NCBI RefSeq assembly: GCF_000337555.1
Contig: NZ_AOIO01000034.1
Span: 162,914 to 226,913, forward strand
DNA from: Natrialba asiatica DSM 12278
GTDB taxonomy: Archaea; Halobacteriota; Halobacteria; Halobacteriales; Natrialbaceae
Direction: 5' to 3'
DNA length: 64,000 nt
Part shown: positions 1 through 64,000 of the stretch, piece after piece
How positions within the stretch are numbered: the first letter of the stretch is position 1
Layout of the letters: every line of letters begins with the position of its first letter
The notes under the pieces: model-generated
Told to the model about the DNA's origin: nothing
Database searches by the model: none
Seen by the model: only the letters and a program-made list of their open reading frames with translations
Position numbers and translations under genes: made by a program

Positions 1-259
1 GGATATCGAACCGGCTCTCGAGTTCGCAAACGCTTGCGGGGCCCTGACGGCGAGCCAGGAGGGGGCTCGAAGCGCGCCGACGAGACCGGCAGTCGAAGGG
101 TTTCTCAGCACGCGATTTTAACCGAAAAATACGTCATACGCTCGAGTGGGTCGATGTCGACGCCGTCCGGCGTTCTCACCCCATGTTGTCTGACGGTAGC
201 TATATGGGCGATCCCGTTGGCAATTAGCATAGAAAGTCACGGAGACGTGACGGAGAGAC

Positions 260-559
260 ATGACAGATCAAAGGCCACGCAAGTCCTACGGATGCGAACT
301 CAGTCGGCGCGTCCGGTACGATCGAACAGCATCGGAACCGCCGAGTATCGCCGCCGCGACAGCACTGGCACGCTTCCGGGACGAAGACGTGACAGCAGCT
401 AGCACCCGTCTGTACGATTACGTCGACCCCGAGGCCCTCGATGCCCTCTTCGAGGAAACGAACACGGGGATGCCACGGTCGGTCGAAGAGGTGACGTTCC
501 GCGTCGACGACGCCGCAGTCACCGTCTATCCGGAGGAGGTCGTCGTCTCGGCTGACTGA
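260..559 (+). CDS. HalOD1 output domain protein
   Basis: A 99-residue protein with the haloarchaeal HalOD1 pattern: an early region predicted helical (SIAAATALARFRDEDVT), a central DYVDPEALDALFE segment and the closing strand pair EEVTFRVDDAAVTVYPEEVVV. In this family the domain occurs alone or at the end of sensor and regulator proteins and is thought to be an output or interaction module; no enzymatic activity is known. The gene stands alone, 57 bp upstream of a nucleoside phosphorylase on the same strand. The family assignment rests on pattern recognition; a role in signalling is inference. Confidence 0.75.
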   Translation: MTDQRPRKSYGCELSRRVRYDRTASEPPSIAAATALARFRDEDVTAASTRLYDYVDPEALDALFEETNTGMPRSVEEVTFRVDDAAVTVYPEEVVVSAD

Positions 560-615
560 CGGCCGACTCCGTCGCTCTCGAATCTTTTTTCTCGCCACCC
601 GCGGAAGGCGACGGT

Positions 616-1344
616 ATGGGTACACAACCACATCTACTGGTTGAGGAGGGTGACCTGACCGATATCGCACTCGTCCCCGGGGACCCCGGTCGCGTCGACC
701 GGATCGCAGACCACTGCGACGAGTCCGAGACGGTCGCTCAGAACCGCGAATACAAGGTCGTCAACGCCACCTACGAGGGTCGCGAGCTGACGATCTGTTC
801 GACCGGGATCGGCTGCCCCTCGGCCGCCATCGCCGTCGAAGAACTCGCGAACGTCGGGGTCGAGACCTTCGTTCGCGTCGGAACGACCGGCGCGCTCCAG
901 TCGGGCATCGAGATCGGCGACATGATCGTCGCCAACGGGGCGGCGAAGAACGAGGGCACATCGAAGCGTTACGAGGACGTATCCTACCCGGCCGTTCCGT
1001 CCTACGACGTGCTCTCGTCGCTCGTCGACTCGGCGGAAGCGAACGACGAAGAGGTCCACGTCGGCCCGATCGCCTCGGACGACGCGTACTACGCCGAGAC
1101 CGACGCGTACATCACCGACTGGGAGGACGCGGGGCTGCTCGCCGTCGAGATGGAAGCCGCATCGATCTTCACGCTCGCTCGCCGGAAGGGGCTGCGCGCC
1201 GGCGCGATCTGTACCGTCGACGGCAACCTCGTCGAGGGAACCCAGAAGGGAACCGATACCGAGGACGACGAACTCCCCGAAAAGGCAAAGAACAACGTCG
1301 GCCGTGCGATCGATATCACACTCGAAGCGGCGACCGGCCTGTAG
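616..1344 (+). CDS. nucleoside phosphorylase (uridine/purine phosphorylase family)
   Basis: A 242-residue enzyme of the PNP/UDP phosphorylase (NP-1) family, which splits nucleosides with phosphate into base and ribose 1-phosphate for salvage in the cytoplasm. Visible motifs are the phosphate-binding VPGDPGRVDRIA (about 20-31), STGIGCPSAAIAVEEL (62-77), RVGTTGALQ (87-95) and the ribose-binding AVEMEAASIF (176-185). Length is normal for the family. Start ATG at 616 directly precedes the conserved N-terminus. Whether it prefers uridine, inosine or adenosine cannot be told from sequence alone, so no gene symbol is given. Confidence 0.9.
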   Translation: MGTQPHLLVEEGDLTDIALVPGDPGRVDRIADHCDESETVAQNREYKVVNATYEGRELTICSTGIGCPSAAIAVEELANVGVETFVRVGTTGALQSGIEIGDMIVANGAAKNEGTSKRYEDVSYPAVPSYDVLSSLVDSAEANDEEVHVGPIASDDAYYAETDAYITDWEDAGLLAVEMEAASIFTLARRKGLRAGAICTVDGNLVEGTQKGTDTEDDELPEKAKNNVGRAIDITLEAATGL

Positions 1345-1383
1345 ACACGCGACGCCGACCGACGACGACCGACCGTTTTCGCG

Positions 1384-2361
1384 CTATTTTTCGACGAGTT
1401 CAGTTGCGAGTGCCGTCGTTCGCTCGGTGAGCGTTTCGGTCGTGGCCGCGGCGTCGCGGAGGGTCTCGTTCGTCGCCGAAAAGAGGCGTTCGAAGTCGAC
1501 GGCGTTCGAGTCGGCGTGGTGCCACGCCTCGGTATCGCGGGGGGACTGGGCGCAGGTCGGGCAGGGCCGTGACGGAGCCGGTCCGTCGGGAGTAGCAGCG
1601 ACGGCCAGCGGCTCGAAGCAGTTGTGGCACCGACCGATCGATGCGGCCACGAGTTCAGCCAGCGAGACGAGGTCGTGGAGTTCCGACTGCAGTTTCGTTG
1701 CCGTGTCGACGAAGTCGAGTAGCAGCGGCGCTGCTGCCGACTCGGTTGCGTCGCTCTCGAACTGGTCGAGTCGGGCGAGTCGGCGGTCGACGACAGAGAG
1801 CGCGAGCAAGAGTGTCCGCCGAGCGGTGACGAACTCGCGCGAGAGTTCGTCGACGCTCGCTTCGGATCCTGTGTCTCCGGTTTCGTCTCCAGTTGCAGGA
1901 GCAGTGCTCTGGGGACTCTCGGGGCTCTCGGCGCGATCACCGCTACCAGTACTCTCGTCGCCGTCACCGTCGGGGCCCGCAAGCGCGGACGGGAGTGTCG
2001 TCGCGAACGAGGCGAACGCGGCGGCATCGGAGACCGCCGTTCCCTGCTTGCGGGTCGTCTCGTGGACGAGCGCGAACAGTTCGTCGGGTGCGATAGCCGC
2101 CAGCGTCGCCGAACCGTCCGCGTCGTTCGAAGCGGCCGAGTCGGCGGCGCTAGCAGGTCGGGCGTCGTCCCGGAGGACGGCCGCACACGTCGAACAGACC
2201 GTCACGAGTGAACTCTCGTGGACCGGGCCGCCGGTCGGGACGGTACCGACTGGATACAGCCGAAGCGTCTCCTCGTCACCCGCACTCTCGCAGTGCTGGC
2301 AGGTGTACTCGTCTCGGTCGAATACGACGCGCCGGTCGATGTCCCACTCGCGGGAAGTCAC
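1384..2361 (-). CDS. HNH-derived double zinc-finger protein of unknown function
   Basis: A 325-residue acidic protein. Start taken at GTG 2361, giving an N-terminus of (V)TSREWDIDRRVVFDRDEYTCQHC; an upstream ATG at 2394 is less likely because the conserved part begins at TSREW. The N-terminal 60 residues look like an HNH fold, with two zinc knuckles CQHC and CSTC, but the usual catalytic HH is replaced by YPVG, so nuclease activity is doubtful. A long Asp/Ser-rich middle follows, then a second zinc ribbon (CHNC and CPTC) near residues 240-265 and a helical C-terminus. It is convergent with the nucleoside phosphorylase. Function unknown. Confidence 0.6.
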   Translation of the reverse strand: MTSREWDIDRRVVFDRDEYTCQHCESAGDEETLRLYPVGTVPTGGPVHESSLVTVCSTCAAVLRDDARPASAADSAASNDADGSATLAAIAPDELFALVHETTRKQGTAVSDAAAFASFATTLPSALAGPDGDGDESTGSGDRAESPESPQSTAPATGDETGDTGSEASVDELSREFVTARRTLLLALSVVDRRLARLDQFESDATESAAAPLLLDFVDTATKLQSELHDLVSLAELVAASIGRCHNCFEPLAVAATPDGPAPSRPCPTCAQSPRDTEAWHHADSNAVDFERLFSATNETLRDAAATTETLTERTTALATELVEK

Positions 2362-2559
2362 GAGCGAGCGAAGACAGCGCGCCGACAAAAACACTCCGGC
2401 CTTGCCGTTCGCCGGCGCTCACGCGATTGAATCTGTGGACCGCCGCACGAGCGGGGCACACGACAACACCGCCGTGCCGCTGTGCGTCGTTGCCGTTGAA
2501 CCCAGCAACACCTGCGATTCATCAGCAACCATTACGCGTCCACGACTCGTACGCCCGCT

Positions 2560-3240
2560 ATGGACGACTCCCCCACGGATGCGGCGTTCGAACACGAACA
2601 CGAGACCACCGTCGACCGAGGCGAACTCGGAGCGCTGTTTCGAGACCTCGCCGTCGCTATCGAGGACGAACGACCGATCCACCTGCTCGGTGACGACCGA
2701 ACCGTCTCCGTGACGATTCCATCACAGGTCGACCTCGAACTCGAAGCCGAACGCGAGCCGACTGACGCGGACGAGGGCGACGAAGACGACGAGGACGAAG
2801 CCACGGACACAGCAGACGTCGACCGCCCCGCCACCGTCGAGTTCGAAATCGAACTCGAGTGGGACGAGGAAGACGAAACCGCTCGGATCGTCGACGACAC
2901 CGATGTCGACGCGTCGGGATCCGATCCCGTGATGCTTTCACCGGGAGTCGACGCCGGAACTGACGCGGTGGACGATGCGGCGGAAATGGACGGTTCCGCC
3001 GGAGAGAGCGCGGAGGGAGCGGGCGAAACGGACGCCCAATTCGGCCGCACCAGCCGCTTCGAAGTCTACCAGGACCGTGCCGACGAGTGGCGCTGGCGGC
3101 TGGTCCACTGGAACGGCAACATCCTCGCCGACAGCGGCGAGGGCTACACCAGTCGGGCCAACGCCAAGCGCGCCGTCCACGGCGTCCGGCAGGCCGTCCC
3201 CGCTGCAACGGTCGCCGACCAGGACGGCGGTCCGGATTAG
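2560..3240 (+). CDS. amphi-Trp domain and DUF1508 (YegP-like) fusion protein
   Basis: 226 residues in two modules. Residues about 10-60 (HETTVDRGELGALFRDLA... IPSQVDLELEAE) match the amphi-Trp domain, a small domain common in haloarchaea. A very acidic linker (DADEGDEDDEDEA and DEEDET) leads to a C-terminal DUF1508/YegP repeat at about 165-215 (RFEVYQDRADEWRWRLVHWN, then NILADSGEGYTSRANAKRAV). The YegP module is a small beta fold of unknown role, found singly in HVO_2922-type proteins. The fusion is seen directly in one uninterrupted frame. It is divergent from the HNH-derived gene, 198 bp away. Molecular role unknown. Confidence 0.75.
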   Translation: MDDSPTDAAFEHEHETTVDRGELGALFRDLAVAIEDERPIHLLGDDRTVSVTIPSQVDLELEAEREPTDADEGDEDDEDEATDTADVDRPATVEFEIELEWDEEDETARIVDDTDVDASGSDPVMLSPGVDAGTDAVDDAAEMDGSAGESAEGAGETDAQFGRTSRFEVYQDRADEWRWRLVHWNGNILADSGEGYTSRANAKRAVHGVRQAVPAATVADQDGGPD

Positions 3241-3500
3241 CGGCGAGGTGAACTCGACGAAGCGATCTCCGGTAGCCCGACGGACCGGTATCTACAGGCG
3301 AGATACGCAACGGAGACGACCCAGAGCGCAACGATGAATCCGTAGGCGGCCTCGGCGGCGGGGTTCGTCGACCCTCGATCGACGGCCGTGGCGTACGCGA
3401 GGTCGGCCGCTCCAAGGGAGACGGCGACGTGTATCCGCCAGTCGGCCGCTCTTTCCGCAGGTGAGGGGGCGGACGGCCGGTTGAACGGCGTAGATTGATT
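3237..3500 (-). CDS. possible small membrane protein without a recognisable start codon
   Basis: On the minus strand an open frame ends at TAA (3237-3239), overlapping the stop of the convergent amphi-Trp gene. It encodes FNRPSAPSPAERAADWRI, a hydrophobic segment HVAVSLGAADLAYATAV, and a clear transmembrane stretch AYGFIVALWVVSVAYLACRY. Codon choice is strongly GC-ending, as in real neighbours. Reading upstream, the frame continues to about 3500 and beyond to a stop near 3535, but I see no in-frame ATG, GTG or TTG. Either the gene is broken at its start or a non-canonical start is used. The 5' limit given is approximate. Confidence 0.4.
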   Translation of the reverse strand, partial: NQSTPFNRPSAPSPAERAADWRIHVAVSLGAADLAYATAVDRGSTNPAAEAAYGFIVALWVVSVAYLACRYRSVGLPEIASSSSPRR

Positions 3501-3514
3501 GATGCCGGTAGCAA

Positions 3515-3520
3515 TTTTAT
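3515..3520 (+). promoter_or_regulatory. TATA box of the AI-2E family transporter gene
   Basis: TTTTAT lies 26-31 nt upstream of the GTG at 3546, the spacing expected for a haloarchaeal leaderless transcript. It supports GTG 3546 over an upstream ATG at 3501. Confidence 0.5.
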
Positions 3521-3545
3521 CCCGGCGAGCGTGGTCGGTTCACTC

Positions 3546-4565
3546 GTGAACATCAGCAAGGGGTATCTCCTCACGCTCGTCGCGATCTTCGGGTACCTCT
3601 CCTGGCAGCTCGTCGTGCCGTTTCTCCAGTACATTCTGATGGCGGTTTTGCTCGCCTTCGTCCTGTATCCGCTCCAGCGCCGTCTCGAGCGGCGGTTTTC
3701 GCCGACGGTTTCGGCGTTTGCCCTCCTGGCGTTTGCGATCACCGTGTTTATCGTTCCGTTCGTTATCGTCCTCGCGGCGGTCGCCGACGACGCGGCGCGG
3801 ATGCTCCAGAATCTCGATTCGGAAACGCTCCAGATCGCAGAGATCGAGCGCTACATCGCGGCCCAAACCGGGTACGAGGTCGACCTGGCGGCCACGCTTT
3901 CGGATTCAGCACAGCAGATCGGCTCCGTTCTCGTCGAACAGACGACGGCCTGGATCGGCGTTCTCACGCACGCCCTGGTCGGGTTCGGCGTCGCCCTGTT
4001 TCTGCTCTACTACCTCCTCCGGGACGGGGACAAGCTCATGGCCTGGATTCGAGACGTGACGCCGCTTCCGTCGGATGTGCAGGACGAGTTCTACACCGAA
4101 CTCGACGAGGTCATGTGGGCCGTCCTCGCGGGTCACGTCCTGATCGCGCTCATCCAGGGGATTATCGCCGGACTCGGCCTCTTCGCGACCGGCATCCCGA
4201 ACGCCGGCTTCTGGACGGTCATCATGATCGTGCTCGCGCTCATCCCGCTGGTCGGGGCGTTTCTGGTCTGGGGGCCCGCGGTCGTCTATCTCCTGGTGAT
4301 GAACCAGCCGATCTTGGCCGTCGCATTGTTCGTCTACAGCGCAGTCATCGTGGGCATCTCCGACGATTACCTGCGGCCGATCGTCGTCGATCGGTACGCC
4401 CAGCTCAATCCCGCCGTCATCATCCTCGGCGTCCTCGGCGGCGTGTACGCGTTCGGCGTGATGGGGTTGTTCTTCGGTCCGGTCGTCCTCGGCGCGCTGA
4501 TCGCGACGATCAACGTCCTCGATGACAACTACGAGCGACTCGCGGAGGAGTACGGCATGACGTGA
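3546..4565 (+). CDS. AI-2E family transporter (PF01594-type permease)
   Basis: A 339-residue integral membrane protein with about eight hydrophobic segments in the PF01594 arrangement: two or three at the N-terminus (GYLLTLVAIFGYLSW..., ILMAVLLAFVLYPLQ), a soluble stretch around 95-140, then the conserved second half (VLAGHVLIALIQGIIAGLG, PNAGFWTVIMIVLALIPLVG, GVLGGVYAFGVMGLFFGPV). Family members move small molecules or ions; autoinducer-2 export is shown only for a few bacterial members and should not be assumed here. GTG 3546 is preferred as start because of the TATA spacing and because conserved sequence begins with NISKGYLL. Confidence 0.88.
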   Translation: MNISKGYLLTLVAIFGYLSWQLVVPFLQYILMAVLLAFVLYPLQRRLERRFSPTVSAFALLAFAITVFIVPFVIVLAAVADDAARMLQNLDSETLQIAEIERYIAAQTGYEVDLAATLSDSAQQIGSVLVEQTTAWIGVLTHALVGFGVALFLLYYLLRDGDKLMAWIRDVTPLPSDVQDEFYTELDEVMWAVLAGHVLIALIQGIIAGLGLFATGIPNAGFWTVIMIVLALIPLVGAFLVWGPAVVYLLVMNQPILAVALFVYSAVIVGISDDYLRPIVVDRYAQLNPAVIILGVLGGVYAFGVMGLFFGPVVLGALIATINVLDDNYERLAEEYGMT

Positions 4566-4633
4566 GCGGACGAGTTCGAGAGTCCCGATCCGTCGGGCTT
4601 TTGCCTCCCCGACCCTGAACCGAATAGCAACGG

Positions 4634-5887
4634 ATGGCCCGCTATCACATCGAAACGTACGGTTGCACGTCGAATCGCGGCGAGAGCCGCGAGATCGAGC
4701 GACGGCTCCGCGATGCCGGCCACCACCAAGTCGACGGCCCCGACGAGGCCGACGTCGCCATCCTCAACACCTGTACCGTCGTCGAGAAGACCGAGCGCAA
4801 CATGCTCCGGCGGGCCGAAGAACTCTCCGAGGAGACGGCCGACCTCTTTATCACCGGTTGTATGGCCCTCGCACAGGGCGAAGAGTTCGCTCAGGCCGAT
4901 GTCGACGGTCAGGTGCTTCACTGGGATGCGGTCCCCGAAGCCGTAACGAACGGCGAGTGTCCGACGACGACGCCCGACGCCGAACCGATTCTGGACGGCG
5001 TCGTCGGCATCCTCCCGATCGCTCGGGGGTGTATGTCGAACTGCTCGTACTGCATCACCAAGCACGCGACGGGCAAGATCGACTCCCCGTCGATCGAGGA
5101 GAACGTCGAGAAGGCTCGCGCCCTGATCCACGCCGGCGCGAAGGAACTCCGGATCACCGGGCAGGACACCGGCGTCTACGGCTGGGACGAGGGCGAGCGC
5201 AAACTCCACCGCCTGCTCGCCGAAATCTGCGAACTCGAGGGCGACTTCCGGGTTCGCGTCGGGATGGCCAACCCGAAGGGGGTCCACGGCATCCGCGAGG
5301 AACTGGCCGACGCGTTCGCCGAGTACGACGAACTCTACGATTTCCTGCACGCGCCCGTCCAGTCGGGCAGCGACGACGTACTCGGCGATATGCGCCGCCA
5401 GCACCAGGTCGAGGAGTACGTCGAGGTCGTCGAGACGTTCGGCGAGGCGCTCGAGTACTGGACGCTCTCGACGGACTTCATCGTGGGTTTCCCGACGGAA
5501 ACGGACCACGATCACGAGCAGTCGATGGCGCTGCTCCGCGAAACTCGCCCCGAAAAGATCAACGTTACCCGCTTCTCCAAACGGCCGGGAACCGACGCCG
5601 CCGACATGAAAGGACTGGGCGGCACCATCAAGAAGGAGCGCTCGAAGGAGATGAGCGCCGCCAAGCGCGAGATCGTCGCCGACGCCTACGCGGACATGGT
5701 CGGCGAGCGTCGCGAGGACGTGCTCGTCGTCGAGGAGGGGACCGCCGACTCCGTGAAGTGCCGGGACTCCGCGTACAGACAGATCATCGTTCAGAACGCG
5801 AGCGAGCACGGGATCGAACCCGGCGACTTCATCGACGTCGACGTGACGGCCCACGAGACGATGTACGCGTTCGGCGAGCCGGTGTAA
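4634..5887 (+). CDS. tRNA t6A37 methylthiotransferase (MtaB/CDKAL1 type)
   Basis: A 417-residue radical-SAM methylthiotransferase. The N-terminal MTTase domain carries the three cluster cysteines C11 (YGCTSN), C47 (LNTCTV) and C76 (TGCMAL); the radical SAM motif is C133, C137, C140 (RGCMSNCSYC). A TRAM-like C-terminal segment (about 355-417) ends the protein. The enzyme adds a methylthio group to N6-threonylcarbamoyladenosine at position 37 of ANN-decoding tRNAs, stabilising codon pairing. Archaeal and eukaryotic members belong to the e-MtaB/CDKAL1 branch. The gene follows the AI-2E permease by 68 bp and may share its transcript. Confidence 0.93.
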   Translation: MARYHIETYGCTSNRGESREIERRLRDAGHHQVDGPDEADVAILNTCTVVEKTERNMLRRAEELSEETADLFITGCMALAQGEEFAQADVDGQVLHWDAVPEAVTNGECPTTTPDAEPILDGVVGILPIARGCMSNCSYCITKHATGKIDSPSIEENVEKARALIHAGAKELRITGQDTGVYGWDEGERKLHRLLAEICELEGDFRVRVGMANPKGVHGIREELADAFAEYDELYDFLHAPVQSGSDDVLGDMRRQHQVEEYVEVVETFGEALEYWTLSTDFIVGFPTETDHDHEQSMALLRETRPEKINVTRFSKRPGTDAADMKGLGGTIKKERSKEMSAAKREIVADAYADMVGERREDVLVVEEGTADSVKCRDSAYRQIIVQNASEHGIEPGDFIDVDVTAHETMYAFGEPV

Positions 5888-6137
5888 CGCCTCGCGTCGA
5901 TCGAGCGAACGCGACTGCTCCGTCGCTGCTCCGCCGAACTCGCCAGCGGTCGTAACGGACTCGGTACGAGCGTACGGAACAGACGGGAAGGGGGACGATC
6001 GGCGACTGGCAACTGACGACCGGTGTTTGATGACTGATAACTGACTAGTTCGGGGCACCGACTGACTTATGCTATCACGCCCCCTAACCGGTGGTGAACC
6101 TGGCGGCAGCACGGCGGTGTGAGGCCCCGGGAGACAA

Positions 6138-7127
6138 ATGAGTACGCCAACTACGTTCGAACAACTGTACCGTGAAACGATTCCGTCGGTCGTCTCGGTG
6201 TACGTCGATCCGGAGCACCGTCGACCGGGCGGAACGGGATCCGGGTTCGTCTACGACGCCGAACACGTGATCACGAACCGGCACGTCGTCGGCGACGTCG
6301 AGGCGGTCGATCTCCGGTTCAGCGACGCGTCCTGGGAGACCGGGCACGTGATCGGAACCGACGCCCACACGGACCTCGCGGTGATCCGTACCGACGCGCT
6401 GCCGCCGAACGCGGACCCCTTGCCGATCGGAGACCGGCCGCCGACGCCCGGCGAACCGGTCGCGGCGCTCGGCAACCCGATGGGTCTGGACGGAACGATC
6501 ACGACGGGGATCGTCAGCGGCGTGAACCGCTCGTCGCCGACGGGAAGCGGATTCACCATCCCGGACACCGTCCAGACGGACGCGCCGATCAATCCGGGCA
6601 ACAGCGGCGGCCCGCTCGTCACGCTCGACGGAACCGTCGTCGGCGTCAACCGGGCGAAGACCGGCGAGAACATCGGGTTCGCCATCTCCGCGGCCGTCGT
6701 CGCCCGGATCGTTCCGGACCTCGTCGAACGCGGCCGATTCCGCCATCCGTACCTGCGAGTTCGGACGGTGGACGTCTCGCCCACCGTCGCCGAGGCCAAC
6801 GACCTGGCGACTCCGGAAGGTGTGCTCGTCGTGGACGCGCCGCTCGGCCCCGCGAGTGCCGCACTGCGCGGCTGTCGAAGCGTCCGCCGGGTACGCGGTC
6901 GCGACGTTCCCGTCGGCGGCGACGTGATCGTCGGCATCGACGGACACGAGATCGACTCCCACGAGGAACTCCAGCGCTACCTGTTGACCGAAACGCGGCC
7001 GGGACAGACCATCGAGATCGAGGTGCGACGGCAGGGACAGCGGACGACCGAGGAGGTCGTACTCGCCGAACGTCCCGGTCGCGCCACCGACCCGGCCGAG
7101 ACCCGAGCCCACGTCCCGATCGAGTGA
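6138..7127 (+). CDS. HtrA/DegP-like S1C serine protease with PDZ domain
   Basis: 329 residues. A trypsin-like domain contains the complete triad: H49 (NRHVVGD), D79 (HTDLAVI) and S156 (NPGNSGGPL). A PDZ domain follows from about residue 205 (YLRVRTVDVSPTVAEANDL... GDVIVGIDGHEI... YLLTETRPGQTIEIEV). Proteins of this family cut misfolded proteins. Unlike bacterial DegP there is no signal peptide, Tat motif, lipobox or membrane anchor, so the protein as read should be cytoplasmic. GGGAG just upstream could act as a Shine-Dalgarno. It is followed by glutaredoxin on the same strand. Confidence 0.92.
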   Translation: MSTPTTFEQLYRETIPSVVSVYVDPEHRRPGGTGSGFVYDAEHVITNRHVVGDVEAVDLRFSDASWETGHVIGTDAHTDLAVIRTDALPPNADPLPIGDRPPTPGEPVAALGNPMGLDGTITTGIVSGVNRSSPTGSGFTIPDTVQTDAPINPGNSGGPLVTLDGTVVGVNRAKTGENIGFAISAAVVARIVPDLVERGRFRHPYLRVRTVDVSPTVAEANDLATPEGVLVVDAPLGPASAALRGCRSVRRVRGRDVPVGGDVIVGIDGHEIDSHEELQRYLLTETRPGQTIEIEVRRQGQRTTEEVVLAERPGRATDPAETRAHVPIE

Positions 7128-7188
7128 GCCTCGAGTTCACCGCGTCCCGACCGCCGTCGATTTCGCTCCGCGTCGACCGTCACGTACG

Positions 7189-7194
7189 CTTTTA
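7189..7194 (+). promoter_or_regulatory. TATA box of the glutaredoxin gene
   Basis: CTTTTA is 24-29 nt before the ATG at 7218, consistent with leaderless transcription of a monocistronic gene. Confidence 0.45.
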
Positions 7195-7217
7195 CCGCCG
7201 CAGCGCGAACGCCCGCC

Positions 7218-7460
7218 ATGGGTACGATTACGCTCTACCAGCTCGAGGGCTGTCCGTACTGCGAACGCGTCGCCGACCGACTCGACGAACTCGATGTCGA
7301 CTACGAGAGCAATTGGGTCGAGAGCTTCCATTCCGAACGCGACGAGGTCAAGCGCGTCTCCGGCCAGCGTCAGGTCCCCGTTATCGTCGACGAAGACGCC
7401 GGCGTGACGATGGCCGAGTCCGAGCGGATCGTCGACTTCCTCGACGCGAGTTACGCCTGA
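7218..7460 (+). CDS. glutaredoxin family protein
   Basis: An 80-residue thioredoxin-fold protein. The active site CPYC is at 11-14 (LEGCPYCERVAD) and the cis-proline loop is QRQVPVIVD (about 52-60), followed by the glutathione-binding-like MAESERIVDFLDA. Proteins like this reduce disulfides or mixed thiols; haloarchaea lack glutathione and use gamma-glutamylcysteine, so the physiological thiol is inferred. Length matches single-domain glutaredoxins. It is convergent with the HIT gene at 7491. Confidence 0.9.
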   Translation: MGTITLYQLEGCPYCERVADRLDELDVDYESNWVESFHSERDEVKRVSGQRQVPVIVDEDAGVTMAESERIVDFLDASYA

Positions 7461-7490
7461 CGAGCGATTCGACGCCGAGTTCTCGCGCGA

Positions 7491-8030
7491 TTAGTCGAAG
7501 CTGACGGCAGTCTTCGCATCGACAACGCGCGCGCCGTCCTGGGCTGCAAACGCTTCGTGGAGCTGATCGTACGTTTCTTCGAGCGCCTGCACGATCACGT
7601 TCGTATCGCTGATAACGGGCATGAAGTTGGTATCGCCCTGCCAGCGCGGCACGATGTGTGTATGGAGATGATCGTCGATCGAACCGCCAGCGCCGTCGCC
7701 GAGGTTCAGCCCCGCGTTGAAGCCGTCGGGTCCGAGTCCCGTCTCCAGCGCATCGAACGTTCGCTGCTTGAGTCGCGCGTGATCGAGCAGTTCCGCTTCG
7801 GTCAGGTCGCCGTACTCTCCCGTATGAGCGTATGGAATTACCATCACGTGTCCCGGACTGTACGGGTAGTTGTTCAACAGGACGAACGCGTGCTCGCTCC
7901 GCGCGACGATCCGATTTTCCCGGTCGGCATCCATCTCGGGGAACTCGCAGAAGACGCACTCCTCGACAGCGGGGTTTTGCTCGTCGCGTTTGATCCACTC
8001 GATCCGCCACGGGGCAAACACCTGGTCCAT
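7491..8030 (-). CDS. HIT family nucleotide hydrolase/transferase
   Basis: 179 residues with the histidine triad at H121, H123, H125 (DDHLHTHIVPRW) and an N-terminal zinc-binding pair C25/C28 (CVFC). HIT proteins hydrolyse AMP-lysine, diadenosine polyphosphates or related nucleotidyl conjugates in the cytoplasm. The start is placed at ATG 8030 (MDQVFAPWRIEW), the conserved beginning of this archaeal group; an ATG four codons upstream (8042) is also possible. A TATA-like GTATAGG on the minus strand around 8054-8060 fits the start at 8030. Confidence 0.92.
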   Translation of the reverse strand: MDQVFAPWRIEWIKRDEQNPAVEECVFCEFPEMDADRENRIVARSEHAFVLLNNYPYSPGHVMVIPYAHTGEYGDLTEAELLDHARLKQRTFDALETGLGPDGFNAGLNLGDGAGGSIDDHLHTHIVPRWQGDTNFMPVISDTNVIVQALEETYDQLHEAFAAQDGARVVDAKTAVSFD

Positions 8031-8360
8031 ACACGGTATCACTTGCGGCGACCCTATACTGATTGCGTCTCCGGACAGGCGACCCCGCGATCGACCACGG
8101 TGTTCGTTTCCGCTCTATGTGATATTACTAAAAATTGTATATTATGTCTGTCACTTCCGAAACCGCCCCTCTCGCTCCGAGCGCAGCTGTGCTCCTCATT
8201 ACCGTGATATTGAATACCTTAGCTATGGAGACAATCGATCTCGTCGTTCGAGAGCACTTATTGAAAGATCTAGTGGGATCCCAGAACATATCAGATTCCA
8301 TGACTCAGCGTTCGAAATGAGACGCGTCTTTAAGAGTTCACTATCGCAACTACTCCGGTA
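8031..8360. other. gene-free, AT-richer intergenic region
   Basis: This divergent gap between the HIT gene and the zinc-ribbon gene is richer in A/T than its surroundings. It holds the promoter of the zinc-ribbon gene (CTTTAAG at 8328-8334, 27-33 nt before ATG 8361) and the HIT promoter. A 58-codon frame at 8144-8320 is open but shows no recognisable motif. Nothing else is evident. Confidence 0.5.
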
Positions 8361-8561
8361 ATGGCAACGACTGATGACTCCGTAAACGGCCTTACTGAAT
8401 ACTGCGATGACTGCGACTTGCAAACGCTCCACGAAGTGTCGGTCCAGATTCGAACCGAGAGTGTCAAACAGGAAAACGCTCAGTTTTCCCGTGAACCCTA
8501 CCGCGTAAGCGAGTGCCAGCGCTGCGGGAATCGGTCGAGTCAGCGGATGAATAACGCCTGA
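8361..8561 (+). CDS. small zinc-ribbon protein (DUF7835 type)
   Basis: A 66-residue protein with two zinc knuckles, C15/C18 (YCDDCDLQT) and C52/C55 (ECQRCGNRSSQ), separated by a beta-rich stretch (HEVSVQIRTES... REPYRVSECQ). This matches a widespread haloarchaeal beta-ribbon family of about 65 residues and unknown role. A TATA-like CTTTAAG sits 27-33 nt upstream of the ATG. Function unknown; nucleic-acid or protein binding is plausible for zinc ribbons but is inference. Confidence 0.8.
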   Translation: MATTDDSVNGLTEYCDDCDLQTLHEVSVQIRTESVKQENAQFSREPYRVSECQRCGNRSSQRMNNA

Positions 8562-8750
8562 TCTGTCGTATCGCTGCCGCTTTATCTGTTGTTTCCGCGC
8601 GTTAATTGCTTCCTTGAGTATCTGCCCGTCACTGTCACCCCTCAACGCGGATAGTGCGCTCTACTGTCCGTCCTGACCGAGCGGGGCTGTGGGCCGTGAA
8701 CGGAAACTGATCGCGGAAAAGACAGCCGAAAACCGACGGCGGCGAACGCC

Positions 8751-9653
8751 CTACTGCGTCGTCACTTCACACCCGTCTTCGGTCACGATCACGGTATGCT
8801 CCTTCTGGCTGACGAGGAAGCCGTCGTCCTCCTGTAACACTGGATAGCCGTGGACGATATCGTTTCGCTTGAGCCGACGCAGGGCCATCTCCGCCCGATC
8901 CGTCTCGAGCCATCGCGTCGCGAACGGCAACGTCTTGAACTCGTCGGTGATCTGTGCGAGCGCCTCGCGGGCCTGTCGGTTTCGGACGGACCCCTCGCGT
9001 TCGAGTCCGAAAATCTCCTCGGTCGCGCCCTCCGTGACCTTGCCGCCGCCGTCGGTCGCGAAGGGTTCGATTGCAACGACATCGCCGACCTCGAGCGTCG
9101 TTCCCTGGGAAACGGCGCGGTTCGGAATGTTGGGACTGGTGTGTTGCTCCCAGTGGTCCAGCCCGTGCCCGGTGAGATTAACGACCGGGTTGTAGCCGTA
9201 GCCGTCGATCACGTCTTCGATCTCCGCTCCGATCTCGCCCGTCTCGACGCCGGGTTCGACGATCTCGAGAGCGGCTTCGAGCGCCTGCTCGGAGGCCTCC
9301 GCGAGTTCAGGAGTGCCCGAGAGGTCGACGGTGATGGCGGTGTCCGCGAGCCAGCCGTCGACGTGGACGCCGATGTCCAGGTTGACCATTTCTTCACCGA
9401 ATGTCGAGTCGTCGTCGATCGACGGGGTTGCGTGGGCAGCCTCTTCGTCGATCGAAATGTTGACGGGGAACGCCGGTTTACCGCCGAGTTCGCGGATTCG
9501 GTCCTCGGCGTATTCCGCGATCTCGAGGTGGCTGACGCCGACCTCGACGCGTTCGGCAGTCTCCTCGCGCACCTGTGCGAGGATATCGCCCGCTTCGCGG
9601 TGCTTCTCGTACTTCTCAGACTGGAGGTCCACCTGCTCCTCGGAGTCGGCCAT
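8751..9653 (-). CDS. map: type II methionine aminopeptidase
   Basis: A 300-residue M24-family enzyme removing N-terminal methionine from nascent proteins. All five metal ligands are present: D93, D104 (NLDIGVHVDGWLADTA), H163 (TGHGLDHW), E196 (AIEPFAT) and E285 (KEHTVIV). The length and the insertion between about 200 and 270 place it with archaeal/eukaryotic type II enzymes. Start ATG at 9653 (MADSEEQVDL). It is 60 bp downstream, on the same strand, from the stop of the asparaginase-like gene. Confidence 0.95.
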   Translation of the reverse strand: MADSEEQVDLQSEKYEKHREAGDILAQVREETAERVEVGVSHLEIAEYAEDRIRELGGKPAFPVNISIDEEAAHATPSIDDDSTFGEEMVNLDIGVHVDGWLADTAITVDLSGTPELAEASEQALEAALEIVEPGVETGEIGAEIEDVIDGYGYNPVVNLTGHGLDHWEQHTSPNIPNRAVSQGTTLEVGDVVAIEPFATDGGGKVTEGATEEIFGLEREGSVRNRQAREALAQITDEFKTLPFATRWLETDRAEMALRRLKRNDIVHGYPVLQEDDGFLVSQKEHTVIVTEDGCEVTTQ

Positions 9654-9713
9654 GCACTGGAGTTGTACCGGTCGGCAAAAAGAGGTTGCGTCTCCGATCG
9701 CTGCGGGATGGCC

Positions 9714-10709
9714 TCAGCGATCCGTCGCCCGCGCCGTCTGCATCGCGGCGCTGTTGTACGCCGAGCCGAGCGTCCCGGCTGCATCGACGGCGATCACGCC
9801 GGCGGTCGAGCCGGTGAGTTCGGCGAACTCGTCGATCGCGAGTTCGGCTGCCGCGTCGGCGTCGCGGCCCTGTTCGATGTGTCGGGCGACGCGTCGCGAG
9901 AGCGTGACGCGGGCGATGTCCTCCCCGGCACCGGTTGCGCTGACGGCGGCGGCGGGTGCACAGTAAAAGCCGGAGCCGACCTGCGGGACGTCGCCGACGC
10001 GGCCGGCGAGTGCGAGCCAGCGGCCGCCCGTGGAGGTCGCGGCAGCGAGGCGGCCGCTGTCGTCATCGAGGGCGACGGCACCGACGGTGTCGTGATCCGT
10101 CGGATCGCGATTCGGCGGGCCCTGTCCGGCGGCGTCGTGATCGAGGGTGCTACCGTGCGGGTCGGTCGCCGTCCGTGCTGGCTGGTCTATTCCGCCGTTA
10201 TTCTCGCCGTCGCGTCCGCCCGGGTCCGTTCGGCCGTACTGGCCTTCGATCCACGCGAGTTCACTTTGCACACCGTCCGTCGGTCGATCGAGTTCGGCCC
10301 ACCGCTCGCGCGTTCGCTCCGACCAGAGGTCGACGCCGGTTTCGATGCCGAACGCGTCGGCGAGCGAGACGGCGTGATCGCCGGAGACGAAGCCGTGTGG
10401 TGTCGCTTCCATGACGACGCGGGCGACGCTGACCGCGTGTTCGACGCCCGGCATCGAGCAGGCGGCACCGACCGCCCTGGAATCGGTCATGATTCCCGCA
10501 TCCGTGCGGATCTCGCCGTCGCTCTGAACGGCGCTGCCGACCCCGGCGTTGAACCGCGGCGAGGATTCGAGGACGTGCAGCGCCGCTTCGACTGCACCGA
10601 CTGGATCGGTCGTCGTTGCACCGGTTGCGGCAGCCTCGTCGAGGACTGCCCGTCGCGGGGACGGGTCGTCGGGGTCGCTACCGGCACCACCGTGGACGAG
10701 TACCTGCAT
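9714..10709 (-). CDS. isoaspartyl peptidase/L-asparaginase (Ntn hydrolase, T2 family)
   Basis: 331 residues. The proenzyme has the N-terminal HGGAG motif (residues 6-10) and the autoprocessing site before T208 (DHDTVGAVALD), whose threonine becomes the nucleophile of the mature beta subunit; AATSTGG follows at about 220. The family hydrolyses isoaspartyl dipeptides and L-asparagine. A Gly/Asp-rich variable linker precedes the cleavage site, as in other members. The start is ATG 10709. It probably shares a transcript with map downstream. Confidence 0.9.
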   Translation of the reverse strand: MQVLVHGGAGSDPDDPSPRRAVLDEAAATGATTTDPVGAVEAALHVLESSPRFNAGVGSAVQSDGEIRTDAGIMTDSRAVGAACSMPGVEHAVSVARVVMEATPHGFVSGDHAVSLADAFGIETGVDLWSERTRERWAELDRPTDGVQSELAWIEGQYGRTDPGGRDGENNGGIDQPARTATDPHGSTLDHDAAGQGPPNRDPTDHDTVGAVALDDDSGRLAAATSTGGRWLALAGRVGDVPQVGSGFYCAPAAAVSATGAGEDIARVTLSRRVARHIEQGRDADAAAELAIDEFAELTGSTAGVIAVDAAGTLGSAYNSAAMQTARATDR

Positions 10710-10827
10710 ACCCTGACTGACGGGGACCGGTCATAACGAGTTTCGGATTCGACCGACGGTCGGCGGCGGGTGAGGACGCACCGAAACGGACATACTTACC
10801 ACGGCAGCACGAGAAGCGCCACCGACG

Positions 10828-11130
10828 ATGACGACGCCAGCCGCGTTGCTCGGAGTCTTCTGTACGGCGATGGCGCTGCTCGCGGTCGTGCGGCTGGGAA
10901 TCGAGGCGGACTGGGATCGGGTCGACCTCGGCTCGACGGCCCTGGTCGTCGGGATCGCGCTGCTTTCGATACTGTGGACAGTTCGTATCCACTCGCGACT
11001 TTCGGGCGGCGCACAGCTCCTGCTCGCGCTGGCTGGCGGGTCCAGTTGCTGTGTCGGCGGCTGGTTGCTCGTACGCCACTGGGACGAAACGGGGAGTGAC
11101 GATGTCGGTCCGAAGGGACCCCGTTCCTGA
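10828..11130 (+). CDS. small membrane protein of unknown function
   Basis: A 100-residue protein with three hydrophobic segments: ALLGVFCTAMALLAVVRLG (about 5-23), TALVVGIALLSILWTVRI (about 37-54) and QLLLALAGGSSCCVGGWLLV (about 62-81), and a short polar tail. No family recognised. It is divergent from the asparaginase-like gene and followed by more than 400 bp without a gene. Confidence 0.6.
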   Translation: MTTPAALLGVFCTAMALLAVVRLGIEADWDRVDLGSTALVVGIALLSILWTVRIHSRLSGGAQLLLALAGGSSCCVGGWLLVRHWDETGSDDVGPKGPRS

Positions 11131-11539
11131 AACCGGGGGCGACGCGCCGGGAAGAAAAACGCGATCCGGACGCCGGAATGGTACACCGGTGAGGACGCTG
11201 TCAGCCGTCTCCCGGAGACCAGCAATACTAAACGGGACTCCGGATTCAAAGAACGGTCGTTGCCCGACAGTCACGACCGAGAGCGCATCTGTCACAGAGC
11301 ACGCCCGTGAAAGACAACGCTCCGCCAGGTCGCGTTCTCATCGGAGTCTCTCCACAGACGGGAGTTTACGGGCAGCGCTCGGCGTCTCGCCGACGGTTCC
11401 GATCACCGAACTCGGTTCGGCTCTCGTCTCGGACTGCTCCCCCTCGGTGAAATTCCCTCGTCGGGCCCGCGTGCAATATTCGCCGGTCGCAATAGAAATG
11501 GTAGCCCTTTTACCACAGTCGGAGAACCCTCTAGACGAG
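11131..11539. other. gene-free region upstream of icd
   Basis: Although one frame stays open through here into icd, its translation is compositionally unlike a protein (Arg/Ser-rich, no motif). The proximal part holds the icd promoter; a TATA-like CCTTTTACC lies about 25-35 nt before the start at 11540. I see no RNA gene or repeat in the remainder. Confidence 0.5.
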
Positions 11540-12802
11540 ATGAGCTACGACAAGATCGAGGTCCCCGAGGACGGGGAAAAGATTACGCTGAAAGAGGGAA
11601 CCGAGGACGAACTCGAGGTCCCCGATAACCCGATCATCCCGATCATCCACGGCGACGGCGTCGGCAGCGACGTCGGCCCGGCCGCACAGAAAGTGCTCGA
11701 GGCCGCAGCGGATGCGACCGGCCGCGAGATCAACTGGATGCGCGTCTACGCCGGCGAATCCGCCCGCGAGAAGTACGACGAGAACCTGCCTGACGAGACC
11801 GTCGAGGCGATCAAGGAACACCGCGTTGCGATCAAGGGCCCGCTCACGACGCCGGTCGGCGCCGGCTTCCGCTCGCTGAACGTCGGGCTGCGAAAGCTGT
11901 TGGATCTCTACGCGAACGTCCGTCCGACCTATCATCTGGACGGCGTTCCGTCTCCCGTCTCCGAACCGGAACAGATGGACATGATCACCTTCCGCGAGAA
12001 TACGGAAGACGTCTACGCCGGCATCGAGTGGGAAGCCGGCACCGACGAAGTCGAGCAGGTCAAGGAGTTCGTCGAGGACGAGATGGGCGAGGACGACGTC
12101 ATCCACGACGGCCCCGTCGGCATCGGCGTCAAGCCGATCACGGAGTTCGGGACCAAACGGCTGGTTCGGCGCGCGATCGACTACGCCCTCGAACACGACC
12201 GCGACTCGGTCACGCTGGTTCACAAGGGCAACATCATGAAGTTCACCGAGGGTCAGTTCCGCGACTGGGGCTACGAGGTCGCCGAAGCGGAGTACGGTGA
12301 CGAGGTCATCACCGAGGACACCCTCTGGGAGGAGAACGACGGAGAGGCGCCCGAAGACGCTGTCGTCGTCAACGACCGCATCGCGGACAACATGCTCCAG
12401 CAGCTGTTGACCCGCACCGACCAGTACGACGTCATCGCGACGATGAACCTGAACGGCGACTACATGTCCGACGCCGCCGGTGCGCAGATCGGTGGCCTCG
12501 GCATCGCCCCCGGTGCCAACTTCGGCGACGGTCGCCTGCTCGCCGAACCCGTCCACGGCTCCGCACCGAAGTACGAGGGCCAGGACAAGGTCAACCCGAC
12601 CGCCATGATCCTCTCGGGCCGCATGATGCTCGAGTACCTCGGCTGGACCGACGCTGCAGACCTCGTCCGCGACGCCGTCGAAGAGACCATCTCGGAGGGC
12701 TTGGTCACCTACGACCTCGAACGCCAGCTCGACGACGCCGAGAAACTCGCCACCAGCGAGTTCGCCGACGAAGTCGTCAGCAATATCGAGGAACTCGCGT
12801 AA
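11540..12802 (+). CDS. icd: NADP-dependent isocitrate dehydrogenase
   Basis: A 420-residue TCA-cycle enzyme converting isocitrate and NADP+ to 2-oxoglutarate and CO2. The substrate-binding motif SLNVGLRKLLDLYANVRP, the FRENTEDVYAGIEW segment, the HKGNIMKFTEGQFRDWGYE motif and the cofactor loop EPVHGSAPKYEGQDKVNP are intact; the Lys and Tyr of the last loop are typical of NADP specificity. Start set at ATG 11540 (MSYDKIEVPEDG), matching the usual archaeal/bacterial N-terminus; longer forms have no support. A T-rich run at 12822-12828 after the stop may terminate transcription. Confidence 0.96.
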   Translation: MSYDKIEVPEDGEKITLKEGTEDELEVPDNPIIPIIHGDGVGSDVGPAAQKVLEAAADATGREINWMRVYAGESAREKYDENLPDETVEAIKEHRVAIKGPLTTPVGAGFRSLNVGLRKLLDLYANVRPTYHLDGVPSPVSEPEQMDMITFRENTEDVYAGIEWEAGTDEVEQVKEFVEDEMGEDDVIHDGPVGIGVKPITEFGTKRLVRRAIDYALEHDRDSVTLVHKGNIMKFTEGQFRDWGYEVAEAEYGDEVITEDTLWEENDGEAPEDAVVVNDRIADNMLQQLLTRTDQYDVIATMNLNGDYMSDAAGAQIGGLGIAPGANFGDGRLLAEPVHGSAPKYEGQDKVNPTAMILSGRMMLEYLGWTDAADLVRDAVEETISEGLVTYDLERQLDDAEKLATSEFADEVVSNIEELA

Positions 12803-12814
12803 GCGCGAGCGCGG

Positions 12815-12834
12815 CCGACGCGGTTTTTCTATCC
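12815..12834 (+). terminator. poly-T termination signal after icd
   Basis: GGTTTTTCTAT follows the icd stop by about 20 nt. Short U-tracts without a strong hairpin are the usual intrinsic termination signal in haloarchaea. Confidence 0.35.
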
Positions 12835-12954
12835 GCAGTTCTTGGTTCGTCTCTCAAACATCGGTAGTTGACGACTGTGACCGATCGGAGTCCGGTTTTG
12901 GCCGGTTGTCCGGAGTCGTAACGTACTCGAGAGCCGAGACTGAACGAACACACG

Positions 12955-13446
12955 ATGGTCGACGTACGTGTCGCCGACGCGGACGACGCGCGCGAGGACG
13001 CCTTCGATGTTCGCCACGAGGTGTTCGTCGACGAACAGGGCGTCGACGAAGCGCTCGAGTACGACGAATACGACGAACCCGAGTCCGACGCCGTGCACTT
13101 CGTCGCGTACAGCGACGACACCGACGCCTGCGACGCCCCCGACGCCTCCGACGCGGATCCGATCGGCGCTGCACGGCTCCGAACGGCGGACGCCAGCGAC
13201 ATCGGGAAGATCGAACGCGTCGCCGTTCGCGAACCCTGGCGCAAGACCGGCGTCGGTCGCGCGCTCATGCTCGCCATTGAAGCGCGGGCCGACGAGCAGG
13301 GACTCACCGCGCTCACGCTTCACTCTCAGACGCACGCGGCCGGCTTCTACCGTGAACTCGACTACGAATCCATCGGCGACGAGTTCACCGAGGCGGGTAT
13401 CCCGCACGTCAAAATGCGAAAACGGCTGGACGGGGACGAACACTGA
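12955..13446 (+). CDS. GNAT family N-acetyltransferase (YjcF/ElaA-like)
   Basis: A 163-residue acyltransferase. N-terminal DVRVADADDAREDAFDVRHEVFVDEQGV is the typical GNAT beginning of the YjcF-like group; the acetyl-CoA pyrophosphate loop is VREPWRKTGVGRALM (about 90-104), followed by LHSQTHAAGFYRELDYE. The central acceptor loop contains an Asp-rich insertion (about 55-70). The substrate cannot be read from the sequence. The gene is alone on its strand, 152 bp after icd. Confidence 0.88.
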   Translation: MVDVRVADADDAREDAFDVRHEVFVDEQGVDEALEYDEYDEPESDAVHFVAYSDDTDACDAPDASDADPIGAARLRTADASDIGKIERVAVREPWRKTGVGRALMLAIEARADEQGLTALTLHSQTHAAGFYRELDYESIGDEFTEAGIPHVKMRKRLDGDEH

Positions 13447-13487
13447 GGACTCGCCGGAGTCGACTCGGTGCGATGGGACCGGAGTTA

Positions 13488-13519
13488 CCGGTCACCAGTC
13501 ACCGGTCACCGGTCACCGG
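13488..13519 (+). repeat. short tandem repeat of a GTCACCG-type heptamer
   Basis: Four copies of a 7-nt unit (GTCACCG, with one GTCACCA variant) lie in the convergent gap between the GNAT gene and the SDR gene. The run touches the end of the SDR gene at 13506. It is too short and has no spacers, so it is not a CRISPR. Confidence 0.6.
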
Positions 13520-14558
13520 GATCGGTACCGCGGAGCACCCTGTAGAGGACGTACGCCCCGATCGCAGCAGCGCCGGCACCGAGCGTCGTCGGAAGCGAAC
13601 GCCGCTGGAGGAGCCTGGTGTACGAACTCGTCTCGGCGACGTGGCCCTCGTAGTCGCCCCGTTCGTCGAGCGTCCCGGACGGGGTGTCGAGATCCCGCTC
13701 CGGCTCCGGGCCGGAGGGGCGGTCCGTTTGCTGGCGATCGACGAACACCGCCTCCATAATCCGATCTAGCAGTCCCGGTGCGTAGCGGTCGAGCACCGTG
13801 AGACTCTTGCCGCCCCCGCCGACGGTTACCTCCCGCTGTGGGTGCGCTGCTGCGTGGAGAATCGCCCGCGCGACCGTCTCCGGTGCGTACACGGGCGGCG
13901 GGAGCGTCGGGTCGTCGTCCATGTAGTTTTTCGCGTGATCCGGGTACGGGGTATCGATCGAACTCGGTTTGACGAGCGTCACGGAAACGGGAGCGTCCTC
14001 CTCCTCGAGTTCCATTCGCAGGGCATCCGTGAATCCTTTGACCGCGTGTTTGGACGCCGAGTAGCTGCCTTGCAGTAAGATGGCGCGCTCGGAGGCGATG
14101 CTTCCGATATTGATGAGTGCGCCGCCGTAATCCCGGTCTTGCTCCTGCGCTCGCTCGCGGAACTGCTCGGTGGCTTCGAACGATCCGTACAGGAGCCCCC
14201 AGACGTTGACGTCGAACTGTTCGTGGAGGTCCTCGATCGGAATCTCTCTGAGTTTGCCGTAGATCGGGACGGCGGCACCGTTTACCCACGTATCGAATCC
14301 GCCGTAGGTCTCCCGTGCGACCCGAGATATCTCGCGGATGTCGTCGGGCTCCGATACGTCGGCGACGACGTATTCCGCATCGCCACCCTCGCGTCTGATC
14401 TCTTCGGTCAACTCCGCGAGGGCCGCCTCGCTCCGGGCCACGAGAACTAGTCGCGCCCCGCGGTCGGCTGCCATCCGCGCGGTGGTCAACCCGATGCCGG
14501 AGGATGCGCCGGTGATGACGATCACCTGCTCGTCGAGCGGCTTGAGTGCTACAGTCAT
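13506..14558 (-). CDS. SDR family oxidoreductase with C-terminal membrane anchor
   Basis: 350 residues from ATG 14558 (MTVALKPLDEQVIVITG). The Rossmann motif TGASSGIG, the NVWG-type segment and the catalytic YSASK are present, so it is an NAD(P)-dependent short-chain dehydrogenase. Beyond the core (about 270 residues) is a variable stretch and a hydrophobic C-terminal helix, LGAGAAAIGAYVLYRVL, which may hold the enzyme at the membrane. Substrate unknown. Longer forms upstream of 14558 have no support. Confidence 0.88.
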   Translation of the reverse strand: MTVALKPLDEQVIVITGASSGIGLTTARMAADRGARLVLVARSEAALAELTEEIRREGGDAEYVVADVSEPDDIREISRVARETYGGFDTWVNGAAVPIYGKLREIPIEDLHEQFDVNVWGLLYGSFEATEQFRERAQEQDRDYGGALINIGSIASERAILLQGSYSASKHAVKGFTDALRMELEEEDAPVSVTLVKPSSIDTPYPDHAKNYMDDDPTLPPPVYAPETVARAILHAAAHPQREVTVGGGGKSLTVLDRYAPGLLDRIMEAVFVDRQQTDRPSGPEPERDLDTPSGTLDERGDYEGHVAETSSYTRLLQRRSLPTTLGAGAAAIGAYVLYRVLRGTDPGDR

Positions 14559-14817
14559 GGCACAGTAGCGTCGACGTCGAGACGGTGAGTCGAGTTCAGA
14601 AACGGAACCGAACGCTGGCCGACCAGCAGGGAACGTGAACTCGTAAGTTCGAGACGACAACGCGAGTGATCGTCCTGTCTCGCTATCTTGGGTATCTGCA
14701 TTCGACGCTCCTACGGCAATGATACCCTTGCGACCGCCGCCTGTATTCGCATGGTCGACGGTTCGGAGACCCAGCGCGAACCTGAACGGGGCCGTCCGCG
14801 GCCGAGTTCGGACGACG

Positions 14818-15471
14818 CTACGCCGGATCGTACCCGGGGGACTCTCCCTGGTTCCCGAGCAACGCGACCGCCAACGTTTCCGTAATTTCGGCGATCCAGT
14901 TAGCGAGGTGTAAGGTGACGAGTCCGAGGACGACGCCCAGGGGAACCGCGACGACGGATTCCGCGACCGTGTCGATCTCCCAGTCGAACACGACCGTCGA
15001 CGAAGAAACCGGCGCAAGGACGAGCGCGAGCGAGCCGATGCCACCGAGGAGGAGGAGAAACGTCACGATGAAACTGAAGACCGATTTCAGGACGAGAAAG
15101 CCCACGCCCTTCCAGGTCGTCTGCGAGCGGACGAGTTCAACGAGCGTCGAGACGAGACCGTCGTCCGCGACCGTTCGCCGGTCGGCCGGCCGCCGGATGT
15201 CGGTCGTCAGCAGTCGGTTGGCGAGTCGCCGCTCGAACGCGGCGAAGTAGCGAGCGCCGACGATGGTACACAGTAGGATCGGGATCCCGACGAGGACAAC
15301 CGCGAAAATAGCGCCCAGGAAGCCGAGCGTGAGTCCGAACTGGTAGACGATTCCGATCGGGATCGCCAGGAGCAGGTAACAGAGGTTCCGGTAGGTTTGG
15401 CGCTCGGCGGCGACGCCGACGAACGACCGGACCGAGCCGGGAACGCTCCGGAAGGGGGTGCGCTCGCTCAT
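14818..15471 (-). CDS. sensor domain-containing membrane protein (PF13796-like)
   Basis: 217 residues from ATG 15471 (MSERTPFRSVPGS). Hydrophobic segments are seen near 30-75 (YLLLAIPIGIVYQFGLTLGF, IFAVVLVGIPILLCTIVGA), 125-150 (VLKSVFSFIVTFLLLLGGIGSLALV) and 175-200 (VVAVPLGVVLGLVTLHLANW). The layout of paired segments with the LRNLCYLLLA-type beginning matches the putative sensor domain common in haloarchaea, often fused to HTH or kinase modules, but here freestanding. Function is inferred only from family. Confidence 0.75.
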   Translation of the reverse strand: MSERTPFRSVPGSVRSFVGVAAERQTYRNLCYLLLAIPIGIVYQFGLTLGFLGAIFAVVLVGIPILLCTIVGARYFAAFERRLANRLLTTDIRRPADRRTVADDGLVSTLVELVRSQTTWKGVGFLVLKSVFSFIVTFLLLLGGIGSLALVLAPVSSSTVVFDWEIDTVAESVVAVPLGVVLGLVTLHLANWIAEITETLAVALLGNQGESPGYDPA

Positions 15472-15544
15472 ACCGGACGATTCGACCGCGGCCCCTAAAA
15501 TATCCTCGATCGAACACGTTCCGGCGAAACGGGTTACGGCTCCG

Positions 15545-16906
15545 TCACCAGTAGCGCTCGCGAACGTATCGCCCCGCGAGTCCGCAAATCGCAAGCACCA
15601 TCGCGGCCGCGAAGGCGACGACGAACACCGACACCGGGTCGCCCGCCGTCGCTCCCGTTAGTTCGTCCAGCACGAACTCGCCGGCGAGGACGGTCGCGAC
15701 GGCGAATAGCGCGAGCCCGCCCAGGTTTTCGAGCGCCGAGTTCGGCTCCGAAACGACGGCGGGATCGTTGAGCAGGTAGAGGATCACCGCGAGCGCAAAG
15801 GGCGTGCCGACCAGCCCGAACGCGAGGACGAGCACCAGCAGTTGGACGAACGCCCCCTCGAGGAAGACCCCGAGCGCGGAGCCGAGCGCGACGACGACGA
15901 GCGCCGTCCGGTAGCGCGGGTCGGCGACCGACTGCTCCCAGCCGAGTTTGTCGGCGACGAGATAGGGCGGCACGATCGTGTTGCCGCCGAGCGTCGAGAC
16001 CGCGGCCCCGAGGAGCCCGATCAGGAACACCCACATCGCGTGCTCGCCCGCGATCGGCCCGAGCGCCTCCGCGGCCTGAATCTCCGTGATCGTCGCCGGG
16101 TCGAGCCCGGTCCCCGGCAACACGCTCGCCGCCACGAGGAAGACGGCGAGGCTAAAGCCCCCGAAGGCGACGAGCAGTGAACTCGCGACGTCGAAGGTCG
16201 CGATGTCCCGGTCCCGTTCGGTCCAGCCGCGGGCGCGCATCGTGTAGCTCTGCATCGTCAGCAGCGTGATGTGGACCGCGCCGCCGAGGACGCCCGCGGC
16301 GACGATCGCGCCGCCGGCCGGCAGTTCGGGAACGAGCCCGGTCGTCGCCGCGGCGGGGTCGATCGGAACGACGACCAGCGAGGCGACGAACGCGAGAACG
16401 ACCAGCGAGACGAGTACCTTGGCACCGATCTCGGCGGTCCGGTAGCCGCCGCCGGCGAGGCCCAGCGCGAGCAACACCGCCCAGGTGAGCCCCCAGAGCC
16501 GCGGATCTGCAAGCGCGGTGAGTCCGGCGTTGCCGACGATCGTCGCGCTGACGTCCGCGAGCGTCTTCATGATCGCCAGTTGTGCGAGCCCGGCGGCGAG
16601 GACGGCGTCGACGACGAGGACCCAGGCCCAGAACGAGCCGAGGTGACCCTCGACGACGGCGACGATACCGGCTTCGGTGAGCAAGCCCAGCCGCATCGCG
16701 AGGTACTGGCCGACGGTACCGAGGACGGCCGAGAGGACGACGACCCACAGCAGCGAGTAGCCGAAACTCGCTCCCGCGACCAGCAGGCTGACCATCGTCG
16801 CCGGGCCGGCCGCGATCGCGCCGGCGAGCCACGTCGGCCCCAATCGTCTCACAAACGTCCCGATTCGTCCGAGCGACCGTTCGGTCGAGCGCGTCTCGGC
16901 TGCCAT
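15545..16906 (-). CDS. Nramp-like membrane transporter lacking the usual metal-site residues
   Basis: A 453-residue protein with about eleven transmembrane segments and the overall Nramp/SLC11 pattern (LGPTWLAGAIAAGP... SFGYSLLWVVVLSA in TM1-2). In classical Nramp proteins TM1 carries DPGN and TM6 carries MPH, which bind Mn2+/Fe2+. Here TM1 reads AAGPATM (32-38) and TM6 reads AVHITLLTMQS (210-220), so the Asp, Asn and Met ligands are absent. It may transport a different ion or solute. It is separated by 73 bp from the sensor-domain gene on the same strand. Confidence 0.82.
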   Translation of the reverse strand: MAAETRSTERSLGRIGTFVRRLGPTWLAGAIAAGPATMVSLLVAGASFGYSLLWVVVLSAVLGTVGQYLAMRLGLLTEAGIVAVVEGHLGSFWAWVLVVDAVLAAGLAQLAIMKTLADVSATIVGNAGLTALADPRLWGLTWAVLLALGLAGGGYRTAEIGAKVLVSLVVLAFVASLVVVPIDPAAATTGLVPELPAGGAIVAAGVLGGAVHITLLTMQSYTMRARGWTERDRDIATFDVASSLLVAFGGFSLAVFLVAASVLPGTGLDPATITEIQAAEALGPIAGEHAMWVFLIGLLGAAVSTLGGNTIVPPYLVADKLGWEQSVADPRYRTALVVVALGSALGVFLEGAFVQLLVLVLAFGLVGTPFALAVILYLLNDPAVVSEPNSALENLGGLALFAVATVLAGEFVLDELTGATAGDPVSVFVVAFAAAMVLAICGLAGRYVRERYW

Positions 16907-16968
16907 TGGGCACCCTTGCCAAGCCCATTATATAACTCCGTGGTATTCAACCGTGGTATCGGGGCCGA

Positions 16969-17310
16969 CTACTCCGATTTCCAGGTCGGGTCCTCGCGGG
17001 GCGGACTGAAGATATCGACGCCACGAACCGTCACCTCGCCCCTGTTCTCGGCGGCGTGTGGCTGGTCGCCGGGCAACGCGTAGGAGTCGCCCGAGCCGCA
17101 GACGAGTTCGTCGCCGTCGGTGCGGAAGGTGAGTTCGCCCTCGTAGATGAATCCCGTCTGTTCGTGGGGGTGGCTGTGCTCCTCGACGGTCGCGCCGGGT
17201 TCGATCTCGAAGTGCTGAACGTTCATCGAGTCGGACCCGGCCATGAGCGCCAGGTGAACTCCGTCAGCGGCTTCCGTGCTCTCAACGCCGGCCAGTGAAC
17301 GCCGTTGCAT
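16969..17310 (-). CDS. cupin domain protein
   Basis: 113 residues from ATG 17310 (MQRRSLAGVES). The two cupin motifs are visible: VEEHSHPHEQTGFIYEGE (about 47-64) with metal ligands of the HxH...E type, and PGDQPHAAENRGE (about 85-97) with the second-motif His. Small single-domain cupins may be isomerases, dioxygenases or sugar-binding proteins; the reaction cannot be told here. It is divergent from the quinone oxidoreductase-like gene. Confidence 0.88.
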   Translation of the reverse strand: MQRRSLAGVESTEAADGVHLALMAGSDSMNVQHFEIEPGATVEEHSHPHEQTGFIYEGELTFRTDGDELVCGSGDSYALPGDQPHAAENRGEVTVRGVDIFSPPREDPTWKSE

Positions 17311-17429
17311 ACGAGCGGGGACGGGGGGAACCCCCAATAATGTACGGGCTGGCCCCTGCTTCCGACAGGTATCAGAGCCGGGATGTGCGTTCCGGCGTGA
17401 CTGTCACGGGAGGGTGAACGAGGGTTGAA

Positions 17430-17437
17430 CTTATATC
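17430..17437 (+). promoter_or_regulatory. TATA box of the quinone oxidoreductase-like gene
   Basis: CTTATATC is 26-33 nt before ATG 17463; spacing fits a leaderless transcript. Confidence 0.5.
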
Positions 17438-17462
17438 CCCGCACCCGACGACAGCGGACCGT

Positions 17463-18413
17463 ATGGACGCGATGGTCATCACCGAGTTCGGCGAGACCGA
17501 TGTCTTCGAACGGCGTGATATGGACCGCCCGGAACCCGGGCCGACCGAACTGCTCGTCCGCGTACACGCGTCGTCGGTCAATCCCGTCGACTGCAAGATC
17601 CGGCAGGCCGGCTCGTGGGCCGGCATCGCTCCGCCGACGATCATCGGCTACGACGTGTCGGGCGTCGTCGAGGATATCGGCGGGGCCGTCGCGGACTTCG
17701 AAGTCGGCGACGAAGTCTTCTACACTCCCGAAATCTTCGGCGAACAGGGGAGCTACGCCGAGTTCCAGACGGCGGACGAGTCGATCGTCGCGCCCAAGCC
17801 CGAGTCACTGTCCCACGAGGAGGCCGCGGCGCTGCCCCTCGCCGCGGCGACCGCCTGGGAGGCGATCGTCGCGCGGGGCGACGTGACGGCCGGCGAGACG
17901 GCCCTGATCCACGGTGCCGGCGGCGTCGGGGCGCACGCGGTCCAGATCGCCGACGAGAGCGGCGCGACGGTGGTCGCCGTGACCAGCCCCGAGACGGTCG
18001 ATCAGACCGACGAACTCGGTGCCGTGCGAGCCATCGATTACGAGTCCGAGGACTTCACGGACGTGATCGACTCGGAGTTCGACGAGGGCGTCGACCTCGT
18101 CTTCGACACCGTCGGCGGCGAGACGCTGGTCGACAGCACCGCGGTCACGAATCCGCACGGCCGACTCGTCACGATCCTCGAACCCGAAGGGGAGTGGGGG
18201 AGCGCGTACCAGCAAAACTACACGCTCGAGATGTGCTTCTTGGAGCGCGACCGCCGGCCGCTCGACGCGCTTCGCCGACTCGTCGAGGCGGGGCGGCTCG
18301 AATCCGTCATCGACTCGGTGCTTCCGGTCACGGAGGTCGCGCAGGCCCACGAAATGGTCGAGGGAAGCGGGCTGACGGGCAAGGTCGTCCTCGACGTCGA
18401 CGGCGCGTGGTAA
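17463..18413 (+). CDS. zinc-independent alcohol dehydrogenase/quinone oxidoreductase (MDR) family
   Basis: 316 residues. N-terminal GroES-like domain (VRVHASSVNPVDCKIRQAG, GYDVSGVVEDIG) and a C-terminal Rossmann domain with HGAGGVGAHAVQIA (about 142-155). The Cys/His ligands of zinc alcohol dehydrogenases are absent, so it belongs with NADPH:quinone or enoyl reductases. The length suits this subgroup. The substrate is unknown. It is 80 bp upstream of the DUF5817-type gene. Confidence 0.9.
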   Translation: MDAMVITEFGETDVFERRDMDRPEPGPTELLVRVHASSVNPVDCKIRQAGSWAGIAPPTIIGYDVSGVVEDIGGAVADFEVGDEVFYTPEIFGEQGSYAEFQTADESIVAPKPESLSHEEAAALPLAAATAWEAIVARGDVTAGETALIHGAGGVGAHAVQIADESGATVVAVTSPETVDQTDELGAVRAIDYESEDFTDVIDSEFDEGVDLVFDTVGGETLVDSTAVTNPHGRLVTILEPEGEWGSAYQQNYTLEMCFLERDRRPLDALRRLVEAGRLESVIDSVLPVTEVAQAHEMVEGSGLTGKVVLDVDGAW

Positions 18414-18493
18414 ACGGCGCGCCGTCATCGGGCGCTATTCACTTTCGCCCCGGTTGCCCAACCTTCAACTACGACGCTCTCCCACGAACCAGC

Positions 18494-19018
18494 ATGTACG
18501 CCGTCGTCGGCTGTAGCGAGTGTTCGAACCTCTGGATCATCGAGGGGCGCTCCGAAACGACCCAGTGCCCCCGCTGTGGCACCCGCCGCGCCTACGAAAA
18601 GCGCAAGAAGTTCGTCGAAACCGACGACGCGAACCACGCCCGCGAGGTCCGCGCCTCGATGCTCGCCAACCGCCAGGACCAGGGCGAAGCCTTCGCCGAA
18701 CTCGACTCCTTCGACGCGCTCGAGGACGACGTTGCAGGCGGCGTCGTCGACGACGCCGAGTACATCGAACAAGCGGGCCTCGACGCCGCTGAAGTCGAGG
18801 CGGCCGGCGACCGCGACCCGCGCGGCTCCTCCCGAAGCGGAAGCAAGAAAGAGATCGTCGAACGGGCGCTCGCCGAACTCGAGCGGCCGACCGAGGACGA
18901 TATTATCGCGTTCGCCAGCGAACACGGCGTTTCCCCCGAGTTCACTCGAGATGCACTCAAAAAACTCGCCAGGCGGGGGACGGTGAGCGAGAGTCGAGGG
19001 CAGTATCGGCTGCTCTGA
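18494..19018 (+). CDS. DUF5817-type zinc ribbon and winged-helix protein
   Basis: 174 residues from ATG 18494 (MYAVVGCSECSNLW). The N-terminal zinc ribbon uses CSEC and CPRC (about 7-30); the middle is acidic; the C-terminal part (about 115-174, KKEIVERALAELERP... GVSPEFTRDALKKLARRG... ESRGQYRLL) looks like a winged helix-turn-helix. The arrangement is typical of a haloarchaeal family with unknown role, possibly nucleic-acid binding. TATA-like sequences precede it. Confidence 0.8.
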   Translation: MYAVVGCSECSNLWIIEGRSETTQCPRCGTRRAYEKRKKFVETDDANHAREVRASMLANRQDQGEAFAELDSFDALEDDVAGGVVDDAEYIEQAGLDAAEVEAAGDRDPRGSSRSGSKKEIVERALAELERPTEDDIIAFASEHGVSPEFTRDALKKLARRGTVSESRGQYRLL

Positions 19019-19060
19019 GCCGGCATTCGCGCTCGTTTCGCGGCCGGCGGAACGGCACGG

Positions 19061-19068
19061 CTTTACAT
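19061..19068 (+). promoter_or_regulatory. TATA box that decides the start of the next small membrane protein
   Basis: CTTTACAT lies 21-28 nt before ATG 19089 but only 12-19 nt before the alternative ATG 19080, which favours 19089 as start of a leaderless gene. Confidence 0.4.
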
Positions 19069-19088
19069 CCGCTCTCGAAATGACGGCT

Positions 19089-19436
19089 ATGGTCGAAACG
19101 GTGGATGTGCAGCGAGAGGTGATCGGGATCGGGTCGGCAATTGCGGTGCTTCTCGTCGGTTACGGGACGGCCATCAACGAGACGATCGGCGGCGTTCGAA
19201 CGACGATCCTCGCGACCTGGGTCTTCGCTGCCACGTTCGCCCTTCTGGCCCTCTTACACGGTTCCTACGGTCGGCGAGACTTCGCCGCGGCTCATGGCGG
19301 CGCAGCCGTTGGACTGCTGGCCTTTTTGCTCGCGACGGCCGGCCCGCAGGCGCTCGTGGGACTCCTCGTGTTCGTCGGCAGCGGTGCGTACATCGCGATC
19401 GCGACGCTGCGCGCTCGGCCGACGACCGCGTCGTGA
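19089..19436 (+). CDS. small membrane protein of unknown function
   Basis: 115 residues (MVETVDVQREVIGIG...). Four hydrophobic helices are apparent: IGIGSAIAVLLVGYGTAI, TILATWVFAATFALLALLHG, AAAVGLLAFLLATAGPQAL and VGLLVFVGSGAYIAIATL. No recognised family. The start 19089 is preferred over ATG 19080 by TATA spacing. It is convergent with HMG-CoA reductase. Confidence 0.65.
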   Translation: MVETVDVQREVIGIGSAIAVLLVGYGTAINETIGGVRTTILATWVFAATFALLALLHGSYGRRDFAAAHGGAAVGLLAFLLATAGPQALVGLLVFVGSGAYIAIATLRARPTTAS

Positions 19437-19487
19437 GCTGAACTCGATGGGAAATCAGACCGCTCCGGAGGTACTGCTGGCTGCCCG

Positions 19488-20768
19488 TTATCGACCGAGA
19501 TCCTCGTGAGCGCTCGCCAGGTGGCGCGAGGAAAGCGCCGCGAGCAGGGAGAGTTCACCCGCGAGTGCGCCGACGGCGATGATCTCGGCGAGGGCGTCGG
19601 CGTTCGAGCCGGCGGGATCGCCGCCGCCGCGGAGGCCGAGAACGTCGAGGGCTTCGGCCTGCGTCGGGAGTTTCGTCCCGCCGCCGACGGTGCCGACTTC
19701 GAGGGAGGCGAGCGAGACGGCGGCGTAGAGGTCGGTGGTGCCGTCCTCGTGCTCGCGCTCACGGCTTCGCCGTTCGTCGGACCGAGGCGACGCCGTCGCC
19801 TCGCGGGCCTCCATCGTCGTGATCGCGTTCGCGGCCTCGACGACCTGGGCCTCGTCCTGGCCGGTCGCGAGGAAGGCGGCGGCGACGACGTTGGCCGCGT
19901 GGGCGTTGAAGCCGAGGCTGCCGGCCTTGGCGCTGCCGGTCAGGTTCTTACGCGTGTTGGCTTCGGCGATGGCCTCGGCGGTCGTGTGCAGGCGCTCCTC
20001 GACGAGTTCACCCGGAATGACGACGTCGGCGGTGACGGAGCGGCCGCGGCCCTCGACGGCGTTGATGGCGGCGGGCTTTTTGTCGGAACAGAGGTTTCCC
20101 GAGAGGGCGACGAGCGAGGCGGGCGTTTCGGCCTCGACGAGTTCGCAGGCCTCGCCGGTGGCGATGGTGACCATGTTCATTCCCATGGCGTCTTTGGTGT
20201 CGTAGGCGAACCGGAGGTAGACGGAGTCGCCGACGACGTAGGTGTCGACGGCGAGGAGTTCGCCGTGACTGGTGGTCGACTCGGCGGCCTCCCGGAGTGC
20301 GTCGACGTTGTCGTCGACCCACTCGATCGTCTCGGCGGCCTCGGCGACGCCGTCGACGCGGAACACGGGGGCGCGAGTCATGCCGTTCTTCGTCACGCGG
20401 GCGTCCGCGCCGTCGGCGTCGCGGATCACCGAGAGGCCGCGGTTGACCGACGCCAGGAGCGCGCCCTCGGTCGTCGCCAGGGGGAGGTAGTGCTCGCCGT
20501 CGGCCGCGCCGCCGGAGACCGAGACGGGACCGACGACGCCCATCGGAATCTGAGCCGCGCCGATCATGTTCTCGACGGTCGACTCGGCCTGCTCGGCGGC
20601 GAAGGCGTAGTCGGCGGTGGCGTCGAGTTCGGTATCGGTTTCGCGTTCGACGAACGTGCGGCGAGCCTCGGCCGCGGTGTCGGGGTCGGCGTGGTCCTCG
20701 AGTTCGTGGATGCGGAGGTCGCCGTCCTGCACGCGGTCGGCGAGGGCGTCCGGATCGGTTGCGGTCAT
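19488..20768 (-). CDS. hmgA: HMG-CoA reductase (class I, NADPH)
   Basis: 426 residues from ATG 20768 (MTATDPDALADRV). The enzyme makes mevalonate from HMG-CoA, the committed step to archaeal isoprenoid lipids. Catalytic residues are visible: E102 (TTEGALLAS), K230 (NLCSDKKPAAIN), D305 (ATGQDEAQ) and H421 (SAHEDLG), together with the DAMGMNM cofactor motif (193-199). Length is normal for archaeal class I enzymes, which lack the membrane domain of the eukaryotic protein. In haloarchaea this is the target of statins. Confidence 0.96.
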   Translation of the reverse strand: MTATDPDALADRVQDGDLRIHELEDHADPDTAAEARRTFVERETDTELDATADYAFAAEQAESTVENMIGAAQIPMGVVGPVSVSGGAADGEHYLPLATTEGALLASVNRGLSVIRDADGADARVTKNGMTRAPVFRVDGVAEAAETIEWVDDNVDALREAAESTTSHGELLAVDTYVVGDSVYLRFAYDTKDAMGMNMVTIATGEACELVEAETPASLVALSGNLCSDKKPAAINAVEGRGRSVTADVVIPGELVEERLHTTAEAIAEANTRKNLTGSAKAGSLGFNAHAANVVAAAFLATGQDEAQVVEAANAITTMEAREATASPRSDERRSREREHEDGTTDLYAAVSLASLEVGTVGGGTKLPTQAEALDVLGLRGGGDPAGSNADALAEIIAVGALAGELSLLAALSSRHLASAHEDLGR

Positions 20769-20941
20769 GCGTTGGTGGAGACGGCGATGCGCCCTAAGGG
20801 TTGCTGATTGTTTGCGCACCGGTCCAGGGAACGAGCAGGGGTCAGAGAACGGGAAGCGGCACTGGTCACCGGCGACCGACGGACACCTCGTCGGGCCGAC
20901 AACCACCGAGTTCTTTGTCGGCGTGGCTCCTCAGGACGACC

Positions 20942-22600
20942 ATGACCGAAGCCGCCGATCTCCTGCTCACCAACGCGGCAGTCCACAGCCTGGCGGAGCC
21001 CGATACCGTCACGGAGGCTGTCGCGATCCGCGACGGCAAAATCGTCCGTCTCGGCGACGCGTACGAAATCGAGTTCCTCGAGGGCGTCGAAACCGAGGTG
21101 ATCGACTGCCAGGGACGGACCGTTCTGCCCGGGTTTATCGACGCGCACACGCATCTCGACCACCTGGGCGAACGGTTGGTCCACGCCGATCTCTCGGCCG
21201 TCGAGAGCCGAGCGGCGGCCCTGGATGCGCTCGCCGCGCAGGCGGATTCCCCGGGGGGTGACGACGAGACCGTGGGCGAACGCAAGCGCGGGGACGAGCC
21301 CGACGACTGGCTCCTCGGCTTCGGGTACGACGAGAGCACGTGGGCGGACGCGACGGACTACCTCACGCGCGAGGATCTGGATCGGGTGAGCGACCGGCGA
21401 CCCGTCGCCGCGTTCCGGGTCGACGTGCACACGGCCTCGCTGAACTCGGTCGCCCTCGCTCGGCTCCGAGACGACCTCCCCGAGGACGACGTTCGGTTCG
21501 CGGACGGCGAGGCGACCGGCGTCGTCGTCGAAGATGCGGTTGGCGTTCTCAGGGACGCGGTCGCCGCCGGCCCCGCAGCGATGAGAGAGATCATCGCGGC
21601 CGCCGCCGAGCATGCCGTCTCCCGCGGCGTCACCGGCGTCCACGACATGGTCCAACGCTCGACGGCCGCCCGCGCCTACCGCGAGCTGGCGGCCGCGGGC
21701 GACCTCCCGCTACGCGTTCGGATCAACTACTGGAGCGACTACCTCGACGATCTCGCTGCCGTCGGCCTTCCGACGAACGCGGGCGACGAGTTCGTCCGCG
21801 TGGGTGCGATCAAGTCCTTCTCCGACGGGAGTTTCGGCGGGGAGACGGCGAAGGTGTTCGAGCCGTACGTCGGCGCGGATGAGGACGCGGCAGCCGTTGA
21901 TGTCGACGAGAGTGAGGACGGCGCGAGCGACAACGCCAATCGCGGCCGGTGGGTCGTCGACCCCGACGACCTCGCGGCCATCGTCGAACGCGCCGACGCC
22001 GCGGACCGCCAGTTGTCGATCCACGCCATCGGCGACGAAGCCATCGAGGAAACCCTCTCGCTGCTCGAAACGACGTCCGACCCGGCCGGGGCGCGCCACC
22101 GCATCGAACACGCCGAACTCGCGACCGACGACCAACTCGATCGCATGGCCGACGCGGGCATCGTCGCCTCGATGCAGCCGAACTTCCACCGCTGGGCTGA
22201 CGAGGGCGGCCTCTACGAGCGGCGACTCGGCGAGGAGCGCCGGACGCGGACCAACCGGTTCCGCCGAGTTCTCGAGGCGGGCGTCCCGCTCGCGTTCGGG
22301 TCGGACTGCATGCCGCTCGACCCGCTGCTGGGGATTCACCACGCCGTCACCGCGCCGACGGAGCCACAGCGGCTCTCGGTCACCGAGGCGATTCGGGCCT
22401 ACACTCGCGGCGGTGCCGACGCCGGCTTCGACGAGGATCGCCTCGGCACCGTCGCGGTCGGCAAGCGGGCCGATCTCGTCGCGCTCGAGCGGTCACCGTG
22501 GAAGCACCCGGATCGGATCGACGAGATCGACGTCGCGATGACGGTCGTCGACGGTGAACTCGTCTTCGACGGCCGCGAAGAGGCGACCGAGCGCTACTAG
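20942..22600 (+). CDS. amidohydrolase family protein (YtcJ-like)
   Basis: 552 residues from ATG 20942 (MTEAADLLLTNAAVHSL). The metal site begins at H69/H71 (GFIDAHTHLDH), with later ligands in FSDGSFGG, SIHAIGDEAIEE and FGSDCMPLDPL. It matches the large amidohydrolase_3 group (YtcJ, N-substituted formamide deformylase-like), whose substrates are mostly unknown. An Asp/Ser-rich insertion (about 320-340) lies between ligands. It is divergent from hmgA with about 170 bp between. Confidence 0.9.
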   Translation: MTEAADLLLTNAAVHSLAEPDTVTEAVAIRDGKIVRLGDAYEIEFLEGVETEVIDCQGRTVLPGFIDAHTHLDHLGERLVHADLSAVESRAAALDALAAQADSPGGDDETVGERKRGDEPDDWLLGFGYDESTWADATDYLTREDLDRVSDRRPVAAFRVDVHTASLNSVALARLRDDLPEDDVRFADGEATGVVVEDAVGVLRDAVAAGPAAMREIIAAAAEHAVSRGVTGVHDMVQRSTAARAYRELAAAGDLPLRVRINYWSDYLDDLAAVGLPTNAGDEFVRVGAIKSFSDGSFGGETAKVFEPYVGADEDAAAVDVDESEDGASDNANRGRWVVDPDDLAAIVERADAADRQLSIHAIGDEAIEETLSLLETTSDPAGARHRIEHAELATDDQLDRMADAGIVASMQPNFHRWADEGGLYERRLGEERRTRTNRFRRVLEAGVPLAFGSDCMPLDPLLGIHHAVTAPTEPQRLSVTEAIRAYTRGGADAGFDEDRLGTVAVGKRADLVALERSPWKHPDRIDEIDVAMTVVDGELVFDGREEATERY

Positions 22601-22701
22601 TACACTCGCGAGACAGACGCCGTCGGCAACCGGTTGAAACCACTAACTGGCTCGTGGCCGTAGCGAGGCGGGATGCGCTCACGCAAGCGCCGATCCGGAC
22701 G

Positions 22702-23931
22702 ATGAATCTCCGCGAGAGCCTGCGGATTAGCTGGCGGTCGATCACGTCTCACAAACTCCGGTCGACGCTGACGACGCTCGGCGTAATCATCGGCATCGCG
22801 GCGGTGATCACGTTCGTGGTCCTCGGCTCCGGCTTCTCCGAGAGTATCGTCGGGGACATCGAGGCCGATCAGGAACCGGTGATGATCGTCCAGACCCAAT
22901 CCGAGCCGGAGAACGGGTTCGGCATCCTGACGGTACAGACCCCGATATACACCGAGAGCGACATCGAGGCGCTCGAGGGGATCGACGGCGTCGAGTCCGT
23001 CGCGCCGCAGGGACCGCTCGACGTGATCCAGACGGGGACCGACGACGAGCAGGTGACCGGCGTCGTCGACGTGCAAGCGACCACGGCCGACGCGTTCGAG
23101 TTCTCGACGTTCGTCGACGGCGAGGCCTTCGACGGTGCGGCCGCAAACGAGGCGGTCATCAACCAGCAGGCGAGTCAGGCGTTCGAGGAGAACGTCTCGG
23201 CCGGCGACGAGCTGACGCTCACGTTCGAGGACGGCGAGACGACGACGGTCACGGTGACGGGCGTCACCGAAAGCGAACTCGGCGGCCAGACGCCGCCGCA
23301 ACTCTACCTTCCCGCGGAGGAACATTACACGACGACGATAGAGACGCCCGACGGGGAGACCGAACGCGCGTATCCGTCGCTGCAGGTGGGTGCGGAGAGT
23401 CTCGAACAACTCGATCCGACGCAAGAAGCCGTAACCGACTACCTCCGAGACGACTCCCACGCGGCCGAGCTGAAGCAGGACGACGAGGACGTCGCGGTCC
23501 AGACGATAGAGGATACGATCGACCAGTTCATGGACCTCGTCAATCAGCTGACCGGCTTCGTCGCCGCCGTCGCCGCGATCGCGCTCGTCGTCGGCTCGAT
23601 CGGCATCGCGAACATCATGATCGTCAGCGTCACCGAACGAACGCGCGAGATCGGCGTCATGAAATCCGTCGGCGCGACGAGGCGCGACATCATGCAGTTG
23701 TTCCTCGTCGAGGCGGTCGTGCTCGGGTTAATCGGTGCCGTCTTCGGGATCGCCCTCGGACTCGGCGTCGGCTACCTCGGCGTCCAACTGGTCGACTGGC
23801 CGATGGTCTACCCGGTCGACTGGATCGCCATCGCCGCCGCCGTCGGTATCGGCGTCGGCGTCGTCTCCGGCCTCTATCCGGCCTGGCGAGCCGCCAGGGT
23901 CGACCCGATCGAGGCGCTTCGGCGCGAATAG
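22702..23931 (+). CDS. ABC transporter permease, MacB/FtsX type
   Basis: 409 residues from ATG 22702. One N-terminal transmembrane helix (TLTTLGVIIGIAAVITFVVLG), a large extracellular MacB_PCD-like domain (about 50-270), and three C-terminal helices with the FtsX motif (AIALVVGSIGIANIMIVSVTERTREIG..., IGAVFGIALGLGVGYLGV, AAAVGIGVGVVSGLYPAWRAARVDPIEALR). Such permeases normally work with a LolD-like ATPase; none is adjacent here, so the partner must be elsewhere. Confidence 0.9.
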   Translation: MNLRESLRISWRSITSHKLRSTLTTLGVIIGIAAVITFVVLGSGFSESIVGDIEADQEPVMIVQTQSEPENGFGILTVQTPIYTESDIEALEGIDGVESVAPQGPLDVIQTGTDDEQVTGVVDVQATTADAFEFSTFVDGEAFDGAAANEAVINQQASQAFEENVSAGDELTLTFEDGETTTVTVTGVTESELGGQTPPQLYLPAEEHYTTTIETPDGETERAYPSLQVGAESLEQLDPTQEAVTDYLRDDSHAAELKQDDEDVAVQTIEDTIDQFMDLVNQLTGFVAAVAAIALVVGSIGIANIMIVSVTERTREIGVMKSVGATRRDIMQLFLVEAVVLGLIGAVFGIALGLGVGYLGVQLVDWPMVYPVDWIAIAAAVGIGVGVVSGLYPAWRAARVDPIEALRRE

Positions 23932-24021
23932 AACCGAGAATTCGGGCGCGAGACTCGAACCCGGCACACGCCCGGAACCGCCACCGTTATTGTGTCAAGT
24001 TGAGAGACGCAACTGAAACAG

Positions 24022-24780
24022 ATGCTCGGACCCGCCCTTTTCCTCGTCGGCGTCGTCGCCCTGCTGTACACCGGTTCGCAGTTACGACCCGCCTACCACG
24101 TCTACCGCGGCGATACCAACGACGTGATTGCCGTCGAACGCGCCGAAGAACCGGTCGAAATCGAGGGCACCGCAACCGAACTCGACGGAACCGTAACCGC
24201 CCCGCTGAGCGAGACGCCGTGTCTCGCCTACGAGTTCGAGGTCGAAGAACTCCAGTCCAGCGGGAAGAACTCGTCGTGGAACACCGTCGACGAGGGGGCC
24301 GCCGCCGTCCCGTTCAGACTCGAAGACCGCACGGCGAGCGTCCGCGTCGATTCCGCCGGTGCCGACCTGGCGCTCTCGACCGCGGTCACCGTCGACGTCG
24401 ACGGCGGCGATCCCGAACCGGAGCCGATCCGCCGGTTCCTCGAAACCGAATCCGACCTCGAATCCGAGAACACCTCCCTCGACCTCGGCGTCGTCGAACT
24501 CGCGACCGGCAACGACCGGAAGTACCACGAGCGGCGGCTCGAACCGGGCGATGACGCCTACGTCTTCGGTCGGTCCCGCTACGACGTCGAGGCGCGAGAG
24601 ACGATGCGCGATATCAGCGCCGTCATCGAGGATCGTCCGGAGTCGCCGGCGTTCGTCGTCTCCGATTCGTCGCAGGACGGGGCGGCCCGCCTGCTCGCGA
24701 AACGGTACCTCTCCTGGCTCGCCATTAGCGCCATCTTGCTCCTCATCGGCGGGTGGATGACCGTCGCGATGGTTGTCTGA
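24022..24780 (+). CDS. membrane protein with GIDE-like domain, unknown function
   Basis: 252 residues. An N-terminal helix (GPALFLVGVVALLYTGSQL) and a C-terminal helix (LAISAILLLIGGWMTVAMVV) flank an extended beta-rich domain containing VEIEGTATELDGTVTAPL, TPCLAYEFEVEE and DDAYVFGR. This resembles the GIDE domain first defined in the mitochondrial E3 ligase MUL1, here without a RING domain. The archaeal role is unknown. It follows the FtsX-type permease by 90 bp. Confidence 0.65.
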   Translation: MLGPALFLVGVVALLYTGSQLRPAYHVYRGDTNDVIAVERAEEPVEIEGTATELDGTVTAPLSETPCLAYEFEVEELQSSGKNSSWNTVDEGAAAVPFRLEDRTASVRVDSAGADLALSTAVTVDVDGGDPEPEPIRRFLETESDLESENTSLDLGVVELATGNDRKYHERRLEPGDDAYVFGRSRYDVEARETMRDISAVIEDRPESPAFVVSDSSQDGAARLLAKRYLSWLAISAILLLIGGWMTVAMVV

Positions 24781-24933
24781 ACGCCGGCGGTGGCTCACGT
24801 TCCGTTCTACCGTCACCCAGCATCGGAAACGGGAGTATACATCCCACCTCCCCGAACTTCTGTCGCAGTGAGTTGCTTCGTTGCACCACTACGTCTGACG
24901 GGAGGACGCGGGCGACTCGTGCGACCGGAGACT

Positions 24934-24940
24934 CTTTTAT
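24934..24940 (+). promoter_or_regulatory. TATA box of the F420-dependent oxidoreductase gene
   Basis: CTTTTAT is 23-29 nt before ATG 24963, leaderless spacing. Confidence 0.5.
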
Positions 24941-24962
24941 CGATCGCGTGTATCCACCGGCC

Positions 24963-25946
24963 ATGGAAATCGGTCTCATGATAACGTCGTTCGGGGACGT
25001 CGATCAGGCGGACGTCGCCGCCCGCGCCGAAGAACGCGAGTACGACGCCGTCTGGGTCGGCGAACTCTGGGGTGCAAGCGGCGTCGTCCAACTCACCGAG
25101 ATGGCCTGCCGGACCGAGGAGATCGAACTCGGCAGCGCGATTTTGAACGTCTACTCCCGGACGCCGGCCGTCCTCGCGATGACCGCCGCCTCGCTCTCGC
25201 GCGCGTCGAACGGCCGATTCACGCTCGGGCTGGGGACGAGCACGCCGAAGGCCGTCGAGGACCTACACGGCCGCTCGTTCGACCGGCCCGTTCGGCGCGC
25301 CCACGAGACGATCGAGCTGCTCCGGCGGTTTACCGCCGGCGACGGCGACCCCGTCTCCTACGAGGGCGAACTCCTTTCGGCCGCGGACTTTCCCTCGCTC
25401 GACGCGCCGGTGCCGATCTACCACGCCGGCCTCGGCCCGGCGAACCGCCGCGTCGTCGGCCGCCTCTGCGACGGCTGGATTCCGCACAACATTCCGTTTT
25501 CGCACCTCGACGAAGCGTTCGAGGCGGTCGCCGACGCCGCGCGCGAGCGAGATCGAAACCCGGACGAGATCACGATCGCACCGTACGTCCCGTCCGCCGT
25601 CAGCGAGGACTCCCGAGAGGCACGTGACACCCTCCGCCAGCATATCGCCTACTACGTCGGCAGCGGAGACGGGTATCGGCGCGCGGTCTCGATGACGTTC
25701 CCCGATCAGGCGGAGCGAATCGCCGAAGCGTGGCGACGGGGCGACACCGGCGAGGCGACGGCGGCGGTGACCGACGAGATGCTCGCCGACCTCGGCGTCG
25801 CCGGAACCCCCGAGCAAGCCCGCGGCCAACTCCGGACGCTCCTCGCGGAGACCGGCATCGACCGTCCGATCATCGTCGTGCCGGAGCCGGCGTCGAGTTC
25901 AGTGGCCGAGACGACGATCGATGAACTCGCGCCGGCGCGGTTGTAG
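24963..25946 (+). CDS. LLM-class F420-dependent oxidoreductase (Mer-like, TIGR04024 type)
   Basis: 327 residues of the luciferase-like monooxygenase fold. The F420-binding type N-terminus (MEIGLMITSFGDVDQADVA, YDAVWVGELWG) and the LGLGTSTPKAVEDLHG segment match the group annotated as methylenetetrahydromethanopterin reductase-like in haloarchaea. These organisms are not methanogens; the true substrate is uncertain, and a role in C1 carrier metabolism is inference. ATG 24963 is favoured by the TATA position. Confidence 0.88.
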   Translation: MEIGLMITSFGDVDQADVAARAEEREYDAVWVGELWGASGVVQLTEMACRTEEIELGSAILNVYSRTPAVLAMTAASLSRASNGRFTLGLGTSTPKAVEDLHGRSFDRPVRRAHETIELLRRFTAGDGDPVSYEGELLSAADFPSLDAPVPIYHAGLGPANRRVVGRLCDGWIPHNIPFSHLDEAFEAVADAARERDRNPDEITIAPYVPSAVSEDSREARDTLRQHIAYYVGSGDGYRRAVSMTFPDQAERIAEAWRRGDTGEATAAVTDEMLADLGVAGTPEQARGQLRTLLAETGIDRPIIVVPEPASSSVAETTIDELAPARL

Positions 25947-26006
25947 CGGGGGGCTCGAGAAGGGGCGCTATCCGGCATCACTTTCCGCTCTCCCGTCTAC
26001 CGAAGC

Positions 26007-26489
26007 GGCACGGAGCGACCGTGTCGGATCCGCCTGGCCGCGCCGGCCGATGCGGCGGCGGTCCGCGAGATCTACGCCCCGTTCGTCGAGACGACGACGG
26101 TCTCGTTCGAAGTCGAGCCGCTGTACGCTTCGTTGCTCTCGGTGCTGTCGGTCCAGGGGTATCGGAACGCCTACGCGGTCACGACGCTGCCCAATCCGGC
26201 GAGTGTGGCCCTTCACGAGCGGTTCGGATTCGAACCGGTGGGAACCTTTCCGGCGGTGGGATACAAGCACGGGCGGTGGCACGACATTCGGTGGTGGTAT
26301 CGGCGATTGGACCCGGAGTCGGCCGCGAAACCGGACCCGAATCGAGAGTCGGCGGCTTCCGAATCGGAATCGACCGACCCGTCGCATCCCGCCGATCCGG
26401 CGCTGCCGATGCCCCTTCCCGACCTTCGAGCGCGCGACGGCGACGAACTCGGGGCGGCGCTCCGAGTCGGCGAATCGTCCCTGTCCTGA
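26007..26489 (+). pseudogene. decayed GNAT acetyltransferase (phosphinothricin acetyltransferase-like)
   Basis: An in-frame remnant starts near 26007 without a start codon and reads IRLAAPADAAAVREIYAPFV ... TTVSFEVEP, the N-terminus of the Pat/Bar-type GNAT family. It then jumps at once to LYASLLSVLSVQGYRNAYAV, TLPNPASVALHERFGFEPVG and GYKHGRWHDIRWW, the family's C-terminus. About 75-85 residues that should lie between, including the acetyl-CoA loop (R/QxxGxG), are missing. The frame then runs into a low-complexity Glu/Ser/Pro tail. The product could not bind acetyl-CoA in the normal way. Confidence 0.75.
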
Positions 26490-26512
26490 TGGAATCTGTC
26501 GGCTCCACCTCC

Positions 26513-27598
26513 TCACTCGAGGTCGACGCGACAGCCGGTCGACGCCGATTCGTAAGCCGCTTCGATCACGCGGGTGTCGATGAGCCCGTCCGCACCGTCG
26601 GGTTCGGGCGTCGCGCCCGTGAGCACGCAGTAGCCGAAGTAATCGAACTCTTCGCGGACCTCGTCGACCGGCGGTCCGGTGTGTTCCACGCGAACTTCGC
26701 CGCTCTCGACGACCATCTCCTGGGGGACGACCCCGCCGAACGGGGACCTAACCGAGAGCAGGCCGTCGCTCCCGGTCAACTCGAGCCAACTGTTCGCGTG
26801 GGCGCCGAAACTCGCCGTACAGGAGGCGGTCGCGTCGGTCGGGAACTCGAGTTGGAAGGTGACGTGTTCGTCGACGCCGATCGAGACGGAATCAGTACTC
26901 GAGGCCGTCGTCGCGTACACGCCCGTCGGATCGCGGCCGAGGACGAACCGCGTCGTGTTCAACGGATAGATGCCGAGGTCGACGAGTGCGCCGCCGCCGG
27001 CGAGTTCGGGGTCGAACCGCCAGGTATCGGGGCCGGTCGCGGCCACCAGTGGGTGCGAGAATCCGGCGTGAACCTGGACGATGTCGCCGATAACGCCCGC
27101 GGAGACGAGTTCGCGCGTGCGGCGGACGGCGGGTTCGATCTGGAGGCGATAGGCCGTCATCAGCGTCACGCCGGCGTCGTCACAGGCGTCGATTATCGTC
27201 TGGACGCGGTCGGGCGTCGTTTCGAGCGGCTTCTCGCAGATGACGTGCTTGCCGGTGCCGAGATCGGCTGCAGCGGCCGCGTAGCGCCCGTGTAGCGCGT
27301 TCGGCGTTGCGACGTAGACCGCATCGTACGCCTCGGTGTGGGCACCCGCGAGGAAGGCGTCGTAGGTGATGACGCGACCGATATCGAACGTCTGGGCCAA
27401 TAACCGTCGCTGGTCGGGCGAGCCGGTGACCAGCAGCGTCGGCTCGCAGTACTCGCTCTCGGCGATCGCCGGAATCGCCCGGTTTCGCGCGAAGCCGCCG
27501 ACGCCGACGATCGCGAGCCGAACCGTTCCCTCGACCGGCTCGCGCTCCCAGTCGCGCCGGGTGAACTCGTCGAAGATCGACTCGAGTTCGAGTGCCAT
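26513..27598 (-). CDS. gfo6: Gfo/Idh/MocA oxidoreductase, D-xylose 1-dehydrogenase type
   Basis: 361 residues. N-terminal Rossmann domain (VRLAIVGVGGFARNRAIPAI), the family signature CEKPLETTPDRV with catalytic Lys, and the YPLNTTRFVLGRDPTGVYATTAS segment, close to the haloarchaeal NADP-dependent D-xylose 1-dehydrogenase as I recall it. That enzyme oxidises xylose to xylonolactone in the oxidative pentose route. No other xylose genes are next to it, so the sugar specificity is inferred from similarity. Start ATG 27598. Confidence 0.82.
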   Translation of the reverse strand: MALELESIFDEFTRRDWEREPVEGTVRLAIVGVGGFARNRAIPAIAESEYCEPTLLVTGSPDQRRLLAQTFDIGRVITYDAFLAGAHTEAYDAVYVATPNALHGRYAAAAADLGTGKHVICEKPLETTPDRVQTIIDACDDAGVTLMTAYRLQIEPAVRRTRELVSAGVIGDIVQVHAGFSHPLVAATGPDTWRFDPELAGGGALVDLGIYPLNTTRFVLGRDPTGVYATTASSTDSVSIGVDEHVTFQLEFPTDATASCTASFGAHANSWLELTGSDGLLSVRSPFGGVVPQEMVVESGEVRVEHTGPPVDEVREEFDYFGYCVLTGATPEPDGADGLIDTRVIEAAYESASTGCRVDLE

Positions 27599-27725
27599 TG
27601 TCCGGTCGACCTACGACGGATGGTGCCGAAAAGAACCGTGCCGTCGGACGGGAGAGTCTGCGTATCGAATATGTTATCGTCCGTGATAGACGACGAAGCG
27701 GTTCGCAATCGGCGCATCAAACTCC

Positions 27726-27770
27726 TATTGAGTGTCAATATCGGGTATTGAAGGAAAAACTTATTCAATA
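27726..27770 (+). promoter_or_regulatory. putative operator and promoter of the nadABC operon
   Basis: Four 6-bp half-sites alternate in orientation: TATTGA (27726-27731), TCAATA (27735-27740), TATTGA (27746-27751) and TCAATA (27765-27770), with spacings of 3, 5 and 13 bp. The middle pair forms a perfect inverted repeat with a 5-bp centre. A TATA-like AAACTTAT (27757-27764) lies inside the array, so a bound regulator would block the transcription factors. The regulator is not identified. Confidence 0.55.
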
Positions 27771-27807
27771 GTCCCGTATGTGGCTAGAGTACTCACGAGT
27801 AGACACG

Positions 27808-28941
27808 ATGGTAACGATGGAAACGACGGAGCTGGAAACCGATTTGAGTCTGTTCAAATACGACTCGCTCGAACAGCTTCCACCACGGTATCGGGATCTC
27901 GAAGAGAACGAACGAACGGAGCGCATCGACGCCGCGCTCGCTGAACTCGGCGACGATGTCGTAATCCTCGGGCACAACTACCAGCGACGCGAGATCGTTG
28001 AACACGCGGATTTCGTCGGGGACTCCTACCAGCTTTCGAAGGAAGCCGCCAACGCTGACGCCGAGTACGTGATCTTCGGCGGCGTGACGTTCATGGCCGA
28101 GAGCGCGGACATCATCACCGACGACGACCAGACGGTGATCCTCCCGAGCATGGAGGCGTCCTGTCCGATGGCCGGGATGGCCGAGGCGCTGCAGGTCGAC
28201 GCCGCCTGGGCGGAAATCACGGCGGCCGCGCCGGACGACGACATCATCCCGATCACGTACATGAACTCCTACGCCGATCTGAAGGCCTTCTGTGCGAGTC
28301 AGGGCGGCCTCGTCTGCACCTCCTCGAACGCCCACCGCGCCTTCGAGTGGGCGTTCGAACGCGGCGACAAAGTGCTGTTCCTACCCGACAAGCACCTCGG
28401 GGAGAACACCGCCCACCGGCTGGGCATGGAAGACGACATCGCGGAGTGGGACCCCTGGGATCCCGAGGGCAAGGACGCCGAGGAAGTCGCAGACAGCGAC
28501 ATCATCCTCTGGGACGGCTACTGTCAGGTCCACGAGCGGTTCCGCACGGATCACATCGACCGGGTTCGCGACGAGCATCCGAACGCGCGGGTCGTCGTCC
28601 ACCCCGAGTGCCGCCGCGAAGTCGTCGCGGCCGCCGACCGCGTCGGTTCGACGGCGACCATCTGCGACACCGTCGCCACCGCCGACCCCGGCGAGACGTG
28701 GGCCATCGGCACCGAAATCCACCTGACGAACCACCTCCAGCGCTGGCATCCCGAGGTGAACGTCCTGCCGCTGTGCGGCGACGCCTGCATGGACTGCAAC
28801 GCCATGCGGCAGATCGACCCCAACTACCTCACCTGGGTGCTCGAAGAACTCGTCGCCGGCCGCGAGCGAAACGTGATCGCGGTCGCGCCCGACGAAAAAG
28901 AACTCGCGATGGTCGCACTCGACCGAATGCTCGACATCTAA
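27808..28941 (+). CDS. nadA: quinolinate synthase
   Basis: 377 residues from ATG 27808 (MVTMETTELE); ATG 27817 or 27778 are alternatives. NadA condenses iminoaspartate with dihydroxyacetone phosphate to quinolinate using a [4Fe-4S] cluster. Conserved blocks: LGHNYQRREIVEHADFVGDS (54-73), GVTFMAESADI, VTYMNS-like ITYMNSYADLKA, C170 (LVCTSSNA), FLPDKHLG, C239 (WDGYCQVH), and C323/C327/C330 (CGDACMDCNAM). It is the first gene of a tight nadA-nadB-nadC operon; the nadB ATG is 8 nt after its stop. Confidence 0.96.
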   Translation: MVTMETTELETDLSLFKYDSLEQLPPRYRDLEENERTERIDAALAELGDDVVILGHNYQRREIVEHADFVGDSYQLSKEAANADAEYVIFGGVTFMAESADIITDDDQTVILPSMEASCPMAGMAEALQVDAAWAEITAAAPDDDIIPITYMNSYADLKAFCASQGGLVCTSSNAHRAFEWAFERGDKVLFLPDKHLGENTAHRLGMEDDIAEWDPWDPEGKDAEEVADSDIILWDGYCQVHERFRTDHIDRVRDEHPNARVVVHPECRREVVAAADRVGSTATICDTVATADPGETWAIGTEIHLTNHLQRWHPEVNVLPLCGDACMDCNAMRQIDPNYLTWVLEELVAGRERNVIAVAPDEKELAMVALDRMLDI

Positions 28942-28949
28942 CGACCGGA

Positions 28950-30470
28950 ATGATGACAGCTACCGATACCCCCGAAACCGCGGACGTGCTCGTCGTCGGC
29001 AGCGGCATCGCCGGCTGTTCGGCCGCCCTCGCAGCGGCCCGCGCGGGTGCCGCGGTCCTGCTCCTGACCAAAGCCGAGCGACCGGACGACGCCAGCACCG
29101 ACTGGGCGCAAGGCGGCATCTCGACCACCCGCGGCGACCCCGCCGCGCTCACGGACGACATCATCGCAGCCAGCGACGACACCGCCGACCCCGACGCCGT
29201 CGGCACCCTCGTCGAAGCCGCCGACGAGGCGGTCGAGGACGTGCTCATCGACACCCTCGGCATCGAGTTCGACGAGACGGCCGCCGGTGAACTCGACTAC
29301 ACCCGCGAGGCGGCCCACTCCGAGCGGCGCATCCTCCACGTCGACGCGGCGACGGGCACCCACATCCTGCGCCCGTTCCTGAACCACGTCGACGATCGCG
29401 AGCGCATCGAGGTGCGACAGGACACGGCCGCGCTCGAACTCATCACCCACGAAGGCCGCGTTCACGGCGTCGTCAGCGACGAAGACGCGACTGGAACGCC
29501 GATCTACGCCGGAACGACGATCCTCGCGACCGGCGGCATCGGCGCGCTCTACGGTCGGTCGACCAACCCCGACGACGCCACCGGCGACGGCGTCGCCATG
29601 GCCGCACTGGCCGGCGCGGACGTGGCCGACCTCGAGTTCGTCCAGTTCCATCCGACCGCGTACGCGGGCGAATCCCCGTTCCTGCTCTCCGAAGCGCTGC
29701 GCGGCGAGGGCGCACTCCTCCGGAACGCCCGTGGCGAGCGGTTCATGCCCGACTACCACCCCGACGCCGAACTCGGGCCGCGGGACGTCGTCGCCCGCGC
29801 GGTCGAAACGGAACGCGAGGCGACCGGTAACGTCGTCCTCGACGTGAGCCCGCTCGAGTTCGGCGACGAGTTCCCGGGCATCGCCGAGAAGTGTCGCGAT
29901 CGCGGGATCGGCGGCGACGAGATTCCCGTCGCGCCCTGCGAGCACTTCCTCTGTGGCGGCGTTGCGGTCGACGACCGCGGGCGCACGTCGCTCGAGCGGC
30001 TCTACGCCGTCGGCGAGTGCGCGCGGACGGGCGTCCACGGCGCGAACCGACTGGCGAGTACGAGCCTGCTGGAGGGGCTGGTCTGGGGGCTGCGGGCCGG
30101 CGAGGATGCGGCCACCGCCGGAGCCGAACCCGAGGTCGTCGAAGCGCCCGAGCTGCTGAATCGCGATCCCGATCTCCCCGAGCGCTTCGCCGCCGAAAAG
30201 TTCACGCGCCTTCAGCGGACGATGGACGAGTTCCTCGGGCTGGAACGCGACCCCGACGAAATCGCTCGCGCGGGTGCCGTCCTCCGGCGGCTCAAGGGCG
30301 AGGTGGACGCCTACATCCGCACCCGGACGGCGCGAGACCTGTACGAACTCCGGAACGCGAGCGTCGTCGCGCTGCTGATCGCGCGCGCCGCGGGCGAGAA
30401 TCCGGAGTCGGTGGGGTGTCACTACGTCGTCGAGGACGAGTCAGTACCGGAGCAAACGGCAACCGATTGA
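28950..30470 (+). CDS. nadB: L-aspartate oxidase
   Basis: 506 residues. The FAD-binding VVGSGIAGCSAALAAARAG is at about 14-32, followed by the family's DWAQGGIS; the substrate region includes VQFHPTAYAG and LSEALRGEGALLRN; the C-terminal flavin motif is YAVGECARTGVHGANRLAS. NadB oxidises aspartate to iminoaspartate for NadA. Two adjacent ATG codons (28950 and 28953) could serve as start. It is second in the operon and ends 6 nt before nadC. Confidence 0.96.
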   Translation: MMTATDTPETADVLVVGSGIAGCSAALAAARAGAAVLLLTKAERPDDASTDWAQGGISTTRGDPAALTDDIIAASDDTADPDAVGTLVEAADEAVEDVLIDTLGIEFDETAAGELDYTREAAHSERRILHVDAATGTHILRPFLNHVDDRERIEVRQDTAALELITHEGRVHGVVSDEDATGTPIYAGTTILATGGIGALYGRSTNPDDATGDGVAMAALAGADVADLEFVQFHPTAYAGESPFLLSEALRGEGALLRNARGERFMPDYHPDAELGPRDVVARAVETEREATGNVVLDVSPLEFGDEFPGIAEKCRDRGIGGDEIPVAPCEHFLCGGVAVDDRGRTSLERLYAVGECARTGVHGANRLASTSLLEGLVWGLRAGEDAATAGAEPEVVEAPELLNRDPDLPERFAAEKFTRLQRTMDEFLGLERDPDEIARAGAVLRRLKGEVDAYIRTRTARDLYELRNASVVALLIARAAGENPESVGCHYVVEDESVPEQTATD

Positions 30471-30476
30471 GCACCG

Positions 30477-31295
30477 ATGATCACCGACGCACAGATCGAG
30501 CGCTGGCTCCGCGAGGACGTCGGCCACCACGACGTGACGAACCACGTCCCCGGCGAGACGACCGGTGAACTCGTCGCCAAAGAGGCCGGCGTCGTCGCCG
30601 GTCTTGAGGCTGCGGCGGCGGTCTTCGAATACCTCGGCGTCACCGTGACGGACCGACTCGAGACGGGCACACGGGTCGACGAGGGCGACGAACTCCTCGC
30701 CGTCGAGGGCGAGGCGCGCGACGTGCTCCGCGGCGAGCGCGTCGCCGTCAACCTCGCCGGCCACGCCTCGGGCATCGCGACGCGAACGAACCGAGTCGTC
30801 GCGGAAGCGCGGACCGAATCCGACGACGTGCGGATCGCCGCGACCAGGAAGACCACGCCCGGCCTGCGCGGCCTCGAAAAACGCGCCGTGGTGGCCGGCG
30901 GCGGGGACACCCATCGACTCGACCTCTCGCACATGATCATGGTAAAGGACAACCACATTGCGGAGATGGGCCTCGAGGGCGCCGTCGAGCACTTCCGCGA
31001 GCGGGCCTCGTTCGCGACGAAACTCGACGTGGAGGTCGAGACCGCCGCCGACGCGCCGCGGGCCGCCGAGGCCGGTGCGGATATCGTCCTGCTCGACAAC
31101 ATGTCTCCCGCGGAAACCCGCGAAGCGCTCTCGCTGCTCACGGACTACGAGGGCGCTCTCGCGGAGGCGAGCGGCGGGATCACGCTCGAAACCGTTGCCG
31201 ACTACGCCGCCGCGGGCGTCGACGTGATCTCCATGGGCTCGCTGACCCACTCCGCGCCGGCGCTCGACCTGTCGTTTCAGACGGCGAGTGACTGA
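30477..31295 (+). CDS. nadC: nicotinate-nucleotide pyrophosphorylase (carboxylating)
   Basis: 272 residues; makes nicotinate mononucleotide from quinolinate and PRPP. Visible motifs: REDVGHHDVTNHV near the start, ATRKTTPGLRGLEKRAV, GGDTHRLDLSHMIMVKDNHI, DIVLLDNMSP and EASGGITLETVADYA with GVDVISMGSLTHSAP. Length is as expected. It ends the nadABC operon, giving the cell the full aspartate route to nicotinate mononucleotide. Confidence 0.96.
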   Translation: MITDAQIERWLREDVGHHDVTNHVPGETTGELVAKEAGVVAGLEAAAAVFEYLGVTVTDRLETGTRVDEGDELLAVEGEARDVLRGERVAVNLAGHASGIATRTNRVVAEARTESDDVRIAATRKTTPGLRGLEKRAVVAGGGDTHRLDLSHMIMVKDNHIAEMGLEGAVEHFRERASFATKLDVEVETAADAPRAAEAGADIVLLDNMSPAETREALSLLTDYEGALAEASGGITLETVADYAAAGVDVISMGSLTHSAPALDLSFQTASD

Positions 31296-31339
31296 ACTCG
31301 AGCGGTCGGGAACCGTCACCGATCGGCGATTCGAGGGGA

Positions 31340-31415
31340 GAGTGAAAGTGAGTGGATAGGGCTTGTACTCCCCGAACGTGGCGGATTACAGCGCTTCGTT
31401 TTATCACTTTCACTC
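31340..31415. repeat. 12-bp inverted repeat spanning the exporter promoter
   Basis: GAGTGAAAGTGA at 31340-31351 has its exact reverse complement TCACTTTCACTC at 31404-31415, 52 bp apart. A TATA-like TTTTAT (31399-31404) abuts the right arm. The arms probably are paired regulator sites rather than a terminator, because the loop is long and there is no T-run after it. Confidence 0.6.
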
Positions 31416-31468
31416 CGCCTGGCGCAGGTTCATACGTGTGTGAGCTGTACTCATATTGAGGAGTGCGT

Positions 31469-31558
31469 ATGAATCGTTCTACCCATCCCAAAACGACGAC
31501 AGCGAAGTGCTTCGCCCGAAATCGGCCCTGGCTCGTGGAAATGGAGGCGGTCGGATGA
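31469..31558 (+). CDS. possible 29-residue leader ORF coupled to the ABC exporter
   Basis: A short ORF ([18 protein letters not shown]...) is preceded by GAGGAG 5 nt before its ATG. Its stop TGA overlaps the ATG of the ABC ATPase gene as ATGA, the classic arrangement for translational coupling. The peptide is basic and matches nothing I know. It may be a leader peptide that controls translation of the exporter, or chance. Confidence 0.3.
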
Positions 31559-32757
31559 CCGAACGCGCGTCGCCGACGAACGCCGCCGATCGCGAACGTA
31601 ACTCGAGTGCCGGCGCGACCTCGACGGTGTCAACTCACAACGGAGCCGCGTCGGTAACCGGCGATCGGCAACGGGATCGGAGTGCTCGCGGCACGACCGA
31701 TGGAACCGATCCGACCGATACCGCGACGACGGCGCAGACCGCGACCGAAACGGAACGCGAGCGCCCCCTCGCTATCGAAACGACGGGACTCGTCAAACAC
31801 TTCGGCGAGACGAAAGCCGTCGACGGAATCGACCTGGCCATCCCGGCCGGCGGTATCTACGGGCTTCTCGGCCCCAACGGAGCCGGCAAGACGACCGTGA
31901 TTCGCATGCTCGCGACGCTGTTACAACCCGATGCGGGCACGGCGCGGGTGTTCGGCCACGACGTTGCGACCGACGGCGACGCAGTCCGTCGTCGCGTGAG
32001 CATGACCGGTCAGTTCGCCTCGGTAGACGAGGATCTCACCGGCCGCGAGAACCTCGTCCTCCTGGCTCGCCTGCTCGGCTACTCCCGAGCGCAGGCCGCC
32101 GAGCGCACGAGTGAACTCATCGACGCCTTCGGACTGACCGAGGCGTCGACCCGACAGGTGAAGACCTACTCCGGCGGGATGCGCCGGCGCCTCGACATCG
32201 CGGCGAGCATCGTCGTCACGCCGGATCTCCTGTTTCTCGACGAACCGACAACCGGGCTCGACCCGCGGAACCGAAACCAGGTCTGGGACATCATCCGCGC
32301 GCTGGTCGCCAACGGAACCACCGTGTTGCTGACCACCCAGTACCTGGACGAAGCCGACCAGCTAGCCGACCGGATCGCCGTCATCGACGAGGGACGGATC
32401 ATCGCCGAGGGCACGCCCGGCGAGCTCAAGGCCTCCGTCGGCTCCGGCGTCCTATCAGTTCGGTTGCACGATGCCGAGCGTCGCGACGCAGCCAGGGACG
32501 TGCTCGCCTCCGTCCTCGACGCGCCGGTTGAACTCGAGTCCGATCCGGCGGCCCTCTCCGCTCGGATCGAAGATCCCGATCGCGTCACCCAGGCGCTCGA
32601 CGCGCTCGCAGAATCGCGCATCGAAGTCAGCGAGTTCACGCTCGGCCAGCCGAGTCTGGACGAGTTCTTCCTCGAAGTGACCGATCGATCCACGCGCAGC
32701 GATGCGGATCGGGACACACCGACGGGCGATGGAACGCGTCAGGAGGGGGCGAAATGA
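31555..32757 (+). CDS. ABC transporter ATPase, DrrA-type exporter
   Basis: 400 residues. A polar, low-complexity N-terminal extension of about 70 residues precedes the ATPase core, which has Walker [10 protein letters not shown] (about 107-115), signature [12 protein letters not shown] (about 205), Walker [14 protein letters not shown] (about 225) and the switch His in [12 protein letters not shown]-type sequence. The C-terminal region after about residue 290 matches the DrrA accessory domain. It drives the permease gene that overlaps its stop. Drug or lipid export is inferred from family. Confidence 0.92.
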
Positions 32758-33626
32758 CCGCCGAACGATCACCGGCTGCCGCGGAACTGAACTCGGACCC
32801 AGCTACCGAGCCGGATCCCGACGTCGACACCCTTCACGCGGCGGTGTCGGACAGCCCGCGTCCGCCGCGGCCGAGTGCGGTGTCGGCCTCGCTCACGTTC
32901 GGCTGGCGGGCGCTCCTGAAGATCAAGCACGTCCCCGAGCAACTGTTCGACGTGACCGTCTTCCCGATCATGTTCCTCCTACTGTTCACCTACCTGTTCG
33001 GCGGCGCGCTCGCCGGCTCGACGAGCGCGTATCTCCAGGAACTCTTGCCGGGTATCCTGGCCATGACGGTCGTGTTCATCACGATCTACACCGGCGTCAC
33101 GCTAAACGACGACATCGACGAGGGCGTCTTCGATCGCTTCCGAACGATGCCGGTCTGGCAGCCGTCGGTCATCGTCGGTGCCCTGCTCGGGGACGCCGTT
33201 CGGTACACGATCGCCTCGACGATGGTCATCGGACTCGGCCTGCTGCTCGGGTTCCGCCCGGACGGCGGCGCAATCGGCGTGGTTTCGGCTGTCGCACTCT
33301 TGCTGGTGTTCTCGTTTAGCCTGTCGTGGATCTGGACGGCGCTCGGATTCATCATGCGGACGCCGGAGTCGCTCATGGGCGTGAGCATGCTGATCCTGTT
33401 CCCGCTTACGTTCATCAGCAACGTTTTCGTCGATCCGCGGACGATGCCCGGATGGCTCGAGACGTTCGTCTCGATCAACCCCGTCAGTCACCTGGTCACG
33501 GCGATGCGCGGACTGATGCACGGTACTGCCACGGCTGGAGACGTCGTCATCGTTCTCGGGCTCTCTGCGGTGTTCGTCGTCATCTTCGGTCCCGCGACGA
33601 TGTACCTCTTTCACGCTCAGCAGTAG
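32754..33626 (+). CDS. ABC-2 type permease, DrrB-like
   Basis: 290 residues whose ATG overlaps the ATPase stop (ATGA). After a polar N-terminus of about 55 residues come six transmembrane helices in ABC-2 order: [37 protein letters not shown], a loop with [68 protein letters not shown] and [18 protein letters not shown]. The family signature [26 protein letters not shown] is present in part. It forms an exporter with the upstream ATPase. Confidence 0.92.
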
Positions 33627-33706
33627 CGTTCCCGGGCTCTCCCTCTATATTCCCTCACCGGGAGATCGCATCGAAACCGTGTGGAACTCACACATCTCGA
33701 TCACGC

Positions 33707-34138
33707 ATGAGCGACAGACACGAACCGAACGCTGCCCCGTTCGAGGATGGTCCGGTGACGCCCGAACGGCTTGGAACGGTGATTTCACTCGTCGGTATCG
33801 GCGTATTCACGTCGGTCGACCACACGTCGTTGAACTCGCCCGCGATCGGCGCATTTGGTGGCTGCTACGTCGGGAGTGCTATCGTCCTCTTTCTGCCGCT
33901 GCTCCTGCGGGCCGGTTCAAACGGCGGCTTCGAAGCGATGGCTCCCACGGGTTAAACGCACCCGTTCCGATCGTTTCACCGGGTTACAGCCCGGTTTCCG
34001 CTCGCTCTCGGCGGCATCGCGTTCGTGTTGTGGCAACTCGTCGCCGACGAACTGGTGACCGCACTCGCCGTTTCGCTCGTGGCCGTCGGCATCCGCCATG
34101 GCCTGCTCGCATGGCAGCTACCGAACGCGAGATCGTAG
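33707..34138 (+). pseudogene. small membrane protein gene interrupted by an in-frame stop
   Basis: From ATG 33707 (MSDRHEPNAAPFEDGPV) the frame encodes helices TVISLVGIGVFTSV and CYVGSAIVLFLPLLLRAG, then hits TAA at 33953-33955. The same frame resumes with RFPLALGGIAFVLWQLVA and ELVTALAVSLVAVGIRHG and stops at 34136-34138. The 143-codon length suggests one ancestral four-helix protein. Between the halves another frame reads PRVKRTRSDRF, more like a loop, so two compensating frameshifts are possible instead of a simple nonsense change. The first 82 residues could still be made. Confidence 0.55.
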
Positions 34139-34258
34139 CGCACCCCTCCCTCGTTCTCCAGGATATACGGACCGAACAGCCGGGACCACGGTCGCCGACG
34201 GGTCACGGTTGCACCTGCTGGTTACTCCCTTTTCGGGCCTGACAACGAGTTGTCTCGT

Positions 34259-35737
34259 ATGACGACTCTGCCATTGTCTCCCGACTCCGAGTTCGGCTGG
34301 AACGCGCTGTATCTCGCCGGCGAGTGGACCGACCCAGGCGACCGCGATTCGATCGCCGTCGAAGACCCCTATACGCGCGAGGAACTCGCGACCGTTCCCG
34401 CTGGAACGCCGGATGACGTTGACCGGGCCTACGAGGCCGCCGCCGAGGCCCAGGAGTCGTGGGCCGAACAGCCGCCACAGGGGCGTGCACAGGTCGTAAC
34501 CGCAGCCCTCGAGTTCGTCCGCGAGAACCGCGAGGAGATGCTGGCGTTGCTCGCCCGCGAGTCCGGGAGCACCCGGGTCAAGGGCAACGCCGAACTCCAG
34601 ACGGCGCGCGGGATGATGCAGGAGGCGGCGAGTTACCCGTTCCGGATGGAGGGACAGCATTCGGAGTCGATCGTGCCCGGCAAGGAGAACACCGCCGTTC
34701 GCGTGCCGGTCGGCGTCGTCGGCGTCATCTCGCCGTGGAACTTCCCGCTGCATCTCTCGATGCGCGCCGTCGCACCCGCCATCGCAGCCGGGAACGCCGT
34801 CGTCCTCAAACCCGCCTCGAACACGCCGATCACGGGCGGCCTGCTGCTCGCGCGCATCTTCGAAGCCGCCGGGCTTCCCGAGGGCGTGCTCAGCGTGATT
34901 CCCGGGGCCGGCTCCGACATCGGCGACGCGGTCGCCGGCCACGAAATCCCCCGCGTGCTCGCGTTCACGGGCTCGACTGAGATCGGCCAGCGCGTCGCCA
35001 GCCAGGCCGCCGAAACCTGTGCGCTGCCCGCCCTCGAACTCGGCGGCAACAACGTCCACGTCGTCACCGAGCACGCCGACCTGGACCGAGCCGTCGACGG
35101 CGGCGTCTTCGGTTCGTTCCTCCACCAGGGCCAGGCCTGCATCTCGATCAACCGCCATCTCGTCCACGAAGAGCAGTACGACGAGTACGTCGAGCGCCTG
35201 GCCGACCGCGCGGCGAGTCTCCCCACCGGCGATCCGTCCGACGACGACACCACCATCGGCCCGATTATCGACGAAAGCCAGCGCGACCAGATCGTCGAGT
35301 ACATCGACGACTCGATCGAGGCGGGAGCCACGCTCGAAACCGGCGGCGATCACGACGAACTCGTCCTCGAGCCGACGGTGCTTTCTGCCGCCGACAACGA
35401 CATGGCTGCGGCGGAAAACGAGCACTTCGGTCCCGTCGCTCCCGTGATTCCCTACTCGAGCGACGAGGAGGCGATCGAACTGGCAAACGACACGATCCAC
35501 GGCCTCTCGGGTTCGGTCCACAGCGAAGACCTCGAGCAGGCCCGCACGATTGCGGACGGGATCGAGACCGGCATGGTCCACATCAACGACCAGCCGATCA
35601 ACGACGAGCCCCACGTCCCCTTCGGCGGGATGAAACAGTCGGGCGTCGGCCGCTACAACGGCGAATCGATCCTCGACGAACTCACGACGACGAAGTGGAT
35701 CTCGGTCCAGCGCGAGCCGCGGGAGTACCCGTTCTAG
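34259..35737 (+). CDS. aldehyde dehydrogenase family protein
   Basis: 492 residues from ATG 34259 (MTTLPLSPDSEFGW). NAD(P)-dependent oxidation of an aldehyde to the acid; catalytic C294 (HQGQACISINR), general base E260 (ALELGGNN), cofactor motif FTGSTEIGQ and the VISPWNFPLHLSMRAVAPA segment are in place. The CISINR and GGMKQSGVGRYNGE sequences resemble the benzaldehyde/salicylaldehyde-type group, but the substrate is not certain. A TTG nine nt upstream is a weaker start. Confidence 0.93.
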   Translation: MTTLPLSPDSEFGWNALYLAGEWTDPGDRDSIAVEDPYTREELATVPAGTPDDVDRAYEAAAEAQESWAEQPPQGRAQVVTAALEFVRENREEMLALLARESGSTRVKGNAELQTARGMMQEAASYPFRMEGQHSESIVPGKENTAVRVPVGVVGVISPWNFPLHLSMRAVAPAIAAGNAVVLKPASNTPITGGLLLARIFEAAGLPEGVLSVIPGAGSDIGDAVAGHEIPRVLAFTGSTEIGQRVASQAAETCALPALELGGNNVHVVTEHADLDRAVDGGVFGSFLHQGQACISINRHLVHEEQYDEYVERLADRAASLPTGDPSDDDTTIGPIIDESQRDQIVEYIDDSIEAGATLETGGDHDELVLEPTVLSAADNDMAAAENEHFGPVAPVIPYSSDEEAIELANDTIHGLSGSVHSEDLEQARTIADGIETGMVHINDQPINDEPHVPFGGMKQSGVGRYNGESILDELTTTKWISVQREPREYPF

Positions 35738-35778
35738 CGGCGCTCCCGCGGCGCGCGCTATGCCCGAGTGCTCGAGCA

Positions 35779-35799
35779 CAGTTTGGTACTTCCAAACTG
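35779..35799. terminator. 8-bp hairpin after the aldehyde dehydrogenase gene
   Basis: CAGTTTGG and CCAAACTG form a perfect 8-bp inverted repeat with a 5-nt loop, 42 nt after the stop. There is no following T-run, so termination is a guess; a protein-binding palindrome is equally possible. Confidence 0.35.
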
Positions 35800-35813
35800 G
35801 GAACTGATCTGTG

Positions 35814-35867
35814 ACTCGTGAACTCACAGCTAGTCGCGAACTCGTAGCCACTCGTGAACTCGCGGAC
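35814..35867. repeat. three tandem copies of an 18-bp unit
   Basis: ACTCGTGAACTCACAGCT, AGTCGCGAACTCGTAGCC and ACTCGTGAACTCGCGGAC follow one another without gaps. They lie between the aldehyde dehydrogenase hairpin and the tRNA-derived fragment. No function evident. Confidence 0.65.
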
Positions 35868-35877
35868 AGCGGCGAGT

Positions 35878-35902
35878 GCGTGCGAGGGAAGGGATTCGAA
35901 CC
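35878..35902 (-). repeat. duplicated 3' end of tRNA-Leu (att-like fragment)
   Basis: 25 bp match the acceptor/T-arm end of the tRNA-Leu at 35982-36006 with two mismatches (gcRtgcgagggaagggattYgaacc, shown in two parts: gcRtgcgaggg and aagggattYgaacc). The rest of a tRNA is absent. Such a copy is what remains when an element integrates into a tRNA 3' end; no integrase is nearby. Confidence 0.65.
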
Positions 35903-35984
35903 ACGGTCGTTCCGTGCCGCTTCCCTCCCCGAATCAAATCCCTCCGTTTCGCATACACGACCCTCACCGGCGTTCGAGTCGGCA

Positions 35985-36068
35985 TGCGAGGGAAGGGATT
36001 TGAACCCTCGGACCCCTACGGGAGCGGGTCTTAAGCCCACCGCCGTTGGCCTGCTTGGCTACCCTCGC
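35985..36068 (-). tRNA. tRNA-Leu (anticodon UAA)
   Basis: Read on the minus strand, the acceptor arms GCGAGGG and CCCTCGC pair fully with discriminator A. The anticodon stem GTGGG/CCCGC encloses loop CTTAAGA, giving anticodon TAA. A long variable arm (TCCCGTAGGGGTCCG) marks a class II tRNA, and the T-loop is TTCAAAT. The CCA end is not encoded. No intron is seen. Total 84 nt. Confidence 0.95.
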
Positions 36069-36156
36069 ACAAAAGCGCACTCGGGGATATCCGCCCCGCT
36101 ACAATGTGCGTTTCGGTGTGCGTCGACCGAATTGCCCGACCGAATCCGGTCCTCGG

Positions 36157-36510
36157 CTACCAGTCGACGCTCAACGTCCCGTCTCCGTGCGGGTCCGGCG
36201 CGATCTCCTCGTCGGTCCGGCGGTCGATGACGTGAATGCAACCCTCGTCTTTCTTCGCCGGGCAGATCTCGGCAGCGCGGACGTTGTGGTCCAGGTCCGC
36301 CTCGTCGATGAAGTAGGTGTTCGGTTTGGCGATACCCGAGGCGAGCGACATTTCCCAGTTGCCGCTGACTTCGGCGCACTTGCCGGCTCCGAAGCACTTG
36401 TTGGCCTCGAAGATGATCTTGTAGGGCTTCTCCTCGATCGGTGGCGCATCGGCCGAGCCGACATCGCTCGCGCGCTGGATCTCGCCGCCGTTCTCGTCGC
36501 CGTCGGTCAT
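36157..36510 (-). CDS. ferredoxin-like protein
   Basis: 117 residues from ATG 36510 (MTDGDENGGEIQRA). A polar N-terminus leads to YKIIFEANKCFGAGKCAEV and, later, AAEICPAKKDEGCIHVID, the cysteine pattern of a small single-cluster 3Fe-4S/4Fe-4S ferredoxin. It probably carries electrons in the cytoplasm; the partner is unknown. It lies 88 nt downstream of the tRNA-Leu gene on the same strand as that gene. A longer reading to 36633 has no conserved sequence. Confidence 0.85.
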   Translation of the reverse strand: MTDGDENGGEIQRASDVGSADAPPIEEKPYKIIFEANKCFGAGKCAEVSGNWEMSLASGIAKPNTYFIDEADLDHNVRAAEICPAKKDEGCIHVIDRRTDEEIAPDPHGDGTLSVDW

Positions 36511-36629
36511 TGTACGAATGTTCGACTGCGTCACCTTTCGCGTTACGGTTGGGTGCCGGACTTCCGGAACGAGTTCTCGAGCCGCGGCCGGGTTCGATCC
36601 TGAACTCGTCGCGAGCCGTCCGGTGCGGT

Positions 36630-37025
36630 TCACCGAAATCGGGACGCGCGATGCCCGGCGGCCGATTCGCTCGCGAGGTACGCGACCACCGCGAGAGCGA
36701 TCGCTGCGAGTCCGACGGTTCGGAGTTCGAGATCGCTCGGTCCGATGGTACTCTCACCAGCGTAACGGATCGCCGCGCCCGCGGCGAGCGTGACGGAGAG
36801 CACGGCCACGTACCGCCATCTCGCTTCGACCGGAATCAGGCCGTCCTCGCCGCGGATAGCGAGAACCAAGTGCGCGCCGCCGAGAACGAGTCCGTAGAAC
36901 AGCAGGAATACCGCGACCGATCCCGGGCCGGCTTCGAGCCCGATAGCGAGATAGTCGGCCAGCACCAGGACGAAAAGGCCCGACAGTACCGCCCCGATGT
37001 GAACGGTTGTGTCTCGGGAGAGCAT
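36630..37025 (-). CDS. small four-helix membrane protein of unknown function
   Basis: 131 residues from ATG 37025 (MLSRDTTVHIGAVLSG). Hydrophobic segments: IGAVLSGLFVLVLADYLAIG, SVAVFLLFYGLVLGGAHLVLA, VAVLSVTLAAGAAIRYAG and TVGLAAIALAVVAYLAS. No recognised family. It lies between the ferredoxin and an SDR, all on the minus strand. Confidence 0.65.
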   Translation of the reverse strand: MLSRDTTVHIGAVLSGLFVLVLADYLAIGLEAGPGSVAVFLLFYGLVLGGAHLVLAIRGEDGLIPVEARWRYVAVLSVTLAAGAAIRYAGESTIGPSDLELRTVGLAAIALAVVAYLASESAAGHRASRFR

Positions 37026-37075
37026 ACGAATGATTACCGCGAACCGGTCAAAACGGTTATGAAATTACGAGGCGC

Positions 37076-38035
37076 TCAGGGAGAGGCGCGCTCGGCCGCG
37101 GGCCGCGGGAGGTCGTACGTCACACCGGTCAACTCCCGGGAGACATCCCAGAGACGGCGGGCCATTTCGCGATCGTAAGATCGGTCCGAAGAGGCCTGCC
37201 GTTCGGGCGTGCCGCGCATGTTCGCGAGCCCGCCGGGACCGTAGTACGCGCCGCCCTCGGCGTCCGGCGCAGTCCCGGCGTACAACAGCGGGAGCGCGCC
37301 CCGTTCGGCCGACTGCGCCACCAGCGTATTCGCGAGTCGCATCGCGAGCTTTCGGAGCCGGTCCCCGCTCTGCTCGGGGCCGCGAATCTGGAGTTGCGTG
37401 GCCGCGTAGCCCGGATGGACGGCGATGCTCTTCGCGTTCAGATCCGCGGTGAGCAGCCGGCGCTCGAGTTCGTACGCGAACAGCACGTTCGCCAGTTTCG
37501 CCTGGCCGTAGGCCTCCCAACGGTCGTAGGACTCCTCGTGGTGTAGGTCGTCGAAGTCGATGTCGCCGCTCTCGTGAACGCCGCTGGAGACGGTGACGAT
37601 GCGCGAATCCGCCTCGTCGTCGAGGTGGAGATTGTCCAGCAGCAAACCGGTGAGTGCGAAGTGCCCGAGGTGATCGACGCCGAACTGCGTCTCGAAGCCG
37701 TCCTCGGTCTCCGAGCGCGGAATCGCCATGACGCCGGCGTTATTAACGAGCACGTCGAGTCGTTCGTCGCCGAGTCGAGTCGTGAACTCGCGGATGGAGT
37801 CGAGGCTCGTGAGGTCGCACTGTTCGACGCGGAGGTCGCCCTCGACGCGCTCGAGGTCGTTGCGAACGTCGTCGGCCGCCTCCTCGCCGCGCTCGACGCT
37901 TCGACAGGCCATGATCACGGTTGCACCCTTGCGGGCGAGTTCACGCGTGGTCTCGAGACCGAGGCCGCTGTTTGCGCCGGTGACGACGAACGTTCGGCCG
38001 TACTGGTCGGGGATATCGGCGGCTGTCCAGCCCAT
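37076..38035 (-). CDS. SDR family oxidoreductase (retinol dehydrogenase-like)
   Basis: 319 residues. N-terminal cofactor motif TGANSGLGLETTRELARKG, the NNAGVMAIP motif, TVSSGVHESGDIDFDDLHHE and the catalytic YGQAKLANVLFAYELE. This WxxxIP...YGQSKLAN pattern belongs to the retinol dehydrogenase/protochlorophyllide reductase-like SDR branch; in archaea the substrate is unknown. Start ATG 38035. A T-rich TATA-like element and a G-rich tract lie just upstream (38059-38104). Confidence 0.92.
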   Translation of the reverse strand: MGWTAADIPDQYGRTFVVTGANSGLGLETTRELARKGATVIMACRSVERGEEAADDVRNDLERVEGDLRVEQCDLTSLDSIREFTTRLGDERLDVLVNNAGVMAIPRSETEDGFETQFGVDHLGHFALTGLLLDNLHLDDEADSRIVTVSSGVHESGDIDFDDLHHEESYDRWEAYGQAKLANVLFAYELERRLLTADLNAKSIAVHPGYAATQLQIRGPEQSGDRLRKLAMRLANTLVAQSAERGALPLLYAGTAPDAEGGAYYGPGGLANMRGTPERQASSDRSYDREMARRLWDVSRELTGVTYDLPRPAAERASP

Positions 38036-38080
38036 ACTGTCGGTACGGGTCGAACCAACCTAAAACCGTCTCCGCCCCGA

Positions 38081-38104
38081 GGGGGCGGGAGGGGGTGGCG
38101 GGGG
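38081..38104 (+). other. G-quadruplex-forming tract upstream of the SDR gene
   Basis: Four runs of three or more G with loops of 1, 1 and 4 nt (GGGGG-C-GGG-A-GGGGG-TGGC-GGGGG) meet the usual G4 motif on the plus strand. The tract is 46 nt before the SDR start, just upstream of its presumed TATA box. Confidence 0.55.
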
Positions 38105-38228
38105 TCGAGCGGCGGATGCGGTATTCAAGTTCGATTTCGAACGCGATCCTCGCCGAAATATCGGCTCCGAGCGCGCTGTCAAGCGGCGATCTGTAGAACG
38201 AAAGCTCGTATTTCGAGTGCAGCGCAGG

Positions 38229-38747
38229 TTACTCGTAGTCGATCGACACCGACTCGAGTACGACGTCTTCCTGGGGCTGATCGTTCCGATCCGTGTCGAC
38301 GTTGCCGATCTCCCGGACGACGTCCATCCCGTCGGTGACCTTGCCGAAGACGGAGTGGCGGTCGTCGAGGTGAGGCTGGGCGTCGAGCGTGATGAAGAAC
38401 TGCGAGCCGTTCGTGTCCGGGCCAGAGTTCGCCATGCTCAAAATCCCCTCGTCGTCGTGACGGAGTTCGTCGTGGAACTCGTCGTCGAACTGGTAGCCGG
38501 GGCCGCCGCGGCCGGTTTCGGTCGGGTCGCCGCCCTGAATCATGAAGTCCTCGATGACGCGGTGGAAGGCCACGTCGTCGTACAGCGGTTCGTCCTCGAT
38601 CTCCTCGCCCGTCTCGGGATCGGCCCAGGTCTTGCCGCCGGTCGCGAGGCCGACGAAATTGTCCACGGTGCGTGGTGCACGGTCGTCGTAGAGTTCGGCC
38701 TCGATGTCGCCGCGGTTCGTGTACAGGGTCGCAGTAACGTTGCCCAT
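38229..38747 (-). CDS. peptidyl-prolyl cis-trans isomerase (cyclophilin)
   Basis: 172 residues. Typical cyclophilin core: FHRVIEDFMIQGGDPTETGRG and MANSGPDTNGSQFFIT contain the active-site Arg, Phe, Met and Gln; VFGKVTDGMDVVREI follows. It speeds proline isomerisation during folding, in the cytoplasm (no signal peptide). Start ATG 38747. Transcribed away from the sulfatase gene. Confidence 0.95.
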   Translation of the reverse strand: MGNVTATLYTNRGDIEAELYDDRAPRTVDNFVGLATGGKTWADPETGEEIEDEPLYDDVAFHRVIEDFMIQGGDPTETGRGGPGYQFDDEFHDELRHDDEGILSMANSGPDTNGSQFFITLDAQPHLDDRHSVFGKVTDGMDVVREIGNVDTDRNDQPQEDVVLESVSIDYE

Positions 38748-38941
38748 ACGTCGGCGACGATGGGGCGCGTGAAAACGGTAGTGGTCTTCGCCAGCGTGAT
38801 CCGTGATATTTCGGGAAGCGGTCGGTCATCTCTAGTAGCCACTACAAGCCGACAGCCGCTCGGTACCGCGGTGTGTTTCTATAAATTCCACATAAGGGAA
38901 GAATTTATTCGGTTTCGACCCGATACTGGGAGCTAGCAAAG

Positions 38942-40414
38942 ATGGATTCGGACAGCGACAAACCCAATATTCTACTCGTTATCTTAGATACGGTCCGGGC
39001 AAAGAATACGAGTCTCCACGGCCATTACAACCGTACAACTCCTGCGCTAGAACAGTTCTCTGCGCAGGCGACGGTCTACCGACAGGCGCGTGCGCCGAGT
39101 ATTCATAGCGTCGCAAGTCACGCGAGTATCTGGACTGGGCTCCACGTTCCGGAGCACGACATCACAGAACATGAGGGACGGCTCTCCCCTGAAGCAACAA
39201 TTTGGACCAGGCTGCAACGGGAGTATGAGTATCAAACGGGGTTATTCACCCCGAATTACGTTATCGCAAACGCGTCTAACTTATCCGAGCCGTTCGAAAC
39301 CGTTGAGACTCCCGATTTTGGGAATATAGAAAACGCTCGCTTGTTCGATGCCTTCGATCCGACTGACGTGAAAGAATTGGAGGGTGTTTCTGGAAATCTA
39401 AAGCGCGCGATCACATCCGGGAAGCCGGTGCGTGCGTTGGCGAATACGTTCTGGCGTGGGTACCGAGAGTTCAATCCCAAATGGCACGACTATCAGAAAG
39501 CCGACGGCGCTGCATTTGCGGACAAGTTCCTCGAGTGGGAAGCCGAACGGGACGGACCGTGGGCCGCGTGTGTCAATGTGCTCGATGCGCACTATCCGTA
39601 TATTCCGACGGCGGAGTACGATAATTGGTCCGGGGAGAAGATCCGAGATCTCCACGAGTCACTAGCTGGGCGGACATTGAGTGACCAGTATTATGGCTCG
39701 AACGGCCGACCGTGGGGCGAACTCAAAGCGCTCGAATCGCTCTACGACGGAGGTATCCGGCAGGCAGATGCAGTGGTCAAACAGCTTGTAACGGCACTCC
39801 GAGAGCGCGGTGAGTTAGACGAGACGCTTCTCGTCATTACGAGCGACCACGGCGAAGGATTCGGGGAGCGGTCGTTCGTGGCCCCGGACTGCCGTGCGGT
39901 GACGCACAGTTGGGGCGTCCACGAGGAGATAACGCACGTGCCGCTGGTGGTAAAGTGGCCGGAGCAACACGCGTCCCGGATCGAGACGGCTCCTGCATCG
40001 TTGACCAATATTCCCGCAGCGATGGTGCGGGCTATAGACAGACCGGCTAGCATACCCGATCCATCGGACGACCCGCTTCTCGACGGTCCGGTCCTCACGA
40101 TGACCGAACGACTCCGGAAAGAAGATCGACCCGACCGGCCCGAACCGTATTTCGGTCCGTGGAAAGCGGTTTACGAGCCGATTGGAGACGACGGTGCCGT
40201 TCGGAAGCACGTGGTACGCGGGGAGACGGATCCGGACGTTGCTACCGTCGACTGCATCAGTGCCCAGGCCGCCGTGGAATCGCACTCGAGCGATTCGAAA
40301 ACGATCGTTACAGATGCGTTCGATTCGCTGTCCCCAACGGCGGTCGCTGATGGGACAAATGAGGTCGGTGATGAAGTAGAGAATCGACTGGCTGATCTTG
40401 GCTATCTCCGATAG
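38942..40414 (+). CDS. sulfatase/alkaline phosphatase superfamily hydrolase, likely acquired
   Basis: 490 residues. Metal-binding blocks NILLVILDTVRAKNTSLHG (about 9-27) and VITSDHGEGFG (about 297-307) mark the alkaline phosphatase fold. The nucleophile region reads APSIHSVASHASIWTG, not the CxPxR or SxPxR motif needed for formylglycine, so it is not a standard sulfatase and may act on phosphoesters or use Ser. Many codons end in A/T (aat att cta, tta gat), unlike neighbours, and A/T-rich flanks suggest transfer. Haloarchaeal relatives often sit in surface-glycan loci, but none surrounds this one. TATA-like AATTTATT lies upstream. Confidence 0.82.
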   Translation: MDSDSDKPNILLVILDTVRAKNTSLHGHYNRTTPALEQFSAQATVYRQARAPSIHSVASHASIWTGLHVPEHDITEHEGRLSPEATIWTRLQREYEYQTGLFTPNYVIANASNLSEPFETVETPDFGNIENARLFDAFDPTDVKELEGVSGNLKRAITSGKPVRALANTFWRGYREFNPKWHDYQKADGAAFADKFLEWEAERDGPWAACVNVLDAHYPYIPTAEYDNWSGEKIRDLHESLAGRTLSDQYYGSNGRPWGELKALESLYDGGIRQADAVVKQLVTALRERGELDETLLVITSDHGEGFGERSFVAPDCRAVTHSWGVHEEITHVPLVVKWPEQHASRIETAPASLTNIPAAMVRAIDRPASIPDPSDDPLLDGPVLTMTERLRKEDRPDRPEPYFGPWKAVYEPIGDDGAVRKHVVRGETDPDVATVDCISAQAAVESHSSDSKTIVTDAFDSLSPTAVADGTNEVGDEVENRLADLGYLR

Positions 40415-40505
40415 CCGCGCCAGGCAAGACGACCGGATCGGTTTTCACGAGTAAGAGTCTCGCCGCCGACCGTACTACAGACTATCGTAGCCACTGCGAG
40501 TCACT

Positions 40506-40544
40506 GCACACCCGATCGCACGACGGCTCTGCGATCGGTGTGTG
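40506..40544. other. 15-bp imperfect hairpin between the sulfatase and aspartoacylase genes
   Basis: Arms GCACACCCGATCGCA and TGCGATCGGTGTGTG pair almost completely around a 9-nt loop. A smaller inverted repeat GCAGGT/ACCTGC is at 40552-40571. They are about 90 nt after the sulfatase stop and could terminate transcription or mark a mobile-element edge. Confidence 0.4.
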
Positions 40545-40684
40545 AATAGTTGCAGGTGTTACTATACCTGCCACAGTCCTCGGGTGATTTCGGCTCCTCG
40601 GTACGGTAGATAGCAGTACCCCGCTCTGCAACCGGCGGCCGCAACTACATACCGCCAGCCGTCGAACGACAGTACAAGCGTACT

Positions 40685-41656
40685 ATGAGCCCCGAAACGC
40701 ACACCGACGAGGAGGTGACGCTCGCACGATTACCCTCCGGCGTCGCGCTCACGACGACAGTGCACACCTACAGCGGCTCTGCGGACGGCCCGACACTGTA
40801 CGTCCAGGCCGCACAGCACGGCCGCGAAATAAACGGTACCGAAACCCTCCGGCGCTTTCACGACCGGCTGCCCCTCGAGTCGCTGTCCGGAACGATCGTC
40901 GCCGTTCCCGTCGCAAACCCGCTCACCTTCGACCGCGTCTCCTACACCGCGCCGGAACAGTTCGACAGCGTCAATCCCAACATGAACCGCGTCTGGCCGG
41001 GCGACGCCGACGGCAGTCTCCACCAGCGGATGGCCGCCCGCCTCTGGGAGTTCGCCGCCCGGGCCGACGCCATCGTCGACCTCCACACCGGGAGTCCCGA
41101 CTTGCTTCCACACGTCGTCTACCGCGAAGGGGACGACCGCGCTCGAGACCTCGCCAGGGCGTTCGGAACCGACATTCTGCTCTCGGAGGAAGCGGGCGAG
41201 GACGCCCCCGAAGAATGGCACCGCCGCGATTTCGCGGGCAAACTCCGCGTCGCCGCCGCCGAAGCGGGAGTTCCCGCAATCACACCCGAACTCGCTCACA
41301 GCAAACAGATCGTCGAAGGCGCCGTCGAGACCGGCGTCGACGGACTACTTAACGTCTGCCGCTCGCTCGGACTGCTTCCAGGAAACGCGCCCCGTCGCGA
41401 ACAAACCGTCGCCCGAAACCACCTCGGACAGGTCACTGCCGATAACTCCGGGCTGTTCCGTCCCGCTCCCACCCTCGAGTTCGGCAGGCTCGTCTCGGCC
41501 GGTACTGAACTCGGGACGGTGTACGATCCGACGACGTACGAGGTGCTGCAGACGGCGACGGCGGATCGGGAGGGGCTGTTGTACTCGCTGACACAGGAGG
41601 CGACGGTGACGGCGGGCGACAAACTCGCCAGTGTGGCGCTGGTGCGCGAGCAATAG
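40685..41656 (+). CDS. succinylglutamate desuccinylase/aspartoacylase family protein
   Basis: 323 residues with the zinc-carboxypeptidase-like fold. Zn ligands are in QAAQHGREINGTE (H, E) and DLHTGSPD (H); the family segment NPNMNRVWPGD and a C-terminal beta domain (GLFRPAPTLEFGRLVSAGTEL... VTAGDKLASVALV) are present. The family hydrolyses N-acyl amino acids or related amides; the exact substrate is unknown. Start ATG 40685. Confidence 0.9.
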   Translation: MSPETHTDEEVTLARLPSGVALTTTVHTYSGSADGPTLYVQAAQHGREINGTETLRRFHDRLPLESLSGTIVAVPVANPLTFDRVSYTAPEQFDSVNPNMNRVWPGDADGSLHQRMAARLWEFAARADAIVDLHTGSPDLLPHVVYREGDDRARDLARAFGTDILLSEEAGEDAPEEWHRRDFAGKLRVAAAEAGVPAITPELAHSKQIVEGAVETGVDGLLNVCRSLGLLPGNAPRREQTVARNHLGQVTADNSGLFRPAPTLEFGRLVSAGTELGTVYDPTTYEVLQTATADREGLLYSLTQEATVTAGDKLASVALVREQ

Positions 41657-41687
41657 CGGCGGGCTGAGACACGGAGGGCCAGAAAGA

Positions 41688-42212
41688 TTACGAAAGGCCG
41701 AGCAGCGAGAAGCCGTACGCGGAGGCGGAGACGAGAACGATCGTCCACGCGCCGAGTCCGACTGTTAGCCAGCCGGCGGTGACGCGAGGGCGATCGTCGA
41801 CGAGTAGCGCGAACAGGGCCGTGAGGTGTATTCCGACGAGGATCGGTCCGACGAGAGCGAGCCCGGGGAGCCCGTACCGATCCCACGCTCGGCGGGCGCG
41901 ACGGTAGCGGGTGCTCGAGTTCATCGGCACCGAGTCCTCGCCGCGGGTCCGAGCGCGTCGGCGGTGCCACCAGCCGAGAACGCGCTGTTGAAAGATGGCG
42001 ATCGCGGCCATTGCGGTGGCGCTGCCGGCGAACGCGGCGACGCCGGTTCCGACGGGGTCGAGACCGAGGCCGATCGCGACGGGGATGACGACGAAGGGCT
42101 CGATCGCGGGAATCATCGCGAGGACGAAGACGAGGAGGTATCGACCGAAACCGGTCGTCTCTTCGAGGAGTGTGCCGGCGTCGACGATAGCTGGGACGAG
42201 CGACGAGGGCAT
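41688..42212 (-). CDS. small multidrug export protein family (COG2426-like)
   Basis: 174 residues. Hydrophobic segments YLLVFVLAMIPAIEPFVVIPVAIGLG, GVAAFAGSATAMAAIAIF, GLPGLALVGPILVGIHLTALFALLV and WLTVGLGAWTIVLVSASAYGFSLLG fit the PF06695 group, whose PAIE and GP motifs are seen. The drug-export label comes from a historical name and is not proven. Convergent with the aspartoacylase-like gene. Confidence 0.8.
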   Translation of the reverse strand: MPSSLVPAIVDAGTLLEETTGFGRYLLVFVLAMIPAIEPFVVIPVAIGLGLDPVGTGVAAFAGSATAMAAIAIFQQRVLGWWHRRRARTRGEDSVPMNSSTRYRRARRAWDRYGLPGLALVGPILVGIHLTALFALLVDDRPRVTAGWLTVGLGAWTIVLVSASAYGFSLLGLS

Positions 42213-42357
42213 TGTGCGGTCCAGAAGCGCGGTGAAAGCAAAGCGGTTTTGGTCCGTCGACTCCTGTCGCGTGTTGTCTCAAGCCGCTCGTCGGTTTCAT
42301 GCCGTCCTGCCGAAGTCGGTATCGAGTTCGGACGAGAAACGGAGTGAGTCGGCCGTA

Positions 42358-43122
42358 TTATGCGGAAAAACCGCCGTCGACGACGAGGCCGTGACCGGTG
42401 ATAAACGACGCCTCGTCGCTCGCCAGGAACAGAATTGCGTCCGCGACTTCCTCGGGTTCGGCGAGGCGCTTGAGCGGGTACTGTTCGACCATCTGCTTGC
42501 GGGCTCGTTCGGGATCGTCCTGTTGGGACAGGTACTGATCGAGGAGTTGCGTCTCCGTAAAGCCGGGACAGACGGTGTTCGCGCGGACGCCGTACGGGCC
42601 CGCTTCGGCAGCGACCGCACGGGTCATATTGAGGACGGCTCCCTTCGTCATCGAGTACGCAGCCTGTTTTGGCAACCCGAGGATGCTTGCCAGCGAACCG
42701 ACGTTGACGATCGAGCCGTATCCCTGTGCTTTCATGTGCGGGAGCGCGGCGTGGCAGCCGTTCCAGGCCCCGTTGATGTTCACGTCGATGACGAAGTCCC
42801 GAACCGAGTCATCGAGTTCTTCGAGGCTCCCGCCCGGGTGGCCGGTACCGGCGTTGTTGACGAGCACGTCGAGCCCGTGCGTCTCGACGATGTCGTCGAT
42901 CACGTCGTGAAACTGGTCGCTGTCGGTCACGTCGAGTTCGCGGAACGAAGCGGTGCCGTTCGAGCCCGCGTTCTCGAGTTCGTCGGCGACGGCCCGTCCG
43001 CCGTCGTTGTCGACATCCGTGACGATGACGTGTGCGCCTTCCGCCGCACACCGTTCGGCGGTTGCCTTGCCGATCCCTGCCGCTGCGCCCGTGATGACGA
43101 CGGTCTTCTCGGAGAGTCGCAT
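42358..43122 (-). CDS. SDR family oxidoreductase (3-oxoacyl-ACP reductase/glucose dehydrogenase-like)
   Basis: 254 residues from ATG 43122 (MRLSEKTVVITGAA). Classical SDR: TGAAAGIGKATAERCAAEG, NNAGTGHPG, catalytic YSMTKGAVLNMTRAVAAEAG, and RANTVCPGFTETQLL. The C-terminus ITGHGLVVDGGFSA is typical of FabG-like enzymes. Substrate not determined. An earlier ATG at 43161 adds only unconserved residues. Confidence 0.92.
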   Translation of the reverse strand: MRLSEKTVVITGAAAGIGKATAERCAAEGAHVIVTDVDNDGGRAVADELENAGSNGTASFRELDVTDSDQFHDVIDDIVETHGLDVLVNNAGTGHPGGSLEELDDSVRDFVIDVNINGAWNGCHAALPHMKAQGYGSIVNVGSLASILGLPKQAAYSMTKGAVLNMTRAVAAEAGPYGVRANTVCPGFTETQLLDQYLSQQDDPERARKQMVEQYPLKRLAEPEEVADAILFLASDEASFITGHGLVVDGGFSA

Positions 43123-43231
43123 GAATCCAGTATCGGTCGGGCGATACATAAATTCGTTCATCGTTTAGCGGTTATTCGTTGTCACTGTTTGCTGTCGTGG
43201 CGATACGAAGAACAGTGGTAACTATACTGGC

Positions 43232-43672
43232 TTACGGCCAGTCACGTGCAGCGTCCGAGCGAGTCCCGGCGCTCGAGCGCAAGGCGGTCTCCGGATCGGC
43301 GTCCTCGCCGGGCGCTTCGGACTCGCGACACGGGCGCTCGGGGAGGATGCGGTAGTCGATGAGCTCGTCGTCCGCAACGATGACGACCAGAATATCGCTC
43401 TCTGCGACGGTGTCGAACGCCGATCTGGAAACGACGAGTTGGTCGACGATCCGTCCGTCCTCCTCGAGCAGGAGAACGACGTGCTCGCCATCGACGATTC
43501 GATCGACAACGGCGACGTAGCGCTCGGTATCGGCTGGCGTCTCGGTCGCAGCGAGCGGGCGGGCACCGCCGACAGTACCGGTTCCGAGTCCAGCGAGCGC
43601 CGTCCCGGCGAGGACGGCGAATCCGCGTAAAGCAGTGCGTCGCGACAGGCTGTGGGAACGCTCCGAAACCAT
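43232..43672 (-). CDS. Tat-exported DUF3006 domain protein
   Basis: 146 residues. The N-terminus has a twin-arginine signal (SLSRRTALRGFAVLAGTALAG; RR at 11-12) with a hydrophobic core but no lipobox Cys. The mature part (YVAVVDRIVDGEHVVLLLEE ... LILVVIVADDELIDYRIL-type) matches DUF3006, a small beta domain of unknown function found in secreted proteins. An acidic tail follows. A TATA-like element on the minus strand (plus-strand TATATAA at 43694-43700) fits leaderless transcription. Confidence 0.75.
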   Translation of the reverse strand: MVSERSHSLSRRTALRGFAVLAGTALAGLGTGTVGGARPLAATETPADTERYVAVVDRIVDGEHVVLLLEEDGRIVDQLVVSRSAFDTVAESDILVVIVADDELIDYRILPERPCRESEAPGEDADPETALRSSAGTRSDAARDWP

Positions 43673-44105
43673 GGGCTCGCTGGCTGCGGTATCCTATATA
43701 AACCCACGCCGGCAGGGAACCGGTGATGGTCACAACGTGTGAGACGATACCGTTGATATCGACACTACAAAGTAATAGACACAATAAAAACATATACTGG
43801 AACGTGACGGATAGTGTATGATATTGAACGGGAGTATTCTGATGATGGAAAAGCGAGTTCTTCGGATATAATGGCCCATACACGGCCATTACGGTCAAAT
43901 ATAAGCTACTGACGGAGACAGCAGGCCAACAAGAACCGGACTGATCCGGATGAATTACATATAAAAATAATTTCTATTATGTTCTCAATATCTGTACCGA
44001 CGACGTTCACGATCGGCCAGGAAGTCGACCGATTACCCGACGCACCTCCGGCCCACGAGCCGAGATTCCTCCAAAGCTTTATCAACTGGCTAGGAAGTAA
44101 TTCGA
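43673..44105. other. AT-rich gene-free region upstream of the SMC-like gene
   Basis: Markedly richer in A/T than the rest, with many stop codons. It holds the promoters of the two divergent neighbours and a perfect 8-bp inverted repeat, TAATGGCC (43869-43876) and GGCCATTA (43884-43891), with a 7-nt centre. CTTTAT at 44077-44082 is the TATA box of the SMC-like gene. No coding sequence is supported. Confidence 0.55.
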
Positions 44106-46094
44106 ATGATGGCTACACAGGAGTCCGTCGCCCACGAGGCGCGATTACGGGCGCAAAACATCGGTGGGATCGACGAGACGACAGTCGAACTCGAATCGGG
44201 GATTACCGTCCTTGCAGGACGAAACGCGACAAACAGAACGTCGCTTCTCCAGGCGTTTATGGCCGCTCTCGGGGGCTCATCAGCCTCCCTCAAGGCCGAC
44301 GCCGAGGAGGGGTACGCCGAACTCGAACTCGACGACCAGACCTACACCCGGACGCTCCGACGAGCGGGGAACTCCGTCGTCACCGACGGTGAGCCGTATC
44401 TCGACGACCCCGAACTCGCCGACCTCTATGCGTTCCTGCTGGAATCGAATCCGGCCCGCCGCGCCGTCACGACCGAAGACGACCTGCGAGAGATCATCCT
44501 TCGACCGGTCGATACCGACGAGATCGAGCGCGAAATTTCGCGACTGACCGACGAGAAAAACGAAATCTCGAACGAACTCGACCGTCTCGACTCCCTGAAG
44601 AACGACCTCCCCTCGCTCGAACAGCAACGTACCGATCTCGAGGGGAAAATCGAGGACAAACGAGACGAACTCGAGGCCGTCAAAGCGGCGATCGAAGAGG
44701 CCGAAGCGAACGCAGACACCCAACAGGAGGGCCAGGACGAACTCGAGGAGAAACTCAGCGAACTCCGAGAGCGACGCTCTACGCTCGAAGACGTCCGATT
44801 CGACCTCGAAACCGAACGCGAGAGCCTCTCCGCCCTGCGCGAGGAACGCGACGACCTCGAAGCCGAACAGGAAGACCTCCCCCCACTCGACTCGCTCGAC
44901 CGCGAGGAAGTCGACGCCGAAATCGACCGACTCCAGCGCCAGTCCCAGTCGATCGACGGGGTTATCAGCCAACTCCAGAGCATCGTCCAGTTCAACGAGG
45001 AGATGCTCGAGGGCTCTCACCCGGAGATCCGACAGCTGCTGGCCGACGACGACACCGAGTCGACCGACCAGGCGATCACCGACCAGCTAGTCGACGAGGG
45101 AGCGGAAACCGTCCGCTGTTGGACCTGCGGCAGCCAGGTCCAGCGCAGCGAGATCGAAGCGACGATCGATCGCCTTCGCGAACACCAAGAGACCAAACTC
45201 AGCGAGCGCGACGACCTCGAATCCCAGATCGAATCCCTGCGCAGCGAACGGCGCGAGATCGACCAGACGCGACAGCGCCACGAGCGCGTCGACAGACGAC
45301 TCGACTCCGTCACCGACGAAATCGAACAGCGCGAGACCCGACTCGACGACCTCACCGATCGTCGCGAAGAACTCGAGAGCGAGATCGACGACCTCGAAAC
45401 CGAGGCCGCCGAACTCGAAGCCGAAACCGACGACGACACCGAAGACGGCGACGAAGAGAGCCTCCTCGAACTCAACCGCCGCGCGAACGAACTCGAGTTC
45501 TCCCTCGGCAGACTCGAACGCGACCTCGAAACGACGACCGACGACATCGAGGACATCGAATCCACACTCGAGGACGAAGACCAGCTCGAGCAGCGCCGCG
45601 ACGAGATTCGCGACGAACTCGAGGAACTCCGCACTCGGATCGACCGGATCGAGCGCGAGGCCGTCGAGTCGTTCAACGAACACATGGACGCCGTACTCGA
45701 GGTGCTCGAGTACGAGAACATCGACCGGATCTGGATCGAACGCGTCGGCAAGACGGTCCGCGAAGGTCGACGGAAGGTCGAGCAGACGGCGTTCGACCTC
45801 CACATCGTCCGCAGTACGGCAGACGGCAGCACGTACGAGGACACGATCGATCACCTGAGCGAGAGCGAACGGGAGGTCACCGGCCTGATCTTCGGGCTCG
45901 CCGGCTATCTGGTCCACGAAGTCTACGAGGAAGTACCGTTCATGCTACTCGACTCGCTCGAAGCGCTCGACTCGAACCGTATCGCGGCACTGGTCGAGTA
46001 CTTCGAATCCCACACCGACTTCCTCGTCGTGGCACTGCTGCCCGAGGACGCGACAGCGCTCGACGACGAGTACGATCGCGTGACCGAAATCTAG
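44106..46094 (+). CDS. archaea-specific SMC-like coiled-coil protein (Sph type, RdfA partner)
   Basis: 662 residues. Head halves flank about 430 residues of Glu/Arg-rich coiled coil. The Walker A is GRNATNRTS (38-46), with Arg instead of Lys. The hinge contains C338-W-T-C341, like a Rad50 zinc hook. The C-terminal head shows LSESEREVTGLIFGLAG in place of the LSGG signature, and Walker B is LLDSLEALDS (D616, S617), lacking the catalytic Glu. These changes are, as I recall, common to the haloarchaeal Sph family, linked to cell shape. ATG 44106 (or 44109) fits the TATA box. It is convergent with rdfA. Confidence 0.9.
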   Translation: MMATQESVAHEARLRAQNIGGIDETTVELESGITVLAGRNATNRTSLLQAFMAALGGSSASLKADAEEGYAELELDDQTYTRTLRRAGNSVVTDGEPYLDDPELADLYAFLLESNPARRAVTTEDDLREIILRPVDTDEIEREISRLTDEKNEISNELDRLDSLKNDLPSLEQQRTDLEGKIEDKRDELEAVKAAIEEAEANADTQQEGQDELEEKLSELRERRSTLEDVRFDLETERESLSALREERDDLEAEQEDLPPLDSLDREEVDAEIDRLQRQSQSIDGVISQLQSIVQFNEEMLEGSHPEIRQLLADDDTESTDQAITDQLVDEGAETVRCWTCGSQVQRSEIEATIDRLREHQETKLSERDDLESQIESLRSERREIDQTRQRHERVDRRLDSVTDEIEQRETRLDDLTDRREELESEIDDLETEAAELEAETDDDTEDGDEESLLELNRRANELEFSLGRLERDLETTTDDIEDIESTLEDEDQLEQRRDEIRDELEELRTRIDRIEREAVESFNEHMDAVLEVLEYENIDRIWIERVGKTVREGRRKVEQTAFDLHIVRSTADGSTYEDTIDHLSESEREVTGLIFGLAGYLVHEVYEEVPFMLLDSLEALDSNRIAALVEYFESHTDFLVVALLPEDATALDDEYDRVTEI

Positions 46095-46236
46095 CGCTCA
46101 CGTCCGGTACCCGTTCTGAACGCAGCGGTCCGATTTTCGAGATCAGTACTCCCCCGAGCGTTCCGCAGACTGCCGCGAGTGGCGGCCAGTATTCCGCAAC
46201 TTGAAATCCGATCACGGTTCCCGATCGAAGCCCGAT

Positions 46237-46264
46237 CCCATAACAATAGTACGCCTGTTATGGG
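46237..46264. terminator. 9-bp hairpin between the convergent SMC-like and rdfA genes
   Basis: CCCATAACA and TGTTATGGG form a perfect inverted repeat around 10 nt, 143 nt after the SMC-like stop and 75 nt after that of rdfA. Its symmetrical place suggests a two-way terminator, or a binding site. Confidence 0.45.
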
Positions 46265-46338
46265 TTGTTCGAGAAGAAAGGTAGTCTGCGGCTCAAACGG
46301 CACCCGGACACCGACGGTCTCCGCGCCACCGACTCCCG

Positions 46339-47076
46339 CTACGACTCATAACAGTCACACGCACCCGATTCCAGCAAGTCCGCTACGTCGTACTGTTTTC
46401 CACACCGTTCACACAGTACCTGCACGTCCGCGAAAACCCGGCGCGGACCGACCCGCAATTGATCCGTCTCCTGCAGTCGATCGAGTTTACTCTCCGTGAC
46501 CGAGACCGTTCGCTGGCGCAATTCCTCGATCGTTCGGGCCGTCGCCGCTGCGCTCGGGCCGTCAGTGCCCGACGGCGCAGTGACGTTTCGATACCCCGTC
46601 AAGTACGATCTGATCGCCCCGTACGAGACGAACTCGTCGGTTACTGTCTCGACAGCGACGCCATCCCGTTCGAGTCGCCGTTCGAGCTGCGTTCGTTCGC
46701 CGCGGCTCCCGGTTTCTCCGGAGAGCACCGCATAGAGATGCGAGACGTCTTCCGTGATCGTTTCGATCCCTGCCGCCGTGAGGACCGCCCGCAGCAGTTG
46801 CTCGTTGAACCAGTCCGCAAGCGATCGAAGACTCGCATCGGTTTCGGGATTCGTCCAGCGGACCTCGAGTTCATCGCCGACACCTGCAAGTTCGCGGTCG
46901 TACTCGGAGATAAGTCGGGCGACCTTCGGTTCGGGACCGGGTTTCGAACGCGATGCGGTGGCGTTCGATGCCGGCGTGGGCGCATCGGATTCAGTCGGTG
47001 CGGGAGGGTCTTTCTGGGGTTCCTGTCCCGGGTTATCGTGAGTGCTCCGGTCGGGGCTCTCATCCTGATCGTCCAT
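46339..47076 (-). CDS. rdfA: rod-determining factor RdfA
   Basis: 245 residues from ATG 47076 (MDDQDESPDRSTH). After an acidic, disordered N-terminus, the RdfA core starts near residue 45 (SKPGPEPKVARLISEYDREL) and includes LADWFNEQLLRAVL, ERRLERDGVAVETV and the FVSYGAIRSYLTGYRNV segment. A C-terminal zinc-binding tail has C222, C225, C240 and C242. In Haloferax volcanii RdfA is needed for rod-shaped cells. The reading frame is open upstream beyond 47076 but with no conserved sequence. Confidence 0.9.
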   Translation of the reverse strand: MDDQDESPDRSTHDNPGQEPQKDPPAPTESDAPTPASNATASRSKPGPEPKVARLISEYDRELAGVGDELEVRWTNPETDASLRSLADWFNEQLLRAVLTAAGIETITEDVSHLYAVLSGETGSRGERTQLERRLERDGVAVETVTDEFVSYGAIRSYLTGYRNVTAPSGTDGPSAAATARTIEELRQRTVSVTESKLDRLQETDQLRVGPRRVFADVQVLCERCGKQYDVADLLESGACDCYES

Positions 47077-47359
47077 CGAGGGTCGTTCGAAGAGTTCGTG
47101 TTCGCGAGGAAAGCCGTTTCGGTGCTCGGCGTGGGACTCGCGACCGAGTGTTTCGGCGTGGCAGGTGAAAGCGTCCGCATACTGGAACGCGACGGGCAGA
47201 GACGACAGCGTGCACACCGCGCGGCAAGAACGCATATGTATGGGGAGTGAACTGGCAAGGTGAAAGAGAGATTGGTTCCGCATCGTGGACGGTGACGGAT
47301 ATTCGACGGGACAAACGGGTGTATTCAACGGCGTATTCCAGCGCCCGAATCGCGGGGCG

Positions 47360-48130
47360 TTATCCGTAGGCGAGTGTGACCCTGATCTCCCCGGCTTTGT
47401 CCCGGAGGCGATTCGGGAGGGCGTCGTGGACGTACTCGTCCGTAAAGCGACTCGTCGGGCCGAACACGCTCAGCGCGCCGAGGAGGTCGTCGTCGGGCGT
47501 ATAGACGGGGACGGCGACGCTCCGGAGGCCGTCCATGTGTTCTTCGTTGTTTACGGCATACCCACGATCGCGGATCCGCTCGAGTTCGGCGGCGAGGGCG
47601 TCGGGATCGGTGATGGTGTTGTCCGTAATCGCGTCGAGGCCGGCCGTCGCGACGAAATCGGCGACGGTGTCGTCGTCCCATTCCGAGAGGATCACCTTGC
47701 CGGAGGCGAGCGAGTGAAGCGGTCTGCGTTTGCCGATCATGGTATCGGAGAGGCTGCCGTACCGGTGGACGTAGACCCCCTCGTACTCCTCTTCGACGAT
47801 GAAAACGGCGCGTTCGTCCGTCTCCTTGCCGAGCTCGAACACCGAGCGCTTGGCGGCGGTGTAGCCGCGCCGTCGGGTTCGCGCCTGCTCGCTGATCTCG
47901 AGGAAGCGAAAGCCGACGTCGTAGGCGCCGTCGCGTTCGACCACGTAGCCGAGATCGACCAGCGTGGTGAGGTGGCGATAGACGGTGCTCTTGGTGAACT
48001 CGGTTCGACGCGTGAGTTCGGTGATCGTCACGCCGTCTGCGTCCGCGAGCGTCTCGAGGATTGCGAACGTCTTGCGGGTCGTCGAGACACCCGCGTCGTC
48101 CCGTTCCCCTCGGCCGCGGTCCCTGCTCAT
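47360..48130 (-). CDS. IclR family transcriptional regulator
   Basis: 256 residues from ATG 48130 (MSRDRGRGERDD); ATG 48151 is an alternative. N-terminal winged HTH (about 20-75: VTITELTRRTEFTKSTVYRH) and the IclR effector domain (GKETDERAVFIVEEEYEGVY, LHSLASGKVILSEW, DRGYAVNNEEHMDGLRSVAVPV). Effectors of this family are often aromatic or small organic acids. It is 143 bp downstream of glutaryl-CoA dehydrogenase on the same strand, and probably controls the surrounding degradation genes. Confidence 0.93.
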   Translation of the reverse strand: MSRDRGRGERDDAGVSTTRKTFAILETLADADGVTITELTRRTEFTKSTVYRHLTTLVDLGYVVERDGAYDVGFRFLEISEQARTRRRGYTAAKRSVFELGKETDERAVFIVEEEYEGVYVHRYGSLSDTMIGKRRPLHSLASGKVILSEWDDDTVADFVATAGLDAITDNTITDPDALAAELERIRDRGYAVNNEEHMDGLRSVAVPVYTPDDDLLGALSVFGPTSRFTDEYVHDALPNRLRDKAGEIRVTLAYG

Positions 48131-48273
48131 ATCGAGAGTATTCCGCGGCATCTCAATGAATGTTCCGAATAATAAAACAGAATCTGCGGAGTGTGAAACG
48201 CGAGGGAGAACGCGGTGAACCGGGCGACCGACCGGGAACGAGGAGAAGAAAAGAACGGCCGCACACGGACGGG

Positions 48274-49437
48274 TTACTGGTACGCCGGGATGCCGGTCAG
48301 ATCCTCGCCGAGAATCAGCGTGTGGATATCGTGGGTGCCCTCGTAGGTGTAGACCGTCTCCATGTTCGCCATGTGACGCATCGGCGAGTAGTCGGTCGTG
48401 ATGCCGTTGCCGCCGAGCATCTCGCGGGCGACGCGGGCTTGATCGCGGGCCATGCGGACGTTGTTCCGCTTCGCCATCGAGACGTGCTGGGGCCGCAAGT
48501 CGCCGCGCTCTTTGAGGTCCGCGAGTCGGTAGGCGAGCAACTGGCTCAGCGTAATCTGGGTCGCCATCTCCGCGAGTTTGCGCTGCTGAAGCTGGAACTG
48601 AGCGATCGGCCCGCCGAACTGCTCGCGGTCGGTCGCGTACTGGCGGGCCTCTTCGAAGGCGTCGCGAGCCGCGCCGATCGCGCCCCACGCGATGCCGTAG
48701 CGAGCCTGCGTGAGACAGGACAGCGGCCCCTTCATCCCGGAGACGCCGGGAAGCACGTTCGCTTCGGGGACGTAAACGTCGTTCAGCCCGATCTCGCCGG
48801 TGATCGACGCGCGCAGCGAGAGCTTCTCGGTGATCTTGTTCGTCGTGATCCCGTCGCGGTCGGTCTCGACGAGGAAACCGCGAACGGGGTCGTCCTCGGC
48901 CGAGCGGTCGCGCGCCCAGACGATCGCAACGTCCGAAATCGGCGAGTTCGTGATCCACGTCTTCGAGCCGTTGATGACGTAGCCGTCGCCGTCGGCCTCG
49001 GCGTCGGTCTCCATCGACGACGGGTTCGAGCCGTGTTCGGGCTCCGTGAGGCCGAAACAGCCGACCGCCTCGCCCTGCCCGAGCTTCGGCAGCCACTCCT
49101 CCTTTTGCGCCTCGCTGCCGTAGGCGTGGATGGGGTACATGACGAGTGCCCCCTGCACGGACGCCATCGAGCGCAGCCCCGAGTCGCCGGCCTCGAGTTC
49201 TTGCATCAGGAGTCCGTAGGCGGTTTCGGAGACGTTCGGCGAGCCGTATCCCTCGAGGTTCGGCGCGTAGAAGCCGAGCTCACCCATCGTCGGGATCAGC
49301 TCCTTCGGGAACGTACCCGCCTCGAAGTGCTCGCCGATATCGGGCTTGACGTGTTCCTCGACGAACTCGCGGGCGGTGTCCCGGATCAACCGTTCTTCCT
49401 GGTCTAAATCCGCTTCGAGCTGAACGAAATCCAGCAT
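48274..49437 (-). CDS. gcdH: glutaryl-CoA dehydrogenase
   Basis: 387 residues of the acyl-CoA dehydrogenase fold. Features diagnostic of glutaryl-CoA dehydrogenase: LTEPEHGSNPSSME, GPLSCLTQARYGIAWGAIGA, MLGGNGITTDYSPMRH and YEGTHDIHTLILG with the catalytic base E366. The enzyme oxidises and decarboxylates glutaryl-CoA to crotonyl-CoA, using FAD and passing electrons to ETF. It is divergent from the TAXI-TRAP genes over 198 bp and is followed by the IclR gene. Confidence 0.92.
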   Translation of the reverse strand: MLDFVQLEADLDQEERLIRDTAREFVEEHVKPDIGEHFEAGTFPKELIPTMGELGFYAPNLEGYGSPNVSETAYGLLMQELEAGDSGLRSMASVQGALVMYPIHAYGSEAQKEEWLPKLGQGEAVGCFGLTEPEHGSNPSSMETDAEADGDGYVINGSKTWITNSPISDVAIVWARDRSAEDDPVRGFLVETDRDGITTNKITEKLSLRASITGEIGLNDVYVPEANVLPGVSGMKGPLSCLTQARYGIAWGAIGAARDAFEEARQYATDREQFGGPIAQFQLQQRKLAEMATQITLSQLLAYRLADLKERGDLRPQHVSMAKRNNVRMARDQARVAREMLGGNGITTDYSPMRHMANMETVYTYEGTHDIHTLILGEDLTGIPAYQ

Positions 49438-49603
49438 GTATCATACTTCGCCAACGGTGCAATAGGCGTTGCGATACGTGTTACCAGTACAACACCTCAG
49501 TGACACGCCCGCGCCGGTTACCAGTTTCTTCCTCACCCCGTCTTCTGTATATTTCTCTTGTCTGAGGCTCTGATAGACAGGTTTGCTCAAATGATAACGG
49601 AAG

Positions 49604-49610
49604 AATTATA
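49604..49610 (+). promoter_or_regulatory. TATA box of the TAXI-TRAP operon
   Basis: AATTATA lies 26-32 nt before ATG 49636. The two intervening ATGs (49613, 49621) lead to other frames without conserved sequence. Confidence 0.5.
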
Positions 49611-49635
49611 CGATGGAAATATGTAACGGCTTGTC

Positions 49636-50673
49636 ATGGAGGATCGACCGATTTCCACGAACAGGGGGACGACTCGACGATCGCTGCTTGCAGCAACCGG
49701 AATCGGAACGGCTACGGCACTGGCTGGGTGCCTCGGCGGTAATGAGGGGGATGTCGAAGCAGGAACCGTTCGAATGCGAACGTCTCAGTCGACGACGACG
49801 GCCTACTCTGCCAACGAGGGGATTGCAAAGGTCATCAGCGATAACAACGACGACCTCACCGTCGAAGCGCGGACGAGCGAAGGGACCGAAGCGAATCTCG
49901 GTGCTCTCAACAGTCAGGATGCGGAAATGGTCTACATCCAGAACTGGTCGGCCCAGGAAGTCCAGGAGGGTGCCGGTGACTTCGACCAACTCGAGTTCGA
50001 GATGGCGCAGGTGTTTCACTTTTATGACCTGCCGTGGTTCTTCCTGTCGCCGGGTCTCGAATCGCTCTCGGGCATCGAGTCGGGGACGACGGTTTCGCCG
50101 ACGCCGCGGGGGTCGGGGACAGCCCCTGCGCTCGAACGGGCACTCGACTATGCGACGGACGACTACAATCGGACGAGCGTCGGGTACGGCGACCAAAGCG
50201 GGTCGCTTAACGAAGGCAGCCTCGATGTCGGTGTCGGGACGTACATGAACTTCAGTATCGTGCCCGGGTGGGTACAGGAGATGCTGAACTCCGCCGACCT
50301 AAACATTCTCGACGTGGACGACTCGACGCTCGAGGAGTGGGAGAACGACGACCGCCTGCTCGTTCAGTCGTTCAGTGGCGACGAGATCGACGGCACTCAA
50401 AACGCTCCCGAGGAAGTTTATTGTCCGACCTTCGCGTACAACTTCGTCTCGCGAGCGGACCTCGACTACGATACCGTTTACGACTTCCTCGAGACGATGC
50501 ACGAGAATCGCAGCGCGCTCGAGGAATACAGCGCCGTCCTCGCTCGACTCGACGACGAGACGTTCTGGGTCGAGAATATGTACAGCGATGTTCCGTTCCA
50601 CGCTGCCGCAGCGGACTTCTACGAGGAGATCGGCGTCTGGAAAGACGAGTTCGAACGGGCTGACGAACCGTAA
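49636..50673 (+). CDS. TAXI family TRAP transporter substrate-binding lipoprotein
   Basis: 345 residues. The Tat signal has RR at 14-15 (TTRRSLLAATGIG) and the lipobox ALAGC gives lipidated C32, so the protein is exported folded and anchored on the outer face of the membrane. The mature part has TAXI features: TVRMRTSQSTTTAYSANEGI, SQDAEMVYIQN, YDLPWFFLS and the C-terminal FHAAAADFYEEIGVW. It hands a carboxylate ligand to the fused permease 6 nt downstream. Confidence 0.92.
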   Translation: MEDRPISTNRGTTRRSLLAATGIGTATALAGCLGGNEGDVEAGTVRMRTSQSTTTAYSANEGIAKVISDNNDDLTVEARTSEGTEANLGALNSQDAEMVYIQNWSAQEVQEGAGDFDQLEFEMAQVFHFYDLPWFFLSPGLESLSGIESGTTVSPTPRGSGTAPALERALDYATDDYNRTSVGYGDQSGSLNEGSLDVGVGTYMNFSIVPGWVQEMLNSADLNILDVDDSTLEEWENDDRLLVQSFSGDEIDGTQNAPEEVYCPTFAYNFVSRADLDYDTVYDFLETMHENRSALEEYSAVLARLDDETFWVENMYSDVPFHAAAADFYEEIGVWKDEFERADEP

Positions 50674-50679
50674 CTCACG

Positions 50680-52902
50680 ATGACTACTAGTAGCCGCCTC
50701 TCCCGCCGTGCCCGACAGTCGCTCAGTGGAATCGGTCCGCTGGATGCCCTCACCGGGATCGTTTACTTGCTGGGCTTGGCGTTAACGTTGTTGACTATCG
50801 GATACGCGATGAAAATCGCGTTCGCGATCCAAACCGACCTGTTCGCGGAGACCGACGAGTACGTGAACGTCTTCCTCGGACTCGGGCTGGCGCTGTACTA
50901 TTTCGAGTATGCTCGCACGCAGTACAGTGATTCTGCCACAGGCGACGATGTCGCGACCGACCCTTCTGGGGGGGACACGGCCCAGACGGCCGATACCGCC
51001 GGTACGGGGCGAACTCTTCGGTCGCTCAAAGCAGCGTACGCACGGGTTGATCCAATTATCGCCCTCTTACTGGGTGTGGCGGCGATCGGTGCAGTGCTGT
51101 ACGTCCACACCAACTACGTTCGGTTGACCGAGTCGGCACACCTCCTCGGATATAATACGACCGACCATCTGGTCGGTCTACTCTTGATCACGCTGGCGAT
51201 CGACGCGACGCGACGGGCGTTCGGGAACGTCATCGCGGCCGTCGCCGTCCTCTCTATCGCCTACGCCCACACGGCGGTCGGGCCGAGCTTGCCGGGCCTG
51301 TTCTACCACACCGGAATGACCTGGGAAACGATCGCGGAAAACGGTGCGATCAGCGTCAGCGGCGTCTACGACGAGACCCTCATGCGGATCGGTTCGACGT
51401 GGGTCGCGATCTTCATCATGTTCGCCGGTATCGCCAAGGCGTACGGCCTGATGGATTTCGTCCTCGATGTCGGTCGTGAACTCGGGACGAGTCTGCGGAC
51501 GGGCGTCGTGCAAATCGCCGTCATCGCGAGCATGGTCATGGGATCGATCACCGGAAGCGCCGCGGCAAATACGGCAACGACTGGAAGTTTCACGATTCCG
51601 ATGATGAAAGATCAGGGCGTTCACGACGAGTTCGCCGCCTCGATCGAGGCGGTCGCCTCCGCCGGTGGACAGATGTTGCCACCCGTGATGGGGGTTGCGG
51701 CGTTCCTCATGGCTGACTTCACCGGCGTCAGCTACGTCGAAATCGTTCAGGCCGGAGTCGTCCCCGCAGCGCTGTTCTATCTCAGCGTCTGCATCGCGGT
51801 CCACTTCACGATCCTCAAGTTCGGCTGGGTCTCACGGGACTTGTCAACGTTCGACTGGCGGGCACTAGTCGGTGGACTTCACTTTACGATCCCGATCGGC
51901 GTGCTCCTCATAACACTCGTCTACCTGCAGTACACGCCGCTTTCGGCCGGACTGTATACCATCATCACGCTCGTCGGCGTGATGTACGTCCGAAATATCC
52001 TCGTCGGCGTCTTCGACGTGGGCGAGGAAGATATCACGCTCGAGATCGGAGAGACGAGCATTGCGGGAGACACGATCGGCTGGAACGTGCTCGCGACGAC
52101 GAAGCAGACCCTGGACGGCCTCAAACAGGGCGGCACCGAGATGGCACCGTTAGTCGGCGTCCTCGCCGCGATGGGGCTCATTATCGAACTGCTCGAGGGA
52201 ACCGGCCTCACCCAGGGGATTGCGACGACGATTATCGGACTGGGCGACGGAGTCTCCCTCTTTGGACTGGGAAGCGGGCTCTTCATCGTCCTCTTCCTCG
52301 CGATGATCGCGAGCATCATGTTCGGTCTCGGAATGCCCACGCCGGCGGCGTACGTCCTCGTGGTCGTTCTGGTCACGCCCGGGATCATCGGTATGGGCGT
52401 GCCCCAGATCACGGCACACATGTTCGTGTTCTACTTCGCGATGCTATCGGCGATCACACCACCGGTCGCAATTTCGGTCGCGATCGGCTCTCGGATCGCG
52501 GATTCGAGTTTCCTGCAGTCCTGTCTGCAAGCGCTCAAACTCGGTGCACCCGGGTTCGTGATTCCCTACGCGTTCATCACGAATAACAGCCTTATCGACT
52601 GGTCCGGCGAAACGCTGATCGCGTTCCCAGTCGTGCTGGCGGGGACCATCGGGCTGATCGTCGCGACCGTCGGCTTCGACGGGGCTCGGGACCTCTCGGT
52701 TCCGGCTCGCGGGCTCTACGTCGTCGCGGCGCTCTCTGCGATGTTCGGATCGGTCGTCCACGTCGCAGCCCAGATCGTCGCCGCGGCCGCCATCGTCGGC
52801 GTGTTGCTCCACGCCCGGCTCGTCGTCGGGTACGAAATGCCGGCCGAAACCGACACTGACGCCGACGCCGAACCCGCCATCGACACGCCGACCGGCGACT
52901 GA
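50680..52902 (+). CDS. TRAP transporter fused permease (4TM/12TM type)
   Basis: 740 residues with many transmembrane helices, combining the small and large TRAP membrane subunits as usual for TAXI systems. Conserved segments: IFIMFAGIAKAYGLMDF, MVMGSITGSAAANTATTGSFTIPMM (in pieces), LPPVMGVAAFLMADFTG, FGLGMPTPAAYVLVVVLVTPG and FYFAMLSAITPPVAISVAIGS. It uses an ion gradient, in halophiles presumably Na+. The gene starts 6 nt after the binding-protein stop: one operon. Confidence 0.93.
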   Translation: MTTSSRLSRRARQSLSGIGPLDALTGIVYLLGLALTLLTIGYAMKIAFAIQTDLFAETDEYVNVFLGLGLALYYFEYARTQYSDSATGDDVATDPSGGDTAQTADTAGTGRTLRSLKAAYARVDPIIALLLGVAAIGAVLYVHTNYVRLTESAHLLGYNTTDHLVGLLLITLAIDATRRAFGNVIAAVAVLSIAYAHTAVGPSLPGLFYHTGMTWETIAENGAISVSGVYDETLMRIGSTWVAIFIMFAGIAKAYGLMDFVLDVGRELGTSLRTGVVQIAVIASMVMGSITGSAAANTATTGSFTIPMMKDQGVHDEFAASIEAVASAGGQMLPPVMGVAAFLMADFTGVSYVEIVQAGVVPAALFYLSVCIAVHFTILKFGWVSRDLSTFDWRALVGGLHFTIPIGVLLITLVYLQYTPLSAGLYTIITLVGVMYVRNILVGVFDVGEEDITLEIGETSIAGDTIGWNVLATTKQTLDGLKQGGTEMAPLVGVLAAMGLIIELLEGTGLTQGIATTIIGLGDGVSLFGLGSGLFIVLFLAMIASIMFGLGMPTPAAYVLVVVLVTPGIIGMGVPQITAHMFVFYFAMLSAITPPVAISVAIGSRIADSSFLQSCLQALKLGAPGFVIPYAFITNNSLIDWSGETLIAFPVVLAGTIGLIVATVGFDGARDLSVPARGLYVVAALSAMFGSVVHVAAQIVAAAAIVGVLLHARLVVGYEMPAETDTDADAEPAIDTPTGD

Positions 52903-53019
52903 TCGCGGCTCCGCTCGCTGACACCGGGCTACTCGGACCCCGTTCTCGCGAACAACCGAAATAAATGGAATCGACAAGTAATAACCCTTTTGTGGCCCTC
53001 AAACGACCCTACACAAAGT

Positions 53020-54624
53020 ATGACAAATCTCGTGAGGGACGTCGGCGAGACAGTCGAATCGACCCCCGATGCTCCCGCGATCGCCTACGACGGCCGGACG
53101 CTAACCTACGAGCAGTTCTGGACGCGCGCCGGCCAGTTCGCGAAAGCGCTCGAAAACAACGGCATCGGCGAGAACGACCGCGTCGGCATCTATCTCCCGA
53201 ATCTCCCCCAGTTCGTAACGGCGTTCTACGGGACGCTGCGCGCCGGCGGGATCATCGTCCCGATGAACCCGCAGTACAAGGCCCGCGAGATCAGCCACAT
53301 GCTCGGCAACAGCGGTGCGAAGGCCGTCGTCACGCTGGCCGAACTCGTCCCCAACGTCCGCGAGGTGCAGGACGAAACCGACGTCGAACAGGTGATCAGT
53401 GTGGGTGCCGGTGTCGAGGGTGCCACCGCGTTCGACGAGTTCATCGCGGACGAAACCAACGCGGTCGTCGACCGAGCCGACGACGACGTGGCGGTCCAGC
53501 CCTACACCTCCGGGACGACCGGCACGCCGAAGGGCGTCCTGCTCACGCACCACAATCTCGCCTTTACGACGCGAGCCAACGCCAGCGTCCCGCCAGGCGG
53601 ATTCCAGGCCACCGACCGACTCATCGGCACGCTGCCGCTGTTTCACATCTACGGCATGTCCGTCGTGATGAACGGCGCGATGTACAGCGGCGGCACCTAC
53701 TACCCCGTCCCCGAATGGGACGCCGCGGCGGTGATGGACCAACTGGAGGACGACGATATCACGATCATGTTCGCCGTCCCCGCGATGTTCAACGACATGA
53801 TCAACCACCCCGACGCCGACGAGTACGGGTTCGAGGCGCTGCGCTTTGCCAACTCCGGTGGCTCGAGCCTTCCCCTCGAGGTCCTCGAACGGTTCGAAGA
53901 GCGGTGGGGTGTCCAACTCAACGAAGGCTACGGGCTGACCGAGACGAGTCCGGTCACCCACGCCAACACGAACGACGCCCGCCGGAAGGGCAGTATCGGC
54001 CAGCCGCTCGACGGCGTCGAGGCGAAGATCGTCGATAGCGCGGCCCGACAGTCCGACGCCCCGGGCGACGAACCGCCCGAAGACGAGGGCCTCGAGACGG
54101 TCCCGCGCGTCGAAGAAGGGCCCATCGACGAGGCCGACGCTGATCTGCACGAAATCACCGGTGAACTCGTCATCTCCGGACCGAACGTGATGAAGGGCTA
54201 CTACGAACTGCCCGAGGCGAACGACGAGGCCTTCACCGAGGCGGACGGCAAGCGCTGGTTCCACACCGGCGACATCGGCTACTGGGACGAGGACGAGTTC
54301 TTCTTCGTCGTCGACCGCGAGAAGCACATGATCGTCACCGGGGGCTACAACGTCTATCCGCGAGAGGTCGAAGAACTGCTCTTCGAACACGAGGACATCG
54401 CCGACGCCGCCGTGGTCGGCGTGCCGGACGAGCGCCGGGGGGAGACCGTCAAGGCACTCGTCGTGCCGACGCCCGACGCCGACGCGACGCCCGAGGACAT
54501 CAAAGCGTACTGTCTCGAAAGCCTCGCGGAGTACAAGCATCCCCGCGAAGTCGAGTTCGTCGAGACCCTCCCGCGGACGACGACGGGAAAAGTCCAGAAG
54601 TTCAAGATCCGCGACGAAGACTAG
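53020..54624 (+). CDS. acyl-CoA ligase (long-chain fatty-acid CoA ligase family)
   Basis: 534 residues from ATG 53020 (MTNLVRDVGETVES). ATP-dependent activation of a carboxylate to its CoA ester. AMP-binding motif YTSGTTGTPKGVLLTHHNL (about 169-187), EGYGLTETSPVTH, HTGDIGYWDEDEFFFVVDR, VTGGYNVYPREVEELL and the catalytic Lys in PRTTTGKVQKFKI. Acyl chain preference cannot be read. It follows the TRAP permease on the same strand with its own upstream TATA-like region, suggesting that the imported acid is its substrate. Confidence 0.92.
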   Translation: MTNLVRDVGETVESTPDAPAIAYDGRTLTYEQFWTRAGQFAKALENNGIGENDRVGIYLPNLPQFVTAFYGTLRAGGIIVPMNPQYKAREISHMLGNSGAKAVVTLAELVPNVREVQDETDVEQVISVGAGVEGATAFDEFIADETNAVVDRADDDVAVQPYTSGTTGTPKGVLLTHHNLAFTTRANASVPPGGFQATDRLIGTLPLFHIYGMSVVMNGAMYSGGTYYPVPEWDAAAVMDQLEDDDITIMFAVPAMFNDMINHPDADEYGFEALRFANSGGSSLPLEVLERFEERWGVQLNEGYGLTETSPVTHANTNDARRKGSIGQPLDGVEAKIVDSAARQSDAPGDEPPEDEGLETVPRVEEGPIDEADADLHEITGELVISGPNVMKGYYELPEANDEAFTEADGKRWFHTGDIGYWDEDEFFFVVDREKHMIVTGGYNVYPREVEELLFEHEDIADAAVVGVPDERRGETVKALVVPTPDADATPEDIKAYCLESLAEYKHPREVEFVETLPRTTTGKVQKFKIRDED

Positions 54625-54811
54625 CCTCCTCGCGATCACCCGCCTCGCGACTACCCGGCTGAACTCGGGTTGCCGGCCGTTCGCCTGTGGCACCGCCAGT
54701 CACGAGTATCTGACACCAAAATTACTTTACAACGGTTAACTATCGACACCAATCTTTTGCAGCGTTTGAGATCATCGAAGCTATTTTGTGACTCGCCGAT
54801 GAGCATCAGAT

Positions 54812-55951
54812 ATGGCTTTCAGTCTATCCGACGAGCACGAGGCGATTCGTGGGGCCGTTCGCGAGTTCGGCGAGAACGAGATGAAGCCGGTCGCGGAAGA
54901 GTACGACCGCGAGGGGACGTACCCGCTCGAACTACGCGAGAAGGCCGCCGAGTACGACTTCGTCGCGCCGGGCATCCCGATCGAGTACGGCGGGGCCGGC
55001 ATGGACAAGATCTCGAGTACGATCGTCACGGAAGAACTCTGGCGCGCCGACCCGGGTATCGGCTCGGCCGTCGGCTCCGCCGGCTTCGGGACGAACATGA
55101 TCGTCGAGTTCGGCGACGAGTGGATGAAAGAGGAGTGGCTCCCGAAGATCGCGGGCGGCGAGACGGCCTCCTGTTCGATGATCTCCGAACCCGCACATGG
55201 GTCGAACGTCGCGGGTATCGAGACGGTGGCCGAGAAGGATGGCGACGAGTTCGTCCTGAACGGGAACAAGATGTGGATCACGAACGGGACGGTCGCCGAT
55301 ATCGGCGTTCTGATGGCCAAAACGAGTCCTGACGAGGGCCACCGCGGGATCACCGCGTTCCTCGTACCGATGGATTCAGACGGTATCTCGACGGAAAAGA
55401 TCGACAACAAACTCGGCATCCGCGCCTCCGATCTCGCGGAGGTCATCGTCGACGACGTCCGCGTTCCCGAGGAGAACGTTATCGGCGAGGTCGACGAGGG
55501 CTTCTACCAGCTCATGGAGTTCTTCGCCGCCGGTCGAACGAGCGTCGCCTCCCAGGCGGTCGGTGCTGCACAGGGCGCGCTCGACGCCGCGATCGAGTAC
55601 GCCGGCGAGCGCGAGCAGTTCGGCCAGAAGATCAAGGACTTCCAGGCCATCGAGCACAAACTCGCCGAGATGGCGACCCGCGTCGAAGCGGCGCGCTCGC
55701 TGACCTACCGCGCCGCGACGGAAGTCGAGCAGAACAACCAGGATATCGCCGCGCAGTTCTCGAGCATGGCGAAGCTGTTCGCCAGCGAGATCGCGGTCGA
55801 GGTCGCCGACGAGGGCATCCAGGTCCACGGCGGCTCGGGCTACGTCACGGACTACCCCGCGGAGCGCTACTACCGCGACGCCCGCATCACGAAGATCTAC
55901 GAGGGAACCTCGGAGATCCAGAAGAACATCATCGCCGATCAGTTGCTGTAG
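54812..55951 (+). CDS. acyl-CoA dehydrogenase
   Basis: 379 residues. FAD-dependent oxidation of acyl-CoA to trans-2-enoyl-CoA. Segments SMISEPAHGSNVAGIE, KMWITNGTVADIGV, AAGRTSVASQAVGAAQGAL, YAGEREQFGQKI and YEGTSEIQKNIIADQLL are typical, with catalytic base E364. It is more like short/medium-chain dehydrogenases than the glutaryl-CoA enzyme at 48274. Start ATG 54812 (MAFSLSDEHEAIR). Confidence 0.93.
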   Translation: MAFSLSDEHEAIRGAVREFGENEMKPVAEEYDREGTYPLELREKAAEYDFVAPGIPIEYGGAGMDKISSTIVTEELWRADPGIGSAVGSAGFGTNMIVEFGDEWMKEEWLPKIAGGETASCSMISEPAHGSNVAGIETVAEKDGDEFVLNGNKMWITNGTVADIGVLMAKTSPDEGHRGITAFLVPMDSDGISTEKIDNKLGIRASDLAEVIVDDVRVPEENVIGEVDEGFYQLMEFFAAGRTSVASQAVGAAQGALDAAIEYAGEREQFGQKIKDFQAIEHKLAEMATRVEAARSLTYRAATEVEQNNQDIAAQFSSMAKLFASEIAVEVADEGIQVHGGSGYVTDYPAERYYRDARITKIYEGTSEIQKNIIADQLL

Positions 55952-55953
55952 AC

Positions 55954-55989
55954 GGTTTTTCTCCAGTTTTCTCCGATTCTCCGTTTTCG
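55954..55989 (+). terminator. T-rich termination region between convergent genes
   Basis: After the acyl-CoA dehydrogenase stop come TTTTT, TTTT and TTTT runs within 35 nt, just before the end of the convergent thiolase gene. This fits the oligo-U termination used by haloarchaea. Confidence 0.45.
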
Positions 55990-57132
55990 TCAGGGCGCAG
56001 GAACGCTGAACTCGACCGCAGCCCCCTGTCCGTAGCCGACGCACATCGTCGTCAGGCCGAGGCCGCCGCCGCGCTTTCCGAGTTCGTGGATGAGCGTCAC
56101 CGGCAGCCGCGCACCCGACGCGCCGAGGGGATGGCCGAGCGCAATTGCGCCGCCGTTGACGTTGAACACGTCGTCGTCGAAACCCAACTCCTCCTGGCAG
56201 TAACGCGTCTGGCTGGCGAAGGCCTCGTTGAGTTCGACGAGGTCGTAGTCGTCGGCAGAGCGGCCGTTTCGCTCCCAGATGCCCCGGACCGCCGGAACCG
56301 GACCGATGCCCATCACTTCGGGGTCGACGCCCGCGACCTCGTGGTCGCCGACTTCGGCCGCGATCTCGAGGTCGTGGTCCTCGGCGAACGCGCGGCTCGT
56401 GAGCATGACGGCCGCCGCGCCGTCGGAGATCTGGGAGGCGTTGGCGGCGGTGACGGTGCCGCCTTCCTCGAAGGCGGGCGGCAGCCCCGAAATCTTCTCA
56501 CGGGTCGTGCCGGGACGGAGACCCTCGTCTTCCTCGACGACCTGCTCGCCCGTGTCGATGGGTACTATTTCGTCGTCGAAGCGACCCGCTTCGCTCGCCT
56601 CGCAGGCGCGTTGCTGGCTGCGAGCGCCGTAGGCGTCTTGCTCCTCGCGGCTGATGTCGTATCGGCGAGCGACGGTTTCTGCGGTCTGGCCCATCTGGAG
56701 ATCCGCGGCGTCGTACTGTGCTGCAATGGCGTCGTAGGACCCGATTCCCTTCCGGCGCTCGTTGCGGGTCATGTTCTCGACGCCGCCGGCGACGATGACC
56801 TCGCGCTGGCCGGCCCGGATGGCGTCGCTCGCGCTCATGATCGCCTCGGCCGAGGAGGCACAGAGGCGGTCGATGGTGGTTCCCGGCACGCTTTCGCCCA
56901 GGTCCGAAGCGAGGGCGATCACGCGGGCGAGATTGTTGCTCTGCTCGTCGACCTGCTTCGCACAGCCCCACCGGATGTCGTCGACGTCGTCACCCGCGAG
57001 CCCGGTGCGATCGAGCATCGTATCGACCAGCGGTACCGAGAGTTCAGCGCTACCGGTGTCGGCGAAGACACCGCCGTGTTTACCCTGTGGCGTTCTGACT
57101 GCTTGTACGACTACTGGTTGGGTGTCGCTCAT
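55990..57132 (-). CDS. acetyl-CoA C-acyltransferase (thiolase)
   Basis: 380 residues. The acylated nucleophile C91 ([12 protein letters not shown]), H334 ([12 protein letters not shown]) and the second active Cys C364 ([10 protein letters not shown]) are all present, as is [11 protein letters not shown]. This is a true degradative/biosynthetic thiolase rather than the archaeal SCP2-like type, which lacks the full set. It would cleave 3-oxoacyl-CoA or acetoacetyl-CoA. Divergent from the 3-hydroxyacyl-CoA dehydrogenase gene over 134 bp. Confidence 0.94.
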
Positions 57133-57235
57133 CGGTTGTCACAGGGTTTCAGGGGAAGGGATAAAATCGCTCGGTTCTCGGTGAGATCCTCTCGCCCGGG
57201 CGCTGTCTGCACCCCTTCGGTGTGTGAACAGGAAC

Positions 57236-57242
57236 GCTTTTG
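57236..57242 (+). promoter_or_regulatory. TATA box of the 3-hydroxyacyl-CoA dehydrogenase operon
   Basis: CTTTTGA lies 25-31 nt before ATG 57267, supporting that start over ATG 57240. Confidence 0.45.
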
Positions 57243-57266
57243 ATCGATTCCTGTGTGGGGTTGACC

Positions 57267-58157
57267 ATGCAAGTCACAGTGCTCGGAGCCGGGAGCATGG
57301 GCCACGGAATCGCACAGGTCTCGGCGATGGCGGGCTACGATGTCGTCCTTCGAGACATCGAGTCCGAACTCGTCGACGACGGACTCGAGGGCATCCGAAA
57401 GAACCTCCAGGGTGGCGTCGACCGGGACAAGGTCACCGAAGGCGAAATGGAAGCGACGCTCGGACGCATCGAGGGCACGACCGACCTCGCCGCGGCCGTC
57501 GCCGACGCCGAACTCGTCGTCGAAGCCGTCCCCGAGGATCTGGACTTAAAGCAGGACGTGCTCTCGGCGGCGGAAGCCGAAACCGGCGAGGAGACGGTGA
57601 TCGCCTCGAACACCTCCTCGCTCTCGGTGACCGAGATGGCGAGCGCGCTCGACCGGCCCGAGCGCGTCGTCGGCCTGCACTTTTTCAACCCGCCGCACCT
57701 GATGGACCTGGTCGAGATCGTGATCGCCGAACAGACCGACGACCGGACCGAAGCGTTCGCCGTCGACTACGTCCGCGAGATCGACAAGGAGGACGTGGTC
57801 GTCCGCGACAGCGCCGGCTTCGCGACCTCGCGCCTCGGTCTCGTAACGGGACTCGAGGCCATCCGGATGGTCGAGGAGGGCGTCGCTAGCCCCGCCGACG
57901 TCGACGAAGCGATGAAACTCGGCTACGGCTACCCCATGGGCCCGATCGAACTCGGCGACCACGTCGGACTGGACGTGCGCCTGCACATCGCCGAACACCT
58001 CCGCGAGGAACTCGGCGAGCGGTTCAAGCCGCCGCAGGCGCTGCGCCGGAAGGTCCGCGCGGGCAACCTCGGCAAGAAATCCGGCGAAGGCTTCTACGTC
58101 TGGGAGGACGGCGAACGCGCCGGCATGAGCGGCGACTGGGGTGAGGACGATGCGTGA
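57267..58157 (+). CDS. 3-hydroxyacyl-CoA dehydrogenase
   Basis: 296 residues from ATG 57267 (MQVTVLGAGSMGHGIAQ). NAD-binding motif GAGSMGHG (7-14), SNTSSLSVTEMA (114-125), catalytic H138 in GLHFFNPPH and the C-terminal dimer domain (GYPMGPIELGDHVGLDV). The 3-hydroxybutyryl-CoA dehydrogenase-like length (no fused hydratase) fits a stand-alone enzyme. The stop overlaps the start of the enoyl-CoA hydratase gene by 8 nt. Confidence 0.95.
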   Translation: MQVTVLGAGSMGHGIAQVSAMAGYDVVLRDIESELVDDGLEGIRKNLQGGVDRDKVTEGEMEATLGRIEGTTDLAAAVADAELVVEAVPEDLDLKQDVLSAAEAETGEETVIASNTSSLSVTEMASALDRPERVVGLHFFNPPHLMDLVEIVIAEQTDDRTEAFAVDYVREIDKEDVVVRDSAGFATSRLGLVTGLEAIRMVEEGVASPADVDEAMKLGYGYPMGPIELGDHVGLDVRLHIAEHLREELGERFKPPQALRRKVRAGNLGKKSGEGFYVWEDGERAGMSGDWGEDDA

Positions 58158-58971
58158 GGACGACCTCGCCGCACTCGATACCGAACTCGAACTGGTCTCC
58201 GTCTCGGTCGGCGAGCACGCCGAGAAGGTCGGAACGATCGCCATCGAACGTCCCGACGCCCGGAACGCGCTCAACGGCCAGGTCCGAACCGAACTGAAGG
58301 AGGCCGTCGCCGCCGCGGAAGCGGACGACGCGGTGCGCGTGCTCGTCCTCACTGGCGGCGAGGGCTCCGGCGCGTTCGTCGCCGGCGCGGACGTCACCGA
58401 GTTCAAAGATCGCGGCCTCGTCGAGCAGCGCGAAGCCAGCGAGCGCCCGCGGGTCTACGAGAGCGTCGACGACGCGTCGATCCCCGTCATCGCGCGGATC
58501 AACGGCCACGCCCTCGGCGGCGGTTGTGAACTCGCACAGGCCTGCGACGTTCGCATTGCGGCGACGGGGTCGAAGCTCGGCCAGCCCGAGATCAACCTCG
58601 GCCTCATTCCCGGCGGCGGCGGGACCCAGCGCCTCGCCCGCCTCGTCGGCGAGGGCCAGGCGATGCGGCTGATCCTCTCCGGCGAACTCATCGACGCCGC
58701 GGAGGCGAAGGAAATCGGCCTCGTGGACCAACTCTACGACGAGGAGGAACTGGACGACGGCGTCTACGAACTCGCGAGTTCAATGGCCGCGAAGAGTCCG
58801 ATTGCACTCGAGTTCGCCAAGAACGCGGTGAAGGCGAGTTCGCGAATGGGACTCGAGGAGGGGATCGAGTACGAATCGGAGCTGTTCGTCCAGTTGTTTG
58901 CGACCGAAGACAAGGATGAAGGAATCGGGGCGTTCCTCGAGAATCGGGAGCCGGAGTTTACGGGCGAGTAG
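58150..58971 (+). CDS. enoyl-CoA hydratase/isomerase (crotonase family)
   Basis: 273 residues from ATG 58150, which overlaps the end of the upstream gene; GTG 58141 is an alternative. Oxyanion-hole segments AFVAGADVTEF and INGHALGGGCELAQACD, with both catalytic glutamates E127 and E147 (LGQPEINLGLIPG). It hydrates enoyl-CoA such as crotonyl-CoA to the 3-hydroxyacyl-CoA that the neighbouring dehydrogenase uses. The two genes are clearly co-translated. Confidence 0.95.
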   Translation: MREDDLAALDTELELVSVSVGEHAEKVGTIAIERPDARNALNGQVRTELKEAVAAAEADDAVRVLVLTGGEGSGAFVAGADVTEFKDRGLVEQREASERPRVYESVDDASIPVIARINGHALGGGCELAQACDVRIAATGSKLGQPEINLGLIPGGGGTQRLARLVGEGQAMRLILSGELIDAAEAKEIGLVDQLYDEEELDDGVYELASSMAAKSPIALEFAKNAVKASSRMGLEEGIEYESELFVQLFATEDKDEGIGAFLENREPEFTGE

Positions 58972-59523
58972 TAAATCAACGTAAATAGTTCGATAAGTGA
59001 GTGGACCGTAATCCAATCGGGAATGTGATTTTTTATCACATCCATTTGATTGCGACTGGAAGTGGGAAACTGATGCGCTGGTGGTTCTGGGAGGACGCTA
59101 TCGAAAACCACAGAACCGGCGGTAAACCGACGAGCGGGCATAATTGAACACAGTGTAAATTCCGCTTGAGCTTGCCAGTGGTGGTACAGCGGTCGTTTCA
59201 CTGAGTTCCAGTATCGGGAATCCACGAGAAATCATAGAGAGCGGATATATGAGTCGATATGGTATATCTGCGGACGACTTCGAGTATAGGTGTGATCCGT
59301 TCGGCCGCTCGCTTCGCGCGGCGATGCTGCACGACCGATTCGTGGTACCGAGGGCCTCGCCGCGCCCGAAACCGCTTCGGGCACAGACCGACGCGACAGG
59401 GGCGCTTCCGGGGACTATCCCCGTTCCTCGGCGGAGCAGAGACTCGGGATATTTCGAATCGCTCGGCGCCATAGCGGCTTATTCGCTGTATAATAATCCC
59501 AGAACAGCCACGATGAACGATCG
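58972..59523. other. gene-free region after the beta-oxidation genes
   Basis: No convincing coding sequence on either strand. A perfect 7-bp hairpin with a T5 loop (ATGTGAT at 59023-59029 and ATCACAT at 59035-59041) lies 50 nt after the enoyl-CoA hydratase stop and probably ends that transcript. The rest is mixed in composition, with A/T-rich pieces near 59480-59500. Confidence 0.5.
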
Positions 59524-59811
59524 ATGAATCTGCTCTGTCGGTCATCACTCTCTCCACTTCGGCAGTCGAACGCGCGGACGGGTTCTCCGACAGAACAGCG
59601 CGATCACGGGTCTCTTTTCGCCGCCATCGACGACGGGCGCTCGATCGCCGCTGCGTGCCTTCGGGACGCCGACAACGCAGTGGCATCGGCGTTGGCGTCG
59701 CCGTCGAAAGTCGCGTGCGGCGAGTGCACGCTGGGGCTCGGTACGCCGGATGGGGCGGTCGCCGTCAAGTCGGACGGCACCGAATCGCGACGATTGCACC
59801 AGAACGCATGA
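59524..59811 (+). CDS. possible small protein coupled to the flippase gene
   Basis: A 95-residue frame with GC-ending codons from about residue 15 on (HGSLFAAIDDGRSIAAACLR, ECTLGLGTPDGAVAVKSDG). Its stop overlaps the ATG of the flippase gene as ATGA. I recognise no family, and the beginning (MNLLCRSSLSPLRQ) looks less protein-like, so the true start may be internal or the frame may be spurious. Confidence 0.35.
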   Translation: MNLLCRSSLSPLRQSNARTGSPTEQRDHGSLFAAIDDGRSIAAACLRDADNAVASALASPSKVACGECTLGLGTPDGAVAVKSDGTESRRLHQNA

Positions 59812-61841
59812 AACGGAGCATCACGAGCGGATTTCTCTCGATCGTCAGTATCAAATTTCTCCTGATCAGCCTCGACTTTCTCTCTTCACCGCTTTTGACC
59901 CGGTTTCTGGGCGAGGGATACGGTGACTACGCATTTCTGATGTCGATATTTGCGATCTACATGATCTTCGTCAGTTCGGGCGTCGGTGACGGCGTGCGAA
60001 AGTACGTCGCAGAGGAACGCGACAGGGACCACTGGGACGAACACGTCGTCGGGTTCTACCTCCGCCTGGCGATCCTACTCGCAGCGGTCGGGTGTTTCGG
60101 ACTCGCTCTCGCGGTTCAGACCGGGTTCGTGACCGCCCAACTCGGGACGTCGTATCGGACGTATTTCTACCTCCTCTCACTGCTCGTCTTCACCTCCCAG
60201 TTTCGCGAGTACACGCGGCGGACCCTCATGGGATTCGGACTCGAGCGCTACTCCGAGCCGCTGCTCTTCCTCGATAAAATCCTGTTTATCACCGTCGGCG
60301 TCGGTCTCGCATCCCTCGGCCACGGCGTCCCGGGCGTGCTGATTGGTCACATGGTCGGCGCGGTCACGACATCGATCATCGGGATCGCGCTGATAAACCG
60401 GACGGTATCGCTGCGGACCGCGCTCACCCGATTGCCGCCCAAGGACTTTCCGCGCCGTGAACTGTTTACCTTCAATGCACTCAGTATCGTTCTCATCCTC
60501 TGTTTGACGTCACTCTACGAACTCGACGTCATGATGCTCGGAGTGCTCGGAACGACGCAGGAAACCGCCTACTACAAGATTTCACTCACGATCGCGGAGT
60601 TCCTCTGGATCGTCCCGCTGGCGCTGCAGAACGTGCTCTTGCACTCGACCTCGAACATCTGGTCGAACCACGACCGCGAACGGATCGACTCGATCGCCGC
60701 TCGCGTCACCCGATACACGCTGTTGTTTACGTTACTGCTCGCGATCGGCATCGGCTCGCTCGCCCCGGTCGCGCTACCGATCGTGTATCCCGCCGAGTAC
60801 ATCGCGAGCTACGTCCCCATCCTCCTGTTGCTCCCCGGCTGCGTCGGGTTCGCGCTGGCGCGACCGATCCTCGCGATCGGACAGGGCAAAGGCGACCTTC
60901 GCGTCCTCATCGCCTCGACCGGCGCAGCGGCAGTCGGCAACATCGTACTCAACGGGCTGTTGATCCCCCGATACGGAATGTACGGTGCGGGCGTCGCAAC
61001 GAGCCTTAGCTACGGATTCATGTTCGTGTTTCACGTCTGGAGCGCCAGAGAAATCGGATTCGACCCGGTCACCGGCGCGCGAATTCCGCAGGTCGTTTTC
61101 GCGGGCGGGCTCGCTGCAATTCCGATCGGCCTGCTGGCACGAGTTCTCGGCGATTCGCTCCTCTCGCTGGCCGTCGTCCCGCCCGTCGGCGCGGCGGTCT
61201 TCCTCGCGGCCGCGCTCCTCGTCGGCGCACTCGACATGGACGAGATCATCGCCGTCCTCGAGGCCGCTCCGGACCCGATCGGTGCAATCGGTTCGACCCT
61301 CCGCGCTGAACTCGATGTCGCTGAGACCGACCGCGAAGCGGGCGGCAAGACGAGGATGGCCGTCGGTGACGACGGTGTGGCACCCGAAACGACCACTTCC
61401 GCTGACGACGACCGACGCGAGGCTGAGACGAGTTCCGCCGAGACAGGAGGGCAGTCACGAACGGCTGTGCAAGCCACCGACGAGTTCAGTGGCAGTGGGG
61501 GTGAGAGCGACGGCGGCGGTGGCGCGGAACGGCAGACGCTGACGAACCGGAACTGGAACCAGCTCGGTGACGCGACGACGACGATCCACTCACAGACTCT
61601 ATCTGATAGCCGTACGGACGCATCGGCTGCTGGGGAGAGACAGCGACTGGAGGAACGAGAACGAGAGCAGGAACAGGGACGAGAACGGAACGCAGCGACG
61701 GCGGACGGTTCAGCGTCGGACACCGACGTGCACGAGCGACTGGAGACGCTCGAAACGGGGATCGAACGGCAGAACGACCGGCTCGAGAGTCAGCGACGGA
61801 CGATCGAGCAGTTGATCGATGAACTCCGGCGAGGCCGGTAA
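59808..61841 (+). CDS. polysaccharide flippase (Wzx/MATE-like) with long hydrophilic C-terminal tail
   Basis: 677 residues. The first about 500 form the usual 12-14 helix flippase (SIVSIKFLLISLDFLSSPLL, TRFLGEGYGDYAFLMSIF, YELDVMMLGVLGTTQETAYY, ILAIGQGKGDLRVLI), which moves lipid-linked sugars across the membrane for S-layer glycosylation or surface polysaccharide. Beyond it are about 170 polar residues, Gly/Ser/Thr/Glu-rich and ending in a coiled coil (ERLETLETGIERQNDRLES). Ordinary flippases end after the helices, so the tail is unusual. Start ATG 59808. Confidence 0.85.
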   Translation: MKRSITSGFLSIVSIKFLLISLDFLSSPLLTRFLGEGYGDYAFLMSIFAIYMIFVSSGVGDGVRKYVAEERDRDHWDEHVVGFYLRLAILLAAVGCFGLALAVQTGFVTAQLGTSYRTYFYLLSLLVFTSQFREYTRRTLMGFGLERYSEPLLFLDKILFITVGVGLASLGHGVPGVLIGHMVGAVTTSIIGIALINRTVSLRTALTRLPPKDFPRRELFTFNALSIVLILCLTSLYELDVMMLGVLGTTQETAYYKISLTIAEFLWIVPLALQNVLLHSTSNIWSNHDRERIDSIAARVTRYTLLFTLLLAIGIGSLAPVALPIVYPAEYIASYVPILLLLPGCVGFALARPILAIGQGKGDLRVLIASTGAAAVGNIVLNGLLIPRYGMYGAGVATSLSYGFMFVFHVWSAREIGFDPVTGARIPQVVFAGGLAAIPIGLLARVLGDSLLSLAVVPPVGAAVFLAAALLVGALDMDEIIAVLEAAPDPIGAIGSTLRAELDVAETDREAGGKTRMAVGDDGVAPETTTSADDDRREAETSSAETGGQSRTAVQATDEFSGSGGESDGGGGAERQTLTNRNWNQLGDATTTIHSQTLSDSRTDASAAGERQRLEEREREQEQGRERNAATADGSASDTDVHERLETLETGIERQNDRLESQRRTIEQLIDELRRGR

Positions 61842-61890
61842 CGGGTCCGCGTCGCCGCGACCGAACGGGACAGGAGAGTACCGCGTTCAG

Positions 61891-62982
61891 TCAGCCGCTA
61901 TCGGCTTCGCAGAACGCGAGTCGCCAGTTCGAGTCGTCCGTGAGCCGGCGCCCGGACCGGGTCCAGTCCAGCGGCGGCTCACCGGCCGGTCGGGCAACGT
62001 GTGTCGACGGCGAGGTGACCCACTTCAGCGGCGCTCGCTGGTCGCCGTGGAATCCCCGTGCTTGCAGCACCGACCGAGGGATCACCGATCCGGGCGCGGC
62101 GATAACGTCCGCGTCCCGGTTTTCTCGAAGCACCGCGTCGAGAAGCGCGGCCAGTGCAGTCCGCCGAGATGAACTCGTCCCCTCGGCGAGCGGGAGAACA
62201 TCGGCGATTCGGACGGTCGTCGGGCCGTTCGTTCGGTTCCGGCGGCCGTAAACGACCGCCGCAGCGGGCGCTTCGTTCCGGGTTGTGACGACCGTTCGGT
62301 ACGTCCAATGGGGATTCGCGAACCGCCACTCGTAGAACGTCTCGTCGCGGACGACGTGAAACTCCGGAATCGTCTCGGACGACGCCAGCGTCGCGAGCAG
62401 CGAGGCCGGCACGTGATCGTACCGCGAGAGTTCGATCGCGTCGCTCGAATCGGCGAGCCGATCCCGAATCGAGACGTACCCGCTCGCCAGCGAGCGGACG
62501 ACCGACTCGACGGGCGCGAGTCGCGACAGCCACGCGGTCGGGTTCTGGAGGCGGTAGAACGTCTCCCGGTCGCTGACGACTTGCCAGCCGAGTTTGAGGT
62601 TCCCCGGAAGCGACCGGTGGTTCGGGAAATTGAAGAATACGTCCGCGTCATCGTACCGGTCGATCGCCCGCTCGGTCAGCCGCGTGAACAGCCCCTGTCG
62701 CTGGTGCTCGGGACGGACCATCGAATCGCACGGCTGAAAGGCGCTGAATTCGTCGTCGCCCGCAGCGAGACGGAGCGGGAAGAACGCTCGTGCACCGACG
62801 AGTTCGTCGCCTCGCCGTGCGATCATGATCGGGACGGAGTCGACGTACGGATTCCGTTCGTACTTCCACGCGAACCAGTCCTCGCCCATCCGTCCGCCCA
62901 GCACGTCGGCGAACAGGTCGAGAAACGCGTCCCTGTCGGCCGGTTCGTACTGTCGAATCTCGTACGGGTTCGGATCAGTCAT
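61891..62982 (-). CDS. GNAT family N-acetyltransferase-like protein
   Basis: 363 residues from ATG 62982 (MTDPNPYEIRQYEP). N-terminal GNAT domain (RDAFLDLFADVLGGRMGEDW, VGARAFFPLRL, SMVRPEHQRQGLFTRLTE with the acetyl-CoA loop). The second half repeats a GNAT-like layout less clearly (WRFANPHWTYRTVV). Proteins of this double form are frequent in haloarchaeal glycan loci. It starts 14 nt after the stop of the polysaccharide deacetylase gene, forming an operon with it. Confidence 0.85.
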   Translation of the reverse strand: MTDPNPYEIRQYEPADRDAFLDLFADVLGGRMGEDWFAWKYERNPYVDSVPIMIARRGDELVGARAFFPLRLAAGDDEFSAFQPCDSMVRPEHQRQGLFTRLTERAIDRYDDADVFFNFPNHRSLPGNLKLGWQVVSDRETFYRLQNPTAWLSRLAPVESVVRSLASGYVSIRDRLADSSDAIELSRYDHVPASLLATLASSETIPEFHVVRDETFYEWRFANPHWTYRTVVTTRNEAPAAAVVYGRRNRTNGPTTVRIADVLPLAEGTSSSRRTALAALLDAVLRENRDADVIAAPGSVIPRSVLQARGFHGDQRAPLKWVTSPSTHVARPAGEPPLDWTRSGRRLTDDSNWRLAFCEADSG

Positions 62983-62996
62983 CGGCAGCCATTCCG

Positions 62997-63944
62997 TTAT
63001 GGGAGGGTCGTGGATTTGTGTCGAGGGCGACCCTCGTGTCGCACCCTGTCGGCGACCGTGGCCATCGTTTCGACGCGCACGTCGTCCGTCCGCCGACGGC
63101 GGTCGATGTACCGGATGATCGACCGCAGCCGCTGGTAGTGAGCCGGCGTTTGGAGGTTGTGGGGGTGAAGCCACAGGTGCAACACGCCGTCGGTTCCCGC
63201 AACGCGATCGATCCCGAATTTCACCTGTCTGACTACGGGATCTTCTCCGAACGCAGAAAACGGTTTCTTGTACTCCGCATCGAAGTTGAACAGGTAGATC
63301 GATGCCGGAACGTTGACCAGACCGTATTCGTCGACGTACGGGTTGACGATCGGGGGTGTCGGTTTGCCGACCACGGCGCTCGAGACTTTCGTCAACTGTC
63401 GGACCAACGTGCTCTGTGAATCTCGCAACTGATTCGTACCGCGATAGCAGTCGAATCCGCGCGCTTCGAGGGTGTCCCGGTGTTGGATTCGGTTGACGGG
63501 AAAGACGAACGACGTCAGGTCGTGACCGCGTCGTTCCGCGGCCTGAACGCAGTTTTCGATCTCTCGCGTCGCGAACTCCTCGTCCATCCGTTCGTGATCG
63601 AAATGAACGTGCGTGAATCCGTGACCGGCGATTTCGTGGTCGACGGCGGCGGTCTCGATCTCGCGGACGAGTTCGGCACCACACCAGATATCGTTCGCGG
63701 CAAGCCCCTCGACCGACTCCTGGCAGCAGCGTTCGCCGGCGGGGTGGTTCCGATGGGCGGTAGAACACGAGTTCAAGAACAGATGCCCGGTCACTGCCCA
63801 CGTAGCCGGGATTTCGTACGTGTCGAAGAGTTCACAGAGGCGACGCCAATTCTGCCGCGTCTCGTGCAGAAACGACTCCGTGACGGCTTCATCGTGGAAT
63901 CCCCAGCCGAGTTCCGCGTCGAGAGAGAGAACGATCGTCCCCAT
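62997..63944 (-). CDS. polysaccharide deacetylase family protein
   Basis: 315 residues from ATG 63944 (MGTIVLSLDAELGWG). NodB-like fold: metal-site Asp in SLDAELGWG, and AVDHEIAGHGFTHVHFDH with the two ligand His. Then FVFPVNRIQHRDTLEARGFD and the C-terminal VLHLWLHPHNL, where the catalytic His lies. It deacetylates or hydrolyses N-acetyl groups of surface glycans; the substrate is inferred. First gene of a two-gene minus-strand operon. Confidence 0.9.
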   Translation of the reverse strand: MGTIVLSLDAELGWGFHDEAVTESFLHETRQNWRRLCELFDTYEIPATWAVTGHLFLNSCSTAHRNHPAGERCCQESVEGLAANDIWCGAELVREIETAAVDHEIAGHGFTHVHFDHERMDEEFATREIENCVQAAERRGHDLTSFVFPVNRIQHRDTLEARGFDCYRGTNQLRDSQSTLVRQLTKVSSAVVGKPTPPIVNPYVDEYGLVNVPASIYLFNFDAEYKKPFSAFGEDPVVRQVKFGIDRVAGTDGVLHLWLHPHNLQTPAHYQRLRSIIRYIDRRRRTDDVRVETMATVADRVRHEGRPRHKSTTLP

Positions 63945-64000
63945 CTGATCACGTGAGCGGGCCCGGCGTGGTCGCTGCTCGGAACTGAACTCGCATCGTC

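Follow-up and report, generated by a model that had tools for sequence, protein, structure and literature searches.

The SMC-like proteins termed ASRPs, which include Sph1 and Sph2 of Halobacterium and ClsN of Sulfolobus, were defined by Yoshinaga et al. (2022), and a zinc hook is found in nearly all of them (PMC9389158). ClsN organises the chromosomes in Sulfolobus (PMC9764264). In Haloferax volcanii, sph3 and rdfA (HVO_2175-HVO_2174) are adjacent genes of the same two families as the pair studied here, which is convergent; deletion of either leaves cells that form disks only and do not swim, with no growth defect (PMC10869688, 2024). The requirement of RdfA for rod shape was shown only for HVO_2174, while across 24 genomes 42 of 54 RdfA and 42 of 50 SMC-like proteins were found adjacent (PMC10869688). 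Both the ASRP-RdfA pairing and the need of sph3-rdfA for H. volcanii rods are already published. In the same species, deletions of sph2 and sph3 have opposite shape phenotypes, sph2 and sph4 could not be deleted together, and gene conversion was lowered in all four sph deletions (PMC11276520). The word "Walker" is absent from the text of PMC10869688, and no report of altered ATPase residues in Sph/ASRP proteins was found in the literature searched, in which subscription journals were covered in part; nor did this literature yield data on ATP binding or hydrolysis by any haloarchaeal Sph.

The gene pair and its two products

The window, that is, the whole stretch of 64,000 nucleotides of Natrialba asiatica DSM 12278 that was analysed, contains an ASRP gene and an rdfA gene lying tail to tail, about 245 bp apart (Table 1). 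The coordinates, motifs and arrangement given in an initial annotation made from the sequence proved exact on rechecking. The SMC-like protein matched the NCBIfam ASRP profile NF045487 with 676 bits over profile positions 1-593 (cut-off 300 bits), and its neighbour belongs to the RdfA family, with 225 bits against Pfam PF21811 (cut-off 27 bits). The former is not a Rad50, since Rad50 profiles, with cut-offs of 700-1087 bits, gave 14-72 bits over the coiled coil. The genome contains one ASRP gene and two RdfA genes; among named relatives, Natrialba aegyptia and N. taiwanensis come closest, at 98% identity. Within the haloarchaeal Sph (ASRP)-RdfA module, the window pair is an ordinary representative.

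Table 1. Features of the ASRP-rdfA pair, with positions in the window.
Feature	Position	Strand	Remarks
ASRP / Sph-type SMC-like gene	44106..46094	+	662 codons + stop; NCBIfam ASRP profile match
ABC head halves	residues about 9-135 and 535-662	+	ASRP gene 44106..46094
Walker A, altered, GRNATNRTS, residues 38-46	44217..44243	+	sequence
Zinc hook CWTC, residues 338-341	45117..45128	+	sequence
ABC signature, altered, LSESE, residues 584-588	45855..45869	+	sequence
Walker B/D-loop, altered, LLDSLEALD, residues 614-622	45945..45971	+	sequence
rdfA (RdfA family)	46339..47076	-	245 codons + stop; Pfam RdfA profile match
Zinc-knuckle-like CxxC...CxC of RdfA, Cys 222, 225, 240, 242	46351..46413	-	sequence

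The head halves of the ASRP are linked by a long antiparallel coiled coil with a central zinc hook. In its AlphaFold2 model (pLDDT 88, head mostly above 90), the hook is predicted between helices and the head matches those of condensin, cohesin and Rad50 (Z about 21 over 300-390 residues). The SMC/Rad50 layout with a CxxC hook, as annotated initially, is thus in line with the predicted head fold and with the CWTC motif, in which C338 and C341, together with G342, are invariant (57-59 aligned ASRPs). All three ATPase motifs indeed deviate, as had also been claimed. Walker A has Arg44 for Lys and Asn43 for Gly, the signature has Ser587 for its second Gly, and Walker B keeps Asp616 but has Ser617 for the catalytic Glu, with Glu619 two places beyond; both Walker sites, with R44 and S617, could be aligned. 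The H-loop switch His, outside the three motifs first described, is absent as well (VVALLPED, versus VVSHD in the Rad50 of the same genome). Read from its sequence, the window ASRP lacks the residues for ATP hydrolysis. The Rad50 of this genome is canonical (GVNGSGKST, LSGGE, ILDEPT and CPEC), which argues against a sequencing or alignment artefact.

Among the described proteins, Sph2 of H. salinarum, encoded beside rdfA on pNRC200, has the same Arg, Ser and Ser (GRNATGRTS, LSESE, LLDSLEAID, hook CWTC), but it keeps the Gly before the Walker A Arg and its RdfA gene lies upstream on the same strand. Sph1 of H. salinarum is likewise an ASRP with an adjacent RdfA, a zinc hook and no catalytic Glu, but it retains the Walker A Lys (ASNFQGKSS) and has LSEGE and LLDG (LLDGIGQLA). 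Rad50 shares the head fold, the CxxC zinc hook and the antiparallel coiled coil, and differs by its canonical motifs with the H-loop His, its longer coiled coil and its partner, Mre11 instead of RdfA.

The window RdfA was modelled as a helical protein with a C-terminal beta-knuckle (pLDDT 86). Its C-terminus had been annotated as zinc-binding, and the zinc-knuckle-like cysteine set found there is consistent with such a role, C222, C225 and C240 being at least 90% conserved among 54-56 RdfA proteins. Across the family, the N-terminal cysteines vary and the C-terminal CxxC is kept. No convincing match emerged from a fold search of the PDB (Foldseek E 0.47 and VIA Z 5.0 at best, the latter to helices of P450) and a profile search of solved structures was negative, so that no function is read from the fold. 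The second RdfA gene of this genome is unlinked (contig 17, near 51702-52280; L021 / L100), has no ASRP neighbour and outscores the window RdfA; an N-terminal CxC in its product (SSCGCKVGR) corresponds to GPEPKVAR in the window copy (46342-47076). Unlinked copies like it (L212, L214) are also retained in N. aegyptia and N. taiwanensis. The closest relatives of the unlinked RdfA elsewhere are linked to an ASRP, and its partner may thus have been lost.

Distribution and order of the ATPase substitutions

The altered site is widespread, Arg and Ser being the usual residues at these places in the haloarchaeal clade. Among 147 aligned ASRPs, Walker A carries Arg in 115 and Lys in 32, and the 115 Arg types have Ser at the Walker B Glu site in 111 cases and Ala in one, three being unreadable. 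In these Arg types, R44 and S587 are 100% conserved and D616 and S617 97%, against a column mean of 60%; the figure for D616 and for Asp622 of the D-loop is 97-98%, and the ATPase motif sites rank among the most conserved positions of the protein. Such strong constraint, together with an intact predicted fold, marks a changed site and not a decayed one. The combination of Walker A Arg and Walker B Ser is, as judged from this conservation, a fixed divergence held by selection, and the term "degraded", used for the signature at first, is wrong for these motifs. The altered ATPase is not peculiar to the window pair, nor is it supported as an explanation of the pair, since it is common to most ASRPs and RdfA also adjoins methanogen ASRPs with intact Walker A Lys and Walker B Glu.

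The ASRP tree suggests an order for these changes. Methanogen ASRPs (L088, L090, L091) have intact GK and DE, yet already carry the signature Ser and lack the H-loop His. In the Sph1 clade GK is kept, but Gly, Arg or Asp stands in most members where the Glu would be, and the D-loop Asp has usually gone as well. Proteins of the Sph2-4 clade carry Asn ahead of the P-loop residue, and most of them combine Arg with Ser (NR/DS); six proteins inside this clade have Lys, with Ala at the Glu site in three (L109 and the pair L122/L127) and Ser in the others (L147, L150 and L152). Arg is thus almost always paired with Ser, and two separate lineages pair Lys with Ala. About three Lys/Arg changes are required by parsimony, and with so few events the coupling of Arg and Ser is suggestive only. 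Of the three substitutions, only those at the Walker A and B sites accordingly co-vary; strict co-variation of all three was rejected, the signature having changed before the other two. On this tree the change appears stepwise, with an ancestral change of the signature, Sph1 types that mostly lost Glu and kept Lys, and Sph2-4 types that lost both.

The window ASRP falls in a clade of 19 Natrialbaceae proteins (support 1.0), which the tree does not group one-to-one, with good support, with any of the Haloferax copies; the distances are 1.19-2.86, and HVO_2175 itself is not among the copies compared. HalOD1/DdfA was not found beside one Haloferax copy (L210; three ORFs scanned), and the Haloferax copies in the tree are therefore left without certain Sph2, Sph3 or Sph4 names. 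It is not clear from these comparisons that the window ASRP has a one-to-one orthologue among the Haloferax paralogues.

Linkage and co-inheritance of ASRP and RdfA

An RdfA gene lies within 600 bp of 121 of the 143 distinct ASRPs, upstream on the same strand in 82, convergent in 27, downstream in 6 and divergent in 6; the remaining 22 comprise 17 without a nearby RdfA and five with too little flank. The convergent arrangement initially annotated is hence true of the window locus and is the usual one in its clade, but it is a minority layout overall. In 391 haloarchaeal genomes, for which the lists of ASRP and RdfA genomes were compared by hand, both families occur in 346, RdfA alone in five, ASRP alone in none and neither in 40, those devoid of both being spread over at least six haloarchaeal families. 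The neighbourhood, whose absence would have spoken against the shape-control complex initially proposed, is thus strongly conserved, and so is the co-occurrence. Some close relatives of the window ASRP, among them those of Halopiger, Natrialba swarupiae and Natrarchaeobius, have no adjacent RdfA but still have an unlinked one in their genome; loci close to that of the window at which the convergent rdfA has been lost in this way are L163, L164, L165 and L166.

The trees of adjacent ASRPs and RdfAs agree (r = 0.91). In multi-pair genomes only, r was 0.83, versus 0.21 when partners were shuffled within genomes, and one of 5000 shuffles reached a value as high; agreement that persists under this comparison indicates joint inheritance of the two genes. 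This co-inheritance is due in part to physical linkage. The two genes stay adjacent although their layout changes, and they are absent from the same genomes, both of which speak for a functional tie. Contact between the two proteins is not proved by their linkage or shared inheritance.

RdfA-like genes also adjoin ASRPs in three methanogen genomes (L088:6390-7148, L090:3889-4545 and L230), although RdfA has been described as haloarchaeal. As in the window, the RdfA-like gene is the neighbour of the ASRP, but these ASRPs have both Walker motifs intact (GK in A, DE in B) and the RdfA match is weak. In the independent Pfam search, the methanogen proteins (L088, L090, L091) scored 35.9, 26.3 and 21.9 bits, only the first being over the cut-off, and a second profile, which contains methanogen RdfA sequences, is circular for such matches. 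RdfA neighbours beside ASRPs with intact Walker motifs suggest that, unless there was transfer between lineages, the partnership predates the ATPase change and is independent of it.

Other neighbours were considered as well. An IclR-type regulator gene adjoins rdfA in the window (47360-48235, minus strand), and one also lies beside H. salinarum sph1. IclR was rejected as a third partner, as it occurs at only 35 of 89 long-flank loci, often on different sides, and is common in haloarchaea. No phage relative of the window ASRP was found. Many ASRP-RdfA pairs sit on secondary replicons, and the record of the Natronosalvus amylolyticus plasmid NZ_CP101160 opens with a ParA-family gene, a hypothetical gene, an ASRP gene and a convergent rdfA in succession (L205:329-4542), which hints at a tie to plasmid partition.

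Possible function of the pair

We consider it probable, on balance, that the window ASRP acts within this module as a non-hydrolysing or slowly switching zinc-hook scaffold with RdfA as its partner, feeding into cell shape and genome maintenance. From a mechanistic point of view, the ASRP would dimerise through its zinc hook and its heads may engage with a nucleotide or similar ligand bound, with little or no hydrolysis, so that, instead of working as a motor, it would form a scaffold or tether that is stable or switches slowly. The product of the linked rdfA gene, which is small and predicted to be helical with a zinc knuckle, may be its dedicated partner or regulator, presumably by direct contact. 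The module would then act on cell shape and genome maintenance like its Haloferax relatives. The non-cycling nucleotide binder or zinc-linked scaffold first put forward is in line with the predicted abnormal ATP cycling, the hook and the linked RdfA, but the ATPase change does not stand as the cause of the pairing. Shape control by the window pair would be an extrapolation from Haloferax, where paralogues act oppositely, and is unproven.

Hydrolysis might instead persist with relocated residues, Arg44 serving for Lys, and the catalytic Glu being replaced by Glu619 or by a residue that RdfA contributes. Three places beyond the Walker B Asp, 111 of 115 Arg types indeed have a Glu, versus 5 of 32 Lys types, which makes a relocated catalytic residue possible, and the retention of D616 and Asp622 is in keeping with it. 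However, the protein also lacks the H-loop His and the canonical Gly of the signature, and Sph1 types, which lost the Glu, have no acidic residue at the later place but mostly Gly. A Lys to Arg change in Walker A usually abolishes or strongly cuts hydrolysis in P-loop ATPases. We therefore regard an ATPase of this kind as unlikely. It is very improbable that the two genes are mere neighbours, hitch-hiking on a mobile or conserved segment: flanking SDR, DUF3006 and acyl-CoA dehydrogenase genes are also conserved in Natrialba relatives, but adjacency is maintained in four orientations and many unrelated neighbourhoods, and the lack of any genome with ASRP alone, the co-absences and the methanogen pairs all speak against it.

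The main role of the module could also lie in DNA tethering or recombination, as with Rad50 or ClsN, and the effect of its relatives on shape would then be indirect. The lowered gene conversion in all four H. volcanii sph deletions (PMC11276520), the chromosome organisation by ClsN (PMC9764264) and the frequent location on secondary replicons, once beside a ParA-family gene, are in line with this, whereas the clean disk-only, non-motile phenotype of rdfA and sph3 deletions with growth unaffected (PMC10869688) and the opposite shape caused by sph2 deletion are not. We hold this to be a rather unlikely primary role. The scaffold with an RdfA partner remains the reading that we prefer. It may be extended, tentatively and with a good deal of doubt, to a history in which haloarchaeal ASRPs lost ATP hydrolysis stepwise, through loss of Glu in the Sph1 and Sph2-4 branches and then the Lys to Arg change in Sph2-4, with the head fold, the hook and RdfA kept. 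Arg44 and Ser617 would form a coupled substitute site holding the heads in one state, and an SMC motor would have become a zinc-hooked scaffold with RdfA, in a partnership older than the haloarchaea.

The clade-wide loss of Lys and Glu, with an older RdfA partnership, is the part that specialists might not know. SMC and Rad50 proteins are generally treated as ATP-driven machines. A large and old clade that conserves a non-canonical site and retains the fold would offer a natural test of SMC-like function without hydrolysis, and would make the mechanism of Sph and RdfA in shape control and gene conversion testable through point mutations at two residues, R44 and S617.
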